NCBI GenBank assembly: GCA_937877085.1
Contig: CALEEY010000044.1
Span: forward strand, 1-54,107
DNA from: an uncultured Bacteroidota bacterium
Lineage (GTDB): Bacteria; Bacteroidota; Rhodothermia; Rhodothermales; UBA10348
Direction: 5' to 3'
DNA: 54,107 nucleotides
The notes under the pieces were generated by a model that ran no database searches, was not told the origin of the DNA, and saw only the letters and a program-made list of their open reading frames with translations. Position numbers and translations under genes: made by a program. Shown in pieces: positions 1 through 54,107 of this stretch. The stretch's first letter is position 1; every line of letters begins with the position of its first letter.

Positions 1-249
1 CCCTCGCGGGGTTCTGGATGAACCGATCTAGCAAAAACCTTGTTCGGAACTACAGAAAGCCCGAATCCTGCCAAAGCTAACGTTAGAAAACTACGGCGGG
101 AATGTGGTTGAGCCATGGCAATTACTCTTGAGTTGCAATCGGATACGGAAAGTACATCACAGAAGACGAAAAGTTGAATTGTTGGTTTCTTTTTGCCTTT
201 GCAATCTTACCTTCACCGGATCATCACAAAATTCGTCGGGAGTCATCAA
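1..249. other. Upstream leader region of the AbgT-type gene
   Basis: No gene is supported here; the 67-residue ORF of the track is a shadow. The stretch ends in a GGGAG element at 238-242, seven bases before the chosen ATG at 250, which is one of the few recognisable ribosome binding sites in the window. A 10-base palindrome CTAACGTTAG lies at 77-86 and could be an operator, but it is short enough to be chance. The gene to the left of the window is not visible. Confidence 0.4.
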
Positions 250-1809
250 ATGGAAAATGTTCAAAAAGAGGCTGGTCAAGATCGCAGTTGGGTCAATCGA
301 TGGTTGAATGGAATCGAGTCAGTGGGAAATAAGCTGCCCGATCCCTCCATGTTATTCTTGATTTCAATGGTCGTGGTATGGGTGCTTTCGCTCATTATGT
401 CTGGAATGAGCTTTTCCGATATCGATCCACGCTCGGGCAGTCCGATTCAAATAGTCAACCTGCTTAGTGGGACGGCCCTCACCACTTTTTTGTCCCAAAT
501 GGTGACCATCTTTACCAGCTTTGCCCCGCTTGGGGTGGTTCTCGTGGCCATGCTGGGGGTTGGGGTTGCTGACGAAGCCGGATATTTCAATACGAGCATC
601 AAGATTATGCTTGGTTGGACGCCCAAAGCCCTGATGACTCCGATGGTCGTTTTGGTGGGTCTTTTAAGCCACAGCGCGATTGACGCCGGGTACGTCCTGG
701 TAATTCCTCTGGGGGGCATCATTTTCTATGCCGTTGGGAGACATCCCGTTGCGGGGATTGCGGCAGCCTTTGCCGGGGTATCCGGCGGATTTAGCGCCAA
801 TCCTCTCCCCGGTGCTTTGGATCCTCTGTTGCAAGGCTTCACCCAACCAGCCGCTCAAATCCTTGATGCGGCGGTACAGGTTAATCCGCTCGGCAATTAC
901 TTTTTCACATCGATCTCTAGTATCCTCATCATTGCGCTCGGTTGGTTCATTACGGACAAAATTGTCGAGCCTCGCTTAAACCGCACCTCGCCCATAGATG
1001 CAGATTCGGAGAAAGGGCCAGATATGGATAAGGTATCTATCAAAGAGCGTAAAGCGTTCTGGTGGGCGACCCTAGTTATGGTGGCGGGACTCGTGATTTT
1101 GGCGATGACCATGCTTCCCGTTAATTCGCCTTTTAGGGATGAGAACGGCTCCTTAAACTCGTTCTCGGCCCCCATCATGCACTCGATTGTGCCGTTAATT
1201 TTCCTCCTGTTTTTGATTCCCGGAGTGGTTTACGGCTTTGTGGTCGGTAAGTATACTACATCGAAGGATATGGTTGATGCCATGACCAAATCGATGAGCG
1301 GCATGTCCTACTACATCGTGATGGCCTTTTTCTGTTCTTTGTTTGTGTACGCATTCGGGCAGTCAAACATTGGGGCGTTACTGGCGCTTAAAGGAGCTTC
1401 TTTGCTCAAGGCGCTCGCATTTCCGGGAGGCGTCACCATTGTAGGAATCATCTTTCTGACAGCGTTTGTGAACCTATTTGTGGGTTCTGCTTCGGCGAAA
1501 TGGGCTTTACTGGCTCCTATCTTCGTTCCGATGCTCATGCAAGTGGGGATTTCGCCGGAGTTGACGCAAGCCGCCTACCGCGTTGGAGACTCCTCCTCCA
1601 ATATTATCACTCCGTTGATGCCTTATTTCCCCCTTGTGGTCGTGTATTGCCAGCGATATGTCCGCAAAACAGGGATTGGTACGCTTACGTCTTTTATGCT
1701 ACCCTATAGCGTCACGTTCATTGTGGTCTGGTCGCTGTTTTTGCTGCTTTACTGGGCGATCGGGATTCCGCTCGGACTGGGCGCTTCCTACGTCTATCCA
1801 CCGATGTAA
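250..1809 (+). CDS. AbgT family transporter
   Basis: Inner-membrane carrier of the AbgT family (p-aminobenzoyl-glutamate transporter type; some members export sulfonamides or use a cation gradient). The 519-residue length matches the family (E. coli AbgT is about 510), and the protein is almost entirely hydrophobic helices, with a charged cytoplasmic-looking loop near residues 245-280. Conserved-looking stretches include VGVADEAGYF, SHSAIDAGYV and the late GDSSSNIITPLMPYFP segment, which is typical of AbgT. The track starts at a TTG at 193; I prefer the ATG at 250 because GGGAG sits seven bases upstream and the extra 19 residues look non-native. A GNAT gene follows after about 40 bases. An M20 carboxypeptidase of a type able to act on N-acyl glutamates lies 40 kb away, so a shared role in folate-fragment use is only speculation. 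Substrate is not readable from the sequence. Confidence 0.93.
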   Translation: MENVQKEAGQDRSWVNRWLNGIESVGNKLPDPSMLFLISMVVVWVLSLIMSGMSFSDIDPRSGSPIQIVNLLSGTALTTFLSQMVTIFTSFAPLGVVLVAMLGVGVADEAGYFNTSIKIMLGWTPKALMTPMVVLVGLLSHSAIDAGYVLVIPLGGIIFYAVGRHPVAGIAAAFAGVSGGFSANPLPGALDPLLQGFTQPAAQILDAAVQVNPLGNYFFTSISSILIIALGWFITDKIVEPRLNRTSPIDADSEKGPDMDKVSIKERKAFWWATLVMVAGLVILAMTMLPVNSPFRDENGSLNSFSAPIMHSIVPLIFLLFLIPGVVYGFVVGKYTTSKDMVDAMTKSMSGMSYYIVMAFFCSLFVYAFGQSNIGALLALKGASLLKALAFPGGVTIVGIIFLTAFVNLFVGSASAKWALLAPIFVPMLMQVGISPELTQAAYRVGDSSSNIITPLMPYFPLVVVYCQRYVRKTGIGTLTSFMLPYSVTFIVVWSLFLLLYWAIGIPLGLGASYVYPPM

Positions 1810-1851
1810 GAATCCGTACGCACGTAGTAGAATGGAAAAAGGCGCTCTGAG

Positions 1852-2406
1852 TTGAATCCTGACAATAAAACCGTGGCAGAAATCCATATCCGGCGCGCCC
1901 TCGTAGAGGACGCGCCGGATATCCATAACCTTATTGATGCCTCCATTCGGGGCTTAGGCGGTCGATACTACGATTCGCAGCAGGTCGAAAGCTCACTAAA
2001 ACACCTGTTTGGCGTCGATTCAACCATGATAGCGGACGGCACCTACGTTGTCGCGACGGTCAAGGGCAAGGTGGTCGGCTCCGGCGGATGGAGTAACAGA
2101 CGGACGCCGTTCGGTGGCGATCAGGCCACAAGCGTCAGAAACGCCGCATTACGAGATCCGGCAAAAGACCCCGCCATTATCCGTGCGATGTATGTCCATC
2201 CGGCTTGGGCTCGGATGAAAATCGGGCAGATGATTATCACCACCTGCGAGTACGCCGCGAGAAATGCCGGCTTTACTGAAATGGAATTGGTTGCGACCCT
2301 AAGCGGCGTCGATTTCTACCGTAAACAAGGCTATTCTTGGCAAGAAAAGGTAGACATTGAGTTGCCTGACGGAACGGTCATACCGTGTTATCGGATGACG
2401 AAATAG
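1852..2406 (+). CDS. GNAT family N-acetyltransferase
   Basis: Acyl-CoA-dependent acetyltransferase of the GNAT fold, presumably cytosolic; substrate unknown. The N-terminus IHIRRALVEDAPDIHNLI is the usual first strand and helix, and the segment around AMYVHPAWARMKIGQMII is the acetyl-CoA-binding motif A with a diverged R/Q-x-x-G-x-G/A signature. The C-terminal FYRKQGYSW matches the closing motif B. No ATG is available: the start is TTG at 1852 (AAGG about ten bases upstream) or GTG at 1873. A strong inverted repeat (1886-1922) lies inside the first codons, see separate entry. The gene follows AbgT closely and may be co-transcribed. Confidence 0.85.
   Translation: MNPDNKTVAEIHIRRALVEDAPDIHNLIDASIRGLGGRYYDSQQVESSLKHLFGVDSTMIADGTYVVATVKGKVVGSGGWSNRRTPFGGDQATSVRNAALRDPAKDPAIIRAMYVHPAWARMKIGQMIITTCEYAARNAGFTEMELVATLSGVDFYRKQGYSWQEKVDIELPDGTVIPCYRMTK
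1886..1922. repeat. Near-perfect 37-base hairpin inside the GNAT start region
   Basis: ATATCCGGCGCG at 1886-1897 pairs perfectly with CGCGCCGGATAT at 1911-1922; after one mismatch the stem continues with CCTC/GAGG around a three-base GTA loop. It lies 34 bases after the TTG start, within coding sequence, so in mRNA it would form a very stable GC-rich stem just behind the initiation site. There is no T-run after it, so it is not a typical terminator. It could limit translation or be a chance result of codon choice. Confidence 0.6.
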
Positions 2407-2470
2407 TGGCCACCCAACGGTCGCGGAATAACGCAGTGGCCGGTCAACTGAAACCTAGCGAAGTGCCGTC

Positions 2471-3754
2471 TTAGTTCACCGTGCTTGGGTCGATTCGGGT
2501 AGGCGTTTTTTCACCCGAAATAATGGTCGCGGCGCCAGCGGCAATGGCTTTGATGGCATTGGTCATGTGCTCCAAATCTAGCGTCGAGACTTCATCACTT
2601 GCCTGATGATAGTCGGTGTCCACGTCGATAGGAGTCGTGCTGATGGAATGTGCGGGAACGCCCAGTCTCGCAAGGGTTGCATTATCCGAGCGGTAGAATA
2701 AGTTTTGGTCTGGATACGGATCTGCATAAAAGTTAAATACGGTTCCTTCGACAGCTTCTTGAAGAATGGTTCCAAAATCAGAACGGTCAAAACCAGTAAT
2801 CCAAGCTGTATTGGGTCCTTCAACTGCTGGCTTTCCGATCATTTCAATATTGAACATGGCTACGATTTGGTCAGGATTAACCAATTCAGAGAAATGTCTC
2901 GATCCATAACCACCCGATTCTTCCGCCGTGAATGCAACGAAATAAATGGTTCGTTCTGGTTGGCCCATGGACTTGAAGTACCGAGCCAATTCTATTACGG
3001 CCGTCGTGCCAGAAGCATCGTCGTTGGCGCCATTGAAAATGGAGTCAGGTTCGGCCCCACCACGAACGCCTAGGTGGTCATAATGACCTGAAAAAACAAC
3101 GATTTCGTCGGTCCTTTTACCCTCGATCATCCCAGCCACATTGGCAATCATGGCCTCTGTCGTAGATGCTTTGGCTGCGACCGAGAAGGTTTTTACCGTT
3201 TTGACCGCAGATAACACCATAACCATGTTAGAACCACCGCCTACCGTCATGGAACGCGAAGGACGGCGTAAAAACCCTGCGATTTGGTCGAAGGCTTCTT
3301 TTTGATCTGGATGAACAACCAGTAATGTGTTGGGCACGCTTCTATTAGACCTCCAGGTAGCCATCAAATTGTCTCCGGCTCCTACATATGTCGGGACTAC
3401 CTCCCCTCCTTCCATCCAGTTCAATGAATCCGAAGAAACGCTGGCAGCAACCAAATCAGAAGCGATTTCTTCGCCGTTAATCGATGCTGAAATGGATGCC
3501 GTAGAGACCGTATACAGCGGAAAATCTTGGATGAAGTCTGTATCGCCATTTAGTTTGGACAATCCGATCGCTTCAAATTCGGAACCGATAAAGTTGGCAG
3601 CGTCCATCGCTTCGGGAGCAAAAGCCTGTCTACCTCGCATATCATCGGAAGCCAAGGTCGAAATGACGCGCGTAACATCGGCGATATTCGGCTCTTTAGG
3701 GCCGCACGCAGAAAGTAAAAGGGCTCCAAAAAGCAGGACAGCGAAGTTTTTCAT
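2471..3754 (-). CDS. M28 family metallopeptidase (exported lipoprotein)
   Basis: Zinc-dependent aminopeptidase of family M28, predicted to act at the envelope. The protein begins with a lipoprotein signal peptide ending in the lipobox LLSAC. The di-zinc site is visible in order: GHYDHLG (His/Asp, near residue 225), NGANDDASG (bridging Asp, near 245), FTAEESGGYGS (catalytic and metal Glu, near 280), FNIEMIG, and the late HSISTTP with the final His. About 100 residues between the signal and the catalytic core probably form a lid or apical region. The start at ATG 3754 is preferred over the TTG at 3766 because it gives a normal signal peptide. It lies 149 bases downstream of an S9 peptidase on the same strand, suggesting joint work in extracellular peptide breakdown. 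Confidence 0.92.
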   Translation of the reverse strand: MKNFAVLLFGALLLSACGPKEPNIADVTRVISTLASDDMRGRQAFAPEAMDAANFIGSEFEAIGLSKLNGDTDFIQDFPLYTVSTASISASINGEEIASDLVAASVSSDSLNWMEGGEVVPTYVGAGDNLMATWRSNRSVPNTLLVVHPDQKEAFDQIAGFLRRPSRSMTVGGGSNMVMVLSAVKTVKTFSVAAKASTTEAMIANVAGMIEGKRTDEIVVFSGHYDHLGVRGGAEPDSIFNGANDDASGTTAVIELARYFKSMGQPERTIYFVAFTAEESGGYGSRHFSELVNPDQIVAMFNIEMIGKPAVEGPNTAWITGFDRSDFGTILQEAVEGTVFNFYADPYPDQNLFYRSDNATLARLGVPAHSISTTPIDVDTDYHQASDEVSTLDLEHMTNAIKAIAAGAATIISGEKTPTRIDPSTVN

Positions 3755-3850
3755 GGTAGTCAGCAATGGTTCATCGAAATCAAATCAAAGCATCCATTCA
3801 AAGCGAAAGATGCCGATTAGATCAAAATTAGCGCATGGCCACCTGTAGCA

Positions 3851-3897
3851 CCATCAATACTTGATGGATAAAAAGAGCTCAATAATCAACTGTTGAT
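3851..3897. repeat. Two adjacent palindromes sharing TTGATGG
   Basis: CCATCAA-TAC-TTGATGG (3851-3867) is a seven-base inverted repeat with a three-base loop. ATCAAC-T-GTTGAT (3885-3897) is a second, six-base one, and it is again followed by GG. They sit in the short gap between the S9 stop and the M28 start, both on the minus strand. They may form weak RNA hairpins that separate the two genes or a paired operator for the M28 gene. No strong T-run follows on the minus strand, apart from TTTTT between the two. Confidence 0.4.
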
Positions 3898-3903
3898 GGA
3901 GGG

Positions 3904-6717
3904 CTAGCTATCCTTTGCTGCTTTTTCCCTGGCTTCCTTGGCCTTCTTTTTCTCCAGATCCGTTTCTAAAAATGGAATACCGTCCGAAATCCATTTGGCT
4001 GGCTCGCTGTCCCGAAGGAAATGATTAAACCAATCGTGTGTGCGATTGGCATAGTCGAGCTGGTTTTGCCTAAGCCTAAGCCCATGATTTTCGCCGTCAT
4101 ACACCAGAAGTATGAACTCTTTCTCTAAGCGCCGCATGGTGTTATACATTTCAACACCCTGATTGAAATCGACGGCGCCGTCCTCATCACCAAATGCGAC
4201 CAGCAACGGAGTATTGATTTTTGAGGCGTTAAACACCGGGGAGTTTTGAATGAACTTCTCCATATCCTCCCAATACGGTTTGGGAAATCGTCCCTGACTA
4301 ACTTCAAAAATGGATGCGTCGGTGCCTCCTGAATTCCAATAAATGGAATTATACATGCTGATCATGTTGGTCAGCGGAGCTCCAGCGACAGCTGCCGAAA
4401 AAATATCGGTCTGTGTAACCACGAAAGCCGTCTGATAGGCTCCCCACGAATGCCCTGTTAACCCCACGCGGTCGGCGTCTACCATCCCCGAATCGATCAC
4501 CTTTTGGACCGCGGGCACCAACGCTTCTACCGCCGACATCCCAGGATCGCTCAACCGATACACGATATCTGGTTCGTAAACGAAATACCCTTCCGATGAA
4601 AATCGGCGCTGGTTGTAGGCGCTCGATCGGCTAGGCGTGGTGTACGAGTGCAAACTCTGAGACCGTAATTCGTAGATGTATACAATCATTGGATACTTTT
4701 TGCCCGCTTCGTAATTGGCCGGATACAACAAACGCCCCTGAAGGGCAACGCCATTGGCGTTGGCAAAGTCGACCAATTCAGACCTACCCCAATAGTAGTC
4801 CGTTTGCTGCTTGTTCGTGTCGGTTAGCTGAACAGGATTGCTAAACGATTCGTCAACCGCAAAGATATTGGGAGACTCATCCGCTTTCTGGGTCATAAAC
4901 GTAAATACAGGCGCATCATCAGCCTTTCGAAGACTAGAAATCATCCTTGGCTCGTACACCAGTTTTTCCAAAGTAGCCAGGTCTTCACTGCGCCGTGGGT
5001 TTTTGCGCAGGATGTAATATCCCGAGTCTTTGGTTACCTCTCCATAGGCGCTGAAGAAAATAGCGTCATTGGGACCAATGGTCTCCTTTTCAAAATCCAA
5101 CCTGACTTGGCGGAATTGAATTTGGTCTTTCGCACCGTTCGTTAGGCGCTTCGTGCCACTCCCGTCTGCCTTCACCAGATAGGCATCAAATTGATCATAC
5201 AGAATGACGGATCCATCTTTGTCCGTCCACTGAGCACTTCCAAAAGCGCGATCTTCTTCCCGTCCATAGATAGAAGTAAAATCGTTGAACTGGGTATCGA
5301 TGTCCTCGGTTAAATTTCGATGCTCCCCACTTGCCACAGAGTAGGACCACCAATCATTCCCCCGGAAATACAACACGAAATATCCATCTGGCGACGTGCT
5401 AACAAATTCAATGCGCTCCAGAATTCGCTTCCGTTCTCCGGTCTGGGTATCTATTACGTACACATCCTGCCAGGTCTCTCTAAATGCGGGTTCATAGGGC
5501 GTGGTATCGTAACCCACAGCGTGTTTCTGATCTCCGGTAAGGGTAACGCTTCGAATATTGTCGTCAGCTAACTTTGCAAAGCTGTTTTTTGCAAGGGTCC
5601 ACGACGACTGATAGGTATAATTCCGGTCCGAAGAGGCCCTAACTCCTTGACTTGGTTGAACGATTGGGTCTTTCCAGTGCCAAATATCAACCCCAGCAGG
5701 ATCCAAATCTTTGTCGCGATCCGCGTTTGTTTTGCTCTCTGCTTTTGTGGAATCTGATTCGGCCTTCTTTTCTTTTGCGTCCGTTTCATCCTGGATCCGA
5801 GATTTTAGACCAAAAAACAGTTGGGTGCCGTCCTCTGACCACGCAACGGAGCCTTCGGACGCTATGCGAAAATCGATTGGAAACCCGGAAAAAGTGGCCC
5901 CATCAAATATTTTTGAGGTCGACGCGCCATCCAATTTGCTAAATGCATACACCAAATGATCCGGATAATCCTTCCCTTTCCTCGAACCTTCTTTCAAAAA
6001 AGCCAGGTCGAACGAATGATCTCTCCATTCCAATCCGGAATACGTGCGAACATCACTGTCCAATATCTTCGTTGTGGAAGCGTTCAAATCCATTAGTTGG
6101 ACGCCGTTTCCGAGTTTTTCTGATGCATCAATGGCCACCGCAAGCAGAGATCCTTCCGGGCTAAACGCGTATTCCGAAACGTTTCCAACGTTTTGCATCG
6201 TCCCAGTTTTTAGGTTTCGAACCACAAGATCTGAGCCTTCCGTCTTTACTCCTTCCGCCTTGTACTTTCGAATAGCTAAATACCGTCCATCATCCGAAAA
6301 AACAGCAGATTGCACGGCTTTTATAGTGTCGACGTGTGCAGTCTGCAGATTCAGCAATCCTAGAGACAATTTTACTGTTTCTTTCGACTTTTCCTTTTTC
6401 TTGGTCTCATCCTCGGACAATCCAATCGTGAAGGCCAACCAATGGTTGTCGTTTGAAAACCTTGGATTGCTGCCAAACATAAACTTGTGCTCCGAATCTC
6501 CTTTCACCGAGCGCGCCACAAGCCATCCGTCGCCTTCTTCCAAAACAATTTGATAGGCAAACCATTTTCCATCAGGGGAAAGCGTATTGGAACCGATTCG
6601 CTCCCATTGAGCATAATCCTCCAGCGTTAAATCTTTTTTCTGCGCAAACAGAACGACCGGAGTCAGGATGAGAATGAGGGCGAATGCAACCAATTGAGGC
6701 CGAAATAGTCGAGTCAT
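3904..6717 (-). CDS. S9 family serine peptidase (prolyl oligopeptidase-type)
   Basis: Secreted or periplasmic serine peptidase of the prolyl-oligopeptidase clan. A Sec signal peptide (VAFALILILTPVVLFAQ) starts at the ATG at 6717; the longer track start adds 23 unlikely residues. The first two thirds contain repeated beta-strand/WD-like blades such as LSPDGKWFAYQ, FSDDGRYLAI and FSPEGSLLAVA, interrupted by a Lys/Glu-rich low-complexity loop (near DAKEKKAESDST). The C-terminal alpha/beta-hydrolase has the nucleophile elbow GHSWGAY, the acid in FGDEDGAVDF and the His in DGENHGLR, so the catalytic triad is complete. The C-terminus is a short Lys/Glu/Ala tail (KKKAKEAREKAAKDS). An M28 aminopeptidase follows on the same strand. 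A divergent GNAT gene shares the 216-base upstream region. Confidence 0.94.
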   Translation of the reverse strand: MTRLFRPQLVAFALILILTPVVLFAQKKDLTLEDYAQWERIGSNTLSPDGKWFAYQIVLEEGDGWLVARSVKGDSEHKFMFGSNPRFSNDNHWLAFTIGLSEDETKKKEKSKETVKLSLGLLNLQTAHVDTIKAVQSAVFSDDGRYLAIRKYKAEGVKTEGSDLVVRNLKTGTMQNVGNVSEYAFSPEGSLLAVAIDASEKLGNGVQLMDLNASTTKILDSDVRTYSGLEWRDHSFDLAFLKEGSRKGKDYPDHLVYAFSKLDGASTSKIFDGATFSGFPIDFRIASEGSVAWSEDGTQLFFGLKSRIQDETDAKEKKAESDSTKAESKTNADRDKDLDPAGVDIWHWKDPIVQPSQGVRASSDRNYTYQSSWTLAKNSFAKLADDNIRSVTLTGDQKHAVGYDTTPYEPAFRETWQDVYVIDTQTGERKRILERIEFVSTSPDGYFVLYFRGNDWWSYSVASGEHRNLTEDIDTQFNDFTSIYGREEDRAFGSAQWTDKDGSVILYDQFDAYLVKADGSGTKRLTNGAKDQIQFRQVRLDFEKETIGPNDAIFFSAYGEVTKDSGYYILRKNPRRSEDLATLEKLVYEPRMISSLRKADDAPVFTFMTQKADESPNIFAVDESFSNPVQLTDTNKQQTDYYWGRSELVDFANANGVALQGRLLYPANYEAGKKYPMIVYIYELRSQSLHSYTTPSRSSAYNQRRFSSEGYFVYEPDIVYRLSDPGMSAVEALVPAVQKVIDSGMVDADRVGLTGHSWGAYQTAFVVTQTDIFSAAVAGAPLTNMISMYNSIYWNSGGTDASIFEVSQGRFPKPYWEDMEKFIQNSPVFNASKINTPLLVAFGDEDGAVDFNQGVEMYNTMRRLEKEFILLVYDGENHGLRLRQNQLDYANRTHDWFNHFLRDSEPAKWISDGIPFLETDLEKKKAKEAREKAAKDS

Positions 6718-6933
6718 GTTCGAAGGACCAAGAATAGGGGTATGCGACAATGAACCGTTGATATAATTATCCGGTAACACAGCCACTGAATCGATGATGC
6801 CTCAAGATTCGACAAGAAAGGATCAAAATGCAAGTGTGACCAACTTGATTGGGTATCAAACAGTTTGTCCAATTCCTCGATTCATCTTCCTATTTTCCTT
6901 TTATCTACAAACGAGTAACTCTTCCCACCCGCT

Positions 6934-7527
6934 ATGCAACTTGAAACCCCGCGCCTCATTATTCGAGATTTCGCTCTAACAGACGCCGCTTTTATACTCC
7001 AATTGGTGAATGAGCCAGCCTTTCATATAAACATTGGAGATAAAGGCGTCCGTACCCTAGACGATGCCCGCGCTTACATTCAAAACGCAGGTCTAGACAG
7101 CTACGAAAAACTGGGTTTTGGGATGTATTTGGTGGTTTTGAAAGACGCGGGGACGCTCGCAGGACGCTCCTCGGAGCCCATTGGAAGCACCTTAAGTCCC
7201 CATACAAACCAGGGGACTCCCATTGGAATGTGCGGGCTTCTCAAGCGGGACTTTCTCCAGCACCCCGATGTAGGGTTCGCATATGCTTCTGCGTATTGGA
7301 ACAAAGGATATGGGACGGAGGCAGCAAAAGCCGTAATGCATTGGGCAACAACAGTTTTGGGCTATTCAACATTGTCCGCCTTTACGACCACAACCAATGG
7401 GGCATCCATTCAACTCTTAAAAAAATCAGGATTTACGTCGTTGGGCGAACAGATTTTCCCTGGGAGAGATGCGAAAAGTCATGTTTTGATCTGGAACGCT
7501 TCTAGCGAACCATACTCAGGGATTTAG
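6934..7527 (+). CDS. GNAT family N-acetyltransferase (RimJ/RimL-like)
   Basis: Acetyltransferase of the RimJ/RimL branch of GNAT. The N-terminus LETPRLIIRDF is the diagnostic opening of that branch, and DVGFAYASAYWNKGYGTEA is the acetyl-CoA-binding region with the G-x-G-x-A-type turn. The closing STLSAFTTTTNGASIQLLKKSGF is also typical. Members acetylate protein N-termini, antibiotics or small amines; the substrate here is unknown. It begins at a clear ATG in the region divergent from the S9 peptidase and its last 26 bases overlap the 3' end of the convergent DUF1501 gene. Confidence 0.9.
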   Translation: MQLETPRLIIRDFALTDAAFILQLVNEPAFHINIGDKGVRTLDDARAYIQNAGLDSYEKLGFGMYLVVLKDAGTLAGRSSEPIGSTLSPHTNQGTPIGMCGLLKRDFLQHPDVGFAYASAYWNKGYGTEAAKAVMHWATTVLGYSTLSAFTTTTNGASIQLLKKSGFTSLGEQIFPGRDAKSHVLIWNASSEPYSGI

Positions 7528-9166
7528 TCTGAACGCCTTGGCTCGTTGTGACTCTCAAAAAATACGTCCCACTGGGTAGGGAGCCAGCTTCAAAGGGGAT
7601 TTGATGTCTCCCAGCCTGAAGTTGCCGATTTAAAACAGTCGCGACATTCTTCCCTACCACGTCAAAAAGGGCTATTTGGACAGCCTGTGACCGATCTATC
7701 TCAAAGTCGATCATGGTTCGGTCTTGGAAAGGATTGGGATACGTAGTCAATAGACGGACGGCTTCAGGCTCAGTCCACGGTTCGGTGTTCGTCACAAACG
7801 ACGAATCAAGAATAGAAATGGGGCTAAAAGAGCCAGAAATAAGCGATTCTACTTCTGTCTGCTCAAGACCAAACCAATCCTTCAAAATGGAAGCGTACAG
7901 ACCTCTAAAATCGATACTGTAGTTCATATTTCCCCCAGGTGCGAGCTGGGTAAGACTGGGCTGCGCCCCGATCAATCCTCCGGCTACTCCCCCGCCAAAC
8001 ATAAAAAGGGGCGCGCTAGTGCCATGATCCGTTCCGCCCGACCCGTTTTGATAGATCCGGCGCCCAAATTCAGAAAAAGTCATGACCAGAACTTCTTTAT
8101 CCCATCCGTCAGCTTTTAGGTCGTCCATAAACGCCCCGATCGCGCCGGACAATTCTTGCATTAGACTTTGATGACGGGTCAATTGATTGGAGTGCGTATC
8201 GAATCCACCCAAATTCAGATGATAAATATTCGCCCCTAGTCGTCCCCGTATCAGCTTGGCTGTAATCGCCAAATTACCCGAAAGACCCGTCCTGGACGGG
8301 TACGCTACTAAATTGGAACCTTTGTTGGACGCTGCTTGAATGGAATCCGCAAACTGAAACGAATCGTTGGCCACAGACCGCATAAAGGAAAGCTCACTTC
8401 CGAAGGCGTTGGACGGAGCAAATCCTTCATCAAAAAGAACTCCATCTTGAGCAAATTGCGCCAAAAGGCTGAGATTAGGAAATGCGATTCCCATTCTGGA
8501 AGTCGATCCTTGAAACAGGAGCGGCGCACCGTTTCCGAGTTGTAGAGCCAACGGATAGGTTGGAGCTTGGGTAACAAAATCAGGGTATTCTTGCGTCAGA
8601 TAACGCCCCAGCCATCCCGTGCTCCCAATATGGTCGGACGCATCCCCCGTCAACCAGACATCGGTGGAAGAAAAATGCGACAGTGTCGGGTCTTCGTACC
8701 CGACTCCATTGAGTACTTGCATCACGCCGTCTTTGTACAACCGATCAAAAGAAGTCAAGCTAGGATGGAGTCCAAGATCATTCGAAAGCTTTAAAACGGA
8801 ATTGGGGGAAATAGAAATAGCCGGCCGAATGCGGTAATACTCGGGATCTGAGTAAGGAACGACTGTATTTAATCCATCATTCCCCCCAGAAAGCTGTACC
8901 AAAACCAAAATCCGGTCCGTTCCGGAACGGGACAACGATTGCAGCAATGGAGATGTGGAAAAGGCGCGTACGGTGGACGTTCCAAATCCAAAAGCACTGC
9001 CCGTGGCGGCAAGGCCTAGACCCTCAAGAAATTGACGGCGTGACCATGAAACATGGGCCTGGGCATGTTTTTCGCCATGCTCTATGCACTCGCCCTCTCG
9101 ATGCGCTACGAGCACTTCGTCGCTATTGGGGTTCGATTGATGTGGGCTATGTTCGTGATCGCACAT
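7502..9166 (-). CDS. DUF1501 family protein with Tat signal and T9SS sorting domain
   Basis: DUF1501 protein (alkaline-phosphatase/sulfatase-like fold family, function unknown), predicted to be exported and then surface-attached or secreted. The first ~42 residues form a His/Glu/Cys-rich extension (MCDHEHSPH... GEKHAQAH), followed by a perfect twin-arginine motif SRRQFLEGLGLAATG. The DUF1501 core follows (LVQLSGGNDGLNTVVP, then SEFGRRIYQNGSGGTDHG). The last ~80 residues are a T9SS type A sorting domain: YPNPFQDRTMIDFEI, LFDVVGKNV, and LPSGTYFLRV. An AGGA element lies six bases before the ATG, and the DUF1800 gene ends only eight bases upstream, so the two form an operon. The Tat signal plus T9SS tail implies export of a folded, perhaps metal-loaded protein. 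Confidence 0.95.
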   Translation of the reverse strand: MCDHEHSPHQSNPNSDEVLVAHREGECIEHGEKHAQAHVSWSRRQFLEGLGLAATGSAFGFGTSTVRAFSTSPLLQSLSRSGTDRILVLVQLSGGNDGLNTVVPYSDPEYYRIRPAISISPNSVLKLSNDLGLHPSLTSFDRLYKDGVMQVLNGVGYEDPTLSHFSSTDVWLTGDASDHIGSTGWLGRYLTQEYPDFVTQAPTYPLALQLGNGAPLLFQGSTSRMGIAFPNLSLLAQFAQDGVLFDEGFAPSNAFGSELSFMRSVANDSFQFADSIQAASNKGSNLVAYPSRTGLSGNLAITAKLIRGRLGANIYHLNLGGFDTHSNQLTRHQSLMQELSGAIGAFMDDLKADGWDKEVLVMTFSEFGRRIYQNGSGGTDHGTSAPLFMFGGGVAGGLIGAQPSLTQLAPGGNMNYSIDFRGLYASILKDWFGLEQTEVESLISGSFSPISILDSSFVTNTEPWTEPEAVRLLTTYPNPFQDRTMIDFEIDRSQAVQIALFDVVGKNVATVLNRQLQAGRHQIPFEAGSLPSGTYFLRVTTSQGVQTKSLSMVR

Positions 9167-9174
9167 AATGATTC

Positions 9175-10677
9175 CTACATCAATTGGTATTCTGGAAATT
9201 GCGAGAGGCGGATCACGTAATGCACGACTCTATCTGCAGCGCCGCCTATACCGAGATCCCATTCATACCATGGGAGACCATTTAAAAACATCTTGACCAA
9301 ATTTCGCTGATAGGCCGGACCGTTTAAAAACCACTCTGGAAACGGATTTACGATTAAGTCGCCTTCAAATGGTTCTTCAATATCGGCCACTTCTACCCAT
9401 TCAATCGGAATAGCCAACATATGATGGGCCAATCCAATGGCCAGCTCCAGGGCAGCGTGTGGAGAGCCTGTCGGGGTCATGGCCTGAGCAAAATGCAATA
9501 TTTGCTCAGGTTCAACATATCGCCGCACAATTTGATCGGATATGGACCATCTCGAAGCTAGCGTACTGGTCGTGATCCATTCGCGGTGTCCGGGCCAACC
9601 CGCCACGTTAGGAGGTGACAAAAGGGTTTGATCTATCGTGATGATGGCCTTTCGAACATAGTTAGCTTGAGGAGTATTGGGGACGATGTCCATTTCTACC
9701 AAATGCCCGACACACAGATCGATGGGCGATTTTTCTCTTCCCCCTACCACTGTGCTGGCAAAAAACGCTTGGTCCGTAAAAAGGGCTTTGTAGGCGGAAA
9801 GTAGGTCAAAATTAGAGTTGAGAAGAACAAGAGCTAGGCTATCGACCAAAGATGGATCTGCGATTCGATACACAAACTCTTCAACCAATTTTTTCGCCAT
9901 AAAATGGGCGATTTGCTCCGCACGCTCTTCAAATAAAATGGTAACTACGTCGTCGTAACCAAACTCTCCTGTTCTTCCAAGAAACGTCTTAGGGCCGTCA
10001 TCAAAGGCAATAAATGAGAAGCGAACATCCCAAGACGCGGGAGTTTGTAAACCCCAACCCGAAAGCGCTTTCGCCATCTCCTGGATATCCGATTCGGTAT
10101 AGTTCGCCGCTCCGTTTTTATCGAGCGGGCCCATAGTGAACAATTCCATGAGCTCGCGGGCATAATTCTCGTTCGGAGCATTTCCATTATTAATGTTGCC
10201 ATCAAGATAGATGAGCATAGCGGCGTCTATTCCAATGGCGTGTACAAAACTCTTAAAATTGCCGAATGCGTTGGTGCGCAATGTATTAAGATATCGATAG
10301 CCCCGCGCGGAGTACACGTAATCTTGGTAGCTCGTAACGAAGTGGTCGTGCCAAAACAACGTCAGGCGTTCTCTGAGCCTATTTTTGGCCATTTGACCAA
10401 TCCAAGCTTCTGTCAATTCAATTCGCCATTCCGTGTTACTCACCACGAATGCGGCTTTCGTCTCTGCGGAGGCCGTTCTAGATGGAGGTAGATCGTTGGC
10501 CCAAGTGGGCGCATTAGGAAGCGGGAAATTATTCGCTCCCGTCAAAAGCTCGTCTACGACCTCTCTGGCAGTCCGACCAACAAAGGTTTCGGCCTCTCCG
10601 GGCTTGGCGCCAAAGCATGTCCGTCTAAGCAGATGCCGAGCTTCGGAAAGGGTCAATGGTGATAGATGTTCTTCCAT
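9175..10677 (-). CDS. DUF1800 domain-containing protein
   Basis: DUF1800 family protein of about 500 residues, the usual partner of DUF1501 in Bacteroidota, Planctomycetota and others; its biochemical role is unknown. Seen in the sequence are the conserved opening LSEARHLLRRTCFGA, the central MELFTMGPLDKNGAANYTE region after NENYARELMELF, and the late PPNVAGWPGHREWI block, all hallmarks of the family. No signal peptide is visible, unlike the partner. The ATG at 10677 is chosen over a TTG at 10713 because the family start lies directly after it. It is the first gene of a two-gene minus-strand operon. Confidence 0.93.
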   Translation of the reverse strand: MEEHLSPLTLSEARHLLRRTCFGAKPGEAETFVGRTAREVVDELLTGANNFPLPNAPTWANDLPPSRTASAETKAAFVVSNTEWRIELTEAWIGQMAKNRLRERLTLFWHDHFVTSYQDYVYSARGYRYLNTLRTNAFGNFKSFVHAIGIDAAMLIYLDGNINNGNAPNENYARELMELFTMGPLDKNGAANYTESDIQEMAKALSGWGLQTPASWDVRFSFIAFDDGPKTFLGRTGEFGYDDVVTILFEERAEQIAHFMAKKLVEEFVYRIADPSLVDSLALVLLNSNFDLLSAYKALFTDQAFFASTVVGGREKSPIDLCVGHLVEMDIVPNTPQANYVRKAIITIDQTLLSPPNVAGWPGHREWITTSTLASRWSISDQIVRRYVEPEQILHFAQAMTPTGSPHAALELAIGLAHHMLAIPIEWVEVADIEEPFEGDLIVNPFPEWFLNGPAYQRNLVKMFLNGLPWYEWDLGIGGAADRVVHYVIRLSQFPEYQLM

Positions 10678-11020
10678 AGTGCAAGTATCGGTCAATAAGC
10701 CGTCGAATTCCAATCCAATATGTCACAAAAGTATGGTTTTTTCAAGGCCGCCCCTTTCGCCCTTTTTCAATTTCTAGCTCTCCATTTTGTCCTTCCCTTC
10801 GAAACAGTATCCATCCTAGCATAAAAAAGAGAGGGGCGGGCCTAAAAGGCCCGCCCCTCTCTAACTGCTCATCTTGGGCTTCTTTTGGATATATTGCGGC
10901 AGAATCCGACTTGGCCAAGTTGAATTTATAAAGTCGTTTTTAGAAGTAGATCTAAATTCAATTCCGACTAGTAGTGGCTTTTTCTTCGAATAATGGCCGA
11001 TAAAATGTGCAAACGACGTT
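10678..11020. other. Intergenic region with an unassigned minus-strand terminator
   Basis: A 343-base gap between the divergent DUF1800 (minus) and lipoprotein (plus) genes. I see no convincing coding sequence. It contains the terminator listed separately, which faces away from the plus-strand gene and has no visible minus-strand gene to serve. Both divergent promoters must lie here; I could not identify confident -33/-7 elements. Confidence 0.5.
10823..10862 (-). terminator. Rho-independent terminator on the minus strand
   Basis: A perfect 15-base stem AGAGAGGGGCGGGCC pairs with GGCCCGCCCCTCTCT around a TAAAA loop. Read on the minus strand it is followed by TTTTTTAT, the classic U-run; on the plus strand no T-run follows. 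It is therefore a minus-strand terminator, located upstream of the DUF1800 start. No minus-strand gene is visible between 10863 and 11020, so it may end a small RNA or block antisense transcription coming from the plus-strand operon to the right. Confidence 0.85.
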
Positions 11021-11539
11021 ATGAAAATTTTCCTTCTTTTGATGTGCTTTTTTTGGATGGCTGGCTGTACAGCTCAATCGGAAGCTCCTGAACCTTCTCT
11101 CCCTCCTTCCGATGCCGTGTTGACCTGGGTACCCAAGCTAGATCGGGTTTTGGAAGAAATAGGGATCATGCAAGAAAATGCTGTCACGCAAAGAGACATG
11201 ACATCTTCAGCTTTCTTGGAGTTCGAAGTTTTAGATGCCTCCTTGTATATAGAAATGATGGATTACGCCCAGTATTGCTCTGTTGAAGACAAAACAAAGC
11301 TATTTGAGTCACACTATGAGTGGCTGAAAAACCGAGATACGGCTGGCAAAAACGCTCGACTTGAATATGAAGGGGGCTCTATGGCTCCTCTGATTGAAGC
11401 GACTACCTTGTCTAGAGCGACTGAAAAGCGATTGGCTGCGTTCTCTGAACTGAGTCGTGACGGATTGTGTCCATTCCCAACCGACAACACCGTTTCATTG
11501 GATTCCGGCTCCATAGATAACCCCGACGCCTCAAACTAA
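11021..11539 (+). CDS. Hypothetical lipoprotein
   Basis: A 172-residue protein that I do not recognise. It has a lipoprotein signal peptide with lipobox MAGC, so it should be anchored in a membrane after Sec export. The mature part is mostly helical and acidic, with two further Cys residues (AQYCSVEDK and GLCPFP) that could pair. The C-terminal ~20 residues are Ser/Asp-rich and probably disordered. It begins at ATG directly after the intergenic region and is followed 17 bases later by an exported NTF2-like protein, suggesting co-transcription. Confidence 0.8.
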   Translation: MKIFLLLMCFFWMAGCTAQSEAPEPSLPPSDAVLTWVPKLDRVLEEIGIMQENAVTQRDMTSSAFLEFEVLDASLYIEMMDYAQYCSVEDKTKLFESHYEWLKNRDTAGKNARLEYEGGSMAPLIEATTLSRATEKRLAAFSELSRDGLCPFPTDNTVSLDSGSIDNPDASN

Positions 11540-11556
11540 TTGCATGTACTGATCCC

Positions 11557-12033
11557 ATGAAACAACTTCTAATCGGCTTATTCTTGGCTTTGATCGTGCT
11601 TGAGGCGCCAGCTCAATCCAATGAGGCCGCCGTTAATACGGTGCTGGACAATATCCACAAGCTAGCTTCTGAAGCCAATTTCGACGGCTATTTTGTATTG
11701 TATACCGCCGACGCCATTTTTTTAGGTACGGATGCTACCGAGCGGTGGTCTATCGATGAATTCAAAGGCTATGCAAAGCCATCGTTCGACCGAGGGACGG
11801 GTTGGACATACATTCCCACTGAAAGGCACGTTTATCTCTCTCCTGACCAAAATTCAGCCTGGTTTGACGAGAAGCTCGATAATGAAGGGTTCGGCGAATG
11901 TCGCGGGACCGGAGCATTAATCAAGGTAGATGGGGTTTGGAAAGTTACCCAGTACAATTTGACCGTTCCGATTCCAAATGACTTGCTTCGGCCGGTAGCG
12001 GGGCAGATTAAGCAGTTCAAAAAGGGAAATTGA
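11557..12033 (+). CDS. Exported SnoaL/NTF2-like (DUF4440-type) protein
   Basis: A 158-residue protein with a Sec signal peptide (LIGLFLALIVLEAPAQ) followed by a single NTF2-like cone-shaped domain. The pattern of an N-terminal helix (AVNTVLDNIHKLA), then FDGYFVLYTADAIFLGTDATERW, then strands ending in GTGALIKVDGVWKVTQYNLT fits the SnoaL-like/DUF4440 type, in which proteins usually bind a small hydrophobic ligand or act in no known reaction. The substrate cannot be read. It is the second gene of a short plus-strand run with the lipoprotein upstream. Confidence 0.85.
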   Translation: MKQLLIGLFLALIVLEAPAQSNEAAVNTVLDNIHKLASEANFDGYFVLYTADAIFLGTDATERWSIDEFKGYAKPSFDRGTGWTYIPTERHVYLSPDQNSAWFDEKLDNEGFGECRGTGALIKVDGVWKVTQYNLTVPIPNDLLRPVAGQIKQFKKGN

Positions 12034-12101
12034 ACGTACCTGTCATAAATTGTTAGTTTTTCGTCCTATTTTGGTGTGGCGTACCATCCCAATCAATCCA
12101 A

Positions 12102-13190
12102 ATGACCGAAACAAAGATAAAATTTTCTTCCCGCGACGGAGCTGCTTTTGTCAAGGAAGTCAAAGCCGAAGTCAACCAATATTTTGTTGACAACAACCTC
12201 TCAAAACACGCTAATGGAGCCATGCGTCTTAAAACGGCGGCCATTATGCTCATGTTTTTTGGCCCGTATGCCCTCATTATGTGGGGTGGGCTTAGCCTTA
12301 TGCAGATGTGGTTTCTGGCTTTGGTTATGGGGGTTGGTGCAGCTGGCATGGGATTTAGTGTATCGCACGACGCCTTGCACGGGGCCTATTCATCAAAATC
12401 ATGGGTAAACGCCACGCTTGGGTATTTTTTCGACCTGATTGGTGCTAACAGCTACATGTGGAAAATCACCCATAACGTGATTCACCATACCTATACCAAC
12501 ATTACTGGGGTTGATGAAGACCTTACCGTCTCTCCCCTTGTTCGTCTTTCCCCGGAAGCTCCAAGGTACCCATTTCATCGGTTTCAGCACTTTTTTGCAT
12601 TCCCTGCCTACAGCCTTGCTACCATCAACTGGCTATTTGCGAAGGACTTTCAGCAGTTTTTGAAAAAGGATATCGGTCCTTACAAAGACAAAAAGCACCC
12701 GCCAATAGAGATTTTTAAACTGGTAGTAACCAAAGTAGTAGCCATTACCTATCAAGTGATTCTCCCCTTGTGGCTGTTGGACATTACCTTTGGTCAGTTT
12801 TTGATCGGTTTTTTCACCATGCACATGACGGCGGGCCTCATTTTGGGGGTCATCTTTCAGCTCGCACACGTTGTTGAAGGACCTGAATATCTCGCCCCTG
12901 ACGAAAATGGCGATATGGAAAGCTCTTGGCTCATCCACGAAATGCGCACGACAGCCAATTTCGCCCGGAATAACCACCTGCTCACATGGTATGTTGGCGG
13001 TCTTAATTACCAAATTGAACACCATCTTTTTCCGCAAACGTCTAGTATTCACTATCCGAATCTGAGCCCTATTGTGCGTGAAATTGCGGCTCGGCACAAC
13101 GTGCCCTACAACTACCATCCGACCCTGCTCAAGTCCATCAAGTCCCACCTTACGATGCTCAGGCAATTGGGTCGCCCGCCGGCAGCATGA
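12102..13190 (+). CDS. Membrane fatty acid desaturase (acyl-CoA/acyl-lipid type)
   Basis: Integral-membrane di-iron desaturase that inserts a double bond into a fatty acyl chain. All three histidine boxes are present: HDALHG (near residue 89), HNVIHHTYTN (near 125) and, late, QIEHHLFP (near 306). The last form, with Q in place of the first His, is typical of front-end or linoleoyl-CoA-type desaturases and of bacterial DesA-like enzymes. Two long hydrophobic hairpins lie before box 1 and between boxes 2 and 3. No fused cytochrome b5 domain is present, so electrons must come from a separate ferredoxin or similar donor. The stop overlaps the start of a small downstream gene in an ATGA arrangement. 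Confidence 0.94.
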   Translation: MTETKIKFSSRDGAAFVKEVKAEVNQYFVDNNLSKHANGAMRLKTAAIMLMFFGPYALIMWGGLSLMQMWFLALVMGVGAAGMGFSVSHDALHGAYSSKSWVNATLGYFFDLIGANSYMWKITHNVIHHTYTNITGVDEDLTVSPLVRLSPEAPRYPFHRFQHFFAFPAYSLATINWLFAKDFQQFLKKDIGPYKDKKHPPIEIFKLVVTKVVAITYQVILPLWLLDITFGQFLIGFFTMHMTAGLILGVIFQLAHVVEGPEYLAPDENGDMESSWLIHEMRTTANFARNNHLLTWYVGGLNYQIEHHLFPQTSSIHYPNLSPIVREIAARHNVPYNYHPTLLKSIKSHLTMLRQLGRPPAA

Positions 13191-13432
13191 ACAGGATAAA
13201 ATTTACACTTCCCAGTATCGGCTTGATGGAGTTACGAGAAGTGGAAGGGATGGTCTGGATTGAAGATGATTTATTGGTGGTAGAGGTCAGTCATAAACTG
13301 ATTGGCCTTTGGGACGAGCAGGTAGAAACGGTTAAAATCGAACCTTCTGCGCTTCGGGATATCTACCTGAAGACCGGATTTTTCTACCCGTGCAGGTCTT
13401 TCCTACTCCGTGCAGGTCGACGGTTTTCCTGA
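13187..13432 (+). CDS. Small hypothetical protein, possibly truncated
   Basis: An 81-residue protein translationally coupled to the desaturase (ATGA overlap). Its beta-rich sequence (LMELREVEGMVWIEDDLLVVEV, then VKIEPSALRDIYLKTGFF) resembles small PH-like proteins that have alternating strands and usually run to about 100 residues; I infer that without a search. The last ~15 residues (after FFYP) look unrelated and lie over a near-exact 20-base tandem duplication (see repeat), whose length is not a multiple of three. The protein may therefore be a frameshifted and shortened version of a longer one. The end overlaps the convergent phosphatase gene by 30 bases. Confidence 0.5.
   Translation: MNRIKFTLPSIGLMELREVEGMVWIEDDLLVVEVSHKLIGLWDEQVETVKIEPSALRDIYLKTGFFYPCRSFLLRAGRRFS
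13379..13418. repeat. 20-base near-tandem duplication at a convergent gene end
   Basis: CCGTGCAGGTC occurs at 13388-13398 and again at 13408-13418, and the preceding bases (TTTTCTAC and TTTCCTACT) are also alike. This gives two almost identical units spaced by 20 bases. It lies over the 3' ends of the small plus-strand ORF and the minus-strand phosphatase and changes the reading frame of both. Both tail ends therefore could be recent products of slippage. Confidence 0.55.
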
Positions 13433-13996
13433 TTCTGCCCCATATCGTAAAGTGGAGAGCATACCGGTCCCGTCTTCGCGTAGATGTACGACATACAGTC
13501 GATCAAAATCAAACTCGGTCAGATCAGGCAGCGTCGTTCCAATAAGCAAATTGATCAGTGCGGGTGTCGTATTGCTGTGGCCCGAAATCAAAATGCGCTC
13601 GGCAGTGGATTCCCTGATTGTTGATGCTAGTTCAGCAACAAATCCTGCTTGAACCGCAATTTGGGTGATGGGCTTTCCCGTTGATTCTGAAATAGGAGTG
13701 GCCGTTTCGATGGTCCGATAAAACGGAGTTGAATAGATCTCCTGTATTTCCTCATCCATAAGCACTCGAGCCAGTTCACTGGCTCGATCCCTTCCATAGG
13801 ACGATAAATGGGGATTCGAACCTTGATCGAGACAGGTTTCCCCGTGACGCACTAGATAAACGACTTTGTCTGCCTCAACGAGCCCTGCCCCTACGACGTG
13901 CCCCTTCGACGCAACGTACCCCCGCTCTCCAACAGATCCTGAGCCTCCCATCGAAAAGGACATCAAAAAGACGACTATGAATGCTAAGTATTTCAT
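13403..13996 (-). CDS. Exported histidine phosphatase family protein
   Basis: Member of the histidine phosphatase (phosphoglycerate-mutase-like) superfamily, which uses a phospho-His intermediate. The catalytic RHGE motif (VVYLVRHGETC) and the second His in ILISGHSNTTPALINLL are both visible, as is the mid-region YSTPFYRTIETATPI. The ATG at 13996 gives a Sec signal peptide (MKYLAFIVVFLMSFSMGGSG); the 31 extra residues of the track ORF come from the upstream region. It is periplasmic or secreted, so a role in releasing phosphate from extracellular sugars or nucleotides is plausible but unproven. The C-terminal few residues lie over the 20-base duplication. Confidence 0.9.
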   Translation of the reverse strand: MKYLAFIVVFLMSFSMGGSGSVGERGYVASKGHVVGAGLVEADKVVYLVRHGETCLDQGSNPHLSSYGRDRASELARVLMDEEIQEIYSTPFYRTIETATPISESTGKPITQIAVQAGFVAELASTIRESTAERILISGHSNTTPALINLLIGTTLPDLTEFDFDRLYVVHLREDGTGMLSTLRYGAESGKPSTCTE

Positions 13997-14153
13997 AAAA
14001 ACGTTGTTTATTGAACACCGAATAACATACGATTCGTCGAATGAAAACGCGTCTCCTACCTTTAATTCTCTTGCCTTCCATCTCCGCAACGGGGCAGAAG
14101 ATCCGCACTTTTTGCGATAGCGTCGTCGTTAGGCGGGGTTACCAGACAATTAT

Positions 14154-15221
14154 ATGAGCCTCTTTCTTTGGATAATTGCCGTAGTGCACGGAACGTTGTT
14201 CGTCAACGCGGTGGCGAATCTCGTGCATTTCAAACGCCAGCGTTCCCGCTCCTTTGAAGGCACTCTGCCCAAGGTCTCTGTGCTGGTTCCAGCTAGAAAC
14301 GAAGAGCCTAATTTACCTCGACTTCTAGCCTCCTTCATTCGGCAGGACCACCCGAATGCCGAACTCTTGGTATATGACGACCTTTCCGAGGATGGCACGT
14401 GGTCCATTATTTCCCGATTCGAAAACGACCAAATCAAGGGGCTACGTGGGTCAACGTTGCCTGATGGATGGGTTGGGAAGGTCCACGGATGCTATCAACT
14501 GTCCCTCGCCGCTACGGGAAGCGTACTGTTGTTCATTGACGCAGACACGGAGTTTCACGATGCTGGCTCTTTGCAAGCCATGTGTCGCCGGTTTGAAGCC
14601 CGACCAAAGGGGACCATGATCACGGGCATGACCTTACTTAAGGGCCGCGGCCAACTGATCGTTACGATGGTTGGAAATTTAATATTGGCTTGGATACCGT
14701 GGTGGTTAGGAAAGCACATGCCTTCACACCGATTGTCCGCTGTAAACGGTCAGTGCTGGATGATTGATACAGTGGATTATCGTCGGCTAGAGCCTCACGT
14801 CTTCGTTAAAAACCAAGTTTTGGAAGACGTCATGATTGGCCGATATCTACACACACAAGGACTGATTCCTTTACTTGACGATGTCCGTCCCGAACTCGCC
14901 GTTTACATGTATACGAGTTTCGTAGAAGCATGGAGGGGGTTTCGCAAAAACGCTGCTGCCGCGCTTGGAGGGTCAACTTGGACTTCCTCAGTCGCTTTAT
15001 GCACCTACTTTGTCGTGTTTTTAATAGCCCCATTCTTCAATATCTGGTTTTTGGCATCCCTTTACGGGATAAAATGGATTACCGACCTGACCACCCGCCA
15101 ACCGTTTACCGTAACGCTGCTGGCACCGATCTCTTATTTTCTGACTATCTTGATCGGGGTTGACTCAATTATCACACGAAGTCGCGGCCAAATCGAGTGG
15201 AAAGGTCGCCAAATTCAATAA
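14154..15221 (+). CDS. Membrane glycosyltransferase family 2
   Basis: GT2 glycosyltransferase anchored in the inner membrane, transferring a sugar from a nucleotide donor to an unknown lipid acceptor. The nucleotide-binding VSVLVPARNEEPNLPRLLASF, the DDLSEDGT loop, the metal-binding DADTEF (DxD-like) and the catalytic-type QVLEDVMIGRY are in the canonical order. One N-terminal and two to three C-terminal membrane helices flank the catalytic domain. The arrangement is like carotenoid or hopanoid glycosyltransferases (CrtQ-like), a suggestion I cannot confirm. Its stop overlaps the next start as TAATG, so the ACT protein is coupled to it. Confidence 0.9.
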   Translation: MSLFLWIIAVVHGTLFVNAVANLVHFKRQRSRSFEGTLPKVSVLVPARNEEPNLPRLLASFIRQDHPNAELLVYDDLSEDGTWSIISRFENDQIKGLRGSTLPDGWVGKVHGCYQLSLAATGSVLLFIDADTEFHDAGSLQAMCRRFEARPKGTMITGMTLLKGRGQLIVTMVGNLILAWIPWWLGKHMPSHRLSAVNGQCWMIDTVDYRRLEPHVFVKNQVLEDVMIGRYLHTQGLIPLLDDVRPELAVYMYTSFVEAWRGFRKNAAAALGGSTWTSSVALCTYFVVFLIAPFFNIWFLASLYGIKWITDLTTRQPFTVTLLAPISYFLTILIGVDSIITRSRGQIEWKGRQIQ

Positions 15222-15604
15222 TGGGCATGAGTGAATTACGATTACGGCTGCTAAAAGAAACTTTTTCGATTCACAGACTCGATCCGAGCCGACCGATTCC
15301 AACCACCGTTTTGGGGTCACCCATTTTTTTCGTTGGCCGTACCAGAGAAGAGTTGTCCATTGTCTGTAGCTCTACCATTCCCGTTCTGCACGCCAAAACA
15401 GAAGAAAATTGGGCGTGCTTTATGGTGGAAGGGCCTCTCAATTTTAATTTGACCGGCATCATAGCCCGGCTTTCCGCGGCATTGGCCGAGGCTGCGGTGA
15501 GTATTTTTGCGATCTCAACCTTTGATACTGACTATATATTGGTCCAGCAGGACGATATAGGTCGCGCAGAGGATGCTTTAAAGACAGCGGGCTATCAACT
15601 GTAA
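15221..15604 (+). CDS. ACT domain-containing protein
   Basis: A small protein of 127 residues made of two ACT-like units, resembling the bacterial CASTOR/ACT proteins that bind amino acids. The first unit spans EELSIVCSSTIPV; the second contains the characteristic GPLNFNLTGIIARLSAALAEAAVSIFAISTFDTDYILVQ. Loss of any catalytic domain means a regulatory or sensing role, target unknown. The start could be ATG 15221, overlapping the upstream stop, or ATG 15227. The earlier start in the track (15197) lies inside the upstream gene. Confidence 0.85.
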   Translation: MGMSELRLRLLKETFSIHRLDPSRPIPTTVLGSPIFFVGRTREELSIVCSSTIPVLHAKTEENWACFMVEGPLNFNLTGIIARLSAALAEAAVSIFAISTFDTDYILVQQDDIGRAEDALKTAGYQL

Positions 15605-15622
15605 ACAACTAGCTACTTTTAG

Positions 15623-15772
15623 ATGGTACTTCAACCTTTTCTGGAATTGGATGATGTTGAAAAAAGCCCGTTGATGGGGTTCCTATGCCTGCGAGTAGAT
15701 GGCCAATTTTTTGCCTCGTGTAAACCCAAATTGCGTGACCTCCTGAAACGAGTATCACCCTTTACCGCCTAA
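15623..15772 (+). CDS. 49-residue ORF, possible remnant of a TfoX/MmcQ-like protein
   Basis: A short ORF missed by the track: it starts at ATG 15623 and ends at TAA 15772, just before the methyltransferase start. The segment MGFLCLRVDGQFFASCKP resembles the DGKFFA-type beta strand of TfoX-N or MmcQ/YjbR-like domains, which normally span 100 residues or more. It may be the leftover of a deleted gene, or a real small protein. It fills the gap between the ACT and methyltransferase genes neatly. Recognition is by eye only. Confidence 0.35.
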   Translation: MVLQPFLELDDVEKSPLMGFLCLRVDGQFFASCKPKLRDLLKRVSPFTA

Positions 15773-15775
15773 ACA

Positions 15776-16399
15776 ATGGAACGCTCTTCAGACGCCCACC
15801 ATTGGGACACGATTTACGGAAAATATCGGCGCGATCAATTGGGTTGGCATGCTCCCGTCTTGCAAACCTCGCTGAATTGGATCCTTAAATACGCTGAATC
15901 AAAAAATAGTCCCATCGTAGATATTGGGGGTGGTTCATCCTCCTTGGTTGACCATTTGTTAGGTCATTTTTATTCCAAGGTTACCGTTTTGGACCTGTCT
16001 CAGCGAGCGTTGGATGATTCCGCGAATCGGTTGGGGGCCAAGGCGTCCGATGTGACTTTCGTGTGCGCGGATATTCGCGATGCTAACCTTTTCCTTAAGC
16101 CAACCCAAATCTGGCATGATCGGGCCGCTTTTCATTTCTTGTTTGGATCCGAAGTTGATAGCTATCGAGACCGGCTAAAAAAGACGTTAGCAACTGGTGG
16201 AACGTTCATTTTGGGCGTTTTCTCCGAAAACGCCCCACCTACCTGCTCCAGTCTCGCTGTCAACAGGCACTCAGTAACAGGCTTAGAGCGCATTTTTTCG
16301 CCGGCGTTTCGCCTTTTGGAAAGCAAAATCGAAATTCATTACACACCAACCGCCATTCAACAAGAATACCTGTACACCGCTTGGGAAAGACTTCCCTAG
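15776..16399 (+). CDS. Class I SAM-dependent methyltransferase
   Basis: Cytosolic methyltransferase of the Rossmann class I type. After the typical opening HHWDTIYGKYRRDQLGW, the SAM-binding motif I reads IVDIGGGSSSLVDHLL, followed by VTVLDLSQRALDDS (acidic residue of strand beta 2) and FVCADIRDANL (motif III region). The HDRAAFHFL stretch matches a small-molecule methyltransferase subgroup (thiol/TehB-like). Substrate is unknown. Its last 20 bases precede a GNAT gene by about 20 bases, making a likely operon with two acetyltransferases. Confidence 0.88.
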   Translation: MERSSDAHHWDTIYGKYRRDQLGWHAPVLQTSLNWILKYAESKNSPIVDIGGGSSSLVDHLLGHFYSKVTVLDLSQRALDDSANRLGAKASDVTFVCADIRDANLFLKPTQIWHDRAAFHFLFGSEVDSYRDRLKKTLATGGTFILGVFSENAPPTCSSLAVNRHSVTGLERIFSPAFRLLESKIEIHYTPTAIQQEYLYTAWERLP

Positions 16400-16419
16400 C
16401 AACACAGTTAAATGTGCCT

Positions 16420-16890
16420 ATGACCTCCATCCTTCTGCGTCCCTCTGTTTTGAGCGATTTGCCTTCCGTCTCATCTTGGTTACAAAACCAAAACGAGTGC
16501 GATCTGTGGTCCGGGGGCGTGGTTCCATTTCCGATCCACATTGACAGCCTTTCAACTAAGATTGTTTGGGATTCCGTGCAGTCTTGGACCGTTACAGACA
16601 ACGGTAAAGTGGTCGGATACGGCCAATTAGTCCCCAAGCCGGAAGGCAGGCTACACCTGGCACGCATTCTCATTGACCCCAGCGCTCGAGGAAACGGGTT
16701 TGGTCGCCTACTGGTTACTCACCTATTGAATGAAGCCATAACCAACCAAGCGTCCAAGATTTCTCTCAACGTCCATCCTGAAAATAAATTGGCCAAAGCA
16801 CTCTACCTTTCGCTCGGCTTTCGTCCTGTCGAAAACTATGAGGCCAGTAACCGAGGAGCTTTTGTGTACATGGAATACAGCCCCAACTAA
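16420..16890 (+). CDS. GNAT family N-acetyltransferase
   Basis: A 156-residue GNAT enzyme. The opening ILLRPSVLSDLPSVSSWL is the usual start of the fold and LARILIDPSARGNGFGRLLVTHLL holds the acetyl-CoA-binding R-G-x-G-x-G/A turn; ISLNVHPENKLAKALYLSLGFRPV is motif B. The track starts at a TTG inside the methyltransferase gene; ATG 16420 is more natural. Substrate not readable. It is flanked by a methyltransferase upstream and another GNAT downstream on the same strand. Confidence 0.88.
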   Translation: MTSILLRPSVLSDLPSVSSWLQNQNECDLWSGGVVPFPIHIDSLSTKIVWDSVQSWTVTDNGKVVGYGQLVPKPEGRLHLARILIDPSARGNGFGRLLVTHLLNEAITNQASKISLNVHPENKLAKALYLSLGFRPVENYEASNRGAFVYMEYSPN

Positions 16891-16922
16891 CGCCCGACCG
16901 GTACACCTATCGTCAAAGAAGT

Positions 16923-17438
16923 ATGGTCATAGAAGGAGAATCAAAACGGGTCATGACTGAGGCACTCTTAACAGATGCCCAGGAATTAGTATCTCTAAAA
17001 CAAGCTGTTTTTGAAGATATTCAGCAACGATTTGGGGCTGGTCATTGGCCGCCCGTATCCAATCTTTCTGATGTCGAACGAAGCATTGCTCATTCTAGAA
17101 TACTCGTCTGTAAAGAAGGCCATACCATCGTGGGCATGCTTCGATTATCGATTGAAAAACCATGGGCCATCGATCTGGCCTATTTCAAACCGGTATCCAA
17201 GGCCATATACATTACCGATATGGCCGTGCTCCCTGCCCGTCAACATTCGGGAATAGGCTCTCAACTAATCGAATACGCATCCCAGACTGCCATCGAGAAT
17301 GACGTCCTTGCCCTGCGACTTGACACCTACGATTCTGAAAATGGCGCGGGAGCATTCTACTTAAAGTGCGGATTCGCGGAAAGAGGAAGAGCATCCTTTC
17401 GAGGAACCTCTTTGAGGTACTTCGAAAAGATGCTCTAA
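16923..17438 (+). CDS. GNAT family N-acetyltransferase
   Basis: A 171-residue GNAT enzyme, distinct in sequence from the upstream one. Motif A reads YITDMAVLPARQHSGIGSQLIEYA, with the Q/R-x-x-G-I-G turn that holds the acetyl-CoA pyrophosphate, and the closing AGAFYLKCGFAERGRA is motif B. The region EDIQQRFGAGHWPP before it resembles GNATs acting on small amines. A second ATG at 16953 would give a shorter start. Last gene of the plus-strand run; the DUF4097 gene converges from the right. Confidence 0.88.
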   Translation: MVIEGESKRVMTEALLTDAQELVSLKQAVFEDIQQRFGAGHWPPVSNLSDVERSIAHSRILVCKEGHTIVGMLRLSIEKPWAIDLAYFKPVSKAIYITDMAVLPARQHSGIGSQLIEYASQTAIENDVLALRLDTYDSENGAGAFYLKCGFAERGRASFRGTSLRYFEKML

Positions 17439-17476
17439 TAATCCTCCCAGGTGCACTCCGCAGCCCTAAATGTCCC

Positions 17477-18523
17477 TTACTGGTTGTTCATTTCAATGGA
17501 GCCATGAGTGGTCCGAGCCTGAATCCTGCGACCACCGCCATTAATAGATCCGGCAACCCGCTCTGCTCCGTTTTCGCCGTTGACCTTGAAATTCCGATCC
17601 ATTTGAATGTCAGGAGCTTCGAAATCGAGATCGGCCCCAGCATTTGCATCCATCGAGATGTCAATATCGCCATGTTCAGTCGACAACGTTGCGCTCTCGT
17701 TTCCAGCCAGAAACACGCGAATGCTGCCGTGTGAGGTCGTTATGTCCGCTTCTCCTACGATACGTTTAATCGAAATATTCGCATGCGAAGTAGCGGCGCT
17801 GAAGCTTTTGGCGTCCACTTCGCCGATCTCAATGTCTGCGTGAGACGTTTCGACATCGACCTGGGATGATGTCAAAGATTGGCCTGAAATATCGCCATGA
17901 GACGACTGGATCGAAATTCTTTCTCCTTTGATTCCACCAAAATCCACGTCCCCATGGGAAGTAAGCAGACTCACTTTCCCTTGGATATCAGCCAAATTTA
18001 CGTCTCCGTGAGAAGTCTGAAGTTCTACGTTGAACGCTTCTGGCACCGTTATCAATACACTAATATTAAGGCTACCATTAAAAGACCAATTGCTGCGGGG
18101 TGACTCGGCTTTCACGTACACAGCTCCACCCTCTTGGTACACTTCCCACTTCATATCTTCAAATCTGGCTCGTGCCCGATCTGAGTTCGAAGAGTTCAAC
18201 GTAACAACGACGGAGGCTTCACTACCGTTTCCAGTAATGATATCTACATCAGCGTGAGCAATATTGATCACGAGATCGTCTCCCTGATTGACATTAAACG
18301 TCTTTTCAATCATAACTTCTGAATCCCTTTCGCGGCTAGACTCTATGCGATCCAGTTTGGCCCGAACTTTGGAAATGATTCTGCTGTGCTCTCCTTCTCC
18401 CATATTGACTGTAAAATCGTCAGAATCCCCGAATTGCTCTTTGTGGGTCATATTCTGAAATAATTGAATACCGCCTAGAACGGTTAACACAACGAGAATG
18501 GAGCCTAATATTTTGGTGCGCAT
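17477..18523 (-). CDS. Exported DUF4097 beta-strand-repeat protein
   Basis: Protein of the DUF4097 family, which forms a long stack of beta strands; role unknown, usually linked to the envelope. The N-terminus (ILGSILVVLTVLGGIQLF) is a signal anchor. The middle and end contain at least eight rungs built on the motif T/S-S-H-G-D-[VI]-x, for example TSHGDVNL, TSHGDVDFGG, QSSHGDISGQ, TSHADIEIG, TSHANISIK, TSHGSIRVF, TEHGDIDIS and TTHGSIEMN. The invariant His and Asp positions look like a repeated ladder. The ATG at 18523 gives a normal start; 20 residues before it in the track are shadow. The gene is divergent from the sulfatase. Confidence 0.9.
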   Translation of the reverse strand: MRTKILGSILVVLTVLGGIQLFQNMTHKEQFGDSDDFTVNMGEGEHSRIISKVRAKLDRIESSRERDSEVMIEKTFNVNQGDDLVINIAHADVDIITGNGSEASVVVTLNSSNSDRARARFEDMKWEVYQEGGAVYVKAESPRSNWSFNGSLNISVLITVPEAFNVELQTSHGDVNLADIQGKVSLLTSHGDVDFGGIKGERISIQSSHGDISGQSLTSSQVDVETSHADIEIGEVDAKSFSAATSHANISIKRIVGEADITTSHGSIRVFLAGNESATLSTEHGDIDISMDANAGADLDFEAPDIQMDRNFKVNGENGAERVAGSINGGGRRIQARTTHGSIEMNNQ

Positions 18524-18684
18524 GATGCTGATTCTGTAAGATGAAGCCGGGGCAAAAACCCTAATGGACCATAGCTGACCCAAAAGGCGCGTAATCGCGA
18601 GGGAGTACCTACGGATGCCATTATTAAAGAGTTACACCAAGATCTATGTATCATAGCAATGAACTTGGGCTGCAAGAACATTTT

Positions 18685-18706
18685 TATCAATACATTGGCA
18701 TTGATA
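18685..18706. promoter_or_regulatory. Inverted repeat in the DUF4097/sulfatase divergent region
   Basis: TATCAAT at 18685-18691 and ATTGATA at 18700-18706 form a perfect seven-base inverted repeat with an eight-base spacer, 29 bases before the sulfatase ATG. The size and placement suit an operator for a dimeric regulator, but no regulator gene is nearby, so this is a weak call. Confidence 0.35.
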
Positions 18707-18734
18707 TTTCACGTGTCAACTGACCACCGCGGCC

Positions 18735-20177
18735 ATGCAAAAAGTCTTCATTTTAACTATTTCGGCTCTTTTATTCAGTTCCTGCGCTTCGAAGCCGGAA
18801 GATGAGACGCGCAGTTCCTCGCCGAACGTGGTCATGATTTTTGTCGACGATCTGGGCTATGCAGACATTGGAGCGTATGGAGCAACTGCTTACAAAACGC
18901 CTGAATTAGATAAGCTGGCTGGCGAGGGAGTACTCTTTACCGACTTTTATGTAAGTCAGCCGGTATGCTCGGCCTCTCGGTCTTCCCTGCTAACAGGCTC
19001 GTATGCCAACCGAATTGGCATTCATGGAGCGCTAGGCCCTGGGAACACCCACGGTATAAATCCCGCTGAAACGACTATGGCGGAGCTTTTCAAATCAAAA
19101 GAGTACGCCACGGCCATTTTTGGAAAATGGCATCTGGGTCACTTACCTGAATTTCTGCCGACGGAGCACGGGTTTGATCGATATTACGGCATCCCCTATT
19201 CGAACGATATGTGGCCTTTTCACCCGGAAAACCCAAAAGCATGGGTTGATTTACCGACCATTGAAGGAACAGAGGTCGTCGGTTACAACACCGATCAATC
19301 TAGGTTCACCAGCGATTTTACCGCCCGGGCTGTCGATTTTATTGGTGAGCAAGCCGCTGCTGGGACGCCATTTTTCCTCTACCTGGCTCATCCGATGCCT
19401 CATGTACCGCTTGCCGTATCTGAGGAGCGAGCAGGAGCTAGCGGCGCCGGATTGTTTGGTGATGTTATCCAAGAAATTGACTGGTCCGTTGGCCAGGTTT
19501 TAAAGGCGCTCAAAGACGCGGGGGTAGAGGACAATACCTTGGTCATGTTCGCGTCGGACAATGGCCCCTGGTTGAGCTATGGAAATCATGCAGGGTCTGC
19601 CCTACCGCTAAGGGAAGGCAAAGGAACCGCATTTGATGGTGGTATTCGTGTCCCCTTCATCGCGCGGTGGCCAGAAGTTATTCCAGCAGGACTTCGAGTT
19701 TCTGCCCCAGCTATGACCATCGACGTGTTTCCGACGATGGCCGAACTTATTGGCGCTCCGCTTCCCGAACTTCCAATCGATGGTCGTTCCATTTGGAAGC
19801 TCATGAATGGCACCAGCACAGAATCCGCGCAGGAAGCCTACTACTTTTATTACAATCAGAATGAACTCCACGCCATGAGAAGTGGCCAGTGGAAACTCAA
19901 TTTCCCTCATTCCTATCGGACCATGAAGGGCCAAACCCCCGGAAAAGACGGCATTCCTGGGAAGTACGATTATTCCGCCATCGTCGGACTGGAACTCTTC
20001 AATTTAGACTCAGACATATCAGAATCCATCGACGTATCAAGTCAGCATCCCGATGTGGTGGAACGACTTACGCACTTGGCGGATGCCAAACGTGCCGAAT
20101 TGGGGGATGCTCTTCGTGGCATCGAAGGCACAGCCAATCGGGAGCCTGGTAGGCACGTGTCCGAAACGGCAAATTAA
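18735..20177 (+). CDS. Arylsulfatase-type sulfatase (lipoprotein)
   Basis: Exported sulfatase that hydrolyses a sulfate ester using a formylglycine made from Cys. The lipobox SSCAS ends a signal peptide. The metal-binding NVVMIFVDDLGYADIG opens the alkaline-phosphatase fold, and the maturation motif CSASR (C-x-[P/A]-x-R type with Ala in place of the usual Pro) lies in SQPVCSASRSSLLTGSY. GKWHLGH, then HVPL and the late FASDNGPW complete the active site. It is a 480-residue S1-type enzyme. A formylglycine-generating or anSME maturase must be encoded elsewhere. A large glycosidase-like gene converges from the right, suggesting work on a sulfated glycan (inference). Confidence 0.94.
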   Translation: MQKVFILTISALLFSSCASKPEDETRSSSPNVVMIFVDDLGYADIGAYGATAYKTPELDKLAGEGVLFTDFYVSQPVCSASRSSLLTGSYANRIGIHGALGPGNTHGINPAETTMAELFKSKEYATAIFGKWHLGHLPEFLPTEHGFDRYYGIPYSNDMWPFHPENPKAWVDLPTIEGTEVVGYNTDQSRFTSDFTARAVDFIGEQAAAGTPFFLYLAHPMPHVPLAVSEERAGASGAGLFGDVIQEIDWSVGQVLKALKDAGVEDNTLVMFASDNGPWLSYGNHAGSALPLREGKGTAFDGGIRVPFIARWPEVIPAGLRVSAPAMTIDVFPTMAELIGAPLPELPIDGRSIWKLMNGTSTESAQEAYYFYYNQNELHAMRSGQWKLNFPHSYRTMKGQTPGKDGIPGKYDYSAIVGLELFNLDSDISESIDVSSQHPDVVERLTHLADAKRAELGDALRGIEGTANREPGRHVSETAN

Positions 20178-20244
20178 AACCATTTCGAAGGTTTTTCGAC
20201 CCTGAACCAAGCTCGTAGTCACCAAGCGAGTAGTCTAAGAAACG

Positions 20245-22683
20245 CTAGTTGCTAGGGCGCACACCCGTCGCTAAATCTTGGCCTTTTAAGCGAAGCTCCA
20301 CGCGCAAAGAAGTTTCCGTATCGCCATCCAACTCCGCGGTAAGAGATAAGGAATGAGATCCGGCTTGCGCCAGCAGTGCTGCTGAATCTACTGGTATGCT
20401 CTCCAGGGCGTGCCAAGACGGGTCAAAACGTGTTGCCGATGAACCATCACGAAAAACCAACGATTCTCCCTTTGCTAGGCCAATAGGAATGGCCACTTCC
20501 TGATTATTGTCGAGCGTAAATCGAATGTTGGAAGCCGTGCCTCCGTCGGCGGTTAGGATGAAAGATATAGGGCCTTCAATCTCCTCGGACTCGAAGGTAA
20601 AATTAGATTCTGCCGGTTCTCCCGGCTGACGTTCCCGGTTAAAGCGCCTGAAAATATGCACTTTACTGGGCGTCAGGGTCCATGCGCCATCGGAAGCCAC
20701 TTCCAAGTGGTATTCCAGGTCCCGCGACCGAAGCAGCGCTTTTTGATCCTCCGTAAACACATCGCCAATCCGCAATTTTTCCCATGCTCCCAGCAAGGCC
20801 AATATGGCATCGGTTTGGCCATTTTTTTCCACCGCGTCAAATGAGGTTACAAATCCGTATCCAGCATCATATCCGGCTGAGAGGGAAAGCATCCATTCGA
20901 TGTCCTCCAAACTGGTTTCAGGCGTCATTTTGAACCAACCTAACATGCCGGGCATCAGGTTTCGCTGGAAATACGCCTGATTTTTAAGACGATATTCCGT
21001 TTGACTTTCGCGGAAACCTGCATACCACGGTTCGCCCCAGTTCATCCTCGTATAAATGTGCCAAAAGAAGTGCGTGGTACGACTAGCGTCGGCAATGTAG
21101 TGGGACCGAATGTCCTCGTTAAGATTGTCGTACCAAGACTGGGCAAAGAGCGATTCGCCGTAATTACCCATTCCTGTCGACCGATTCCCTTCCAGACCAT
21201 CAAACGATATTTGACGCAACCCCGCCTCATTGTATAGCGTGGCTAACGTTTTAGCCATTTCCTCGGATAGAGACGTCTCCGTCAGAAAAACCATGTATCC
21301 GTGATCGTCGAGCTTGGAAATCTTGGATCCAACCGGATGTGCTGAAGCCGTTGTTCCAAAAGCTCCCCGTTCCACTCCAACCAATTGCCAGGGCGAATTG
21401 GCCGAAACCGACGTGTATTTGATGATTTCGTCCTCGATTTGAGCGGCCATCAAATAGCTCTTATTCGCCTGATTAAAATATCCAGGGTCTTCTATCGAAA
21501 TGGAAGATTGGTCCGAGGACAACTCCTCCAACAAACGGGTACTACCTACTTTCGCCAGCCGGGAATCGGGCGTAGGCGTTACGTAGGGGTCGTTGGTCGT
21601 GACAAAATTGGACAGGTTGTGGGTCCCGATCATCAATCCCCGCTCCGTGGCGCGGTTTGAGATCCGTTTTAAGCTAGCTACGCCATCCGGGAAGCTTTCC
21701 TCGTTTATTTTGAAATGGCCCCACGTTTCAAACAATCCATCGTGATACAAATATCTTAGTCCCGCCTTTTCGACGATGTCCATAGCTTGTTCGGACGTCG
21801 CTTCACTAAAGTTCATGATGATGTAAGCCGCATTCGCCGTCGGGGATTCTTTCCCCCAAACGCCGTCGATCATGGGATGCGGGAGTCCTTCAGCTTGCTC
21901 AATAATCCCTAACGTGGCCAGCGTTTGTGCCACTGGAACCCCGAAAAGGGCTATTTTGGATCCGACGACCCCTCCATCATCAAAAGCAGGTGCTACATAC
22001 CGATCGTATCCCTGATTCTTGATGACCCTATCCTTTACGCGATTTCGAGTGTAGGCTTGCAGGGTGCTCCCCATCGAATCGGGTTTGGCCGCCTCCACGC
22101 GATAAAGAACCGAACGCGATTTGGCCGGGTCCATATCGTGATAATTTCCGCCCTCGAAAATGTCCATCTCTGGCATGGCGTCGTTTTCATTCCACGGAAA
22201 TCCACCCAAGGTTTTAATGTTCAGAGCTTGGAGCCCAATGGCAAATTCAGCGCCGCGCGCTACACCCACCGTTTCTCCGATGGACTCCCCAATAGTGGTG
22301 GCATAAGGACCCCACAGAACCAGGTCAACCGAATCCGGATTGGACAGCTCCGTCAATTCAAACACAATATGAGCGTCTTTTTCCTCAATTTGAACGTGAG
22401 CCACAAAACCACCAGGAAACGTCAACTCAATTCCATTTCCTTTAGCTCGAGCCGATTGAGGGACCGCAAACGCTCCATTCTTTCGCAATTGGAGGATTGG
22501 CGAAGGACGTGAAACGTACTCCGTGCCATTCTTCCAGTCCTGCAAGTGAATGATCTGGCCTTGTTCTGAAATGACCACCCTGAGGGTGTCTGTTCGCAGA
22601 ACCAAGGCATTTTTCTCGGAGCATCCTAACACGAACGCTCCCAGCAAGGCAAGTACCACGTAAGGGGCTCGCGACGCCTTCAT
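20245..22683 (-). CDS. Large glycosidase-like lipoprotein, family unassigned
   Basis: An 812-residue lipoprotein (lipobox VLGCS) that I cannot assign to a family. An N-terminal beta-sandwich (to about 270) of the type that precedes glycoside hydrolase barrels is followed by a region with TIM-barrel features: AGLRYLYHDGLFETWGHF, then FPDGVASLKRISNRATERGLMIGTHN, which is typical of GH36/GH31-like beta-strand/Gly layouts, and a candidate acidic catalytic residue in QISFDGLEGN. A beta-rich C-terminal domain (from about 690) resembles a carbohydrate-binding or accessory fold. The ATG at 22683 has an excellent ribosome binding site (GGGAGGGGAC). It ends 68 bases from a convergent sulfatase. A role in degrading a sulfated or other polysaccharide is inference. 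Confidence 0.8.
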   Translation of the reverse strand: MKASRAPYVVLALLGAFVLGCSEKNALVLRTDTLRVVISEQGQIIHLQDWKNGTEYVSRPSPILQLRKNGAFAVPQSARAKGNGIELTFPGGFVAHVQIEEKDAHIVFELTELSNPDSVDLVLWGPYATTIGESIGETVGVARGAEFAIGLQALNIKTLGGFPWNENDAMPEMDIFEGGNYHDMDPAKSRSVLYRVEAAKPDSMGSTLQAYTRNRVKDRVIKNQGYDRYVAPAFDDGGVVGSKIALFGVPVAQTLATLGIIEQAEGLPHPMIDGVWGKESPTANAAYIIMNFSEATSEQAMDIVEKAGLRYLYHDGLFETWGHFKINEESFPDGVASLKRISNRATERGLMIGTHNLSNFVTTNDPYVTPTPDSRLAKVGSTRLLEELSSDQSSISIEDPGYFNQANKSYLMAAQIEDEIIKYTSVSANSPWQLVGVERGAFGTTASAHPVGSKISKLDDHGYMVFLTETSLSEEMAKTLATLYNEAGLRQISFDGLEGNRSTGMGNYGESLFAQSWYDNLNEDIRSHYIADASRTTHFFWHIYTRMNWGEPWYAGFRESQTEYRLKNQAYFQRNLMPGMLGWFKMTPETSLEDIEWMLSLSAGYDAGYGFVTSFDAVEKNGQTDAILALLGAWEKLRIGDVFTEDQKALLRSRDLEYHLEVASDGAWTLTPSKVHIFRRFNRERQPGEPAESNFTFESEEIEGPISFILTADGGTASNIRFTLDNNQEVAIPIGLAKGESLVFRDGSSATRFDPSWHALESIPVDSAALLAQAGSHSLSLTAELDGDTETSLRVELRLKGQDLATGVRPSN

Positions 22684-22695
22684 GTCCCCTCCCTT
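22684..22695 (-). promoter_or_regulatory. Strong Shine-Dalgarno of the glycosidase-like gene
   Basis: On the minus strand the bases before the ATG at 22683 read AAGGGAGGGGAC, a nearly ideal anti-16S match. Such sites are rare in this window, where most genes lack one. It settles the start 48 bases inside the track ORF. Confidence 0.75.
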
Positions 22696-22837
22696 TAAAG
22701 AAAGCTTGTGCAAAAAGGAATAATTAAGCATGATTTTGGCGGTTTACGACCTCTTTTGTTGAAGATAAACCATACATAGGTGTTTGTCCGACTATATTTA
22801 ACCTGAAGTATGCTTCCTGATTACGAAATTGTCCAGT

Positions 22838-23017
22838 ATGGCCAGCATTCGAATTCCACTCTATTTCAGCCTCATCTTTATGTTGACGCTAACTTCTTGC
22901 TCCAGCTTGCAGTCTCTAGATCTGAGTGGAGCCTATACCATCTACTCCCAATTGGTGGAACGATACAACTCCATACCATTGTTAAAACGAGTGTTTGGAA
23001 GTAAAGACAAGCGATGA
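22838..23017 (+). CDS. Small hypothetical lipoprotein
   Basis: A 59-residue lipoprotein: signal peptide IPLYFSLIFMLTLTSC with lipobox LTSC, then only about 38 mature residues with a central helix (YTIYSQLVERYNSIP) and a basic tail (FGSKDKR). The ATG at 22838 is preferred over a TTG at 22829 for a shorter, normal signal peptide. It overlaps the next start as ATGA, so it is translationally coupled to the thioredoxin-like gene. I do not recognise the family. Confidence 0.7.
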   Translation: MASIRIPLYFSLIFMLTLTSCSSLQSLDLSGAYTIYSQLVERYNSIPLLKRVFGSKDKR

Positions 23018-23664
23018 AACCTATACTAGCGATCCTCTTCCTCCTCTGCGCCCCTCCAATTGTTGCCGCACAAACTCACAGTGCTGTCAGCGAGGCGCCT
23101 TCAGATACCACGGGATTACCGACGAATCAAGCCCTCTACGCATCCGGCATTCGATTCGGTCTGTTCTTGGATCAAGCCGAAAGACGCCGCGAAATGTGGC
23201 TAGACAATTTTGACAAAGGGAGAGTACCCGTCGATATTCGCAGGCGTGCCTCCGAGCTTCACGGACCTTATTACCTGATTGCTGTGGCCATAGATGGCTG
23301 TAGCGATTCCGTGAATACCATCCCCTATGTAGCCCACTTAGCCAATGCGGCCGAAGCCATCGAGATGCGCATTATATCGCCTGATGCTGGCCGGCATATT
23401 ATGGAGGCACATAGGACTCCAGATGGGCGCCCCTCTACACCCACTATTTTGGTTCTGGACTCCGATTTCAATGAAATAGGTGCGTTTATTGAGCGCCCAA
23501 AGCAACTCCAAGACTGGGCGCTTGGAAGTGGGAAAGAATTATCTTCTTCCGCCTTTATGACAGCAAAATTTGCTTGGTACGACGAAGACCTCGGGCGCAA
23601 CACCATGTCCGAAGTGTTGGACATCATTGAAAAACATCAGGCAGAGGGTGGGCACCAACACTAA
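23014..23664 (+). CDS. Exported thioredoxin-family protein with CxxS site
   Basis: A 216-residue protein with a Sec signal peptide (ILAILFLLCAPPIVAAQ) and a thioredoxin-like fold. The redox site reads AIDGCSDSVNTIP, giving C-x-x-S (CSDS) where thioredoxins have CxxC, and the cis-Pro loop appears as RPSTPTILVLDSDFNEIG. The first ~60 residues between the signal and the fold (GIRFGLFLDQAERRREMW) are helical. The single-Cys site suggests an isomerase or glutathione-dependent thiol role, or a bacillithiol-like function. It is coupled to a small lipoprotein gene upstream. No partner electron donor is visible. Confidence 0.82.
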   Translation: MKPILAILFLLCAPPIVAAQTHSAVSEAPSDTTGLPTNQALYASGIRFGLFLDQAERRREMWLDNFDKGRVPVDIRRRASELHGPYYLIAVAIDGCSDSVNTIPYVAHLANAAEAIEMRIISPDAGRHIMEAHRTPDGRPSTPTILVLDSDFNEIGAFIERPKQLQDWALGSGKELSSSAFMTAKFAWYDEDLGRNTMSEVLDIIEKHQAEGGHQH

Positions 23665-23796
23665 TTTAATTTTTTAATTGACGGCCGCTGCGACGTTACC
23701 TTTCCTTTCTGCTGGTAAAAGACTACCTCGGCTAAAAAGGTCATTTCGGCCTTACAAAGGCGCCTCGGCGCGACTTATACCAGTAGGAATAGTATT

Positions 23797-24180
23797 ATGA
23801 AGTATATTGTACCCTCCTCGAAGACTGTCGATCAGGCTTCAACCGATTTTGAAACAGCCGTTTCCAATCACGGCTTCGGTATTTTGCATACCTACGACTT
23901 AAAAGCTACGCTTAACGGAAAGGGTATCTCGTTTGACAACGAAGTGCGGATTTACGAGGTCTGTAATCCAAAGAGGGCGGCTGAAGTCCTCGCCGCCGAT
24001 ATGGAGATGAATTTGGCCCTACCGTGTCGCGTTTCTGTGTATGAAAAAAACGGCCAGACACAGATCGGTATGATCAGTCCTAGTGCCATGCTTTCCATGC
24101 TCTCCGATGCTCCAGCCTTAGACGATATCGCAGCGAGTGTCGAAAAGTCGATCAAGGCAATGATTTTGGAAGCAAAATAA
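23797..24180 (+). CDS. DUF302 domain-containing protein
   Basis: A 127-residue cytosolic protein made of one DUF302 domain. The diagnostic stretch GFGILHTYDLKATLNGKG, then VRIYEVCNPKRAAEVLA and LPCRVSVYEKNGQTQIGMI are all present in the expected order. Members are small proteins of unknown function, often near redox or heavy-metal genes. The start ATG is preceded by GTAGGAATAGTATT without a clear Shine-Dalgarno. It lies alone between the thioredoxin-like and DUF2911 genes, with gaps of 130 and 180 bases. Confidence 0.92.
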   Translation: MKYIVPSSKTVDQASTDFETAVSNHGFGILHTYDLKATLNGKGISFDNEVRIYEVCNPKRAAEVLAADMEMNLALPCRVSVYEKNGQTQIGMISPSAMLSMLSDAPALDDIAASVEKSIKAMILEAK

Positions 24181-24361
24181 AACGGCCAAAACAACAATTA
24201 CCGGCCTTCTTTGGTTCTTTAGCCCACGAATCATAGAGCGTTAGATGATCTGCGCGGTGAATATGCGGAAAGCCTGAATTCGAATTCTTTTCGAACCCAA
24301 ACTTCCTGAAATCGACTTCGTTCGACCTTGCCTTCCCCCCATTATCATCTCATTTGCAATC

Positions 24362-25534
24362 ATGAATCGCATTTTAGCTCTATTAACCTTCGTTTTCGTC
24401 CTTACCGGATGTAATACTAACGCAGGTTGGACTCCAGATCCAAACGAACCCCGGGCCTTTGTGACCACCTTGGGCGCAGATACCGTGGCCGTTGAAGTCT
24501 ACACTCGTTCTGGGGATTCTATTGAAGGAATCTTGGTAGACCGCCTTCCATATACACACATTGTGGAGTACGCGGCGAGTCTGGACGCGGACGGCAACGT
24601 CACCAACCTTCAGTTTACTCTCCGTACCCCAGAAGCTAATCCTGCGGGTCCAGCCGGAAGTTCTGCTCGTATTTCAATTGTAGATGGACAAGGGACTGTT
24701 ATCCGTGTAGGCGGCGAAAATCCAGATACCGTGATGGTCGATGTGCCTGCCGGAACGCTTCCTACACTTGGGCGCGCAGACGTGGCCATGTTTGAATTTG
24801 AACAGGTTGCCAACATGCTCAGAGAAGGCGCGAGTCAAATCATGCTACTTGGCGCCAATGGTTCGGCACCTCGGATCAACGAATCAAAAGTGGTTTCAGC
24901 CGATACGGTTTCGATGGACTATTACGGTTATGTAAGATTGGGTTGGACAGACGAAAGTGGCCAGTTGCTGGGCGTTTCTGGTGCAGCAACCACCAACAAA
25001 TCCGAAAGTCGCCGTGTCGAACCGTTTGTAGTTGGTGAAATGGCCGAACGTTGGGCTGCCATGGATGCCTCAGGCAACGGTATCGGAGTACCTTCGCCCG
25101 GAGCTGTTGTCGCCATTACACTCGACAGCGCCAATTTGGAAGTTAAATACAGCCAGCCGGCTAAAAGGGGGCGCGAAATCTGGGGTCAATTGGTTCCAGA
25201 AGGACAAGTTTGGCGAACTGGTGCCAACGCGGCTACTCACTTTACTACAAGTAAAGACCTTTCATTTGATGGTCAAGTCTTGGCCGCTGGAACGTACACG
25301 GTATGGTCCGTCTATGCAGATGGAGGTTTAACCTTGATTTTCAATAGTCAAACGGGTCAGTGGGGAACGGTCCACGATTCAGCCCTCGACTTGTTCAGCG
25401 CGTCTATGATGGGTTCAGACCGTACGGACTCCAGCGAGCGCTTTGTGATCTCTTTGGAAGACACCGAGGCTGGTGGCTCGATCATTTTTGATTGGGATTT
25501 GAAACGGTTTACGCTTCCCTTCACCGTCAACTAG
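24362..25534 (+). CDS. DUF2911 domain-containing lipoprotein
   Basis: A 390-residue lipoprotein (lipobox LTGC) with two parts. The N-terminal ~200 residues are beta-rich and not recognised. The C-terminal half holds DUF2911: ITLDSANLEVKYSQPAKRGREIWGQLVP, GQVWRTGANAATHFTTSKD, GTYTVWSVY and WGTVHDSALDLFSA. This is the family signature in Bacteroidota. Function unknown. Transcription ends at a strong terminator about 65 bases after the stop. A 12-base palindrome GAATTCGAATTC sits 75 bases before the ATG (24276-24287) and could be chance or an operator. Confidence 0.9.
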   Translation: MNRILALLTFVFVLTGCNTNAGWTPDPNEPRAFVTTLGADTVAVEVYTRSGDSIEGILVDRLPYTHIVEYAASLDADGNVTNLQFTLRTPEANPAGPAGSSARISIVDGQGTVIRVGGENPDTVMVDVPAGTLPTLGRADVAMFEFEQVANMLREGASQIMLLGANGSAPRINESKVVSADTVSMDYYGYVRLGWTDESGQLLGVSGAATTNKSESRRVEPFVVGEMAERWAAMDASGNGIGVPSPGAVVAITLDSANLEVKYSQPAKRGREIWGQLVPEGQVWRTGANAATHFTTSKDLSFDGQVLAAGTYTVWSVYADGGLTLIFNSQTGQWGTVHDSALDLFSASMMGSDRTDSSERFVISLEDTEAGGSIIFDWDLKRFTLPFTVN

Positions 25535-25599
25535 GGCGCCAACAGATTACTTTCCGCCGATCCTACGTCTACGAAAGACTCGGACCGGCTAAAAATGAC

Positions 25600-25638
25600 G
25601 AGGTGGGGGGCGCAAAAGCGCCCCCCACCTCTTTTTTT
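25600..25638 (+). terminator. Rho-independent terminator after the DUF2911 gene
   Basis: A perfect 14-base stem, GAGGTGGGGGGCGC with GCGCCCCCCACCTC around an AAAA loop, followed directly by TTTTTTT. It serves the plus-strand DUF2911 gene. On the opposite strand the run after the stem is GTCATTTTTAG, so it could also help end the convergent minus-strand receptor gene. Confidence 0.9.
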
Positions 25639-25670
25639 GTCTACGCTCTTCCGCCAGGCAAGCGTAGACA
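25638..25670. repeat. Second hairpin between convergent genes
   Basis: TGTCTACGCT (25638-25647) pairs perfectly with AGCGTAGACA (25661-25670) around a 13-base loop. It lies just after the terminator T-run and before the end of the minus-strand receptor gene. It has no T-run of its own on either strand, so it may protect mRNA 3' ends. Confidence 0.45.
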
Positions 25671-25690
25671 AGAACTCAAAACGTTTCCGA

Positions 25691-28576
25691 CTACAACTTG
25701 AAGTTGCGTAGCGTATAGGTAAAGTTTAGGATGATGTAGCGGCCCAACACGTTAGAAGAACTGTCTTCCACGTAAAACTCGGTAATATTGCGAGATACGT
25801 TGGTACTCTGATTCAGCAAGTCGGCTAATATCAACCGGACTTCTCCGCCATTGCCTTGCAAGAATTTGTAGCCCAAAGCAGCATTTAGCAGAAAAGACGT
25901 ATTGTCAAATCCTTCGCCCAAACCACCCAACTTGTTGTAGGCCAAGCTCGTTTCTAAGACCAACGATTTGGTCGGCATGGCAGTCACTTTTCCAGTGGCC
26001 CGGTAGCTGGTGTAATCTGAATTCAGATCAGGATAGATGGAGTTTTCAGAGATGTTATAACTGAAGTTCTGAGAAAGCGTAAAGTCAATCCGTTCGCTGA
26101 TATTGGAGCTCAGAACCAGGCCACCGTTTAATCCTTTTTGGTTGGAAAGATTGTCCTGGCCATTAATTACCCCAGGCGTTTCTGACCAGTTAACTCCAGC
26201 GTTAACGTTCATATTGCTCTTAATGAATGGTGCAGGTCTGCCTAGCGTTATAAAGGATCGGAAGCTCTTGTAGCCGTCCACATTGATCGGACGCGAGAAC
26301 TGCGACCCCTGCAGCAAAGGAACCCCTCCTTCCAACACCATGTCTCGCTCAGCGATCAAGGATTCGCTACCAATTTGGTTATTGCTGAACGTCATCGAAG
26401 CAAAGCCAAAGAAAATCGAGCCCGTTTGAAGGTTCGTCGTATTAAAACGGGTGGAGAGCACATTGGTAAAGGACTGGTCGAGGTCTGGATTTCCAGAGGA
26501 CAGTATGAGCGGATTACGATTGTCTATTACATCCTGTAACTGTGAAATGGATGGTGTATTCGTGCTGGTACGATAGGAAAAGCGAAGTGATTTTTGTCTT
26601 GAATTTCCAATCTGGACATCCACGTTCGGCATAATGTTGGTGAACGAACGGTTTACATCGAATGCCAATGGAAACGTCTGGTCACCGGTTAGACTGACAT
26701 TCTGAACGTCTGCACCCGCCGTAATACGAACGGATTCTTTCCGAATGGAATAGCTTAGTCCACCTCGTTGCGTGAACACTTGGTTGTCAAATTGACTCGA
26801 AAGCGCCGGATCCAGCACATTATACAATCCCGTTCTGAGGTCAATAGTATTCGCCAATCGCTCGGAATCGTTGTTGTTAAGTGAAGGAGAATAGTTTAGT
26901 TGAAGTTGACCCGTCTCGCCGATCTGATCGGTATAGGACAACCGAGCAGAATACGACGTCCCGGTAACATCACTATCCGTAATCTGATCAATAACCTGGT
27001 CACGCGATCCATCATCAAAAAACAAATTCGAAGAAACCTGAGCGTTGTTACCAAGCGATGAATTGGCCCCAGCGTTTAGGTTTAACGAAACCGTGCGTCC
27101 CCGTTTATCGAACCCTAATCTGTATAGAAGCCCTGCGCCCGCATTGTAGCCCGAATTATCAGAAACGTAGTTATTGGTCGTTTCGCTCAGCATGGCTGCC
27201 GTATCCAGCACGTTGGTTCCAAACAAATAGCTAGAAGCCGTGTTACTTTGCGTTGAAAAACGAGGGGTGAAGATCAACGAGTTTTTGGGGTTGATCGTGT
27301 ACTGCACCCGACCGTTAAAACGGTGATTGGTGTTGTCGGACGCAGACGTATTGTTTTGATTATAAAACTGACTTGCGCCTCCCGTTAAGTAATATTCGCG
27401 ATCCAACAGAGAAGCACTGGAATTGTCCGAAGCATTGAGGAAGTAACTTCCTGTAACAGACAATTTGGGACCAAATGAGTCGGAATAATTGACGCCCACG
27501 GCGTGAGTGGTGTTTAGACCCCCTTGATTCCCCACTAGAAAGCTCCCGGTGTTTCCGCCACCGCCGCCGCCCCGGGTAAAGCCGCCACCGTCTCCTCCAC
27601 GATCGCCACCGCGATCGCCGCCACCACCACCGCCGCCGCCAGAAGGTCTAGGAGGAGGGCCGCCTTGTCCGCCGCCGCCAAATCCACCCCGTCCGCCGCC
27701 GCTTTGCCCGGTTACGCCCAATAGGTCGTCAATGGCGAAGTTTTGTTGATTGACGTTGTTGGACATTCCAATGATGGAAATGCGACGATCCTGGTCAAAA
27801 ATGTTGATATTTCCACCACCGATATAGCGTTCATCCGAGCCATATCCACCATAAACTTTTCCAAATTGACCGTTACTTTTGCCAGTAAGCGTCACGATGT
27901 TAATGGTTTTCTCGGTAGCGGTGTCTTCAAATCCCGTAAACTGTGCCTGGTCGCTTTGGCGGTCATACACCTCAATTTTATTGATAATCTCAGAAGGGAG
28001 GTTCTTGAGCGCTGCCGCCGGGTCTGTGCCGAAAAACTCGCGCCCGTCAATCAATACGCGGGTAACCGTTTCGCCTTGCGCGGTCACCGTTCCACCATCC
28101 ACCGTAACGCCCGGAAGTTTTGCAATTAAGTCTTCGGCCGTAGCGTCTGGATTAACCTTAAAGGCTGCGGCATTAAAAACGGTTGTATCGCCTTTGACTT
28201 CAACCCGCTCTTGCACGGCTTCGACCCGAACCTCGTCTAATAACATGGTGTCAAATTCCATTTCGACCAAACCGATATCGGTTTGGCCGCTAGACACCGT
28301 AACGCGTTTGGAAACGCTTACATATCCTATGAAAGACATTTTGACGTTATAAGCGCCCGCGCCTTTCACCATGAAGTTAAATCGGCCTTCATTGTTGGTA
28401 GCTTCACCATATTGCAGCGTGGAATCTGCTGCAAACGATGCGACGACGTTTACCCCAGGTAAGGACGTACCGGTCTTCTCGTCAATAATACGCCCAGAAA
28501 TGGTCGCGCTCTGGGCAGTTGCCTGACCAAAAGTCAGAATGGCAAGAAGTAGAAATAACAGTACCGTTTTCATCAT
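25691..28576 (-). CDS. TonB-dependent receptor-like outer-membrane protein with regulatory-like N-terminus
   Basis: A 961-residue outer-membrane beta-barrel. After a signal peptide (VLLFLLLAILTFGQATAQ) there is a carboxypeptidase-regulatory-like domain (SGRIIDEKTGTSLPGVNV, near residues 25-115), then a TonB-type plug (KVNPDATAEDLIAKLPGV, GETVTRVLIDGREFFG). The remainder is barrel strands of the OMP_b-brl_3 type. A very Gly-rich insertion (GGGRGGFGGGGQGG..., about residues 290-345) with Arg, Asp and Pro lies in the barrel region; its codons are almost all GGC/GGT. The C-terminus TYTLRNFKL ends in hydrophobic residues, as barrels do. Transported ligand unknown; no SusD-like partner is adjacent. 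The gene converges with the DUF2911 gene. Confidence 0.93.
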   Translation of the reverse strand: MMKTVLLFLLLAILTFGQATAQSATISGRIIDEKTGTSLPGVNVVASFAADSTLQYGEATNNEGRFNFMVKGAGAYNVKMSFIGYVSVSKRVTVSSGQTDIGLVEMEFDTMLLDEVRVEAVQERVEVKGDTTVFNAAAFKVNPDATAEDLIAKLPGVTVDGGTVTAQGETVTRVLIDGREFFGTDPAAALKNLPSEIINKIEVYDRQSDQAQFTGFEDTATEKTINIVTLTGKSNGQFGKVYGGYGSDERYIGGGNINIFDQDRRISIIGMSNNVNQQNFAIDDLLGVTGQSGGGRGGFGGGGQGGPPPRPSGGGGGGGGDRGGDRGGDGGGFTRGGGGGGNTGSFLVGNQGGLNTTHAVGVNYSDSFGPKLSVTGSYFLNASDNSSASLLDREYYLTGGASQFYNQNNTSASDNTNHRFNGRVQYTINPKNSLIFTPRFSTQSNTASSYLFGTNVLDTAAMLSETTNNYVSDNSGYNAGAGLLYRLGFDKRGRTVSLNLNAGANSSLGNNAQVSSNLFFDDGSRDQVIDQITDSDVTGTSYSARLSYTDQIGETGQLQLNYSPSLNNNDSERLANTIDLRTGLYNVLDPALSSQFDNQVFTQRGGLSYSIRKESVRITAGADVQNVSLTGDQTFPLAFDVNRSFTNIMPNVDVQIGNSRQKSLRFSYRTSTNTPSISQLQDVIDNRNPLILSSGNPDLDQSFTNVLSTRFNTTNLQTGSIFFGFASMTFSNNQIGSESLIAERDMVLEGGVPLLQGSQFSRPINVDGYKSFRSFITLGRPAPFIKSNMNVNAGVNWSETPGVINGQDNLSNQKGLNGGLVLSSNISERIDFTLSQNFSYNISENSIYPDLNSDYTSYRATGKVTAMPTKSLVLETSLAYNKLGGLGEGFDNTSFLLNAALGYKFLQGNGGEVRLILADLLNQSTNVSRNITEFYVEDSSSNVLGRYIILNFTYTLRNFKL

Positions 28577-28809
28577 CGTTCAATTGTTGGGAGACAATCC
28601 CCTTCTGGATTCCAATACAGGCCGTAGTGGGTTGCGAACAGCGGTTAGACGCAGTGGTCATTCATTCAATTCCGGCGCAATTCCACGTCATTTTGACTTT
28701 AGGACGATTACACACATTTGTGATGGTTCGTGACACTTTTGTGACAAATTGGACTAGGTACGGGGCGTCTAAAAACGCAATAAAAAGCCACTTAGAAACC
28801 TCGGAAATT
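28577..28809. other. Region between receptor gene and small secreted ORF
   Basis: This ~230-base stretch holds the promoter of the minus-strand receptor gene. I see no gene; the 149-residue plus-strand ORF of the track is mostly shadow upstream of 28810. A repeated TTTGTGA (28726 and 28738-28744) is visible around CACACATTTGTGATGG/CACTTTTGTGACA, similar to a CRP-like half-site, but this is only suggestive. Confidence 0.3.
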
Positions 28810-28968
28810 ATGCGTCCACTTTTACAACGGATTCCCCTCTTGCGCCTCGTAATCCTTCTGGTGATGCTTTTTTACGCAGATATTGCCACAGCTCAGCAGA
28901 CGTATGTGGAGGGCATCTTTTCTGCGTTCAGCCTCTCGGTTACCAGCTTACCGTTGCTTAAAGAGTAA
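28810..28968 (+). CDS. Possible 52-residue secreted peptide or gene remnant
   Basis: The end of the track ORF can be read from ATG 28810 as a 52-residue product with a signal-peptide-like start (LLRLVILLVMLFYADIATAQ, an AxAQ-like cleavage site) and only ~22 further residues. Such a shape suits either a tiny exported peptide or the N-terminal stump of a lost secreted protein. The last 11 bases overlap the convergent desaturase-family gene. No ribosome binding site is visible. Weak support. Confidence 0.3.
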   Translation: MRPLLQRIPLLRLVILLVMLFYADIATAQQTYVEGIFSAFSLSVTSLPLLKE

Positions 28969-30169
28969 AAACAGATTCCCGCCAAACGAAAAAGAGTCCT
29001 AATAGGCTTAAAAAGGCATAAATAACTGTTGATACCGTCAGGTACGGGGCGGAAAAGAAGACCAAGGCGGCCAACGGTACGGCTACGAGGCGAACTATTT
29101 CTAAAAACACGACCCAGTTTCGCTTGGATTCAAAAAAGAAGCTAAAGAGGATCATGGTCGAGACAATCCAAATCGCCAAAAAAGCCTTGATCGGTGGTTG
29201 AAGCTGTGCGAATTGAAAAAGGAAGTAGGCGATGGGGCCTAGAGAAAGCAGAAACTGCGCCAGCAAATACCGATGGGCCTTAGAACGGACATTCTCGTTA
29301 TATTTTTGATGTACGTCCCCAGCATAGGGTTGAGCCGTATACCCCACCATATACTCCGGTTGCCACCCTGGCTTATAAAAAAGCATCTTCAGCTTATCCG
29401 AAAAAGATCGAGCTTTGGGCACCGATCGGGCCAAATCCAAGTAGTGAGACACATTGGCGTACAACGGATTCCAGCTATTTAGAGGTTTGGTTATGCCATA
29501 ATCGGGTCGTTCCTCTTCGCCCGTAAACGTCCCAAATAGGCGATCCCAGACAATGAAGACACCTGCATAGTTTTTGTCTATGTACTTGGGATTTCTGCCA
29601 TGGTGCACGCGGTGGTGAGACGGCGTATTCATGATCCACTCCAATGGCCCTAGGCGATCAATGTGCTCCGTGTGAATCCAAAACTGGTACAACAGATTCA
29701 GGCCTCCCACAAAAACCAATTGGACTGGACTGAATCCCAACAAGGCCAGGGGTAAATAGAATGGAAAGGACCAAATGAACGACGTGGCACTTTGTCTCAA
29801 AGCAACCGAAAGATTGAACTCCTCACTTTGATGGTGAACGACGTGCCCTCCCCAGAAGAGGCTGACCTCATGTGCAAACCGATGACTCCAGTAATAACAG
29901 AAATCGTAGGCTACAAAAAGAACGACAAAGCTGAGCCATCCATCGGGAATCGTGAAGACCGCAAAGAACTCGAAAACAACCGTGTAGATGCCAATGGTAA
30001 CTAGTTTTCCAAATACACCGGTCACTTGATCCAAAGCACCGAGATTGATATTGGTAATGGCATCGTTTAAGCGGTACGTCCGACGGTTGGTGAATCCCTC
30101 AAACACCAGTTCAAAGGCCATCAACAGAAAATAAATCGGAATGGCAAGGATTACGGGATTTAGATTCAT
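28958..30169 (-). CDS. Sterol desaturase / fatty acid hydroxylase family protein
   Basis: Integral-membrane di-iron hydroxylase of the sterol-desaturase superfamily (fatty acid or sphingolipid-like C-H hydroxylation, or carotenoid ketolase-like chemistry). The His boxes are HRFAHE, HVVHHQSEEFNLSVALRQS and SHHRVHHGRN, with HTEH between them, in the order that defines the family. It has about eight to ten hydrophobic segments over 403 residues, longer than the minimal family, with an extra C-terminal membrane block. Substrate not known. It is divergent from the PLP decarboxylase gene and shares an 89-base promoter region. Confidence 0.93.
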   Translation of the reverse strand: MNLNPVILAIPIYFLLMAFELVFEGFTNRRTYRLNDAITNINLGALDQVTGVFGKLVTIGIYTVVFEFFAVFTIPDGWLSFVVLFVAYDFCYYWSHRFAHEVSLFWGGHVVHHQSEEFNLSVALRQSATSFIWSFPFYLPLALLGFSPVQLVFVGGLNLLYQFWIHTEHIDRLGPLEWIMNTPSHHRVHHGRNPKYIDKNYAGVFIVWDRLFGTFTGEEERPDYGITKPLNSWNPLYANVSHYLDLARSVPKARSFSDKLKMLFYKPGWQPEYMVGYTAQPYAGDVHQKYNENVRSKAHRYLLAQFLLSLGPIAYFLFQFAQLQPPIKAFLAIWIVSTMILFSFFFESKRNWVVFLEIVRLVAVPLAALVFFSAPYLTVSTVIYAFLSLLGLFFVWRESVFTL

Positions 30170-30258
30170 TCAATCAATATGCGTAATTGGGTAGGCCTTC
30201 TTGGTGTAGTTTAATGCTCAGTACGACACCGGACAAACTCATATAGTAAGACCTTGGA

Positions 30259-31761
30259 ATGACGCAGCAGAATCGACTTTCGGAGCGGTTAGTCACCCTG
30301 AAGAACAAAAGCTTGCCCCTTGACCCGGATGCTGCCATACGGGCAGAAATCGGTCATCTGGTTGATTCATACGTTGAGGAATATTTATCGGACGTGGACA
30401 CCGCACCGGCCTTTATAGGGGAAGACGAAGCGTCGAATGTGTTGGAATCTTCCTCCAGTGGCGTCCCGATACAAACGTTACCGGGATTTGTTGAGGATGG
30501 AATGGGTCTTGCAGCTACCCTCAGCCTGTTGAAAACCGAGGTAGACAGACCAGGCATTGCCACTACCTCTCCCCGCTTCTTCGGATATATCCCGGGCGGC
30601 GGTCTGTACTATTCGGCCGTGGCCGATCTGCTAGCATCCGTCACCAATAAGTATGCGGGCGTTTATTTTGCCAGTCCCGGTGCGGTCCGAGTCGAGGATC
30701 AGTGCCTCGACTTCCTAGCGGAATTGGTGGGTTACGGAGCAGGTTATGGAGGATATTTATCTTCCGGGGGAAGCCTGGCCAATTTTACCGCCGTGGTTGC
30801 GGCCCGTGACTTTTACCGTGTTGAAGGTCCAAAAATCGCCCAATCGGTCATCTATTTGACGGACCACGCCCATCATTGTATCGATAAAGCCGTTCATCTC
30901 GCCGGGCTGTCGACCTGCATTGTTCGCCGAATTCCGGTAGACAATCGATATCGCATGCGCACAGATCTTCTCGAAAATCAGCTTGAAGAGGATAAAAACG
31001 CGGGATTGATTCCCTTTTTTGTGGTCGCAACCGCCGGTACCACCAATACGGGATCGGTGGATCCCCTCGAAGCCATTGGCCAGTTAGCGGCAAGGTACGG
31101 TGCGTGGTATCACATTGATGGCGCCTACGGCGCCCTTTTTGCTCTGTGCGATGAAGGAAAGGAAATGCTAAAGGGCATGGAATGGTCCGACTCGATTGTC
31201 ATGGATCCTCACAAAACCCTGTTTTTACCCTATGGCATTGGCGCTTTGTTGGTAAAAGACAAAAATAGGTTATTGGCTTCGCACGCCGTTGGCGCCGATT
31301 ACATGCAGGACGTGATTCACGTAGAGGCCACGTCTCCAGCCACCGTGTCGCCCGAGTTGACCAAACACTTCCGGGGGCTACGGATGTGGCTCCCCCTTCA
31401 AGTGGTTGGTGTGGCTCCGTTTAGAAGTGCACTCGCTGAAAAAATGCTCTTGGCTCGCCATTTTCACTCCAAACTATCTCGTGTGGAAGGATTTGAGGTC
31501 GGACCGGAGCCCGATTTGAGCGTGGTGACGTACAGATTCATACCAAAATTTGAAGATCCCGACCTGTTTAATGAGCGATTGGTACAGGCAATCCACAAAG
31601 ATGGGCGTATTTTTGTATCCTCTACGCGGCTTAACGGGGTATTTATGCTGCGCTTGGCCGTGGTCTGTTTTAGATCGCACCAAACGGACGTCGATACCGC
31701 CCTTCAGGTCTTGGATGAATTGGCCCACGCGCTTGATAATGCATCCTTTTCCACAGAGTAA
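30259..31761 (+). CDS. PLP-dependent decarboxylase (group II)
   Basis: A 500-residue cytosolic pyridoxal-phosphate enzyme of the group II decarboxylase (Glu/aromatic/Asp) family. The cofactor-binding Lys is in DPHKTLFLPYG, and the stacking/phosphate residues are in SGGSLANFTA, HIDGAYGALFAL and AGTTNTGSVDPLEAIG. The substrate (aromatic L-amino acid, glutamate, diaminobutyrate or other) cannot be read; if acid-consuming, it would suit the NhaC antiporter three genes downstream. It starts a plus-strand run of closely spaced genes (gaps of 33, 5 and -46 or +26 bases). Confidence 0.92.
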   Translation: MTQQNRLSERLVTLKNKSLPLDPDAAIRAEIGHLVDSYVEEYLSDVDTAPAFIGEDEASNVLESSSSGVPIQTLPGFVEDGMGLAATLSLLKTEVDRPGIATTSPRFFGYIPGGGLYYSAVADLLASVTNKYAGVYFASPGAVRVEDQCLDFLAELVGYGAGYGGYLSSGGSLANFTAVVAARDFYRVEGPKIAQSVIYLTDHAHHCIDKAVHLAGLSTCIVRRIPVDNRYRMRTDLLENQLEEDKNAGLIPFFVVATAGTTNTGSVDPLEAIGQLAARYGAWYHIDGAYGALFALCDEGKEMLKGMEWSDSIVMDPHKTLFLPYGIGALLVKDKNRLLASHAVGADYMQDVIHVEATSPATVSPELTKHFRGLRMWLPLQVVGVAPFRSALAEKMLLARHFHSKLSRVEGFEVGPEPDLSVVTYRFIPKFEDPDLFNERLVQAIHKDGRIFVSSTRLNGVFMLRLAVVCFRSHQTDVDTALQVLDELAHALDNASFSTE

Positions 31762-31794
31762 CCAGCCAGAGCCATCACCAGCCATCAAAAAGCC

Positions 31795-32604
31795 ATGAGC
31801 GACCCAAGACCGCCAAGTCCATTTCTTCAATTCGCTCTTCAATTGGCAGGTGCCGCAGCCGCCGAGATTATGCCGCGCTTTCAAAACGTGGTTGTGAACA
31901 CGAAAGTGGATGGCACCCCCGTCACGGAAGCCGATTTGGAAGCCGAGCGCATCATGCGCGAACTTATCCAAGCCAAGTATCCAGAACATGGCATTATGGG
32001 TGAAGAGCACCCGGAGCAAAGCAGTCAGGGTGAATATACCTGGGTTTTAGACCCCATCGACGGTACCGCGTCGTTCGCCTTGGGGATACCGACTTTTGGA
32101 ACCCTAGTCGCTCTACTCAAAAATGGGCATCCTATACTCGGCGTTATCAACCTGCCCGGCCTAAAAGAGACCGTGTATGCTGAACTGGGGTATGGGTGCT
32201 GGTACCTTAATAAGATGGGCGAACTAACCCGCCAGCACGTTTCAGCCACCACATCGTTGACCTCGGCTTACGTCTCCGCTACGGGCGTTTACAATACCGA
32301 TATCGATCCTAAAGGCGATTTGAAACGTTTCAAATTGGGAGAAGTCATTCGCCAGTCCGGTCGTTTTCGCTTTGTTGGGGACTGTTTGCAGCATGCCTTG
32401 GTTGCTAGAGGGCTTCTAGACGCAGCCCTTGATCCTGCCATGCATCCTTGGGATAATGCGGCCGTCATTCCGTGCATATTGGAAGCCGGCGGCACCGTTT
32501 CACATGGAGACGGATCGACCGAAAACTTGGTGATGGCAACGAGTTTGCTTAGTTCATCCACGCCTGACTTGCACGCTGAAATTATTTCCGTACTCAACGC
32601 CTGA
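31795..32604 (+). CDS. Inositol monophosphatase family protein
   Basis: Mg2+-dependent phosphatase of the IMPase/HisN/SuhB/CysQ superfamily, cytosolic, 269 residues. The three metal-binding motifs are in order: GIMGEEHPE (Glu pair), LDPIDGTASF (DPIDGT) and WDNAAVIPCILEAGG (WD). Substrate could be inositol-1-phosphate, histidinol phosphate or PAP. The opening TKVDGTPVTEADLEAE is typical. Tightly spaced within the operon; it precedes a small membrane protein by only five bases. Confidence 0.93.
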   Translation: MSDPRPPSPFLQFALQLAGAAAAEIMPRFQNVVVNTKVDGTPVTEADLEAERIMRELIQAKYPEHGIMGEEHPEQSSQGEYTWVLDPIDGTASFALGIPTFGTLVALLKNGHPILGVINLPGLKETVYAELGYGCWYLNKMGELTRQHVSATTSLTSAYVSATGVYNTDIDPKGDLKRFKLGEVIRQSGRFRFVGDCLQHALVARGLLDAALDPAMHPWDNAAVIPCILEAGGTVSHGDGSTENLVMATSLLSSSTPDLHAEIISVLNA

Positions 32605-32609
32605 TTCCT

Positions 32610-32876
32610 ATGAAATGGTACGATATCCTTGGGAATCTGGGCGTTCTGCTTATTATTCTGGCTTTTGCTGCCGTGCAGACAGGCAAACTCTTGCCCACTC
32701 GATTATCCTATTCACTAATGAATCTGATCGGAGCGGCGCTTATTCTAGTTTCCCTAGCCTACAATTTTAACTTGGCCTCCGCCGTAATGGAAGTCTTCTG
32801 GATTTTGATCAGCGCCGTTGGAATTGTGCAATGGATCCGGGCTCGAAAAGACTCGAAAACCAAGACTTCGATGTGA
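32610..32876 (+). CDS. Small CBU_0592-type membrane protein
   Basis: An 88-residue protein with three predicted membrane helices (LGNLGVLLIILAFAAVQ, SLMNLIGAALILVSLAY, VFWILISAVGIVQWI) ending in a Lys/Arg-rich tail. The YSLMNLIGAA pattern is like the widespread uncharacterised CBU_0592 family. Function unknown. Its last bases overlap the longest thioesterase ORF, suggesting translational coupling. Confidence 0.82.
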   Translation: MKWYDILGNLGVLLIILAFAAVQTGKLLPTRLSYSLMNLIGAALILVSLAYNFNLASAVMEVFWILISAVGIVQWIRARKDSKTKTSM

Positions 32877-32902
32877 CGCCGTTAACCAACCTGCCTAATT
32901 CA

Positions 32903-33337
32903 ATGCCTGGATATTCCTGGAATATTAAGATAGCCGCTGAGGTAATAGACGCTTACGGACACGTGAATAACGTAGCCTATGTCCAGTGGATGCAGGACAT
33001 AGCCATTCAGCACACGCAAAGCGTTGGCGGCGATCGGGTTGCCAATCAAGCCGGCATTATGTGGGTTGTTAAATCCCACGAAGTTGAGTATTTAAGGCAG
33101 GCTTTTGAAGGGGAAACGCTGCAATTGGAGACATTCATTGAAGACACGCAGCGGGCTACATCGGTAAGGAGAACTGTTTTTACCAGGATGGAGGACCAGA
33201 AGGTGGTGGCGCGCGGCCGGACCCACTGGGTCTGTCTCGATAAAGCTACCGGCCGGCCGCGCGCCATTCCTGACGAAGTAATGAACGCGTACGACCAACC
33301 CACTAACGGCAATCAAACGACAAAAAATCATGAGTAA
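32903..33337 (+). CDS. Hot-dog fold acyl-CoA thioesterase (4HBT-type)
   Basis: A hot-dog thioesterase that would hydrolyse an acyl-CoA. The catalytic signature is DAYGHVNNVAYVQWMQDIAI, the D/E-x-x-G-H-x-N-N motif of the 4-hydroxybenzoyl-CoA/YbgC type. Length 144 residues from ATG 32903; the track start at 32831 overlaps the upstream membrane gene by 46 bases, and a GTG at 32873 is another option. The end overlaps NhaC by eight bases. A downstream antiporter and an upstream phosphatase give no clear substrate hint. Confidence 0.85.
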   Translation: MPGYSWNIKIAAEVIDAYGHVNNVAYVQWMQDIAIQHTQSVGGDRVANQAGIMWVVKSHEVEYLRQAFEGETLQLETFIEDTQRATSVRRTVFTRMEDQKVVARGRTHWVCLDKATGRPRAIPDEVMNAYDQPTNGNQTTKNHE

Positions 33338-34793
33338 GACCGCCGAAGCAGTCCCAACTGGAGGTTTGAGGCGGCCTGTCACCTTTTTGCATTGCATTTT
33401 GCCGATTGCCTTTTTGACGGTAATCATCCTGTACGGGCTCATTGCGCGACCTCTGTTTCTAGGTCAAGAAGCGCTCACGCTGGAAGTTGTTTTTATTCTG
33501 GCTTCCTTTTTCTCGGTATCTGAACTCATTTTTTTGGGGTTTTCCTGGACGCAAATTCAGGATTCCGTGGTTCGAAAAATCGCCTCTGCCCTCCCCGCGT
33601 TTTTTATCCTGTTCGCCATTGGAGTCCTTATTTCGAGTTGGATGATAAGCGGCACCATTCCCATGTTGGTCTACTTTGGATTGGAATTGGTCAGCCCGCG
33701 GTATTTGTATGTTCTGTCCTTTTTAATACCGGTGGTCTTTTCTTCGCTCACGGGCACTAGTTGGGGATCGGCTGGGACCATCGGGGTCGTTCTAATCGGC
33801 ATTGCAGCTGCGTTAGGGGCGAATTTAGGAATTACCGCCGGGGCCATCATTGGAGGGGCCTACTTCGGGGACAAGATGTCTCCTCTTTCTGACACCACCA
33901 ATCTCGCCGCCCTAGCAGCCGAAGTGGATTTATTTGATCACATAAGGTCCATGATGGTAACAACCATTCCATCGGCCATTTTGGCAACCATCGGATATGT
34001 AATCTTGGGCTTTACGCACCCCCCTACGGTCCAAGCTGCTGAATTGGGATCCCTCCATCCGTTCTTGGACTCATTAAAGGTGATGTTCACCTTCAGTCCC
34101 TTATTGCTGATTCCTCCTGCAATCGTGTTGGTTGGCTCGTTAAAAAAAATGCCAACGATTCCGACCCTTTTGACATCGATCCTATCGGCTTGCGTGCTGG
34201 CCCTCGCGTTTCAGCCATACACCATTGCAGACGTGTCCAATAGCCTTTCGACCGGCTTTAATGCCTCCATGGCCCATTGGGCGACCAACCTCCCAGCTCA
34301 GACAGTTGAATTGGTTAATCGAGGGGGCCTTTACTCCATGAGTCAGGCCATTTTTGTAGCCTTTTTAGTGTTCTTTTTTATTGGTTCGATCGACACCATT
34401 AACGCCATGCCTACCGTCGTTTCGCGCGTTTTTGCATTCGCAAAAACGCGCGCAGCTACCATCGTGGCCGCCCTGGGAGCGAGCGCTCTAACCAATTCCA
34501 TGACGTCCAATCAATACGCGACCAGTTTTATTGTCGGAGACGCATTCAAAAGCAGATTCGATGACCTAAAAATACCTAGAAAGGTCCTTTCTAGGTCCCT
34601 GGAGGACTATGGTACCATGATCGAAAGCATGGTGCCGTGGACGTCAACAGCTGTCTTCATGGTAGCTACGTTGGGAGTGCCGTGGGCCGACTACTGGAAC
34701 TGGCAATTTTTAACGCTCATAAATTTAGTCATTGCTCCGACCATTGCTCTTCTGGGAATCGGATGTTTTTATGATGAGGTAGACAACGTATGA
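33330..34793 (+). CDS. nhaC: Na+/H+ antiporter, NhaC family
   Basis: A 487-residue inner-membrane antiporter that exchanges sodium for protons. The family-typical block is FSSLTGTSWGSAGTIGVVLIGIAAALG, followed by GGAYFGDKMSPLSDTTNLAALAAEVDLFDHI; the D-K-x-S-P-L-S-D-T-T-N signature is the best hallmark. About twelve hydrophobic segments fill the chain. It overlaps the start of the PLP enzyme gene as ATGA, so the two are translationally coupled. Sodium tolerance in a marine setting is the likely role. Confidence 0.93.
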   Translation: MSKTAEAVPTGGLRRPVTFLHCILPIAFLTVIILYGLIARPLFLGQEALTLEVVFILASFFSVSELIFLGFSWTQIQDSVVRKIASALPAFFILFAIGVLISSWMISGTIPMLVYFGLELVSPRYLYVLSFLIPVVFSSLTGTSWGSAGTIGVVLIGIAAALGANLGITAGAIIGGAYFGDKMSPLSDTTNLAALAAEVDLFDHIRSMMVTTIPSAILATIGYVILGFTHPPTVQAAELGSLHPFLDSLKVMFTFSPLLLIPPAIVLVGSLKKMPTIPTLLTSILSACVLALAFQPYTIADVSNSLSTGFNASMAHWATNLPAQTVELVNRGGLYSMSQAIFVAFLVFFFIGSIDTINAMPTVVSRVFAFAKTRAATIVAALGASALTNSMTSNQYATSFIVGDAFKSRFDDLKIPRKVLSRSLEDYGTMIESMVPWTSTAVFMVATLGVPWADYWNWQFLTLINLVIAPTIALLGIGCFYDEVDNV

Positions 34794-35998
34794 GGCCGCC
34801 AAAAAAAGACGCATCCCCAGACACGCTCATGGCACATCTTGGCGAAGATCGTAGCCAATATGACGGAGCGGTTGTCCCTCCCCTTTTTCAAAACTCCCTA
34901 TTCACCTTTAAGGATTGGGACGACATAGATGCCGCGTTTGAGGATCGAACCAACCGGCCCATCTACACCCGATTGGTCAACCCGACTACTCGCATCGCTG
35001 AGAAAAAGATTGCTTCTTTAGCCGGAAATAACAGCCCCGATATCGAGGCGCGTTTAACGGCATCGGGAATGGCAGCTGTTTCAGCTGCGGTTTTCCACGC
35101 CGTGTCCGCCGGAGATCATGTAGTAGCCGTCAAAAACGTGTACGGGCCTACAAACAACTTCCTCAATTCGTATCTGCGACGCAAAATCGGTCTCGACACC
35201 ACGTTTGTGCCCGGGACATCGTTAGAGCAATTCGAAGAGGCCATCACCCCAAAAACCAAGCTGATTGTACTCGAGAGTCCATCGTCGGCAGTTTTTTCTC
35301 TTCAAAATATTACTGAAGTGGCCCAATTGGCGCGTTCCAAAGGTATTCTGACCATGATCGACAATACGTGGGCCACGCCGTTGTATCAAAAACCCCTACA
35401 AATGGGAATCGATTTGGAAGTCCATTCGGCCTCCAAATATCTAGGTGGACATTCAGACGTTGTGGGAGGCGTAATTATTGGATCGAAAGAACGTATGCAA
35501 GCCATTGCAACGCAGGAAGGGGAATTATTTGGGGGCACCATCGCCCCGTGGACCTCTTGGCTCATAACCCGATCCCTTCGAACCCTTTCCATGAGGCTAG
35601 AACGGCATCAAAAAAATGCCATGGAAGTGGCTGCATTTCTCGAAAAGCACCCAAAAATTCGACAAGTTCGATACCCCGGCTTGAAGAGCCACCCGCAATA
35701 CGAACTCGGATGCCAACAAATGAGCGGCTTTACCGGTTTACTTGGATTTGAGCTCGACACCGACGATTTATTCCGGATTAAACGTTTTTTCAACGGATTG
35801 AACTACTTTCAGATAGGAGTTAGCTGGGGCGGACACGAAAGTTTGATCTACGCACCAGCCATCAGCTACCTGAAAGAATTACCGCCTGAGCGGTTCAAGG
35901 AACTGGGTATCTCCATGGGAGACATGCGAATTTCAGTGGGATTGGAAGACGCAGCGGACCTCATTGGGGACCTGTCGGACTCCTTGGACGCTATGTAA
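34790..35998 (+). CDS. Cys/Met metabolism PLP enzyme (cystathionine gamma-lyase/synthase-like)
   Basis: Fold-type I PLP enzyme of the transsulfuration family, 402 residues. The cofactor Lys lies in HSASKYLGGHSD, and IYTRLVNPTTRIAE is the characteristic Y-x-R-x-x-N-P-T opening. It may be cystathionine gamma-lyase, gamma-synthase, methionine gamma-lyase or O-acetylhomoserine sulfhydrylase; sequence alone does not decide. The gene overlaps nhaC by four bases. The next gene, frameshifted, begins 17 bases later. Confidence 0.92.
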   Translation: MRPPKKDASPDTLMAHLGEDRSQYDGAVVPPLFQNSLFTFKDWDDIDAAFEDRTNRPIYTRLVNPTTRIAEKKIASLAGNNSPDIEARLTASGMAAVSAAVFHAVSAGDHVVAVKNVYGPTNNFLNSYLRRKIGLDTTFVPGTSLEQFEEAITPKTKLIVLESPSSAVFSLQNITEVAQLARSKGILTMIDNTWATPLYQKPLQMGIDLEVHSASKYLGGHSDVVGGVIIGSKERMQAIATQEGELFGGTIAPWTSWLITRSLRTLSMRLERHQKNAMEVAAFLEKHPKIRQVRYPGLKSHPQYELGCQQMSGFTGLLGFELDTDDLFRIKRFFNGLNYFQIGVSWGGHESLIYAPAISYLKELPPERFKELGISMGDMRISVGLEDAADLIGDLSDSLDAM

Positions 35999-36014
35999 CA
36001 ATTGGGGCAACACC

Positions 36015-36399
36015 ATGTTTATCGCATTATTATCTGTGACTTTTCTGCTCGCCCTGCTCGTTTCTTGGCTCGTAGCACGCTTGTTTCAGTCGCGCCTTCA
36101 AGCCATTCTGGACCGCATCATTGACGACGGTATTTCAGCGGCTTGGACCAGGTACCTAACCTTTGCAATTTACGTTGTTGGGGTATCTTCAGGCGTCCGC
36201 GTGTGGGAATTTGAAAAATATATCACGCCTGCCGAACCAGGAGCCTTCGTGGCGCAGCTAGCCCCCTGAAGTCTGGACGCTTGAAATCTATCGAGCCATT
36301 ATTGGGACGCTGCAGGGCGTGGCATGGATGCTTTTGATCTTCTTTATTTGCGCTCTTTTGGCCTATGTAATTGTGCGCGGTAGAGAGCTTAAAAAATGA
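36015..36399 (+). pseudogene. Small membrane protein split by a +1 frameshift in a C-run
   Basis: The first part (84 residues, one N-terminal and one central membrane helix) reads normally up to VAQLAP and then stops at TGA 36267-36269. If one C of the run CCCCC (36262-36266) is removed, translation continues as ..QLAPEVWTLEIYRAII and ends with a membrane helix and a basic tail (VIVRGRELKK) at TGA 36397-36399, giving about 127 residues. The continuation is clearly protein-like, so this is a frameshifted gene, a sequencing error, or a slippery phase-variable site. It follows the PLP enzyme by 17 bases. The protein family is not known to me. Confidence 0.75.
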
Positions 36400-36585
36400 A
36401 ATCGTCATTCAATTTTGACGCGTCCATCGCGATCGCTGAACTGGTGCCAAACTAATTGTTTTCGCCCACTCAACCTGAGGAGTACGGTTGGTTTATTGGC
36501 TACGACAACACCTTTGGTTGGCATCAAAAGTGGATAGTTACGGACAAATAGCGACCGTTTCAAAAATGTCGTTCGAATTATAGGA

Positions 36586-37704
36586 TTGCGTTTCTCTAGT
36601 AGAACACTATTGGTTCTACTTCTCGTGATTAACTGCCACGTCCATCTATTTACCATCCGATCCGTGCCGGAGCGATTCTTTGGCCCTCGGATGGTTATGA
36701 GGCTTCTTTCGAGTAAACGATGGGGCCCTTTGATTACACGATTTTTGAAATGGCTAACCCAAGTTACCGGAACGCGGCGCTTCGAACGCATGGCGGCGTT
36801 TGCCGGGGTAGGATCGAGAGAATCCCAGGAAGACATTTTTAATATTCTACAAGGATATTACCCCTCAGATACGGAATTCATCGTCCTACCAATGGATTTT
36901 TCCTATATGGGGGCTGGTCGCTCCAAGCAATCCTATCTGGACCAATTGGGAGAATTGAGACAATTAAAAAGGGACCCCCTTATTGGCCCTCGGATTCATC
37001 CTTTTGTAGCAGTAGATCCTCGACGCCCCGATTTTTTCGAAATGACGCAAGATTTAATTCAAAACCAAGGGTTTACTGGGATCAAGATCTATCCGGCTCT
37101 AGGCTTTTTCCCTTTCGATGACCGACTCACGAAACTCTGGGAATGGGCCGAATCCGAGCAAATTCCGGTCATGAGCCATTGCTCCCGCGGAGGAGTCTAT
37201 TTCCGGGGAAGTCCTCAAGAAATCTCGAGACCCTCCGGATCACACCGTGAGTTTTCGTTGGTGGAATCCAACGCCGAGTGGACGGACCAATTATCCGACC
37301 CCGTCTGTTTTCGCAGGGTCCTCCGGTCTTTTCCGAAGTTAAAAGTGTGTCTGGCGCACATGGGTGGAGAAGACGAATGTGACCAATGGCTATCTGAATC
37401 GTGGCCTTATCATTTACGTCAGTCGAATTGGCTATCCGTCATTTTAGGGCTGATGAAAGAATATCCAAACGTCTATACCGACCTGTCATACACCGGATAT
37501 CAGCCCAAACTGCACCCGCTCATGCATGTTTTAATACGGGACCCAGGAACGGGCGCACGCATCCTTTTTGGCTCCGATTTTTACATGGTCCACCAACATG
37601 CAACGGAGCGAGAATTCAGTATCCGGCTTCGTAGCCTGCTCTCTGAAGACGAGTTTCGACGGATTTCGCACGTAAATCCGCAACATTTCCTTTCTAAAGC
37701 GTAA
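36586..37704 (+). CDS. Amidohydrolase family metal-dependent hydrolase
   Basis: TIM-barrel amidohydrolase (amidohydrolase_2/ACMSD-like). The first metal site reads INCHVHLF, with N-C in place of the common D/E before HxH; others are IHPFVAVDPRR, GIKIYPALGF, VMSHCSRGG, CLAHMGG (strand 5-6 His) and FGSDFYM (final Asp). No ATG is available; possible starts are TTG 36586, TTG 36610 and GTG 36625, the last giving a very short N-terminus (MINCHVH) as in many family members. Substrate unknown. It is 186 bases after the frameshifted gene and stands mostly alone. Confidence 0.85.
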   Translation: MRFSSRTLLVLLLVINCHVHLFTIRSVPERFFGPRMVMRLLSSKRWGPLITRFLKWLTQVTGTRRFERMAAFAGVGSRESQEDIFNILQGYYPSDTEFIVLPMDFSYMGAGRSKQSYLDQLGELRQLKRDPLIGPRIHPFVAVDPRRPDFFEMTQDLIQNQGFTGIKIYPALGFFPFDDRLTKLWEWAESEQIPVMSHCSRGGVYFRGSPQEISRPSGSHREFSLVESNAEWTDQLSDPVCFRRVLRSFPKLKVCLAHMGGEDECDQWLSESWPYHLRQSNWLSVILGLMKEYPNVYTDLSYTGYQPKLHPLMHVLIRDPGTGARILFGSDFYMVHQHATEREFSIRLRSLLSEDEFRRISHVNPQHFLSKA

Positions 37705-37780
37705 AGCGGTCGAATTCAACGTATTACCTCCTTACCTTGTCGTTGAATGGCATGTGTATATTTCAACTTATGGCTGGCAG

Positions 37781-38749
37781 ATGAGCTCAACATCTAGGAC
37801 TACTGACGAAATAAAGTCGCACGGAATCGTTGGCGAAGAAGGGTCCAATTCACTCGTGGGCGTGGGCGTGGGCGTGGGCGTTGGCGTTGGCGTTGGCGCG
37901 AAAGAAGAGATTAGCCCTAAAAATCACGGTTTGTCGCCGGATGAAGTTAATGAACTCTTTGACCAGGGAATTTACCCTTATAGGCAAAAAGTCAGCAGGC
38001 AAGCTTACGAGTACGAAAAACGGCTCCTTCAAATTGAACTGCTAAAAGTGCAGCGTTGGGTCAAAGAATCCGGGAGTCGCTTGGTAGTTATTTTTGAGGG
38101 TCGGGATGCTGCGGGAAAAGGGGGCACCATAAAACGCTTCATGGAGCATCTAAATCCTCGTGGTGCGCGCATTGTTGCCTTGGATAAGCCCACAGAGGAG
38201 GAACAGGGCCAGTGGTATTTCCAGCGCTATATCAAGCAGTTTCCGACGCACGGAGAGATCGTGTTCTTTGACCGGTCGTGGTACAATCGTGCGGGCGTTG
38301 AGCGGGTCATGAAATTTTGTACCGGAAAGCAATACAAAGAATTTCTTCGCCAAACACCCGAACTGGAACGCATGTTGATCCGATCGGGAACGGTCCTGTT
38401 CAAATATTGGTTTTCTGTAACCCGCGAAGCACAAAGCGAAAGGATGGAGTCCCGGTTGACTGACCCTCTAAAACAGTGGAAATTGAGCCCTATAGATACC
38501 GCTTCACGAGATAAGTGGGACGAGTACACGGAAGCAAAACTCAAAATGTTTTTTCATACAGATACCTTGGAGTCTCCTTGGACTATCATCAAATCCGACG
38601 ATAAAAAGCGGGCAAGATTGAATTGTATGATGCATTTTCTGCACTCTTTGGACTACCCAGGCAAAGATCTGACGGTCGTTCGAGCACCTGACCCTTTGAT
38701 TGTAGGTAGCCCATCTCAAGTGGTCGACAAGCACGATTTCGGCTGGTAG
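37781..38749 (+). CDS. ppk2: Polyphosphate kinase 2 family protein (PPK2)
   Basis: Kinase that moves phosphate between polyphosphate and nucleoside di- or monophosphates. The Walker A-like FEGRDAAGKGGTIKR and Walker B-like EIVFFDRSWYNRAGVERVM are present, along with the lid-like KYWFSVTREAQSERMESR; the order fits one PPK2 domain. The ATG at 37781 is preferred over a GTG at 37754. A Val-Gly run (VG x7) near residue 30, before the kinase domain, is encoded by a hexanucleotide repeat and is probably a flexible linker of variable length. Classes I, II or III of PPK2 cannot be told apart here. Confidence 0.93.
   Translation: MSSTSRTTDEIKSHGIVGEEGSNSLVGVGVGVGVGVGVGAKEEISPKNHGLSPDEVNELFDQGIYPYRQKVSRQAYEYEKRLLQIELLKVQRWVKESGSRLVVIFEGRDAAGKGGTIKRFMEHLNPRGARIVALDKPTEEEQGQWYFQRYIKQFPTHGEIVFFDRSWYNRAGVERVMKFCTGKQYKEFLRQTPELERMLIRSGTVLFKYWFSVTREAQSERMESRLTDPLKQWKLSPIDTASRDKWDEYTEAKLKMFFHTDTLESPWTIIKSDDKKRARLNCMMHFLHSLDYPGKDLTVVRAPDPLIVGSPSQVVDKHDFGW
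37856..37897 (+). repeat. Hexanucleotide tandem repeat (GTGGGC/GTTGGC)7 in PPK2
   Basis: Four GTGGGC units followed by three GTTGGC units, seven in all, encoding (Val-Gly)7. The unit is a multiple of three, so slippage changes linker length without shifting the frame. The block of identical units followed by a block of single-base variants is what successive slippage would leave. Confidence 0.9.
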
Positions 38750-38778
38750 AACCCGTTTTAAAGTCCGGCTCTGCAGGG

Positions 38779-38863
38779 CCCAATAATAAATTGGGTAAAA
38801 GCGTTACAAAATCAGCCTAAACAGCCTCTTTCTGTTGATACCAATAGGTGCTGTTGCCTATTG
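38779..38863. repeat. Two small inverted repeats upstream of the Cys-rich lipoprotein
   Basis: CCCAAT-AATAA-ATTGGG (38779-38795) may be a weak terminator for PPK2, lacking a T-run. CAATAGG-(8)-CCTATTG (38842-38863) is a seven-base inverted repeat ending 24 bases before the AGGAGG site and could be an operator or leader stem. Neither is strong. Confidence 0.35.
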
Positions 38864-38887
38864 AAAGCACAACGTGAAGAAGGATAG

Positions 38888-38893
38888 AGGAGG
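38888..38893 (+). promoter_or_regulatory. Strong ribosome binding site AGGAGG
   Basis: AGGAGG lies six bases before ATG 38900 of the Cys-rich lipoprotein, so that ATG is preferred over GTG 38897. A full consensus site is unusual for this window. Confidence 0.75.
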
Positions 38894-38899
38894 TTTGTG

Positions 38900-39511
38900 A
38901 TGATTATAAAACAATGGAGAGGCCTTTTTAGGCTTCAAGGAACTGGGCTCATAGGGGGCCTTTGTCTGGTATGTTTGGGAATAACCGGCTGCGATGCATC
39001 GGCTTTTTCCGACACTCAGGACGAGATGGATTCGCTGAAGTCGACTGACTTGATCGAGTCCATGGTTATGACGCCGATTCCAACCCGAGACGGGACCTTA
39101 GAACAGGAATATGTTCTGGAGGTCACCATGAAAGCGACGGCTAACGTTACCTATCCGGATGCCATCAATTTGCTTGGTTTATCGGAAAAGATGCCCGCCT
39201 CTCTCATTTATGACGATGGGTCGGGCTATGATAAGACACCTGGAGACTTGATTTTTACCGGGGTAGTTACCGAAGCGTGTGCACCGTTCGATCTCCCGAA
39301 GGGTGTGGCAGCAAAAGAAATATTTTTCATTAAGGTTACCTGTTCCGGAGACTTCATTCGCCCAGGCGAAGAATGTGAGGGGTATGGGGTGTGTCCCGAA
39401 CAGGCTAGCCGGTCGTTTCTTTGGGGTCTTATTGAATATGACACGAGCGTTGCCGTCTGCTGGTGTGGTTTAAGTTGTTCCTATGAATTCGAATTAAAAC
39501 TTGGTAAGTGA
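38900..39511 (+). CDS. Cys-rich hypothetical lipoprotein
   Basis: A 203-residue lipoprotein (signal peptide ending LGITGC). The mature chain has a beta-rich middle (LEVTMKATANVTYPDAINLLG) and a C-terminal part with seven Cys: TEACAPF, VTCSGDF, EECEGYGVCPE, and AVCWCGLSC. The spacing suggests disulfides in the periplasm or a metal-binding site. I do not recognise the family. It has an unusually strong ribosome binding site and ends directly at a 19-base perfect palindrome. Confidence 0.75.
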   Translation: MIIKQWRGLFRLQGTGLIGGLCLVCLGITGCDASAFSDTQDEMDSLKSTDLIESMVMTPIPTRDGTLEQEYVLEVTMKATANVTYPDAINLLGLSEKMPASLIYDDGSGYDKTPGDLIFTGVVTEACAPFDLPKGVAAKEIFFIKVTCSGDFIRPGEECEGYGVCPEQASRSFLWGLIEYDTSVAVCWCGLSCSYEFELKLGK

Positions 39512-39515
39512 GGGC

Positions 39516-39555
39516 CGGCCGGTAGGGGCGGGCCTTGGCCCGCCCCTACCGGCCG
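39516..39555. terminator. Perfect 19-base palindrome after the Cys-rich lipoprotein
   Basis: CGGCCGGTAGGGGCGGGCC pairs with GGCCCGCCCCTACCGGCCG around TT, four bases after the stop codon. There is no T-run on either strand, so it is a stalling or 3'-end protecting hairpin, not a classic terminator. Its core GGGGCGGGCC/GGCCCGCCCC is identical to that of the hairpin at 10833-10857. Confidence 0.7.
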
Positions 39556-39580
39556 CATTCTTCAGTCACTTACACGTCTA

Positions 39581-40063
39581 ATGGAGTTTCAGATTGTCCC
39601 TCTCACGCTTATTTTCTTGTTTTCAAGTCTCAAAATGAATAAAAAACCAGTTCCCCCCTCCCTTTCTGCAGGCGTGATCTGCGTAGCACTTGGCCTTATA
39701 GCTTGGTCCAACTTCATTGGCGAAGTCACTAGTGGGGATTTGAACCTGCTAAACTTTGAAACCATTTTATTTCCGATCGGGATCGGACTCATTCGACCAG
39801 GTACTTTCTGGGATTGGGTGGCTCGCCTTCAACTGTTTGCGCTCGCCCTCTATAGCGGTACCGTTTTGATTGGATTCCTCTTTATGTCGGATCAGACCAA
39901 ATTTTTGGTGTATGAATTCCATAACTCAGGCGGATCCTTGTCCGGTACGGGTATCGTTCTGTTTCTGCAGAGTTTGTTTTTTGTAGGGATACTTTGGATC
40001 TATTTTTCTACTTTTGCCGGTCGGAAAAAAACTGAATCAGTCCCAAACCTTCAAATCAATTAA
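39581..40063 (+). CDS. Hypothetical multi-pass membrane protein
   Basis: A 160-residue protein with about four or five hydrophobic helices (VPLTLIFLFSSL, SAGVICVALGLIAW, LQLFALALYSGTVLIGFLF, GTGIVLFLQSLFFVGILWI) and a short basic/Asn-rich tail. No recognised motif. The helix just after a 7-residue start may serve as a signal anchor. It lies 47 bases before the nicotinamide transporter gene and may be co-transcribed with it. Confidence 0.65.
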   Translation: MEFQIVPLTLIFLFSSLKMNKKPVPPSLSAGVICVALGLIAWSNFIGEVTSGDLNLLNFETILFPIGIGLIRPGTFWDWVARLQLFALALYSGTVLIGFLFMSDQTKFLVYEFHNSGGSLSGTGIVLFLQSLFFVGILWIYFSTFAGRKKTESVPNLQIN

Positions 40064-40110
40064 TACGGGTCCGCTAGCTGGACGCATATTAATTGCAGAG
40101 TCTCTACCAG

Positions 40111-40668
40111 ATGGTATTTCTTGAAGCCTTCGCTGCGATTACCGGGCTCATTAGCGTTTATTTAGTCACCAAACAGAATATCTGGTGTTGGCCCATTGGG
40201 TTGGTTTCTGTGGCGGTCGCTGCATTCGTGTTCTTTGACTCCTTATTGTATTCCGACATGATCCTACACGTTTATTTCTTTGGAATGAACGTATACGGAT
40301 GGATTCATTGGTCTAAGAAGCCGGTAGTCGGCGAAGTGTTACCCATTACTACCATGAGTATGGGTCAGAACATCCTTTGGGTTGTGGCAACCGCGGGAGG
40401 GACCATGCTTTGGGGATACACGATGAGCGCCAATACCGACGCCTCGTTTCCGTATGGCGATGCCTTTACGACCGTCGCAAGTTTGATTGCGCAGTGGTTT
40501 ATGGCCCAAAAACGGCTAGAAAACTGGATCTACTGGTTTATCATCGACGTGGTAGCTATCTCCATTTACGCTATGAAGGGGCTTTACCTTTTTTCCGGGC
40601 AATACCTCATTTTTCTACTTCTGTGCGTCGTCGGATTTCGGGATTGGAAAAAAGGTTTGCCTAGTTAA
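40111..40668 (+). CDS. pnuC: Nicotinamide riboside transporter PnuC
   Basis: A 185-residue inner-membrane transporter of the PnuC/SWEET-like fold, taking up nicotinamide riboside (or, in relatives, thiamine-type vitamins). Hallmarks: YLVTKQNIWCWPIGLVSV, the LLYSDMILHVYFFGMNVYGW block and the C-terminal ENWIYWFIIDVVAISIYAMKG. The ATG at 40111 is chosen over TTG 40093. No riboswitch was recognised upstream. Confidence 0.9.
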   Translation: MVFLEAFAAITGLISVYLVTKQNIWCWPIGLVSVAVAAFVFFDSLLYSDMILHVYFFGMNVYGWIHWSKKPVVGEVLPITTMSMGQNILWVVATAGGTMLWGYTMSANTDASFPYGDAFTTVASLIAQWFMAQKRLENWIYWFIIDVVAISIYAMKGLYLFSGQYLIFLLLCVVGFRDWKKGLPS

Positions 40669-40800
40669 TGGTCGTTTGCACATTTTTCCCTAAGATTGCG
40701 GGAGTAGCATATTCCAAACTGTATTCACAGAATGAAACCCCAATCGCTCATGCCTATTTCGACAGGTCGTCTCACCCTAAAAGCATCGCGTTTTACCCTT

Positions 40801-41943
40801 ATGACTTCGTATGTGGGAAATACTAATCGGTTTTTAAGCGCCTTTTTCGTGCTCCTGTTCTGCGCCCCCTTGTCCTTTGCGCAGACAGACCATAGCCATG
40901 GCAGCGGGCGAGCTATCGAATTTCCAGACGTCAACGGTTTTTTGAGTTTAACCTGCGATTTTCACATGCATTCGGTGTTTTCGGATGGAGATGTGTGGCC
41001 CAATACCCGGGTTCAAGAAGCTCAAAAAGACAATCTTGATTGTATTGCCGTTACCGAGCATTTGGAATACCTGCCACACAAAGCGGATGTGCCCGTTCCA
41101 GATCGTAATCGCGCTTTTGATATTGCTGTTAATACCGCTAAAAACAGTGACCTGATTGTTATTAGGGGTTCGGAAATTACCCGGGCACTCCCATTTGGAC
41201 ATGCCAATACCATTTTCATAACCGACGCCAACCCATTGGTCACCGAGGAAGCGACGGATGCTTACGCTGAAGCGCAGCGTCAGGGTGGGTTTACGTTCAT
41301 GAATCATCCGAACTGGACGGCTCAGCGAAAAGATGGCATTGCCCGTTTGGAGGAAATGAATATCACCCTAATTGAGAAGGGACAAATCCAGGGAATTGAA
41401 GTCGTCAACGATATTACTTACTCTGACGAGGCTCTTGAAATTGCGCTCAAGCATAATCTCGCCATCATTGGCACTTCTGATATACATAGCCTCATAGATT
41501 GGCAGTTTGACGTCCCAGGTGGAGGGCACAGGCCAGTAACCATCGTATTTGCGAAGGAGCGTACGCAGGAGGGTATTAAGGAGGCTTTGTTGGCCCGCAG
41601 AACGGTGGCTTGGTATCAAAATACCTTGATCGGCCGTCTAGAACACGTAATGCCTTTGGTTGAGGCTTCGCTGTCCATTACCTCGGCTGCTTACCAAGGC
41701 GATACCAGCATTTTGGATATCCGCATAGAAAACAAATCCGAATCGGACTTTACGCTCAACAACGTCTCCGATTTCCGATTCCATGACCGAGCAGATTTGG
41801 TGGTCATACCCGCCCATCATTCGATCCAGGTATTGGTAAAAACGGGGCCTAGAGTCCCTGAAATCGAGTTGTCATTTGAGGTGTTGAACGTGGTAACCGC
41901 TCCGGGTCAGCACCCCAATTTCAAAATGAAAGCGACCATTTAG
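40801..41943 (+). CDS. Exported PHP-domain metal-dependent phosphoesterase
   Basis: Protein of the PHP (polymerase and histidinol phosphatase) superfamily with an exported form. A Sec signal peptide (NRFLSAFFVLLFCAPLSFAQ) is best obtained from ATG 40801; the longer track start (40732) would bury it. The PHP metal motifs are in order: CDFHMHSVFSDG, AVTEHLEYL, RGSEITRALPFGHANT, FMNHPNW and IIGTSDIHSL. A C-terminal beta-sandwich region (LVEASLSITSAAYQGDTSILDIR) follows. It probably hydrolyses a phosphate ester or phosphonate outside the cell; substrate unknown. Confidence 0.87.
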   Translation: MTSYVGNTNRFLSAFFVLLFCAPLSFAQTDHSHGSGRAIEFPDVNGFLSLTCDFHMHSVFSDGDVWPNTRVQEAQKDNLDCIAVTEHLEYLPHKADVPVPDRNRAFDIAVNTAKNSDLIVIRGSEITRALPFGHANTIFITDANPLVTEEATDAYAEAQRQGGFTFMNHPNWTAQRKDGIARLEEMNITLIEKGQIQGIEVVNDITYSDEALEIALKHNLAIIGTSDIHSLIDWQFDVPGGGHRPVTIVFAKERTQEGIKEALLARRTVAWYQNTLIGRLEHVMPLVEASLSITSAAYQGDTSILDIRIENKSESDFTLNNVSDFRFHDRADLVVIPAHHSIQVLVKTGPRVPEIELSFEVLNVVTAPGQHPNFKMKATI

Positions 41944-42017
41944 CAACACCCAAGAAGCGCCGTTTTTGACGTCTTGTTGACTGGCGCAAAGCGTCAGAGG
42001 ATCGGCCGTAAGGCATG

Positions 42018-43358
42018 TCACTGTTGCCAGGCTGTCGCAATCCGATGCATTAGAATGGCGGTTCGAATCGTTTGCATGGGCAGCGTGCTCAGGTCGGCCC
42101 ATTCGGTCGTAGTGTGTGTGCCTTCACCGGTCATTCCTAGTCCATCCAAAGCCATTTCGACGCGACCTGCTGCAAAAGATATATCGGCCGCCCCCGCATC
42201 CGCAGGGTTGCCTGCTCGAACGGACTCATAGCCGGCATCGGTACTCGCTTGGCTCAGAAGCGCCAATAGGCGTTCGTTTCCTTGCGTCATTCCCATGGGA
42301 GGATAACTATCTCGAAATAGTATTTCGGCCCCTGTTCCAGGCAGGTGGTTGGCCACGATGGCGCGCATGGTGGTTTTTACCTCTTCCCTAATGGATGGCG
42401 AGATCGTTCTCAAATCCCCAGTAACGATTGTTTTTTCCGAAATCACGTTGGATTTACCGACGGCGCTTCCTCTGTCGTTTTCTTCATCGAATTCAACGGT
42501 AGTCCCGCCTAGAATCAATCCAGGGTTGAATGTTAAGAGTTCTTGCCCTGTTAGCTGCTCTTGAAAGCCCGTAAGAATTCTTGCGGCTTCATAAATCGAT
42601 CCATATCCCATTTCTTCTGAAAATACGGCCGAAGAGTGCCCCCGAACGCCCGAGGCGTGTACTTCCCATCCCGTAAATCCCCTTCTAGCCAAGACCGCTG
42701 TCTGTGGATCGCCGTCACCTGGCTCAAACGCCAAGGCGATATCGGCCGCATCGGCGGCTTCAACGAGCGACGCACGCCCAACCTCCAACGGACTTCCAGA
42801 AGACTCCTCGTCTCCTATCAAGGCAATGGTTACGGTCATCTGATCCAAAGCTCCGACGGCATGCAGCGCCCTAACCGCTTCCAAGAGGACAACGTCGCCT
42901 CCCTTCATATCAATGACGCCGGGGCCTTCAGCCTGATTTTCATTTAGTCGTGTAAATTTTTGAAAGGAGCTGTCCAGTTCAAAAACGGTATCTAGATGGC
43001 CGATCAATAAAAAATGAGGCCCGGTGTGGCCCCGAGAGGCAAAAAGGTGGCCGGCTCGTCCAAAAGCCTCACCATCAACCCACCATGTTTTAAATCCCAA
43101 TGGCTCCAATTCGTCCGCAAATGCCGCCCCCACCGCTCGGACGCCCGAAAAGTTCATAGAACCGCTATTTATGTTTACGATCTCTTCTAGAAAAGAGATG
43201 GCATCCTCAACACCCGATTCAATAAACGTAACCAGTTGTTGCTCATCAAGGCTTAGATTGGATTGTGCTGAAGTGTCGCGCGTAAATGCCATGAGGAGAA
43301 GAAAAATGATTGCGGTGATTAACTTGGGTCGCAAAGACCCGAACGGATAGAAACACAT
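42018..43358 (-). CDS. M20 family metallopeptidase (glutamate carboxypeptidase-like)
   Basis: Zinc-dependent exopeptidase of family M20, exported (signal peptide LITAIIFLLLMAFTRDTSAQ). Zinc and catalytic residues are visible: GHLDTVFE, GPGVIDMKGGDVVL, LIGDEESSGSP (catalytic Glu and metal Glu), and late in GEGTHTTTEW. The dimerisation/lid domain region is VHASGVRGHSSAVF. Most similar in layout to CPG2-type enzymes that cut a C-terminal glutamate from folate-like substrates. It lies divergently from CutC with an 87-base shared promoter region. Confidence 0.92.
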   Translation of the reverse strand: MCFYPFGSLRPKLITAIIFLLLMAFTRDTSAQSNLSLDEQQLVTFIESGVEDAISFLEEIVNINSGSMNFSGVRAVGAAFADELEPLGFKTWWVDGEAFGRAGHLFASRGHTGPHFLLIGHLDTVFELDSSFQKFTRLNENQAEGPGVIDMKGGDVVLLEAVRALHAVGALDQMTVTIALIGDEESSGSPLEVGRASLVEAADAADIALAFEPGDGDPQTAVLARRGFTGWEVHASGVRGHSSAVFSEEMGYGSIYEAARILTGFQEQLTGQELLTFNPGLILGGTTVEFDEENDRGSAVGKSNVISEKTIVTGDLRTISPSIREEVKTTMRAIVANHLPGTGAEILFRDSYPPMGMTQGNERLLALLSQASTDAGYESVRAGNPADAGAADISFAAGRVEMALDGLGMTGEGTHTTTEWADLSTLPMQTIRTAILMHRIATAWQQ

Positions 43359-43445
43359 AAGTCGAACCTATGAATGCGGTTTGGGCCTGAAATGGACTGA
43401 CACCAAGATAGGTACTTGGGGAAATAATAGTGATTAGGTACACAT

Positions 43446-44165
43446 ATGATTGATATCGAAATCTGCATTGATTGCACAGACCCGTCTAATGCCCTCTCTT
43501 CTGCAAACGCGGCACTAGAAGGAGGCGCTAAAAGAATCGAATGCTGTAGGGACATGCACGAAGGCGGATTGACGCCCGAATTGCCGATTATTCAACAAAT
43601 TGTCGACCTCGTTGGCGGCAAAATAGAGATTGTTGTCATGATTCGGCCACGCAGCGGCGATTTCAATTTCAATAGATCTGAACGATTGAATATGCTGACT
43701 CAAGCACAAGAAATAATAGCTATTGGCGTCGACGGCATTGTTTTCGGGTCACTCGACAACGGAAAATTAGACGAAGTGCTATGTGAGGAAATGGCCCTAT
43801 TCGCAAGCTATAACGGCGTTAAAAACACATTTCACCGGGTGTTTGACGCACTTTCTGATCCCATAGGTGCCCTCGAATTCCTCGAGGAAGCCCGATTCCA
43901 ACGGATTTTGACTTCGGGAAACCCTTGGGGCAGTTCATCGACTGCCGTCGATGGCATCCCAAACATCAACGCTTATGCCCTAGAATCTCCAAAGATGGAA
44001 TGGGTCATAGGCGGGGGCGTTTCCGCCGAGAATGCTTCGGCTCTCATTCAGGGCATCACCGCAAAACATCTGTCCTTGCACGCGTATTCGTCTGTACTCG
44101 AAAATGGAGTTACTTCGGCGCTAAAAGTGAAACAACTCGTCGAAATAGCTCAAAAAACCCGGTGA
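43446..44165 (+). CDS. cutC: Copper homeostasis protein CutC
   Basis: A 239-residue TIM-barrel protein of the CutC family, linked to copper handling. Matches to the family signature: CIDCTDPSNALSSANAALEGGAKRIECC, EGGLTPELP, VMIRPRSGDF, GVDGIVFGSL, FHRVFDALSDP and LTSGNPWGSS, plus IGGGVSAENA near the end. The 3' end overlaps the DUF5777 gene by 16 bases. Start at ATG 43446. Confidence 0.94.
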   Translation: MIDIEICIDCTDPSNALSSANAALEGGAKRIECCRDMHEGGLTPELPIIQQIVDLVGGKIEIVVMIRPRSGDFNFNRSERLNMLTQAQEIIAIGVDGIVFGSLDNGKLDEVLCEEMALFASYNGVKNTFHRVFDALSDPIGALEFLEEARFQRILTSGNPWGSSSTAVDGIPNINAYALESPKMEWVIGGGVSAENASALIQGITAKHLSLHAYSSVLENGVTSALKVKQLVEIAQKTR

Positions 44166-44995
44166 ATGTTAAACCCAAATCCCAAGTCGCCTTCGAAGAA
44201 GTTATTTCGGGACTTAGAAGCCACATATTGCGGGACGATCCATTGAGTGGACGTTAGAAACATTTGAAACACGTGTCCTCCCGCTTCTAGGTCGACTCCC
44301 ACAGAAAATGCGTTTTCAGAGCCGTCTGAGCGCGTTCCGATGACAGGAATGTATTCAGCCAGAACGGAGACCTGTTCGGTAATCATATACCGGGAGGCAA
44401 TGCCGATGGTAACTAGGTCCGCCGCCTCTTTTTCAACTCCGCCTCCAAACACACTATTTTCTTTGGCCAAATTGAAATGGGACCATGCGGGGGATACCTG
44501 CAAACTTACCTTTTCGTTGATGGCGTGAGCCAAAAGAACGGACAAATAACTAGATCCACGATCTGAAAAGTCGGCACCGTTATCCTGGGAGTCGATGCCC
44601 ACGTTTCCAAATAGACTCACTATGGTCGGCGAACTTCCTCCAAAAGTAGCCACCTTTGCTTTTACTCGCACGTCATACACCTTATCAAACCTCGATCTTC
44701 CGATACCAATCGAAACATGGTCGGTTAGACCATAATCGAGTCCGAACCTAATATTTGCCGACGCATCCAACCCGAAAAGCTCTTTGACTCCATCGGAAAT
44801 AGGCCCAAAAGCATGCTGAATGGTAAAATTCATGTTCGAAGCAGGCAGCTGAGTCACGCTCGGAAGCGTAATGACGGCTCCAGACAAGAATAATTCCGGT
44901 GCGATTTGGGCTGTTCGCTCTCTTTTCATTTGGCCAAAGGCCATGGATGTAACGAACAAAAAGAGCCCCATAAGGACAACAATTTTTGAAGACAT
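44150..44995 (-). CDS. DUF5777 family beta-barrel protein
   Basis: An outer-membrane barrel-like protein of DUF5777, 281 residues. The signal peptide (SSKIVVLMGLFLFVTSMAFGQ) is given by ATG 44995; the track adds nine residues. The body is alternating strands such as GLDYGLTDHVSIGIGRS, KVSLQVSPAWSHFN and VSVLAEYIPVI, and the chain ends in a hydrophobic F (GFNIHRVF), as barrel proteins do. It is third in an operon with the YceI and cytochrome-like genes, a known Bacteroidota arrangement whose function is unclear. Confidence 0.85.
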   Translation of the reverse strand: MSSKIVVLMGLFLFVTSMAFGQMKRERTAQIAPELFLSGAVITLPSVTQLPASNMNFTIQHAFGPISDGVKELFGLDASANIRFGLDYGLTDHVSIGIGRSRFDKVYDVRVKAKVATFGGSSPTIVSLFGNVGIDSQDNGADFSDRGSSYLSVLLAHAINEKVSLQVSPAWSHFNLAKENSVFGGGVEKEAADLVTIGIASRYMITEQVSVLAEYIPVIGTRSDGSENAFSVGVDLEAGGHVFQMFLTSTQWIVPQYVASKSRNNFFEGDLGFGFNIHRVF

Positions 44996-45027
44996 ACGGT
45001 GTTGTAATGTATGGCTATTCATTTTTG

Positions 45028-45609
45028 TTATCGAACTACCGGTTGTTTGGGATCGGAGGATAGGATCGCATGAATGCTTATTTCTTGCCTTTCATCGACC
45101 TTCATTACTAATAGTTTGGGCGGCGTGATATTATAGTCACTCAGGTTTAGAGACCAACTAGCATCTAACTGCCACGAGGACCCCGTCCTTTGAAGGGTAC
45201 CACGCACCGTTATTTCCTCTTTCACACCGTGAAGGCCAAAACTTCCCTTCACTTCCACTGGTTGACTAGCCAACGAATTTTGATCCACTGGCTTCACTAA
45301 AGAACCGAAAAATTCGGCGAAAGGATACTTTTTGACTTCCAGTGTGGTCCTCATGTCCTTATCGCGTTTCCCAATTCCGGTATTTAAGGACGCCAAATCG
45401 ACATAAAAATCCACCGTTCCGTCTGCAAAATTGATCGTGCCCACCAACTCCTGAGAGACCCCAGAAAAGGTGTGAAGTGGCACGTGTGAGGTAAATGTAA
45501 CTTCTCCCTGCTTAGTCGCCACTACCTGCGCCGCTAGCGGAATGGAGAGCATCCATGCCCCCATAACCGACAGAAAAATAGCTTTTCTAGTTGTTGAGAG
45601 CGCCTTCAT
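45028..45609 (-). CDS. YceI family lipid-binding protein (exported)
   Basis: A periplasmic lipocalin-like YceI-family protein of 193 residues, predicted to bind a polyisoprenoid-type lipid such as ubiquinone. A Sec signal peptide (AIFLSVMGAWMLSIPLAAQ) follows ATG 45609; the longer track start is not needed. The family core is visible: GEVTFTSHVPLHTFSGVS, GTVDFYVDLASLNTGIGKRDKDM and KYPFAEFFGS. It overlaps the cytochrome-like lipoprotein gene by 23 bases and precedes DUF5777, so the three are co-transcribed. Confidence 0.93.
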   Translation of the reverse strand: MKALSTTRKAIFLSVMGAWMLSIPLAAQVVATKQGEVTFTSHVPLHTFSGVSQELVGTINFADGTVDFYVDLASLNTGIGKRDKDMRTTLEVKKYPFAEFFGSLVKPVDQNSLASQPVEVKGSFGLHGVKEEITVRGTLQRTGSSWQLDASWSLNLSDYNITPPKLLVMKVDERQEISIHAILSSDPKQPVVR

Positions 45610-46024
45610 TGATCCACTTTGAAATGGTGCTAATTTTATTGGTTGAAAGGGGGGATTTTCCATCCGGCATTCGTTTACCAAACCGAGGACTAGAGCCGAG
45701 TTTGTCTACTAGTGGACTCAATGAGGCGTTTCCTGCCACAATAATGGGCCCACCGTATGCTGAGCCTATACTTCCCATTGCTGTGGCATAGGTAGTCAAA
45801 TTCACCCCGTTCTTAACATTGTTTATATGACAACCTGACCCGGCACAGGAACTGTGGAATATTTGAGAAACATCCTGAGAAAAGCTAACCGGACCGGCAG
45901 GAACGATCGGATCGTCGTCTCCGGGGCCTACAACGTCATTCCCAGACCCTCCAGAATCGCTCCCGCAGGCCGAAAAGAATATAAAGGTGCTCAATAAACA
46001 GAAAGAAATAAAGCGACTGGACAT
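45587..46024 (-). CDS. Lipoprotein with c-type cytochrome-like CX4CH site
   Basis: A 145-residue lipoprotein (lipobox FSACG) with an acidic/Gly/Ser-rich linker, then a domain starting VSFSQDVSQIFHSSCAGSGCHI. The heme-binding-type site is C-A-G-S-G-C-H, that is CX4CH in place of CXXCH. The following LTTYATAMGSIG and SPLVDKLG and the late MPDGKSPLS with M as possible axial ligand match cytochrome c (PSCyt1-like) domains of Bacteroidota. Whether heme binds is inference. First gene of the minus-strand operon with YceI and DUF5777. Confidence 0.85.
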   Translation of the reverse strand: MSSRFISFCLLSTFIFFSACGSDSGGSGNDVVGPGDDDPIVPAGPVSFSQDVSQIFHSSCAGSGCHINNVKNGVNLTTYATAMGSIGSAYGGPIIVAGNASLSPLVDKLGSSPRFGKRMPDGKSPLSTNKISTISKWINEGALNN

Positions 46025-46200
46025 AATGAAAACGGTCTGAATGAATCTCTTATCGATGAGTGGCGGAAATAAACGAAGAGTTACGCTTAGTTCTAAGCCT
46101 TTGTAGGGTATTTCCCGATGCCCCTAAAAATAAACTGTTTTACATTTCATCCGCCATTAAATGTTTTTTCAGTTAGTTACCAATCAATTCCATCCACATC

Positions 46201-47664
46201 ATGCGCAAAATACTTTCAGTTTTGGTGGTGTTGCTTATTCCCGCTTGCGGAAAGGATAATATTGTTGTCGTGCCAGAACCCATTGCAATCGCATCCTCAA
46301 TAAAGGACCTCCCGCAGCGATTTGAATGGGCTAGAACGACGGCTTTGTCGTACGCGCACGACGGCGCCGATTCTGTAGGCCTGTGGTATGAAGCCGCCCT
46401 ACCCGGCCGAGATGCCTTTTGTATGCGAGACGTTTCGCATCAAGCGCTAGGAGCCCATTTTCTCGGATTGGATGAGCATACCCGCAATATGCTTTTTCAA
46501 TTCGCCCGGAATATTTCTGAAGGAAAAGATTGGTGCTCGTTTTGGGAAATTACCAAAAATGGCGTCCCTGCGCCTGTCGACTATCGAAACGATGAGGAGT
46601 TTTGGTACAACTTACCCTCTAATTTCGATGTGCTTGACGCCAGTTATCGGATGTACCAATGGACTGGTGATCCAACGTACATCGAGCACCCCGCTTTTTT
46701 GACTTTTTACGAGAAAACCGTTACTGATTACGTTGAAACGTGGGACTTGGGGGCGGAAAACGTGCTCACGCGTTCCCGATACATGAATAGGGATTCGTTT
46801 GACCTAGCCGATCCGTATCAATATGCAAGAGGCATCCCCAGCTATAACGAGAGCCATGTTGGCTCCGTACGTGTCGGAATCGACCTTTTGGCTTTTCAAG
46901 TAGCTGCCTATCGGTCGTATGCGGCGGTTCTACAAAAAAACGGACAGCCTTCAAAATCCGAGGAGATGCTCTCTCGTGCCGTAAGGGCTTCTAATTTGAT
47001 TTCTGAAGCCTTCTGGAAAGAAGATGTGGGCCATTTTTCAGATATGTTAATGGAAAACGGCCAGACCACGATGGGTGGTGGCATGCAAACATATTTATTG
47101 TACAACGATGCCATATCCGATCTATCGAAAGCCAAGCTCGTGGCATCCAATGTAGCCTCTAGTGATCCCGGGAATATCGAAATGCAATCTTACGTTCCCG
47201 AGGTCCTTTATCGGTATGGACTACACGGAGAAGCGTTGGATATGTTGATGCGGATATCTGCCGATTCAACCGATCGCCGAACCTATCCGGAAGTGTCATT
47301 TTCAGTCATTGGAGCTTTGGCAACGGGCCTGATGGGTCTCTCCCCAATTGATAAGGGCCTGGCCAGCATTTCCCGAATCTCGACGGAAGACGATTGGGTA
47401 GAACTTAAAAACGTGCCCCATTTAAAGTCCATCATCAGTCTTAAACACACGGGAACGTCCTCTTCAACATTTACCGTACTGTCTGGGGAAAAACTAATTT
47501 GGAGGGCCGTGTTTGCGGGCTCGCATCCGGAATTGATGGTGCAGGGGAGAAAACTCCGTGCAACAGAGTCGTTCGATCATCTTGGAAATCCGATCTCATT
47601 CATTGAAATTGAGGCGTACCCACTCGAAAATATTACCGTTTCGACTCTGGTGGCCAATAAATGA
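46201..47664 (+). CDS. (alpha/alpha)6-barrel glycosidase-like lipoprotein
   Basis: A 487-residue lipoprotein (lipobox IPACG) whose helix-rich middle resembles six-hairpin glycosidases: WYEAALPGRDAFCMRDVSHQALGAHFLGL, DYRNDEEFWYNLPSNFDVLDASYRMY and later YPEVSFSVIGALATGLMGL. The DDEEFWYNLP-like block and GRDAFCMRD are reminiscent of alpha-L-rhamnosidase/GH-type catalytic helices, with D/E residues as possible catalytic acids. A C-terminal beta-region (SIISLKHTGTSSSTFTVL) follows. Substrate unknown. Its stop overlaps the small downstream ORF as ATGA. Confidence 0.75.
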   Translation: MRKILSVLVVLLIPACGKDNIVVVPEPIAIASSIKDLPQRFEWARTTALSYAHDGADSVGLWYEAALPGRDAFCMRDVSHQALGAHFLGLDEHTRNMLFQFARNISEGKDWCSFWEITKNGVPAPVDYRNDEEFWYNLPSNFDVLDASYRMYQWTGDPTYIEHPAFLTFYEKTVTDYVETWDLGAENVLTRSRYMNRDSFDLADPYQYARGIPSYNESHVGSVRVGIDLLAFQVAAYRSYAAVLQKNGQPSKSEEMLSRAVRASNLISEAFWKEDVGHFSDMLMENGQTTMGGGMQTYLLYNDAISDLSKAKLVASNVASSDPGNIEMQSYVPEVLYRYGLHGEALDMLMRISADSTDRRTYPEVSFSVIGALATGLMGLSPIDKGLASISRISTEDDWVELKNVPHLKSIISLKHTGTSSSTFTVLSGEKLIWRAVFAGSHPELMVQGRKLRATESFDHLGNPISFIEIEAYPLENITVSTLVANK

Positions 47665-47882
47665 GCTCTAGGGAAGTCCGTTGGATGCGACGGCAGCCTC
47701 CGACGGACTCGGGCACCGACCCAATTTCATTAAACGGCACAGAATCAACCTTGATGCCTGAATACGATGCCTACACGCAGCGCTTTAAAGACGTCGTACG
47801 ATTACTTTCCATTCTTGCTGAACAATCGCAGGCTGTTAAACAAAACATGCCGTCAGAATTGGATGTTTTATTAGACTCCTAA
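47661..47882 (+). CDS. Small ORF coupled to the glycosidase-like gene
   Basis: A 73-residue ORF overlapping the upstream stop as ATGA. The first ~30 residues are Arg/Pro/Thr-rich and look non-native; from ATG 47754 the remainder (MPEYDAYTQRFKDVV...) is a plausible amphipathic helix of 42 residues. Real coding is uncertain. No family recognised. Confidence 0.4.
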   Translation: MSSREVRWMRRQPPTDSGTDPISLNGTESTLMPEYDAYTQRFKDVVRLLSILAEQSQAVKQNMPSELDVLLDS

Positions 47883-47910
47883 AACTAAGTAGAAACCTAT
47901 CGGCTGAATC

Positions 47911-50451
47911 ATGACACGACAATTCACTTCCATCCTTCTCGTTTTGTTTTTGTGGACTACAGCGTCCGTAGCGCAAGACCGGGATCATCATTCGTCTAGC
48001 AAACCGAACTATGATTTGGCCACCAAATTTGCGCCCTATAAAATAGACAAAATGTTGTATTCGACGTCCATTAGCCCTCAGTGGATTGAGGGTACGGAGA
48101 ACTTTTGGTACGAATGGAAATCATCGGAAGGCTCGATGTATTACATCGTTGATAGCAAAATGGGGACAAAAAAGGCCATTTTCGACAATGACCGGTTCGC
48201 TGCAGAACTGACGCGCATTACCAAAGACCCATGGGATGGACAACATCTTCCTATTAACAAAATCAAGTTTTTGAATGCAAACACCCTTCAATTTGAAGTG
48301 CAGGGTTCCGAGGACGAAGAAATCAAAGAAGAAGAGGTGACCGAAGGAGACTCCCAAGAAAAAAAGAAGGATTCCAAGCCAAAAACGCGAAAGAAGGTCT
48401 TCCATTTCGAGTACACGGTAAGTACCCGTTCTTTACGGGAATTGGCTGATTTTGAGGAGCCCCCCAATCATCCGTCGTGGGCTTCTCTTTCGCCTGACGG
48501 GAAAACTATCTTATTTGGACGGAATCACAACATCTACAAAATGAGTGAAGCCGACTACGCCAAAATTTTGGCCGCTCGAGTCGGAAAAACGGGGGAAGAT
48601 GCTACAAAAGCTGAAGAAAAGGTTGAAGTCACGGAAATTCAGCTAACGACAGAAGGCGTTGAGTTTTTCTCCTTCGCCGGCGGTGATTTCGGAGATACTC
48701 AGAAAGAGGTTGAGAAAAACAAAGACAAGCGCAAAAGAGTCGGGGTTACCTGGTCCGCAGATTCCAAGCGTTTTGCTGCAAGCCGAACGGACCAACGCAA
48801 AGTCGAAGACCTATGGGTCATTCATAGCACGGGCAACAAACGTCCTGAGCTCGAAACCTACAAATATGCCATGCCAGGGGACGAATTTGTCGGGGAAGAC
48901 ATCATCCAAATTTACGATCTCACGTCCGACACGCTAGTCACCGTAAAAGGCAACCGTTTTAAGGATGAGAACTTCAGCATAATGACCGCACGGCAGTTTA
49001 GGTATCCGGCGAGCGATGAGCCGTACAGGGCCCTTTGGCTTTCCAACAACTCGGACGATTTTTACTTCTCCAGTATAAGCCGCGACCTGAAACGGGTTGA
49101 TCTGATGAAAGCTGATGCGGCCACCGGCGAAGTGACCGTATTGATCGAAGAAAGGCTAAATACCTACGTCGAGGTGCAGCGACTTGACCAACTGTCCAAT
49201 GGCGATTTGTTGTGGTGGTCGGAGCGCGACGGTTGGGGCCATATTTATCGTTTCGGGCCCGATGGGACACTCAAAAACCAGGTAACCTCGGGTCCTTTTT
49301 CTGTCCGCGGGATCCAATCGGTCGACGAAGCAGCCGGAGTCATGTACTTTACGGCCAATGGAAAAGAAAAAGGTGAAGACCCGTACTACATCCATGCCTA
49401 TAAAGTGAAACTCGATGGATCTGGTTTGCAGCTCCTTAACCCTGGCGATTTCGATCATAGATCCATGTTTAACGAGTCCGGCAAATTTTTTGTCGATAGC
49501 TATTCTCGCGTGAATACCATCCCAGCCATTTCGTTGATCAATCAGTCGGGGCAAAAAGTGCTGGATTTGGAAACCTCTGATTTCAGCCAACTGCTGGCAG
49601 CGGGATATCAATTCCCAGAACCGTTCAAGGTTAAGGCTGGAGATGGAATTACGGATATTTACGGCGTGATGTACAGGCCTTTTGATTTCGATGACACGAA
49701 GTCGTACCCGATTATCGAATATGTTTATCCCGGCCCGCAAACCGAATCGGTATCCAAAGCATTCTCTACCAGCCGGTTTGAAACGGCACTAGCGCAGTTT
49801 GGAATGATTGTCATTACGCTTGGAAACCGAGGCGGCCACCCAGACCGGTCAAAATGGTACCATAATTATGGCTACGGAGACTTAAGGGACTACGGTTTGG
49901 AGGATAAGAAGGTAGCGGTCGAACAGCTTGCAAATCGGCACTCGTACATCGATCAAGATCGGGTCGGCATTTACGGCCATTCGGGTGGCGGATTTATGTC
50001 GACGGCTGCAATGCTCGTCTATCCTGACTTTTTCAAAGTGGCCGTTTCCAGTTCCGGAAACCACACCAATGATATTTACAATCGCTGGTGGTCGGAAAAG
50101 CATCACGGTGTCAAAGAGGTCGTTAGCGATTCGGGTAAAGTCACGTTTGAGTATGCCATTGATACCAACCCCGAATTGGCAAAGAACCTAAAAGGTCACC
50201 TCTTACTTACGACGGGCGATGAAGACAACAACGTCCATCCTGCCAACACGTACCGCATGGTAGACGCGTTGATTAAGGCCAACAAACGATTTGATTTCTT
50301 TCTGTTTACGGGGCAACGTCACGGATATGGATCGATGTCTGATTATTGGTTCTGGCTACGAGCAGAATACTTTGTAGAGCACTTTATGGGCTCAACGGAG
50401 TGGAATCCAGATATTTGGCAACTCAACGTAGAAAAGCCAATGGATAAGTAA
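47911..50451 (+). CDS. S9 family peptidase, DPP IV-like
   Basis: An 846-residue secreted serine peptidase of the dipeptidyl-peptidase IV branch of S9. A signal peptide (FTSILLVLFLWTTASVAQ) is followed by the DPP IV N-terminal beta-propeller, interrupted by a highly acidic/Lys-rich loop (near residues 130-165). The C-terminal catalytic domain has the Ser in GIYGHSGGGFM, Asp in TTGDEDNNVHP and His in GQRHGYG, a complete triad. The GHSGGG form is typical of prolyl-specific members. Ends at a strong terminator 50 bases downstream. A second S9 enzyme lies at 3904-6717. Confidence 0.94.
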   Translation: MTRQFTSILLVLFLWTTASVAQDRDHHSSSKPNYDLATKFAPYKIDKMLYSTSISPQWIEGTENFWYEWKSSEGSMYYIVDSKMGTKKAIFDNDRFAAELTRITKDPWDGQHLPINKIKFLNANTLQFEVQGSEDEEIKEEEVTEGDSQEKKKDSKPKTRKKVFHFEYTVSTRSLRELADFEEPPNHPSWASLSPDGKTILFGRNHNIYKMSEADYAKILAARVGKTGEDATKAEEKVEVTEIQLTTEGVEFFSFAGGDFGDTQKEVEKNKDKRKRVGVTWSADSKRFAASRTDQRKVEDLWVIHSTGNKRPELETYKYAMPGDEFVGEDIIQIYDLTSDTLVTVKGNRFKDENFSIMTARQFRYPASDEPYRALWLSNNSDDFYFSSISRDLKRVDLMKADAATGEVTVLIEERLNTYVEVQRLDQLSNGDLLWWSERDGWGHIYRFGPDGTLKNQVTSGPFSVRGIQSVDEAAGVMYFTANGKEKGEDPYYIHAYKVKLDGSGLQLLNPGDFDHRSMFNESGKFFVDSYSRVNTIPAISLINQSGQKVLDLETSDFSQLLAAGYQFPEPFKVKAGDGITDIYGVMYRPFDFDDTKSYPIIEYVYPGPQTESVSKAFSTSRFETALAQFGMIVITLGNRGGHPDRSKWYHNYGYGDLRDYGLEDKKVAVEQLANRHSYIDQDRVGIYGHSGGGFMSTAAMLVYPDFFKVAVSSSGNHTNDIYNRWWSEKHHGVKEVVSDSGKVTFEYAIDTNPELAKNLKGHLLLTTGDEDNNVHPANTYRMVDALIKANKRFDFFLFTGQRHGYGSMSDYWFWLRAEYFVEHFMGSTEWNPDIWQLNVEKPMDK

Positions 50452-50500
50452 GTTTAATTCATCTTTTGCCCTTAGGGCATTGGGAAAGCTGTTTTTTTGG

Positions 50501-50533
50501 AGAGGGGCCGCCCGTTGGGCGGCCCCTCTTTTT
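50501..50533 (+). terminator. Rho-independent terminator after the DPP IV-like gene
   Basis: A perfect 13-base stem AGAGGGGCCGCCC/GGGCGGCCCCTCT with a GTT loop, then TTTTG. It lies about 50 bases after the peptidase stop on the same strand. The AGAGGGGC arm recurs in the hairpin at 10828-10862. Confidence 0.9.
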
Positions 50534-50937
50534 GTTTCAATAACAAGATCAGGACCAAATCGTGACACTTTTGACATCAAAAACGGAATCGAAATTTGCA
50601 TTTTTCGAAAAAATCGGACCTCCCCCTATTTCGGAGCACCATTCAAATGAGGGCTTTGCCGATTCTCGCAGATTTAGTTCGGGTTTTGAAGGTAGATTAA
50701 CTAGCCGTCAAGCCATGTCGGTGGCAAACGTGCGGTTCTACCGAAGTGGTAACATGTTTTGGGACGAACGCGCCAATAGCCTTGAAGACCAAGCGCTCGC
50801 AGCCGAACTTCCCAGAATATGAGGCCCGTCAGAGCAACCGTAAGCGTAAAAGAGTTTAGCCAATTCATTTTCTTCAAAAAGGTAGATGAATTACCGGTAA
50901 GTGGCGTATTTAGACAAATTGTTTATTAGAATACAGT
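50534..50937. other. Region without a supported gene before the YdeP-like gene
   Basis: About 400 bases. The 86-residue ORF at 50562-50822 has no recognisable domain, an unusual composition and a non-ATG start, so I do not support it. The region must hold the promoter of the YdeP-like gene; the A/T-rich stretch just before ATG 50938 is the only promoter-like feature, not convincing. Confidence 0.4.
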
Positions 50938-53133
50938 ATGTCTACGATAAAAAAAGCCGGCGGTTGGGCCTCCATTGCCTACACATTTAGAAAAGCGAGA
51001 GAATCTGGGGGTTTTTTCGCGATGTGGCGCGCTATGCGATCCCGAAACGCATGTAAAACATGCGCCGTCGGGATGGGGGGGCAAAAAGGCGGGATGGTCA
51101 ATGAATCGGGTCATTTCCCCGAGTTTTGTAAAAAAAGCATCCAGGCCATGGCGGCGGACATGCAACCTGCCATACCAGCCGAATTTTGGTCCGACTATCC
51201 CATTAGGCGACTACAGCAAGCAAGTCCTCGTCAGCTCGAAGCATTCGGACGGCTATCCGAACCCGTTCGGTATAGACGGGGCATGCCCGGATATGAAATA
51301 CTGTCCTGGGAAGAGGCTTTTTCGTCCATCACTTCACGCTTAATTGCCACCGACCCGAACAAATCATTCTTCTACTTTAGTGGACGCAGTAGCAACGAAG
51401 CAGGCTTCCTGTTGCAGTTGTTCGCCCGTTTGTACGGCACAAACAATGTCAATAACTGTAGTTTTTATTGCCATCAAGCCAGCGGCGTCGGACTAAATCA
51501 GGTATTGGGAAGCGGGACGGCAACGGTCGTGTTGAAGGACCTGGACAAGGCCGATCTGGTGATTTTGATTGGGGCCAACCCTGCGAGCAACCATCCGCGA
51601 CTCATGAAATCGTTTATGCAGGTGCGCCGCAGAGGTGGAAAAGTAATCGTGATCAATCCCATTAAGGAATCTGGCCTAGAATCTTTCAGTATTCCGTCGG
51701 ACCCTCGTTCGCTGCTTTTTGGAAGTAAAATCGCTTCTAAAATGATCCAGCCGCATATAGGCGGCGACCTCGCCCTCCTTTCGGGAGTGGCCAAGTCTCT
51801 CTTGGAGACCCGAAAAATCGATTACGATTTTGTTCAGTCCCATACGGAAGGCTTCGACGTTTTTCGCGCGGAATTAGACCGGACTAAGTGGGACACGATT
51901 GTCACTCAATCTGGGGTTGACAAATCCACGATTGAACAAATAGCCGCGGACTATGCAGAGTCCAAAAACACCATTTTTGCCTGGGCTATGGGGGTAACAC
52001 ACCACCTCCGCGGAACAGAAACGGTCCAAATGATCGCTACTATAGCCTTGTTAAGAGGCATGGTTGGAAGAGAGGGCTGCGGCCTCATGCCCATTAGAGG
52101 TCATTCCAACGTCCAAGGCATTGGCTCCGTAGGAGTAACGCCACGGTTAAACAAGGTCATTTTTGAGAACCTTGTTTCGGAATACGGAATTGATTTGCCA
52201 ACGGCCGACGGCCTGGACACGATGGGCTGCATAGAGAAAGCACATGCAGGGGAGTTGGAAATCGGGTATTGCTTAGGTGGCAATTTGTACGGCTCGAATC
52301 CCGATTCCGTTTTTGCAGCAAAAGCGCTGTCTAAGCTTAAAATGTTGGTAACCCTCAGCACCACGCTCAATACGGGTCACGCATGGGCTTTGGCAGAAGA
52401 AACCATTGTTTTGCCCGTTTTGCCCCGAGACGAAGAACCTCAGCCTACCACACAAGAGTCCATGTTCAATTTTGTTCGCATGAGCGAGGGCGGGGAATCT
52501 CGCATGGACGGCCCTCGAAGCGAAGTATCGGTCATAGCAGAACTTGCCTCTAGAGTTCATAAGGACGGGCATCAGGACCGCTTGAATGCCATTGATTGGG
52601 CCGACCTTAACGATACGGACAACATTCGATCCATGATTGCACGCGTCGTACCGGGGTGGAAAGCGCTAGCCACGATGAACGAAACCAAAGCTGAGTTTCA
52701 AATAGATGGCCGCACGTTCCATACGCCCATATTCAATACGCCGACTGGCAAAGCTCGAATTTTTCCCGTGTCGCTGACCCAAGCATCCGAGCTCGGAGCA
52801 GGTACCTTCCGTCTCATGACCATCCGTAGCGAAGGTCAGTTTAATACGGTTGTCTACGAAGATCACGATGACTACCGGGGAATTGATAGCCGAGACGTCG
52901 TCCTGATGCATTCTGAAGACCTCCGACATCTGGGACTGCGACATGGACAGCGCGTTACGGTCTACGGTCCGAGCGGGCGCATGCCTCACGTGCAGGCCAT
53001 TCCCTTTGATCGAATCAAACGCGGTAATGTGGCTATGTACTTCCCCGAAGCCAATGTTTTGCTGTCAAGAGAGACCGACCGGCTGAGCAAAACACCAGCG
53101 TTTAAAGGAGCCGTGGTATCCATCCACGATTAG
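50938..53133 (+). CDS. FdhF/YdeP family molybdopterin oxidoreductase
   Basis: A 731-residue enzyme of the FdhF/YdeP branch of the DMSO-reductase superfamily (molybdopterin guanine dinucleotide). The N-terminal ACKTCAVGMGGQKGGMVNE holds the CxxC typical of this branch, which lacks the full 4Fe-4S set of formate dehydrogenase H. Other matches: YFSGRSSNEAGF, NNVNNCSFYCHQASGVGL (active-site region), LVILIGANPASNHPRL, VTHHLRGTETVQM and GHSNVQGIGSVG. Reaction unknown; in E. coli YdeP is linked to acid resistance. No FdhD or cofactor gene is nearby. Start ATG 50938. Confidence 0.93.
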   Translation: MSTIKKAGGWASIAYTFRKARESGGFFAMWRAMRSRNACKTCAVGMGGQKGGMVNESGHFPEFCKKSIQAMAADMQPAIPAEFWSDYPIRRLQQASPRQLEAFGRLSEPVRYRRGMPGYEILSWEEAFSSITSRLIATDPNKSFFYFSGRSSNEAGFLLQLFARLYGTNNVNNCSFYCHQASGVGLNQVLGSGTATVVLKDLDKADLVILIGANPASNHPRLMKSFMQVRRRGGKVIVINPIKESGLESFSIPSDPRSLLFGSKIASKMIQPHIGGDLALLSGVAKSLLETRKIDYDFVQSHTEGFDVFRAELDRTKWDTIVTQSGVDKSTIEQIAADYAESKNTIFAWAMGVTHHLRGTETVQMIATIALLRGMVGREGCGLMPIRGHSNVQGIGSVGVTPRLNKVIFENLVSEYGIDLPTADGLDTMGCIEKAHAGELEIGYCLGGNLYGSNPDSVFAAKALSKLKMLVTLSTTLNTGHAWALAEETIVLPVLPRDEEPQPTTQESMFNFVRMSEGGESRMDGPRSEVSVIAELASRVHKDGHQDRLNAIDWADLNDTDNIRSMIARVVPGWKALATMNETKAEFQIDGRTFHTPIFNTPTGKARIFPVSLTQASELGAGTFRLMTIRSEGQFNTVVYEDHDDYRGIDSRDVVLMHSEDLRHLGLRHGQRVTVYGPSGRMPHVQAIPFDRIKRGNVAMYFPEANVLLSRETDRLSKTPAFKGAVVSIHD

Positions 53134-53170
53134 AAAGGTCGAAAATCAGGTCGGCGCGGATCCACGGGTC

Positions 53171-53232
53171 ACGCCCAGAAGGAACGCCCAGTAAGAAGGA
53201 GCGCCAAAAACGCACGCCCAGAAGGAGTGCCC
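53171..53232. repeat. Degenerate short tandem repeats (ACGCCCAGAAGGA-type)
   Basis: Between the YdeP-like gene and the convergent esterase gene, ACGCCCAGAAGGA occurs at 53171-53183 and 53214-53226, with related copies between and after (ACGCCCAGTAAGAAGGA, GCGCCAAAAACGC, GTGCCCAAACCG). That makes about five imperfect units of 12-17 bases in ~60 bases. No coding function is visible. It may be a remnant minisatellite or protein-binding array. Confidence 0.5.
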
Positions 53233-53245
53233 AAACCGCCGCTGA

Positions 53246-54073
53246 CTAGTTTTTGGCACCGTATAAATAGAGAAGAAAATCGTCCAGCAGCGGCTTCCAA
53301 TTGTCCCAATTGTGGGCACCCTCGACCTCCAAATACTTGATGGGATAACCCTTTTCGATCAAAATGTCCCTGAATCGACGCGTTTGAGCTTCGTTATCGT
53401 CGTGATCTCCCGAAGAAAGGAAAATATTCAAGGGTAATCGGGTGGAGTCTGAATAGGCAGAATGAATGGTTCGAATAGGATGGGTAGCCGGCGACTGCAT
53501 TCCGATTCCGGAAAAAGTGTTATGTGCGTAGAGTCCAAAGCAAGCTGAATTGAGACCGCCGAAAGATAGCCCCAAGATATTGCGCCCCAACCGATTAGCG
53601 GACGTTTTGTAGGTCGCATCGATCGAAGGAATCAACTCCTCTTTGTAAAATTGAATGAAACCTTTATTGCAAAAATATTGGGCGGTCCTGCGACTGAGAC
53701 TCACGTTTTCTGGAATCCGAGCGTCTAAAAATACGGCTACTAAGGGCTCGATTTCCTGATTTTCTATCATTTGATCCAGTAGTGCCGGCAGTTCGCCTGG
53801 TTCTATGTACCACGCCCCGTCTGATAAAAACAAAACGGGAAGACCGTTCATGGAGTCATAACCGGAAGGGGTATAGACCCAGTATTGAAGATTATACCCG
53901 AGAACTTCGCTCCGAATTCGAACCGCTTCTGTCATGGAAGAAGGCTGAGCCCATACCTCAGCAGGCCAGCCCAAGGATAGAAGCACGACCCCTAAAATCG
54001 AACCAGCGAACAACTTGAGAGACGGAAGGTTTTTGACCACAAACAAATCCATGGGAACTGCGTTGATTTTCAT
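53246..54073 (-). CDS. Exported alpha/beta hydrolase (esterase D-like)
   Basis: A 275-residue secreted hydrolase of the esterase-D/enterochelin-esterase-like branch of the alpha/beta fold. A signal peptide (LKLFAGSILGVVLLSLGWPAEVWAQ) is preceded by a short basic start. The catalytic triad is visible: Ser in LGLSFGGLNS, Asp in LSSGDHDDNEA and His in VEGAHNWDNW. The Y-W-V-Y-T-P-S-G-Y opening and VLFLSDGAWY are typical of the branch. Start assigned to ATG 54073; ATG 54052 is an alternative. It may release acyl or feruloyl groups from glycans, or hydrolyse siderophores; unproven. Confidence 0.9.
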   Translation of the reverse strand: MKINAVPMDLFVVKNLPSLKLFAGSILGVVLLSLGWPAEVWAQPSSMTEAVRIRSEVLGYNLQYWVYTPSGYDSMNGLPVLFLSDGAWYIEPGELPALLDQMIENQEIEPLVAVFLDARIPENVSLSRRTAQYFCNKGFIQFYKEELIPSIDATYKTSANRLGRNILGLSFGGLNSACFGLYAHNTFSGIGMQSPATHPIRTIHSAYSDSTRLPLNIFLSSGDHDDNEAQTRRFRDILIEKGYPIKYLEVEGAHNWDNWKPLLDDFLLYLYGAKN

Positions 54074-54107
54074 CCAATCCCTAATCTATCGATTTATTAT
54101 TAATGAG

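Follow-up and report, generated by a model that had tools for sequence, protein, structure and literature searches.

A conserved YceI-DUF5777 gene set of Bacteroidota with an exchangeable electron-carrier lipoprotein

The operon and its products

On the minus strand of an uncultured Rhodothermales contig (CALEEY010000044.1; the whole stretch of 54,107 nucleotides is referred to as the window), three open reading frames follow one another in tight order at 44150-46024, encoding a lipoprotein with the motif CAGSGCH, a YceI protein and a DUF5777 protein. These are the three genes named in a preliminary description made from the sequence alone, and Pfam confirms the YceI and DUF5777 families. The same description had called the operon overlapping, which holds for the first junction, where the cytochrome and YceI genes share 23 bp if ATG 45609 is taken as the YceI start, and fails at the second, where YceI and DUF5777 are adjacent with a gap of 5 bp. 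ATG 45609 (MKALSTTRKAIFLSVMG..., a signal peptide) is the likely start, with a longer reading frame open up to TTG 45681. At its 3′ end the DUF5777 gene overlaps a convergent cutC-like (CutC-family) gene by 16 bp, and the divergent flanking gene, of 487 aa, has only a weak trehalase match in Pfam; the flanking genes look unrelated to the operon. A scan for sigma-70 promoters and terminators gave no signal above shuffled sequences. Chance reading frames were ruled out by the Pfam scores and by the conservation of the operon. Elsewhere in the window, positions 7502-9166 (minus strand) encode a DUF1501 protein with a Por secretion-system C-terminal sorting domain, and a molybdopterin oxidoreductase gene lies at 50938-53133 (plus strand), about 5 kb from the operon and on the opposite strand.

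The first gene (45587..46024, minus strand), whose position in the operon we term slot 1, encodes a 145-aa lipoprotein that we assign as a monoheme, class-I-like cytochrome c from its reading frame, its invariant residues, its profile matches and an AlphaFold2 model. In an alignment of 44 relatives the only invariant residues are C20, C60, C65, H66, M119, P120 and one tryptophan. Cys20 (codon 45965..45967, minus strand) is the lipobox cysteine and the predicted site of lipid attachment, the heme-attachment motif C60-A-G-S-G-C65-H66 (CX4CH) occupies 45827..45847 on the same strand, and Met119, within RMPDG (codon 45668..45670, minus strand), is the probable sixth heme ligand. The window protein falls below the Pfam cut-off for PSCyt1 (PF07635; 12.8 bits vs 22), and 21 of the 44 aligned members match that family at E≤0.01. 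A profile of the family searched against the PDB found FoxE (E 8e-8) and cytochromes c6. The AlphaFold2 model, built without heme, has helices as in a class I cytochrome (mean pLDDT 81); Foldseek returned weak matches for it, with hydrazine synthase alpha and FoxE at the top and a best E of 8e-3. The protein shares with PSCyt1 and the class I cytochromes (FoxE, cytochrome c6) the heme motif, the distal methionine, the C-terminal helix and a profile match, but is distinguished from them as a small, sub-threshold lipoprotein with two extra residues between the heme cysteines.

Across related loci, the CXnCH motif is present in all 103 distinct slot-1 cytochromes and was never lost, a Met-Pro pair downstream of it is kept in 100 of the 103, and a strict regular expression for the lipobox matches 94/109 slot cytochromes. 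Given that the motif is never lost, that Met-Pro is kept and that CX4CH is known from cytochrome c3, the window lipoprotein likely binds heme. The heme-type site claimed in the preliminary description is borne out by the retained motif and Met-Pro pair, and the model has class-I-like helices. The genome from which the window derives also has a cytochrome c assembly gene and menD.

The second gene (45028..45609, minus strand) encodes a 193-aa protein, signal peptide included, of the polyisoprenoid-binding, lipocalin-like YceI family (PF04264, 65.6 bits vs a cut-off of 23.7), and its best solved relative is BcnB (5IXG). The third (44150..45022, minus strand) encodes 290 aa ending in phenylalanine and matches PF19089 over profile positions 1-247 of 247, at 239.8 bits vs a cut-off of 23.1. 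AlphaFold2 models this DUF5777 protein as a 12-strand β-barrel (pLDDT 89.6), predicted to reside in the outer membrane, and the nearest folds found by Foldseek are outer-membrane channels, such as NanC and a COG4313 channel, at TM-scores of about 0.5. Its invariant residues include H70, R155, G248-G249-H250-V251-F252-Q253 and R288, and conservation covers E246-H250; judging from the order of the strands, the periplasmic rim is the expected neighbourhood of H250 and R288. H70 and H250 were considered as heme or metal ligands and dropped, since strand parity places both seemingly facing outward.

Conservation of the gene set and exchange in slot 1

Of 396 Bacteroidota genomes sampled, 154 contain DUF5777; of 14 control genomes, none does. 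Culturable members that carry the genes include Cytophaga, Mucilaginibacter and Balneola (loci L076, L071 and L055). We examined its surroundings in two collections: set 1, comprising 80 stretches with 81 DUF5777 genes, drawn mostly from the higher-scoring matches of the 396-genome sample, and set 2, comprising 60 loci from public genome contigs with flanks of up to 10 kb and a few genomes shared with set 1. In set 1, a YceI gene lies on the same strand within 2.5 kb of DUF5777 in 66/81 cases and a cytochrome gene in 65/81, with the exact order Cyt-YceI-DUF5777 in 34/81. In set 2, 50 same-strand cytochrome matches lie at up to 1.5 kb, as against none in the 4-10 kb range, and for YceI the corresponding counts are 50 and 2. 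This linkage is far beyond chance, and the recurrence in Bacteroidota that had been claimed at the outset is supported. For 13 of the 81 DUF5777 genes a cytochrome is present but the profile detected no YceI, although at least one of them (L216) has a divergent YceI; a few loci hold YceI and DUF5777 with no recognised redox gene. Both kinds of locus weigh against the module proposed below. Neighbour clustering of the set 1 loci revealed no catalytic enzyme as a constant operon member. A COX1-family gene is present in 45/45 genomes with DUF5777 and 57/64 without (109 sampled), a weak association uncorrected for phylogeny.

Several further neighbours were observed. A tRNA_anti-like (PF12869) OB-fold protein is encoded beside YceI-DUF5777 in 23 loci (L129:3468-3860 and 22 others). 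In many loci outside Rhodothermales a second, larger cytochrome of about 240 aa, with one CX4CH and one CXXCH motif, lies just upstream of the slot-1 cytochrome (for example L133:5357-6100, L136:2221-2934, L162:1174-2274 and L172:13211-13942). In 17 loci (L114, L125, L145 and 14 more) the 5 kb upstream of DUF5777 include a sigma-70/ECF-type gene on the same strand, a count with no formal background rate; in some of them an anti-sigma-like membrane protein comes next, which hints at envelope-stress control.

The operon YceIs constitute a coherent lineage that separates from ordinary Bacteroidota YceIs in a tree. Constraining all 111 of them together gave a likelihood better than that of the free search, and the constraint was not rejected (p-AU 0.75); the quick YceI tree itself shows no single clean clade of operon YceIs. 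Their sequences are compatible with one clade.

The spacing of the heme motif proved far less stable than the motif itself. Among the 103 slot cytochromes, 46 have two residues between the cysteines, 42 have four, eight have five, six have six and one has three, and on the DUF5777 tree the two- and four-residue forms interchanged at least 8 times. The extra residues map directly after the first cysteine, at a gap position in the profile-PDB alignments. No solved class I relative with CX4CH was found in the structure searches. The preliminary description had placed weight on CX4CH and held its loss in homologs to count against the assignment; the spacing is indeed different in over half of the orthologs, where CXXCH, CX5CH or CX6CH takes its place in the same slot, but the heme site is never lost. 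With the five other matches to the cytochrome profile in the window's genome all using CXXCH, we rejected CX4CH as a defining trait, and the spacing appears to be an ordinary, labile variant. The motif occurs twice in cytochrome c3, a tetraheme protein that likewise attaches heme covalently through CX4CH, but is multiheme and unrelated to the window cytochrome in fold and role (PMC10454114). The naturally occurring CX2, CX4, CX5 and CX6 spacings of a single monoheme cytochrome make the slot cytochromes of use in studies of cytochrome c maturation.

Slot 1 is not restricted to cytochromes. At cytochrome-less loci, neighbour clustering revealed in its place either a protein of the Rieske [2Fe-2S] type (PF00355, 45.7 bits) or one of the cupredoxin type (PF00127, 52.2 bits), and a gene for a one-electron carrier lies on the same strand within 2.5 kb in 72 of 79 (set 1) and 52 of 55 (set 2) untruncated cases. 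All cytochrome and Rieske matches of set 2 are within 1.5 kb on the same strand, with none at 4-10 kb, and one cupredoxin match lies at 4-10 kb; the Rieske profile was made from slot members, so that dissimilar Rieske proteins elsewhere may escape it. The loci with Rieske proteins belong to two DUF5777 clades that are distant from each other, and the DUF5777 tree requires at least 4 changes of cofactor type among cytochrome c, Rieske and cupredoxin. The C-x-H...C-x-x-H pattern is kept in 21/22 slot Rieske proteins and a lipobox-like cysteine is present in all 22; nearly all slot-1 carriers of the three kinds have lipoboxes. With these exchanges, what the occupants of slot 1 have in common is a single electron-carrying cofactor in a small, membrane-anchored protein and not any one fold.

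Proposed envelope electron transfer and its alternatives

These data allow us to propose that the operon encodes an envelope electron-transfer module, consisting of a redox lipoprotein, a menaquinone held by YceI and a barrel serving as dock or channel, with an antioxidant purpose; we give this reading a probability of about one half. The slot-1 lipoprotein would carry a single one-electron cofactor, here a c-type heme with His66 and Met119 as ligands, in the envelope and probably at the outer membrane. There its partner in single-electron exchange would be a redox-active isoprenoid in the YceI cavity, most likely menaquinone, and the dedicated YceI lipocalin would ferry this isoprenoid through the periplasm. 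In the outer membrane, the 12-strand DUF5777 barrel would serve the module as a dock or channel. What the data show is the linkage of the genes, an intact heme site, the exchange of cofactors in slot 1, the barrel as a structural model, a common lineage of operon YceIs and a branch tied to quinol-oxidoreductase genes; heme loading, the direction of electron flow and a physical complex are features of the model that we infer. The cytochrome c assembly gene and menD of the genome agree with the model. The likeliest purpose would be to maintain the right redox state of outer-membrane or periplasmic lipids or quinones. Both the menaquinone exchange and the antioxidant role are proposed by analogy with LcoA-BcnA, for which it is suggested that a bound quinone quenches lipid peroxyl radicals and is re-reduced by a cytochrome (PMC9113575). 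A second precedent is Cbp2D, in which YceI-like and cytochrome c domains are fused (PMC8981238). The known cargoes of YceI proteins are ubiquinone-8 and octaprenyl compounds (PMC9113575), and the cargo here could be another isoprenoid or a lipid.

The main rival is a respiratory conduit, in which NrfD-type complexes or a quinone bound to YceI would relay electrons from the menaquinone pool to the redox lipoprotein, which would pass them to an external acceptor through or at the DUF5777 barrel, or in which electrons would run in reverse from an external donor. Part of the evidence for it comes from a divergent DUF5777 branch of nine loci (L131, L132, L138, L141, L146, L148, L152, L154 and L172; 20-kb versions L216-L224). 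In five of these (L216, L219, L220, L221 and L223) the Cyt-DUF5777 pair is followed downstream by NrfD, a Tat-type 4Fe-4S ferredoxin and a further cytochrome c, families that are Pfam-confirmed for L216 and recognised by sequence in the others. The adjoining NrfD and ferredoxin genes tie the pair to quinone oxidoreduction, and the run has the appearance of a quinol-oxidoreductase operon, so far undescribed, that includes an outer-membrane barrel. Upstream of the pair, several loci have an EB_dh-type protein, L216 has a YceI (PF04264, 34 bits) and L221 has a hexaheme MtrC-like protein, the last of which also favours a conduit, as does the closeness of the cytochrome profile to FoxE, a candidate phototrophic Fe(II) oxidase and its nearest relative of solved structure. 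The NrfD branch points to respiration and not defence, and in this respect speaks against an antioxidant module. However, the window's operon has no NrfD neighbour, and a soluble lipocalin with interchangeable single-centre carriers makes no obvious transmembrane wire. Porin-cytochrome complexes, moreover, combine barrels of 24-32 segments with multiheme cytochromes (PMC5566968), compared with one heme and 12 strands here. We consider the conduit unlikely overall. More doubtful still is the specific proposal of a hitherto undescribed Bacteroidota envelope electron route that dispenses with multiheme cytochromes, running from the menaquinone pool through a lipocalin shuttle and an interchangeable single-cofactor lipoprotein across or onto the outer membrane at the DUF5777 barrel.

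Two other features were noted by eye in the divergent branch. A small cytochrome and a NorB-like gene lie about 1.3 kb downstream of the Cyt-DUF5777 pair at L218:11816-13607, and an apparent CRISPR array (repeat translated as SYQRSVLVADSQ) lies beside Cas1- and Cas2-like reading frames at L223:2534-5891.

Envelope electron transfer as the job of the gene set, which the preliminary description had suggested, is well supported by the replacement of cytochrome c, Rieske and cupredoxin carriers by one another, by YceI sequences compatible with one clade and by the NrfD and ferredoxin neighbours of the divergent branch. The lipid-quinone part of that suggestion derives from the YceI family. As to its proposed span from inner face to outer membrane, an inner-membrane quinone partner (NrfD) stands beside the genes in the divergent branch only, and for the window's operon such a span would be conjectural. 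A unit for substrate import and oxidation would use the same parts differently: the barrel would admit a small molecule, YceI would bind it for periplasmic redox chemistry, and slot 1 would accept electrons from, or donate them to, an unlinked enzyme. The small-molecule channels closest in fold to the barrel are consistent with this, as are the EB_dh-type or sulfite-oxidase-like genes adjoining some loci. The operon, however, lacks a constant catalytic enzyme, and the YceI family is associated with long isoprenoids rather than small polar substrates (PMC9113575), and we regard such a unit as improbable.

Still less credence attaches to a system for trafficking isoprenoids or lipids to the outer membrane, with a structural or regulatory slot-1 protein that takes no part in electron transfer. 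The octaprenyl compounds and ubiquinone-8 bound by YceI proteins (PMC9113575) and the predicted location of the barrel would suit trafficking, but slot 1 is held by three unrelated folds whose sole common feature is a one-electron cofactor, which a structural role is unlikely to select. A CX4CH protein devoid of heme, its motif being a metal site or disulfide, would accord with the sub-threshold Pfam score and the lack of a solved CX4CH class I relative in our searches, but is very improbable given the invariance of C60, C65, H66 and M119, the alternation with CXXCH in slot 1, the two CX4CH motifs of cytochrome c3 and the cytochrome c assembly gene of the genome.

Relation to known systems

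The gene set is a widespread putative envelope redox module of Bacteroidota. Its families are known singly, and the module is undescribed in the open-licence papers searched; what is new and can be tested is the exchangeable redox slot. In that literature we found no paper naming the DUF5777 domain and nothing on the present gene set among YceI operons in Bacteroidota; a paper on iron in Riemerella includes a YceI gene in its list of changed genes, with no operon context. A slot that accepts a cytochrome, Rieske protein or cupredoxin gives DUF5777, so far a domain with no assigned function, a place in an envelope redox system that can be tested.

Three known systems resemble parts of this arrangement. 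In the porin-cytochrome complexes (Mtr/Mto/Pio, PCC3 and PCC4; PMC5566968) a cytochrome c gene likewise stands beside an outer-membrane barrel gene. In contrast to these, the carrier here is monoheme and replaceable by Rieske or cupredoxin, the barrel has 12 predicted strands and a YceI gene lies in between; membership was rejected on the single heme motif as against multiheme cytochromes and on 12 strands as against 24-32. Cbp2D/Cbp2E of Cellvibrio japonicus (PMC8981238) also bring YceI-like and monoheme cytochrome c domains together outside the cytoplasm, but there the domains are fused, as in Cbp2D, in carbohydrate-binding proteins tied to polysaccharide oxidation, with no barrel partner described. 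The LcoA-BcnA system of Burkholderia (PMC9113575) likewise links a YceI lipocalin genetically to an envelope heme protein in a Gram-negative bacterium. Its partner is an inner-membrane cytochrome b561, whereas at the loci studied here no linked cytochrome b561 gene serves as the operon's partner, which is instead a c-type cytochrome, Rieske or cupredoxin lipoprotein accompanied by the DUF5777 barrel. By this analogy, the gene set may be regarded as a candidate Bacteroidota counterpart of the LcoA-BcnA defence against lipid peroxidation.
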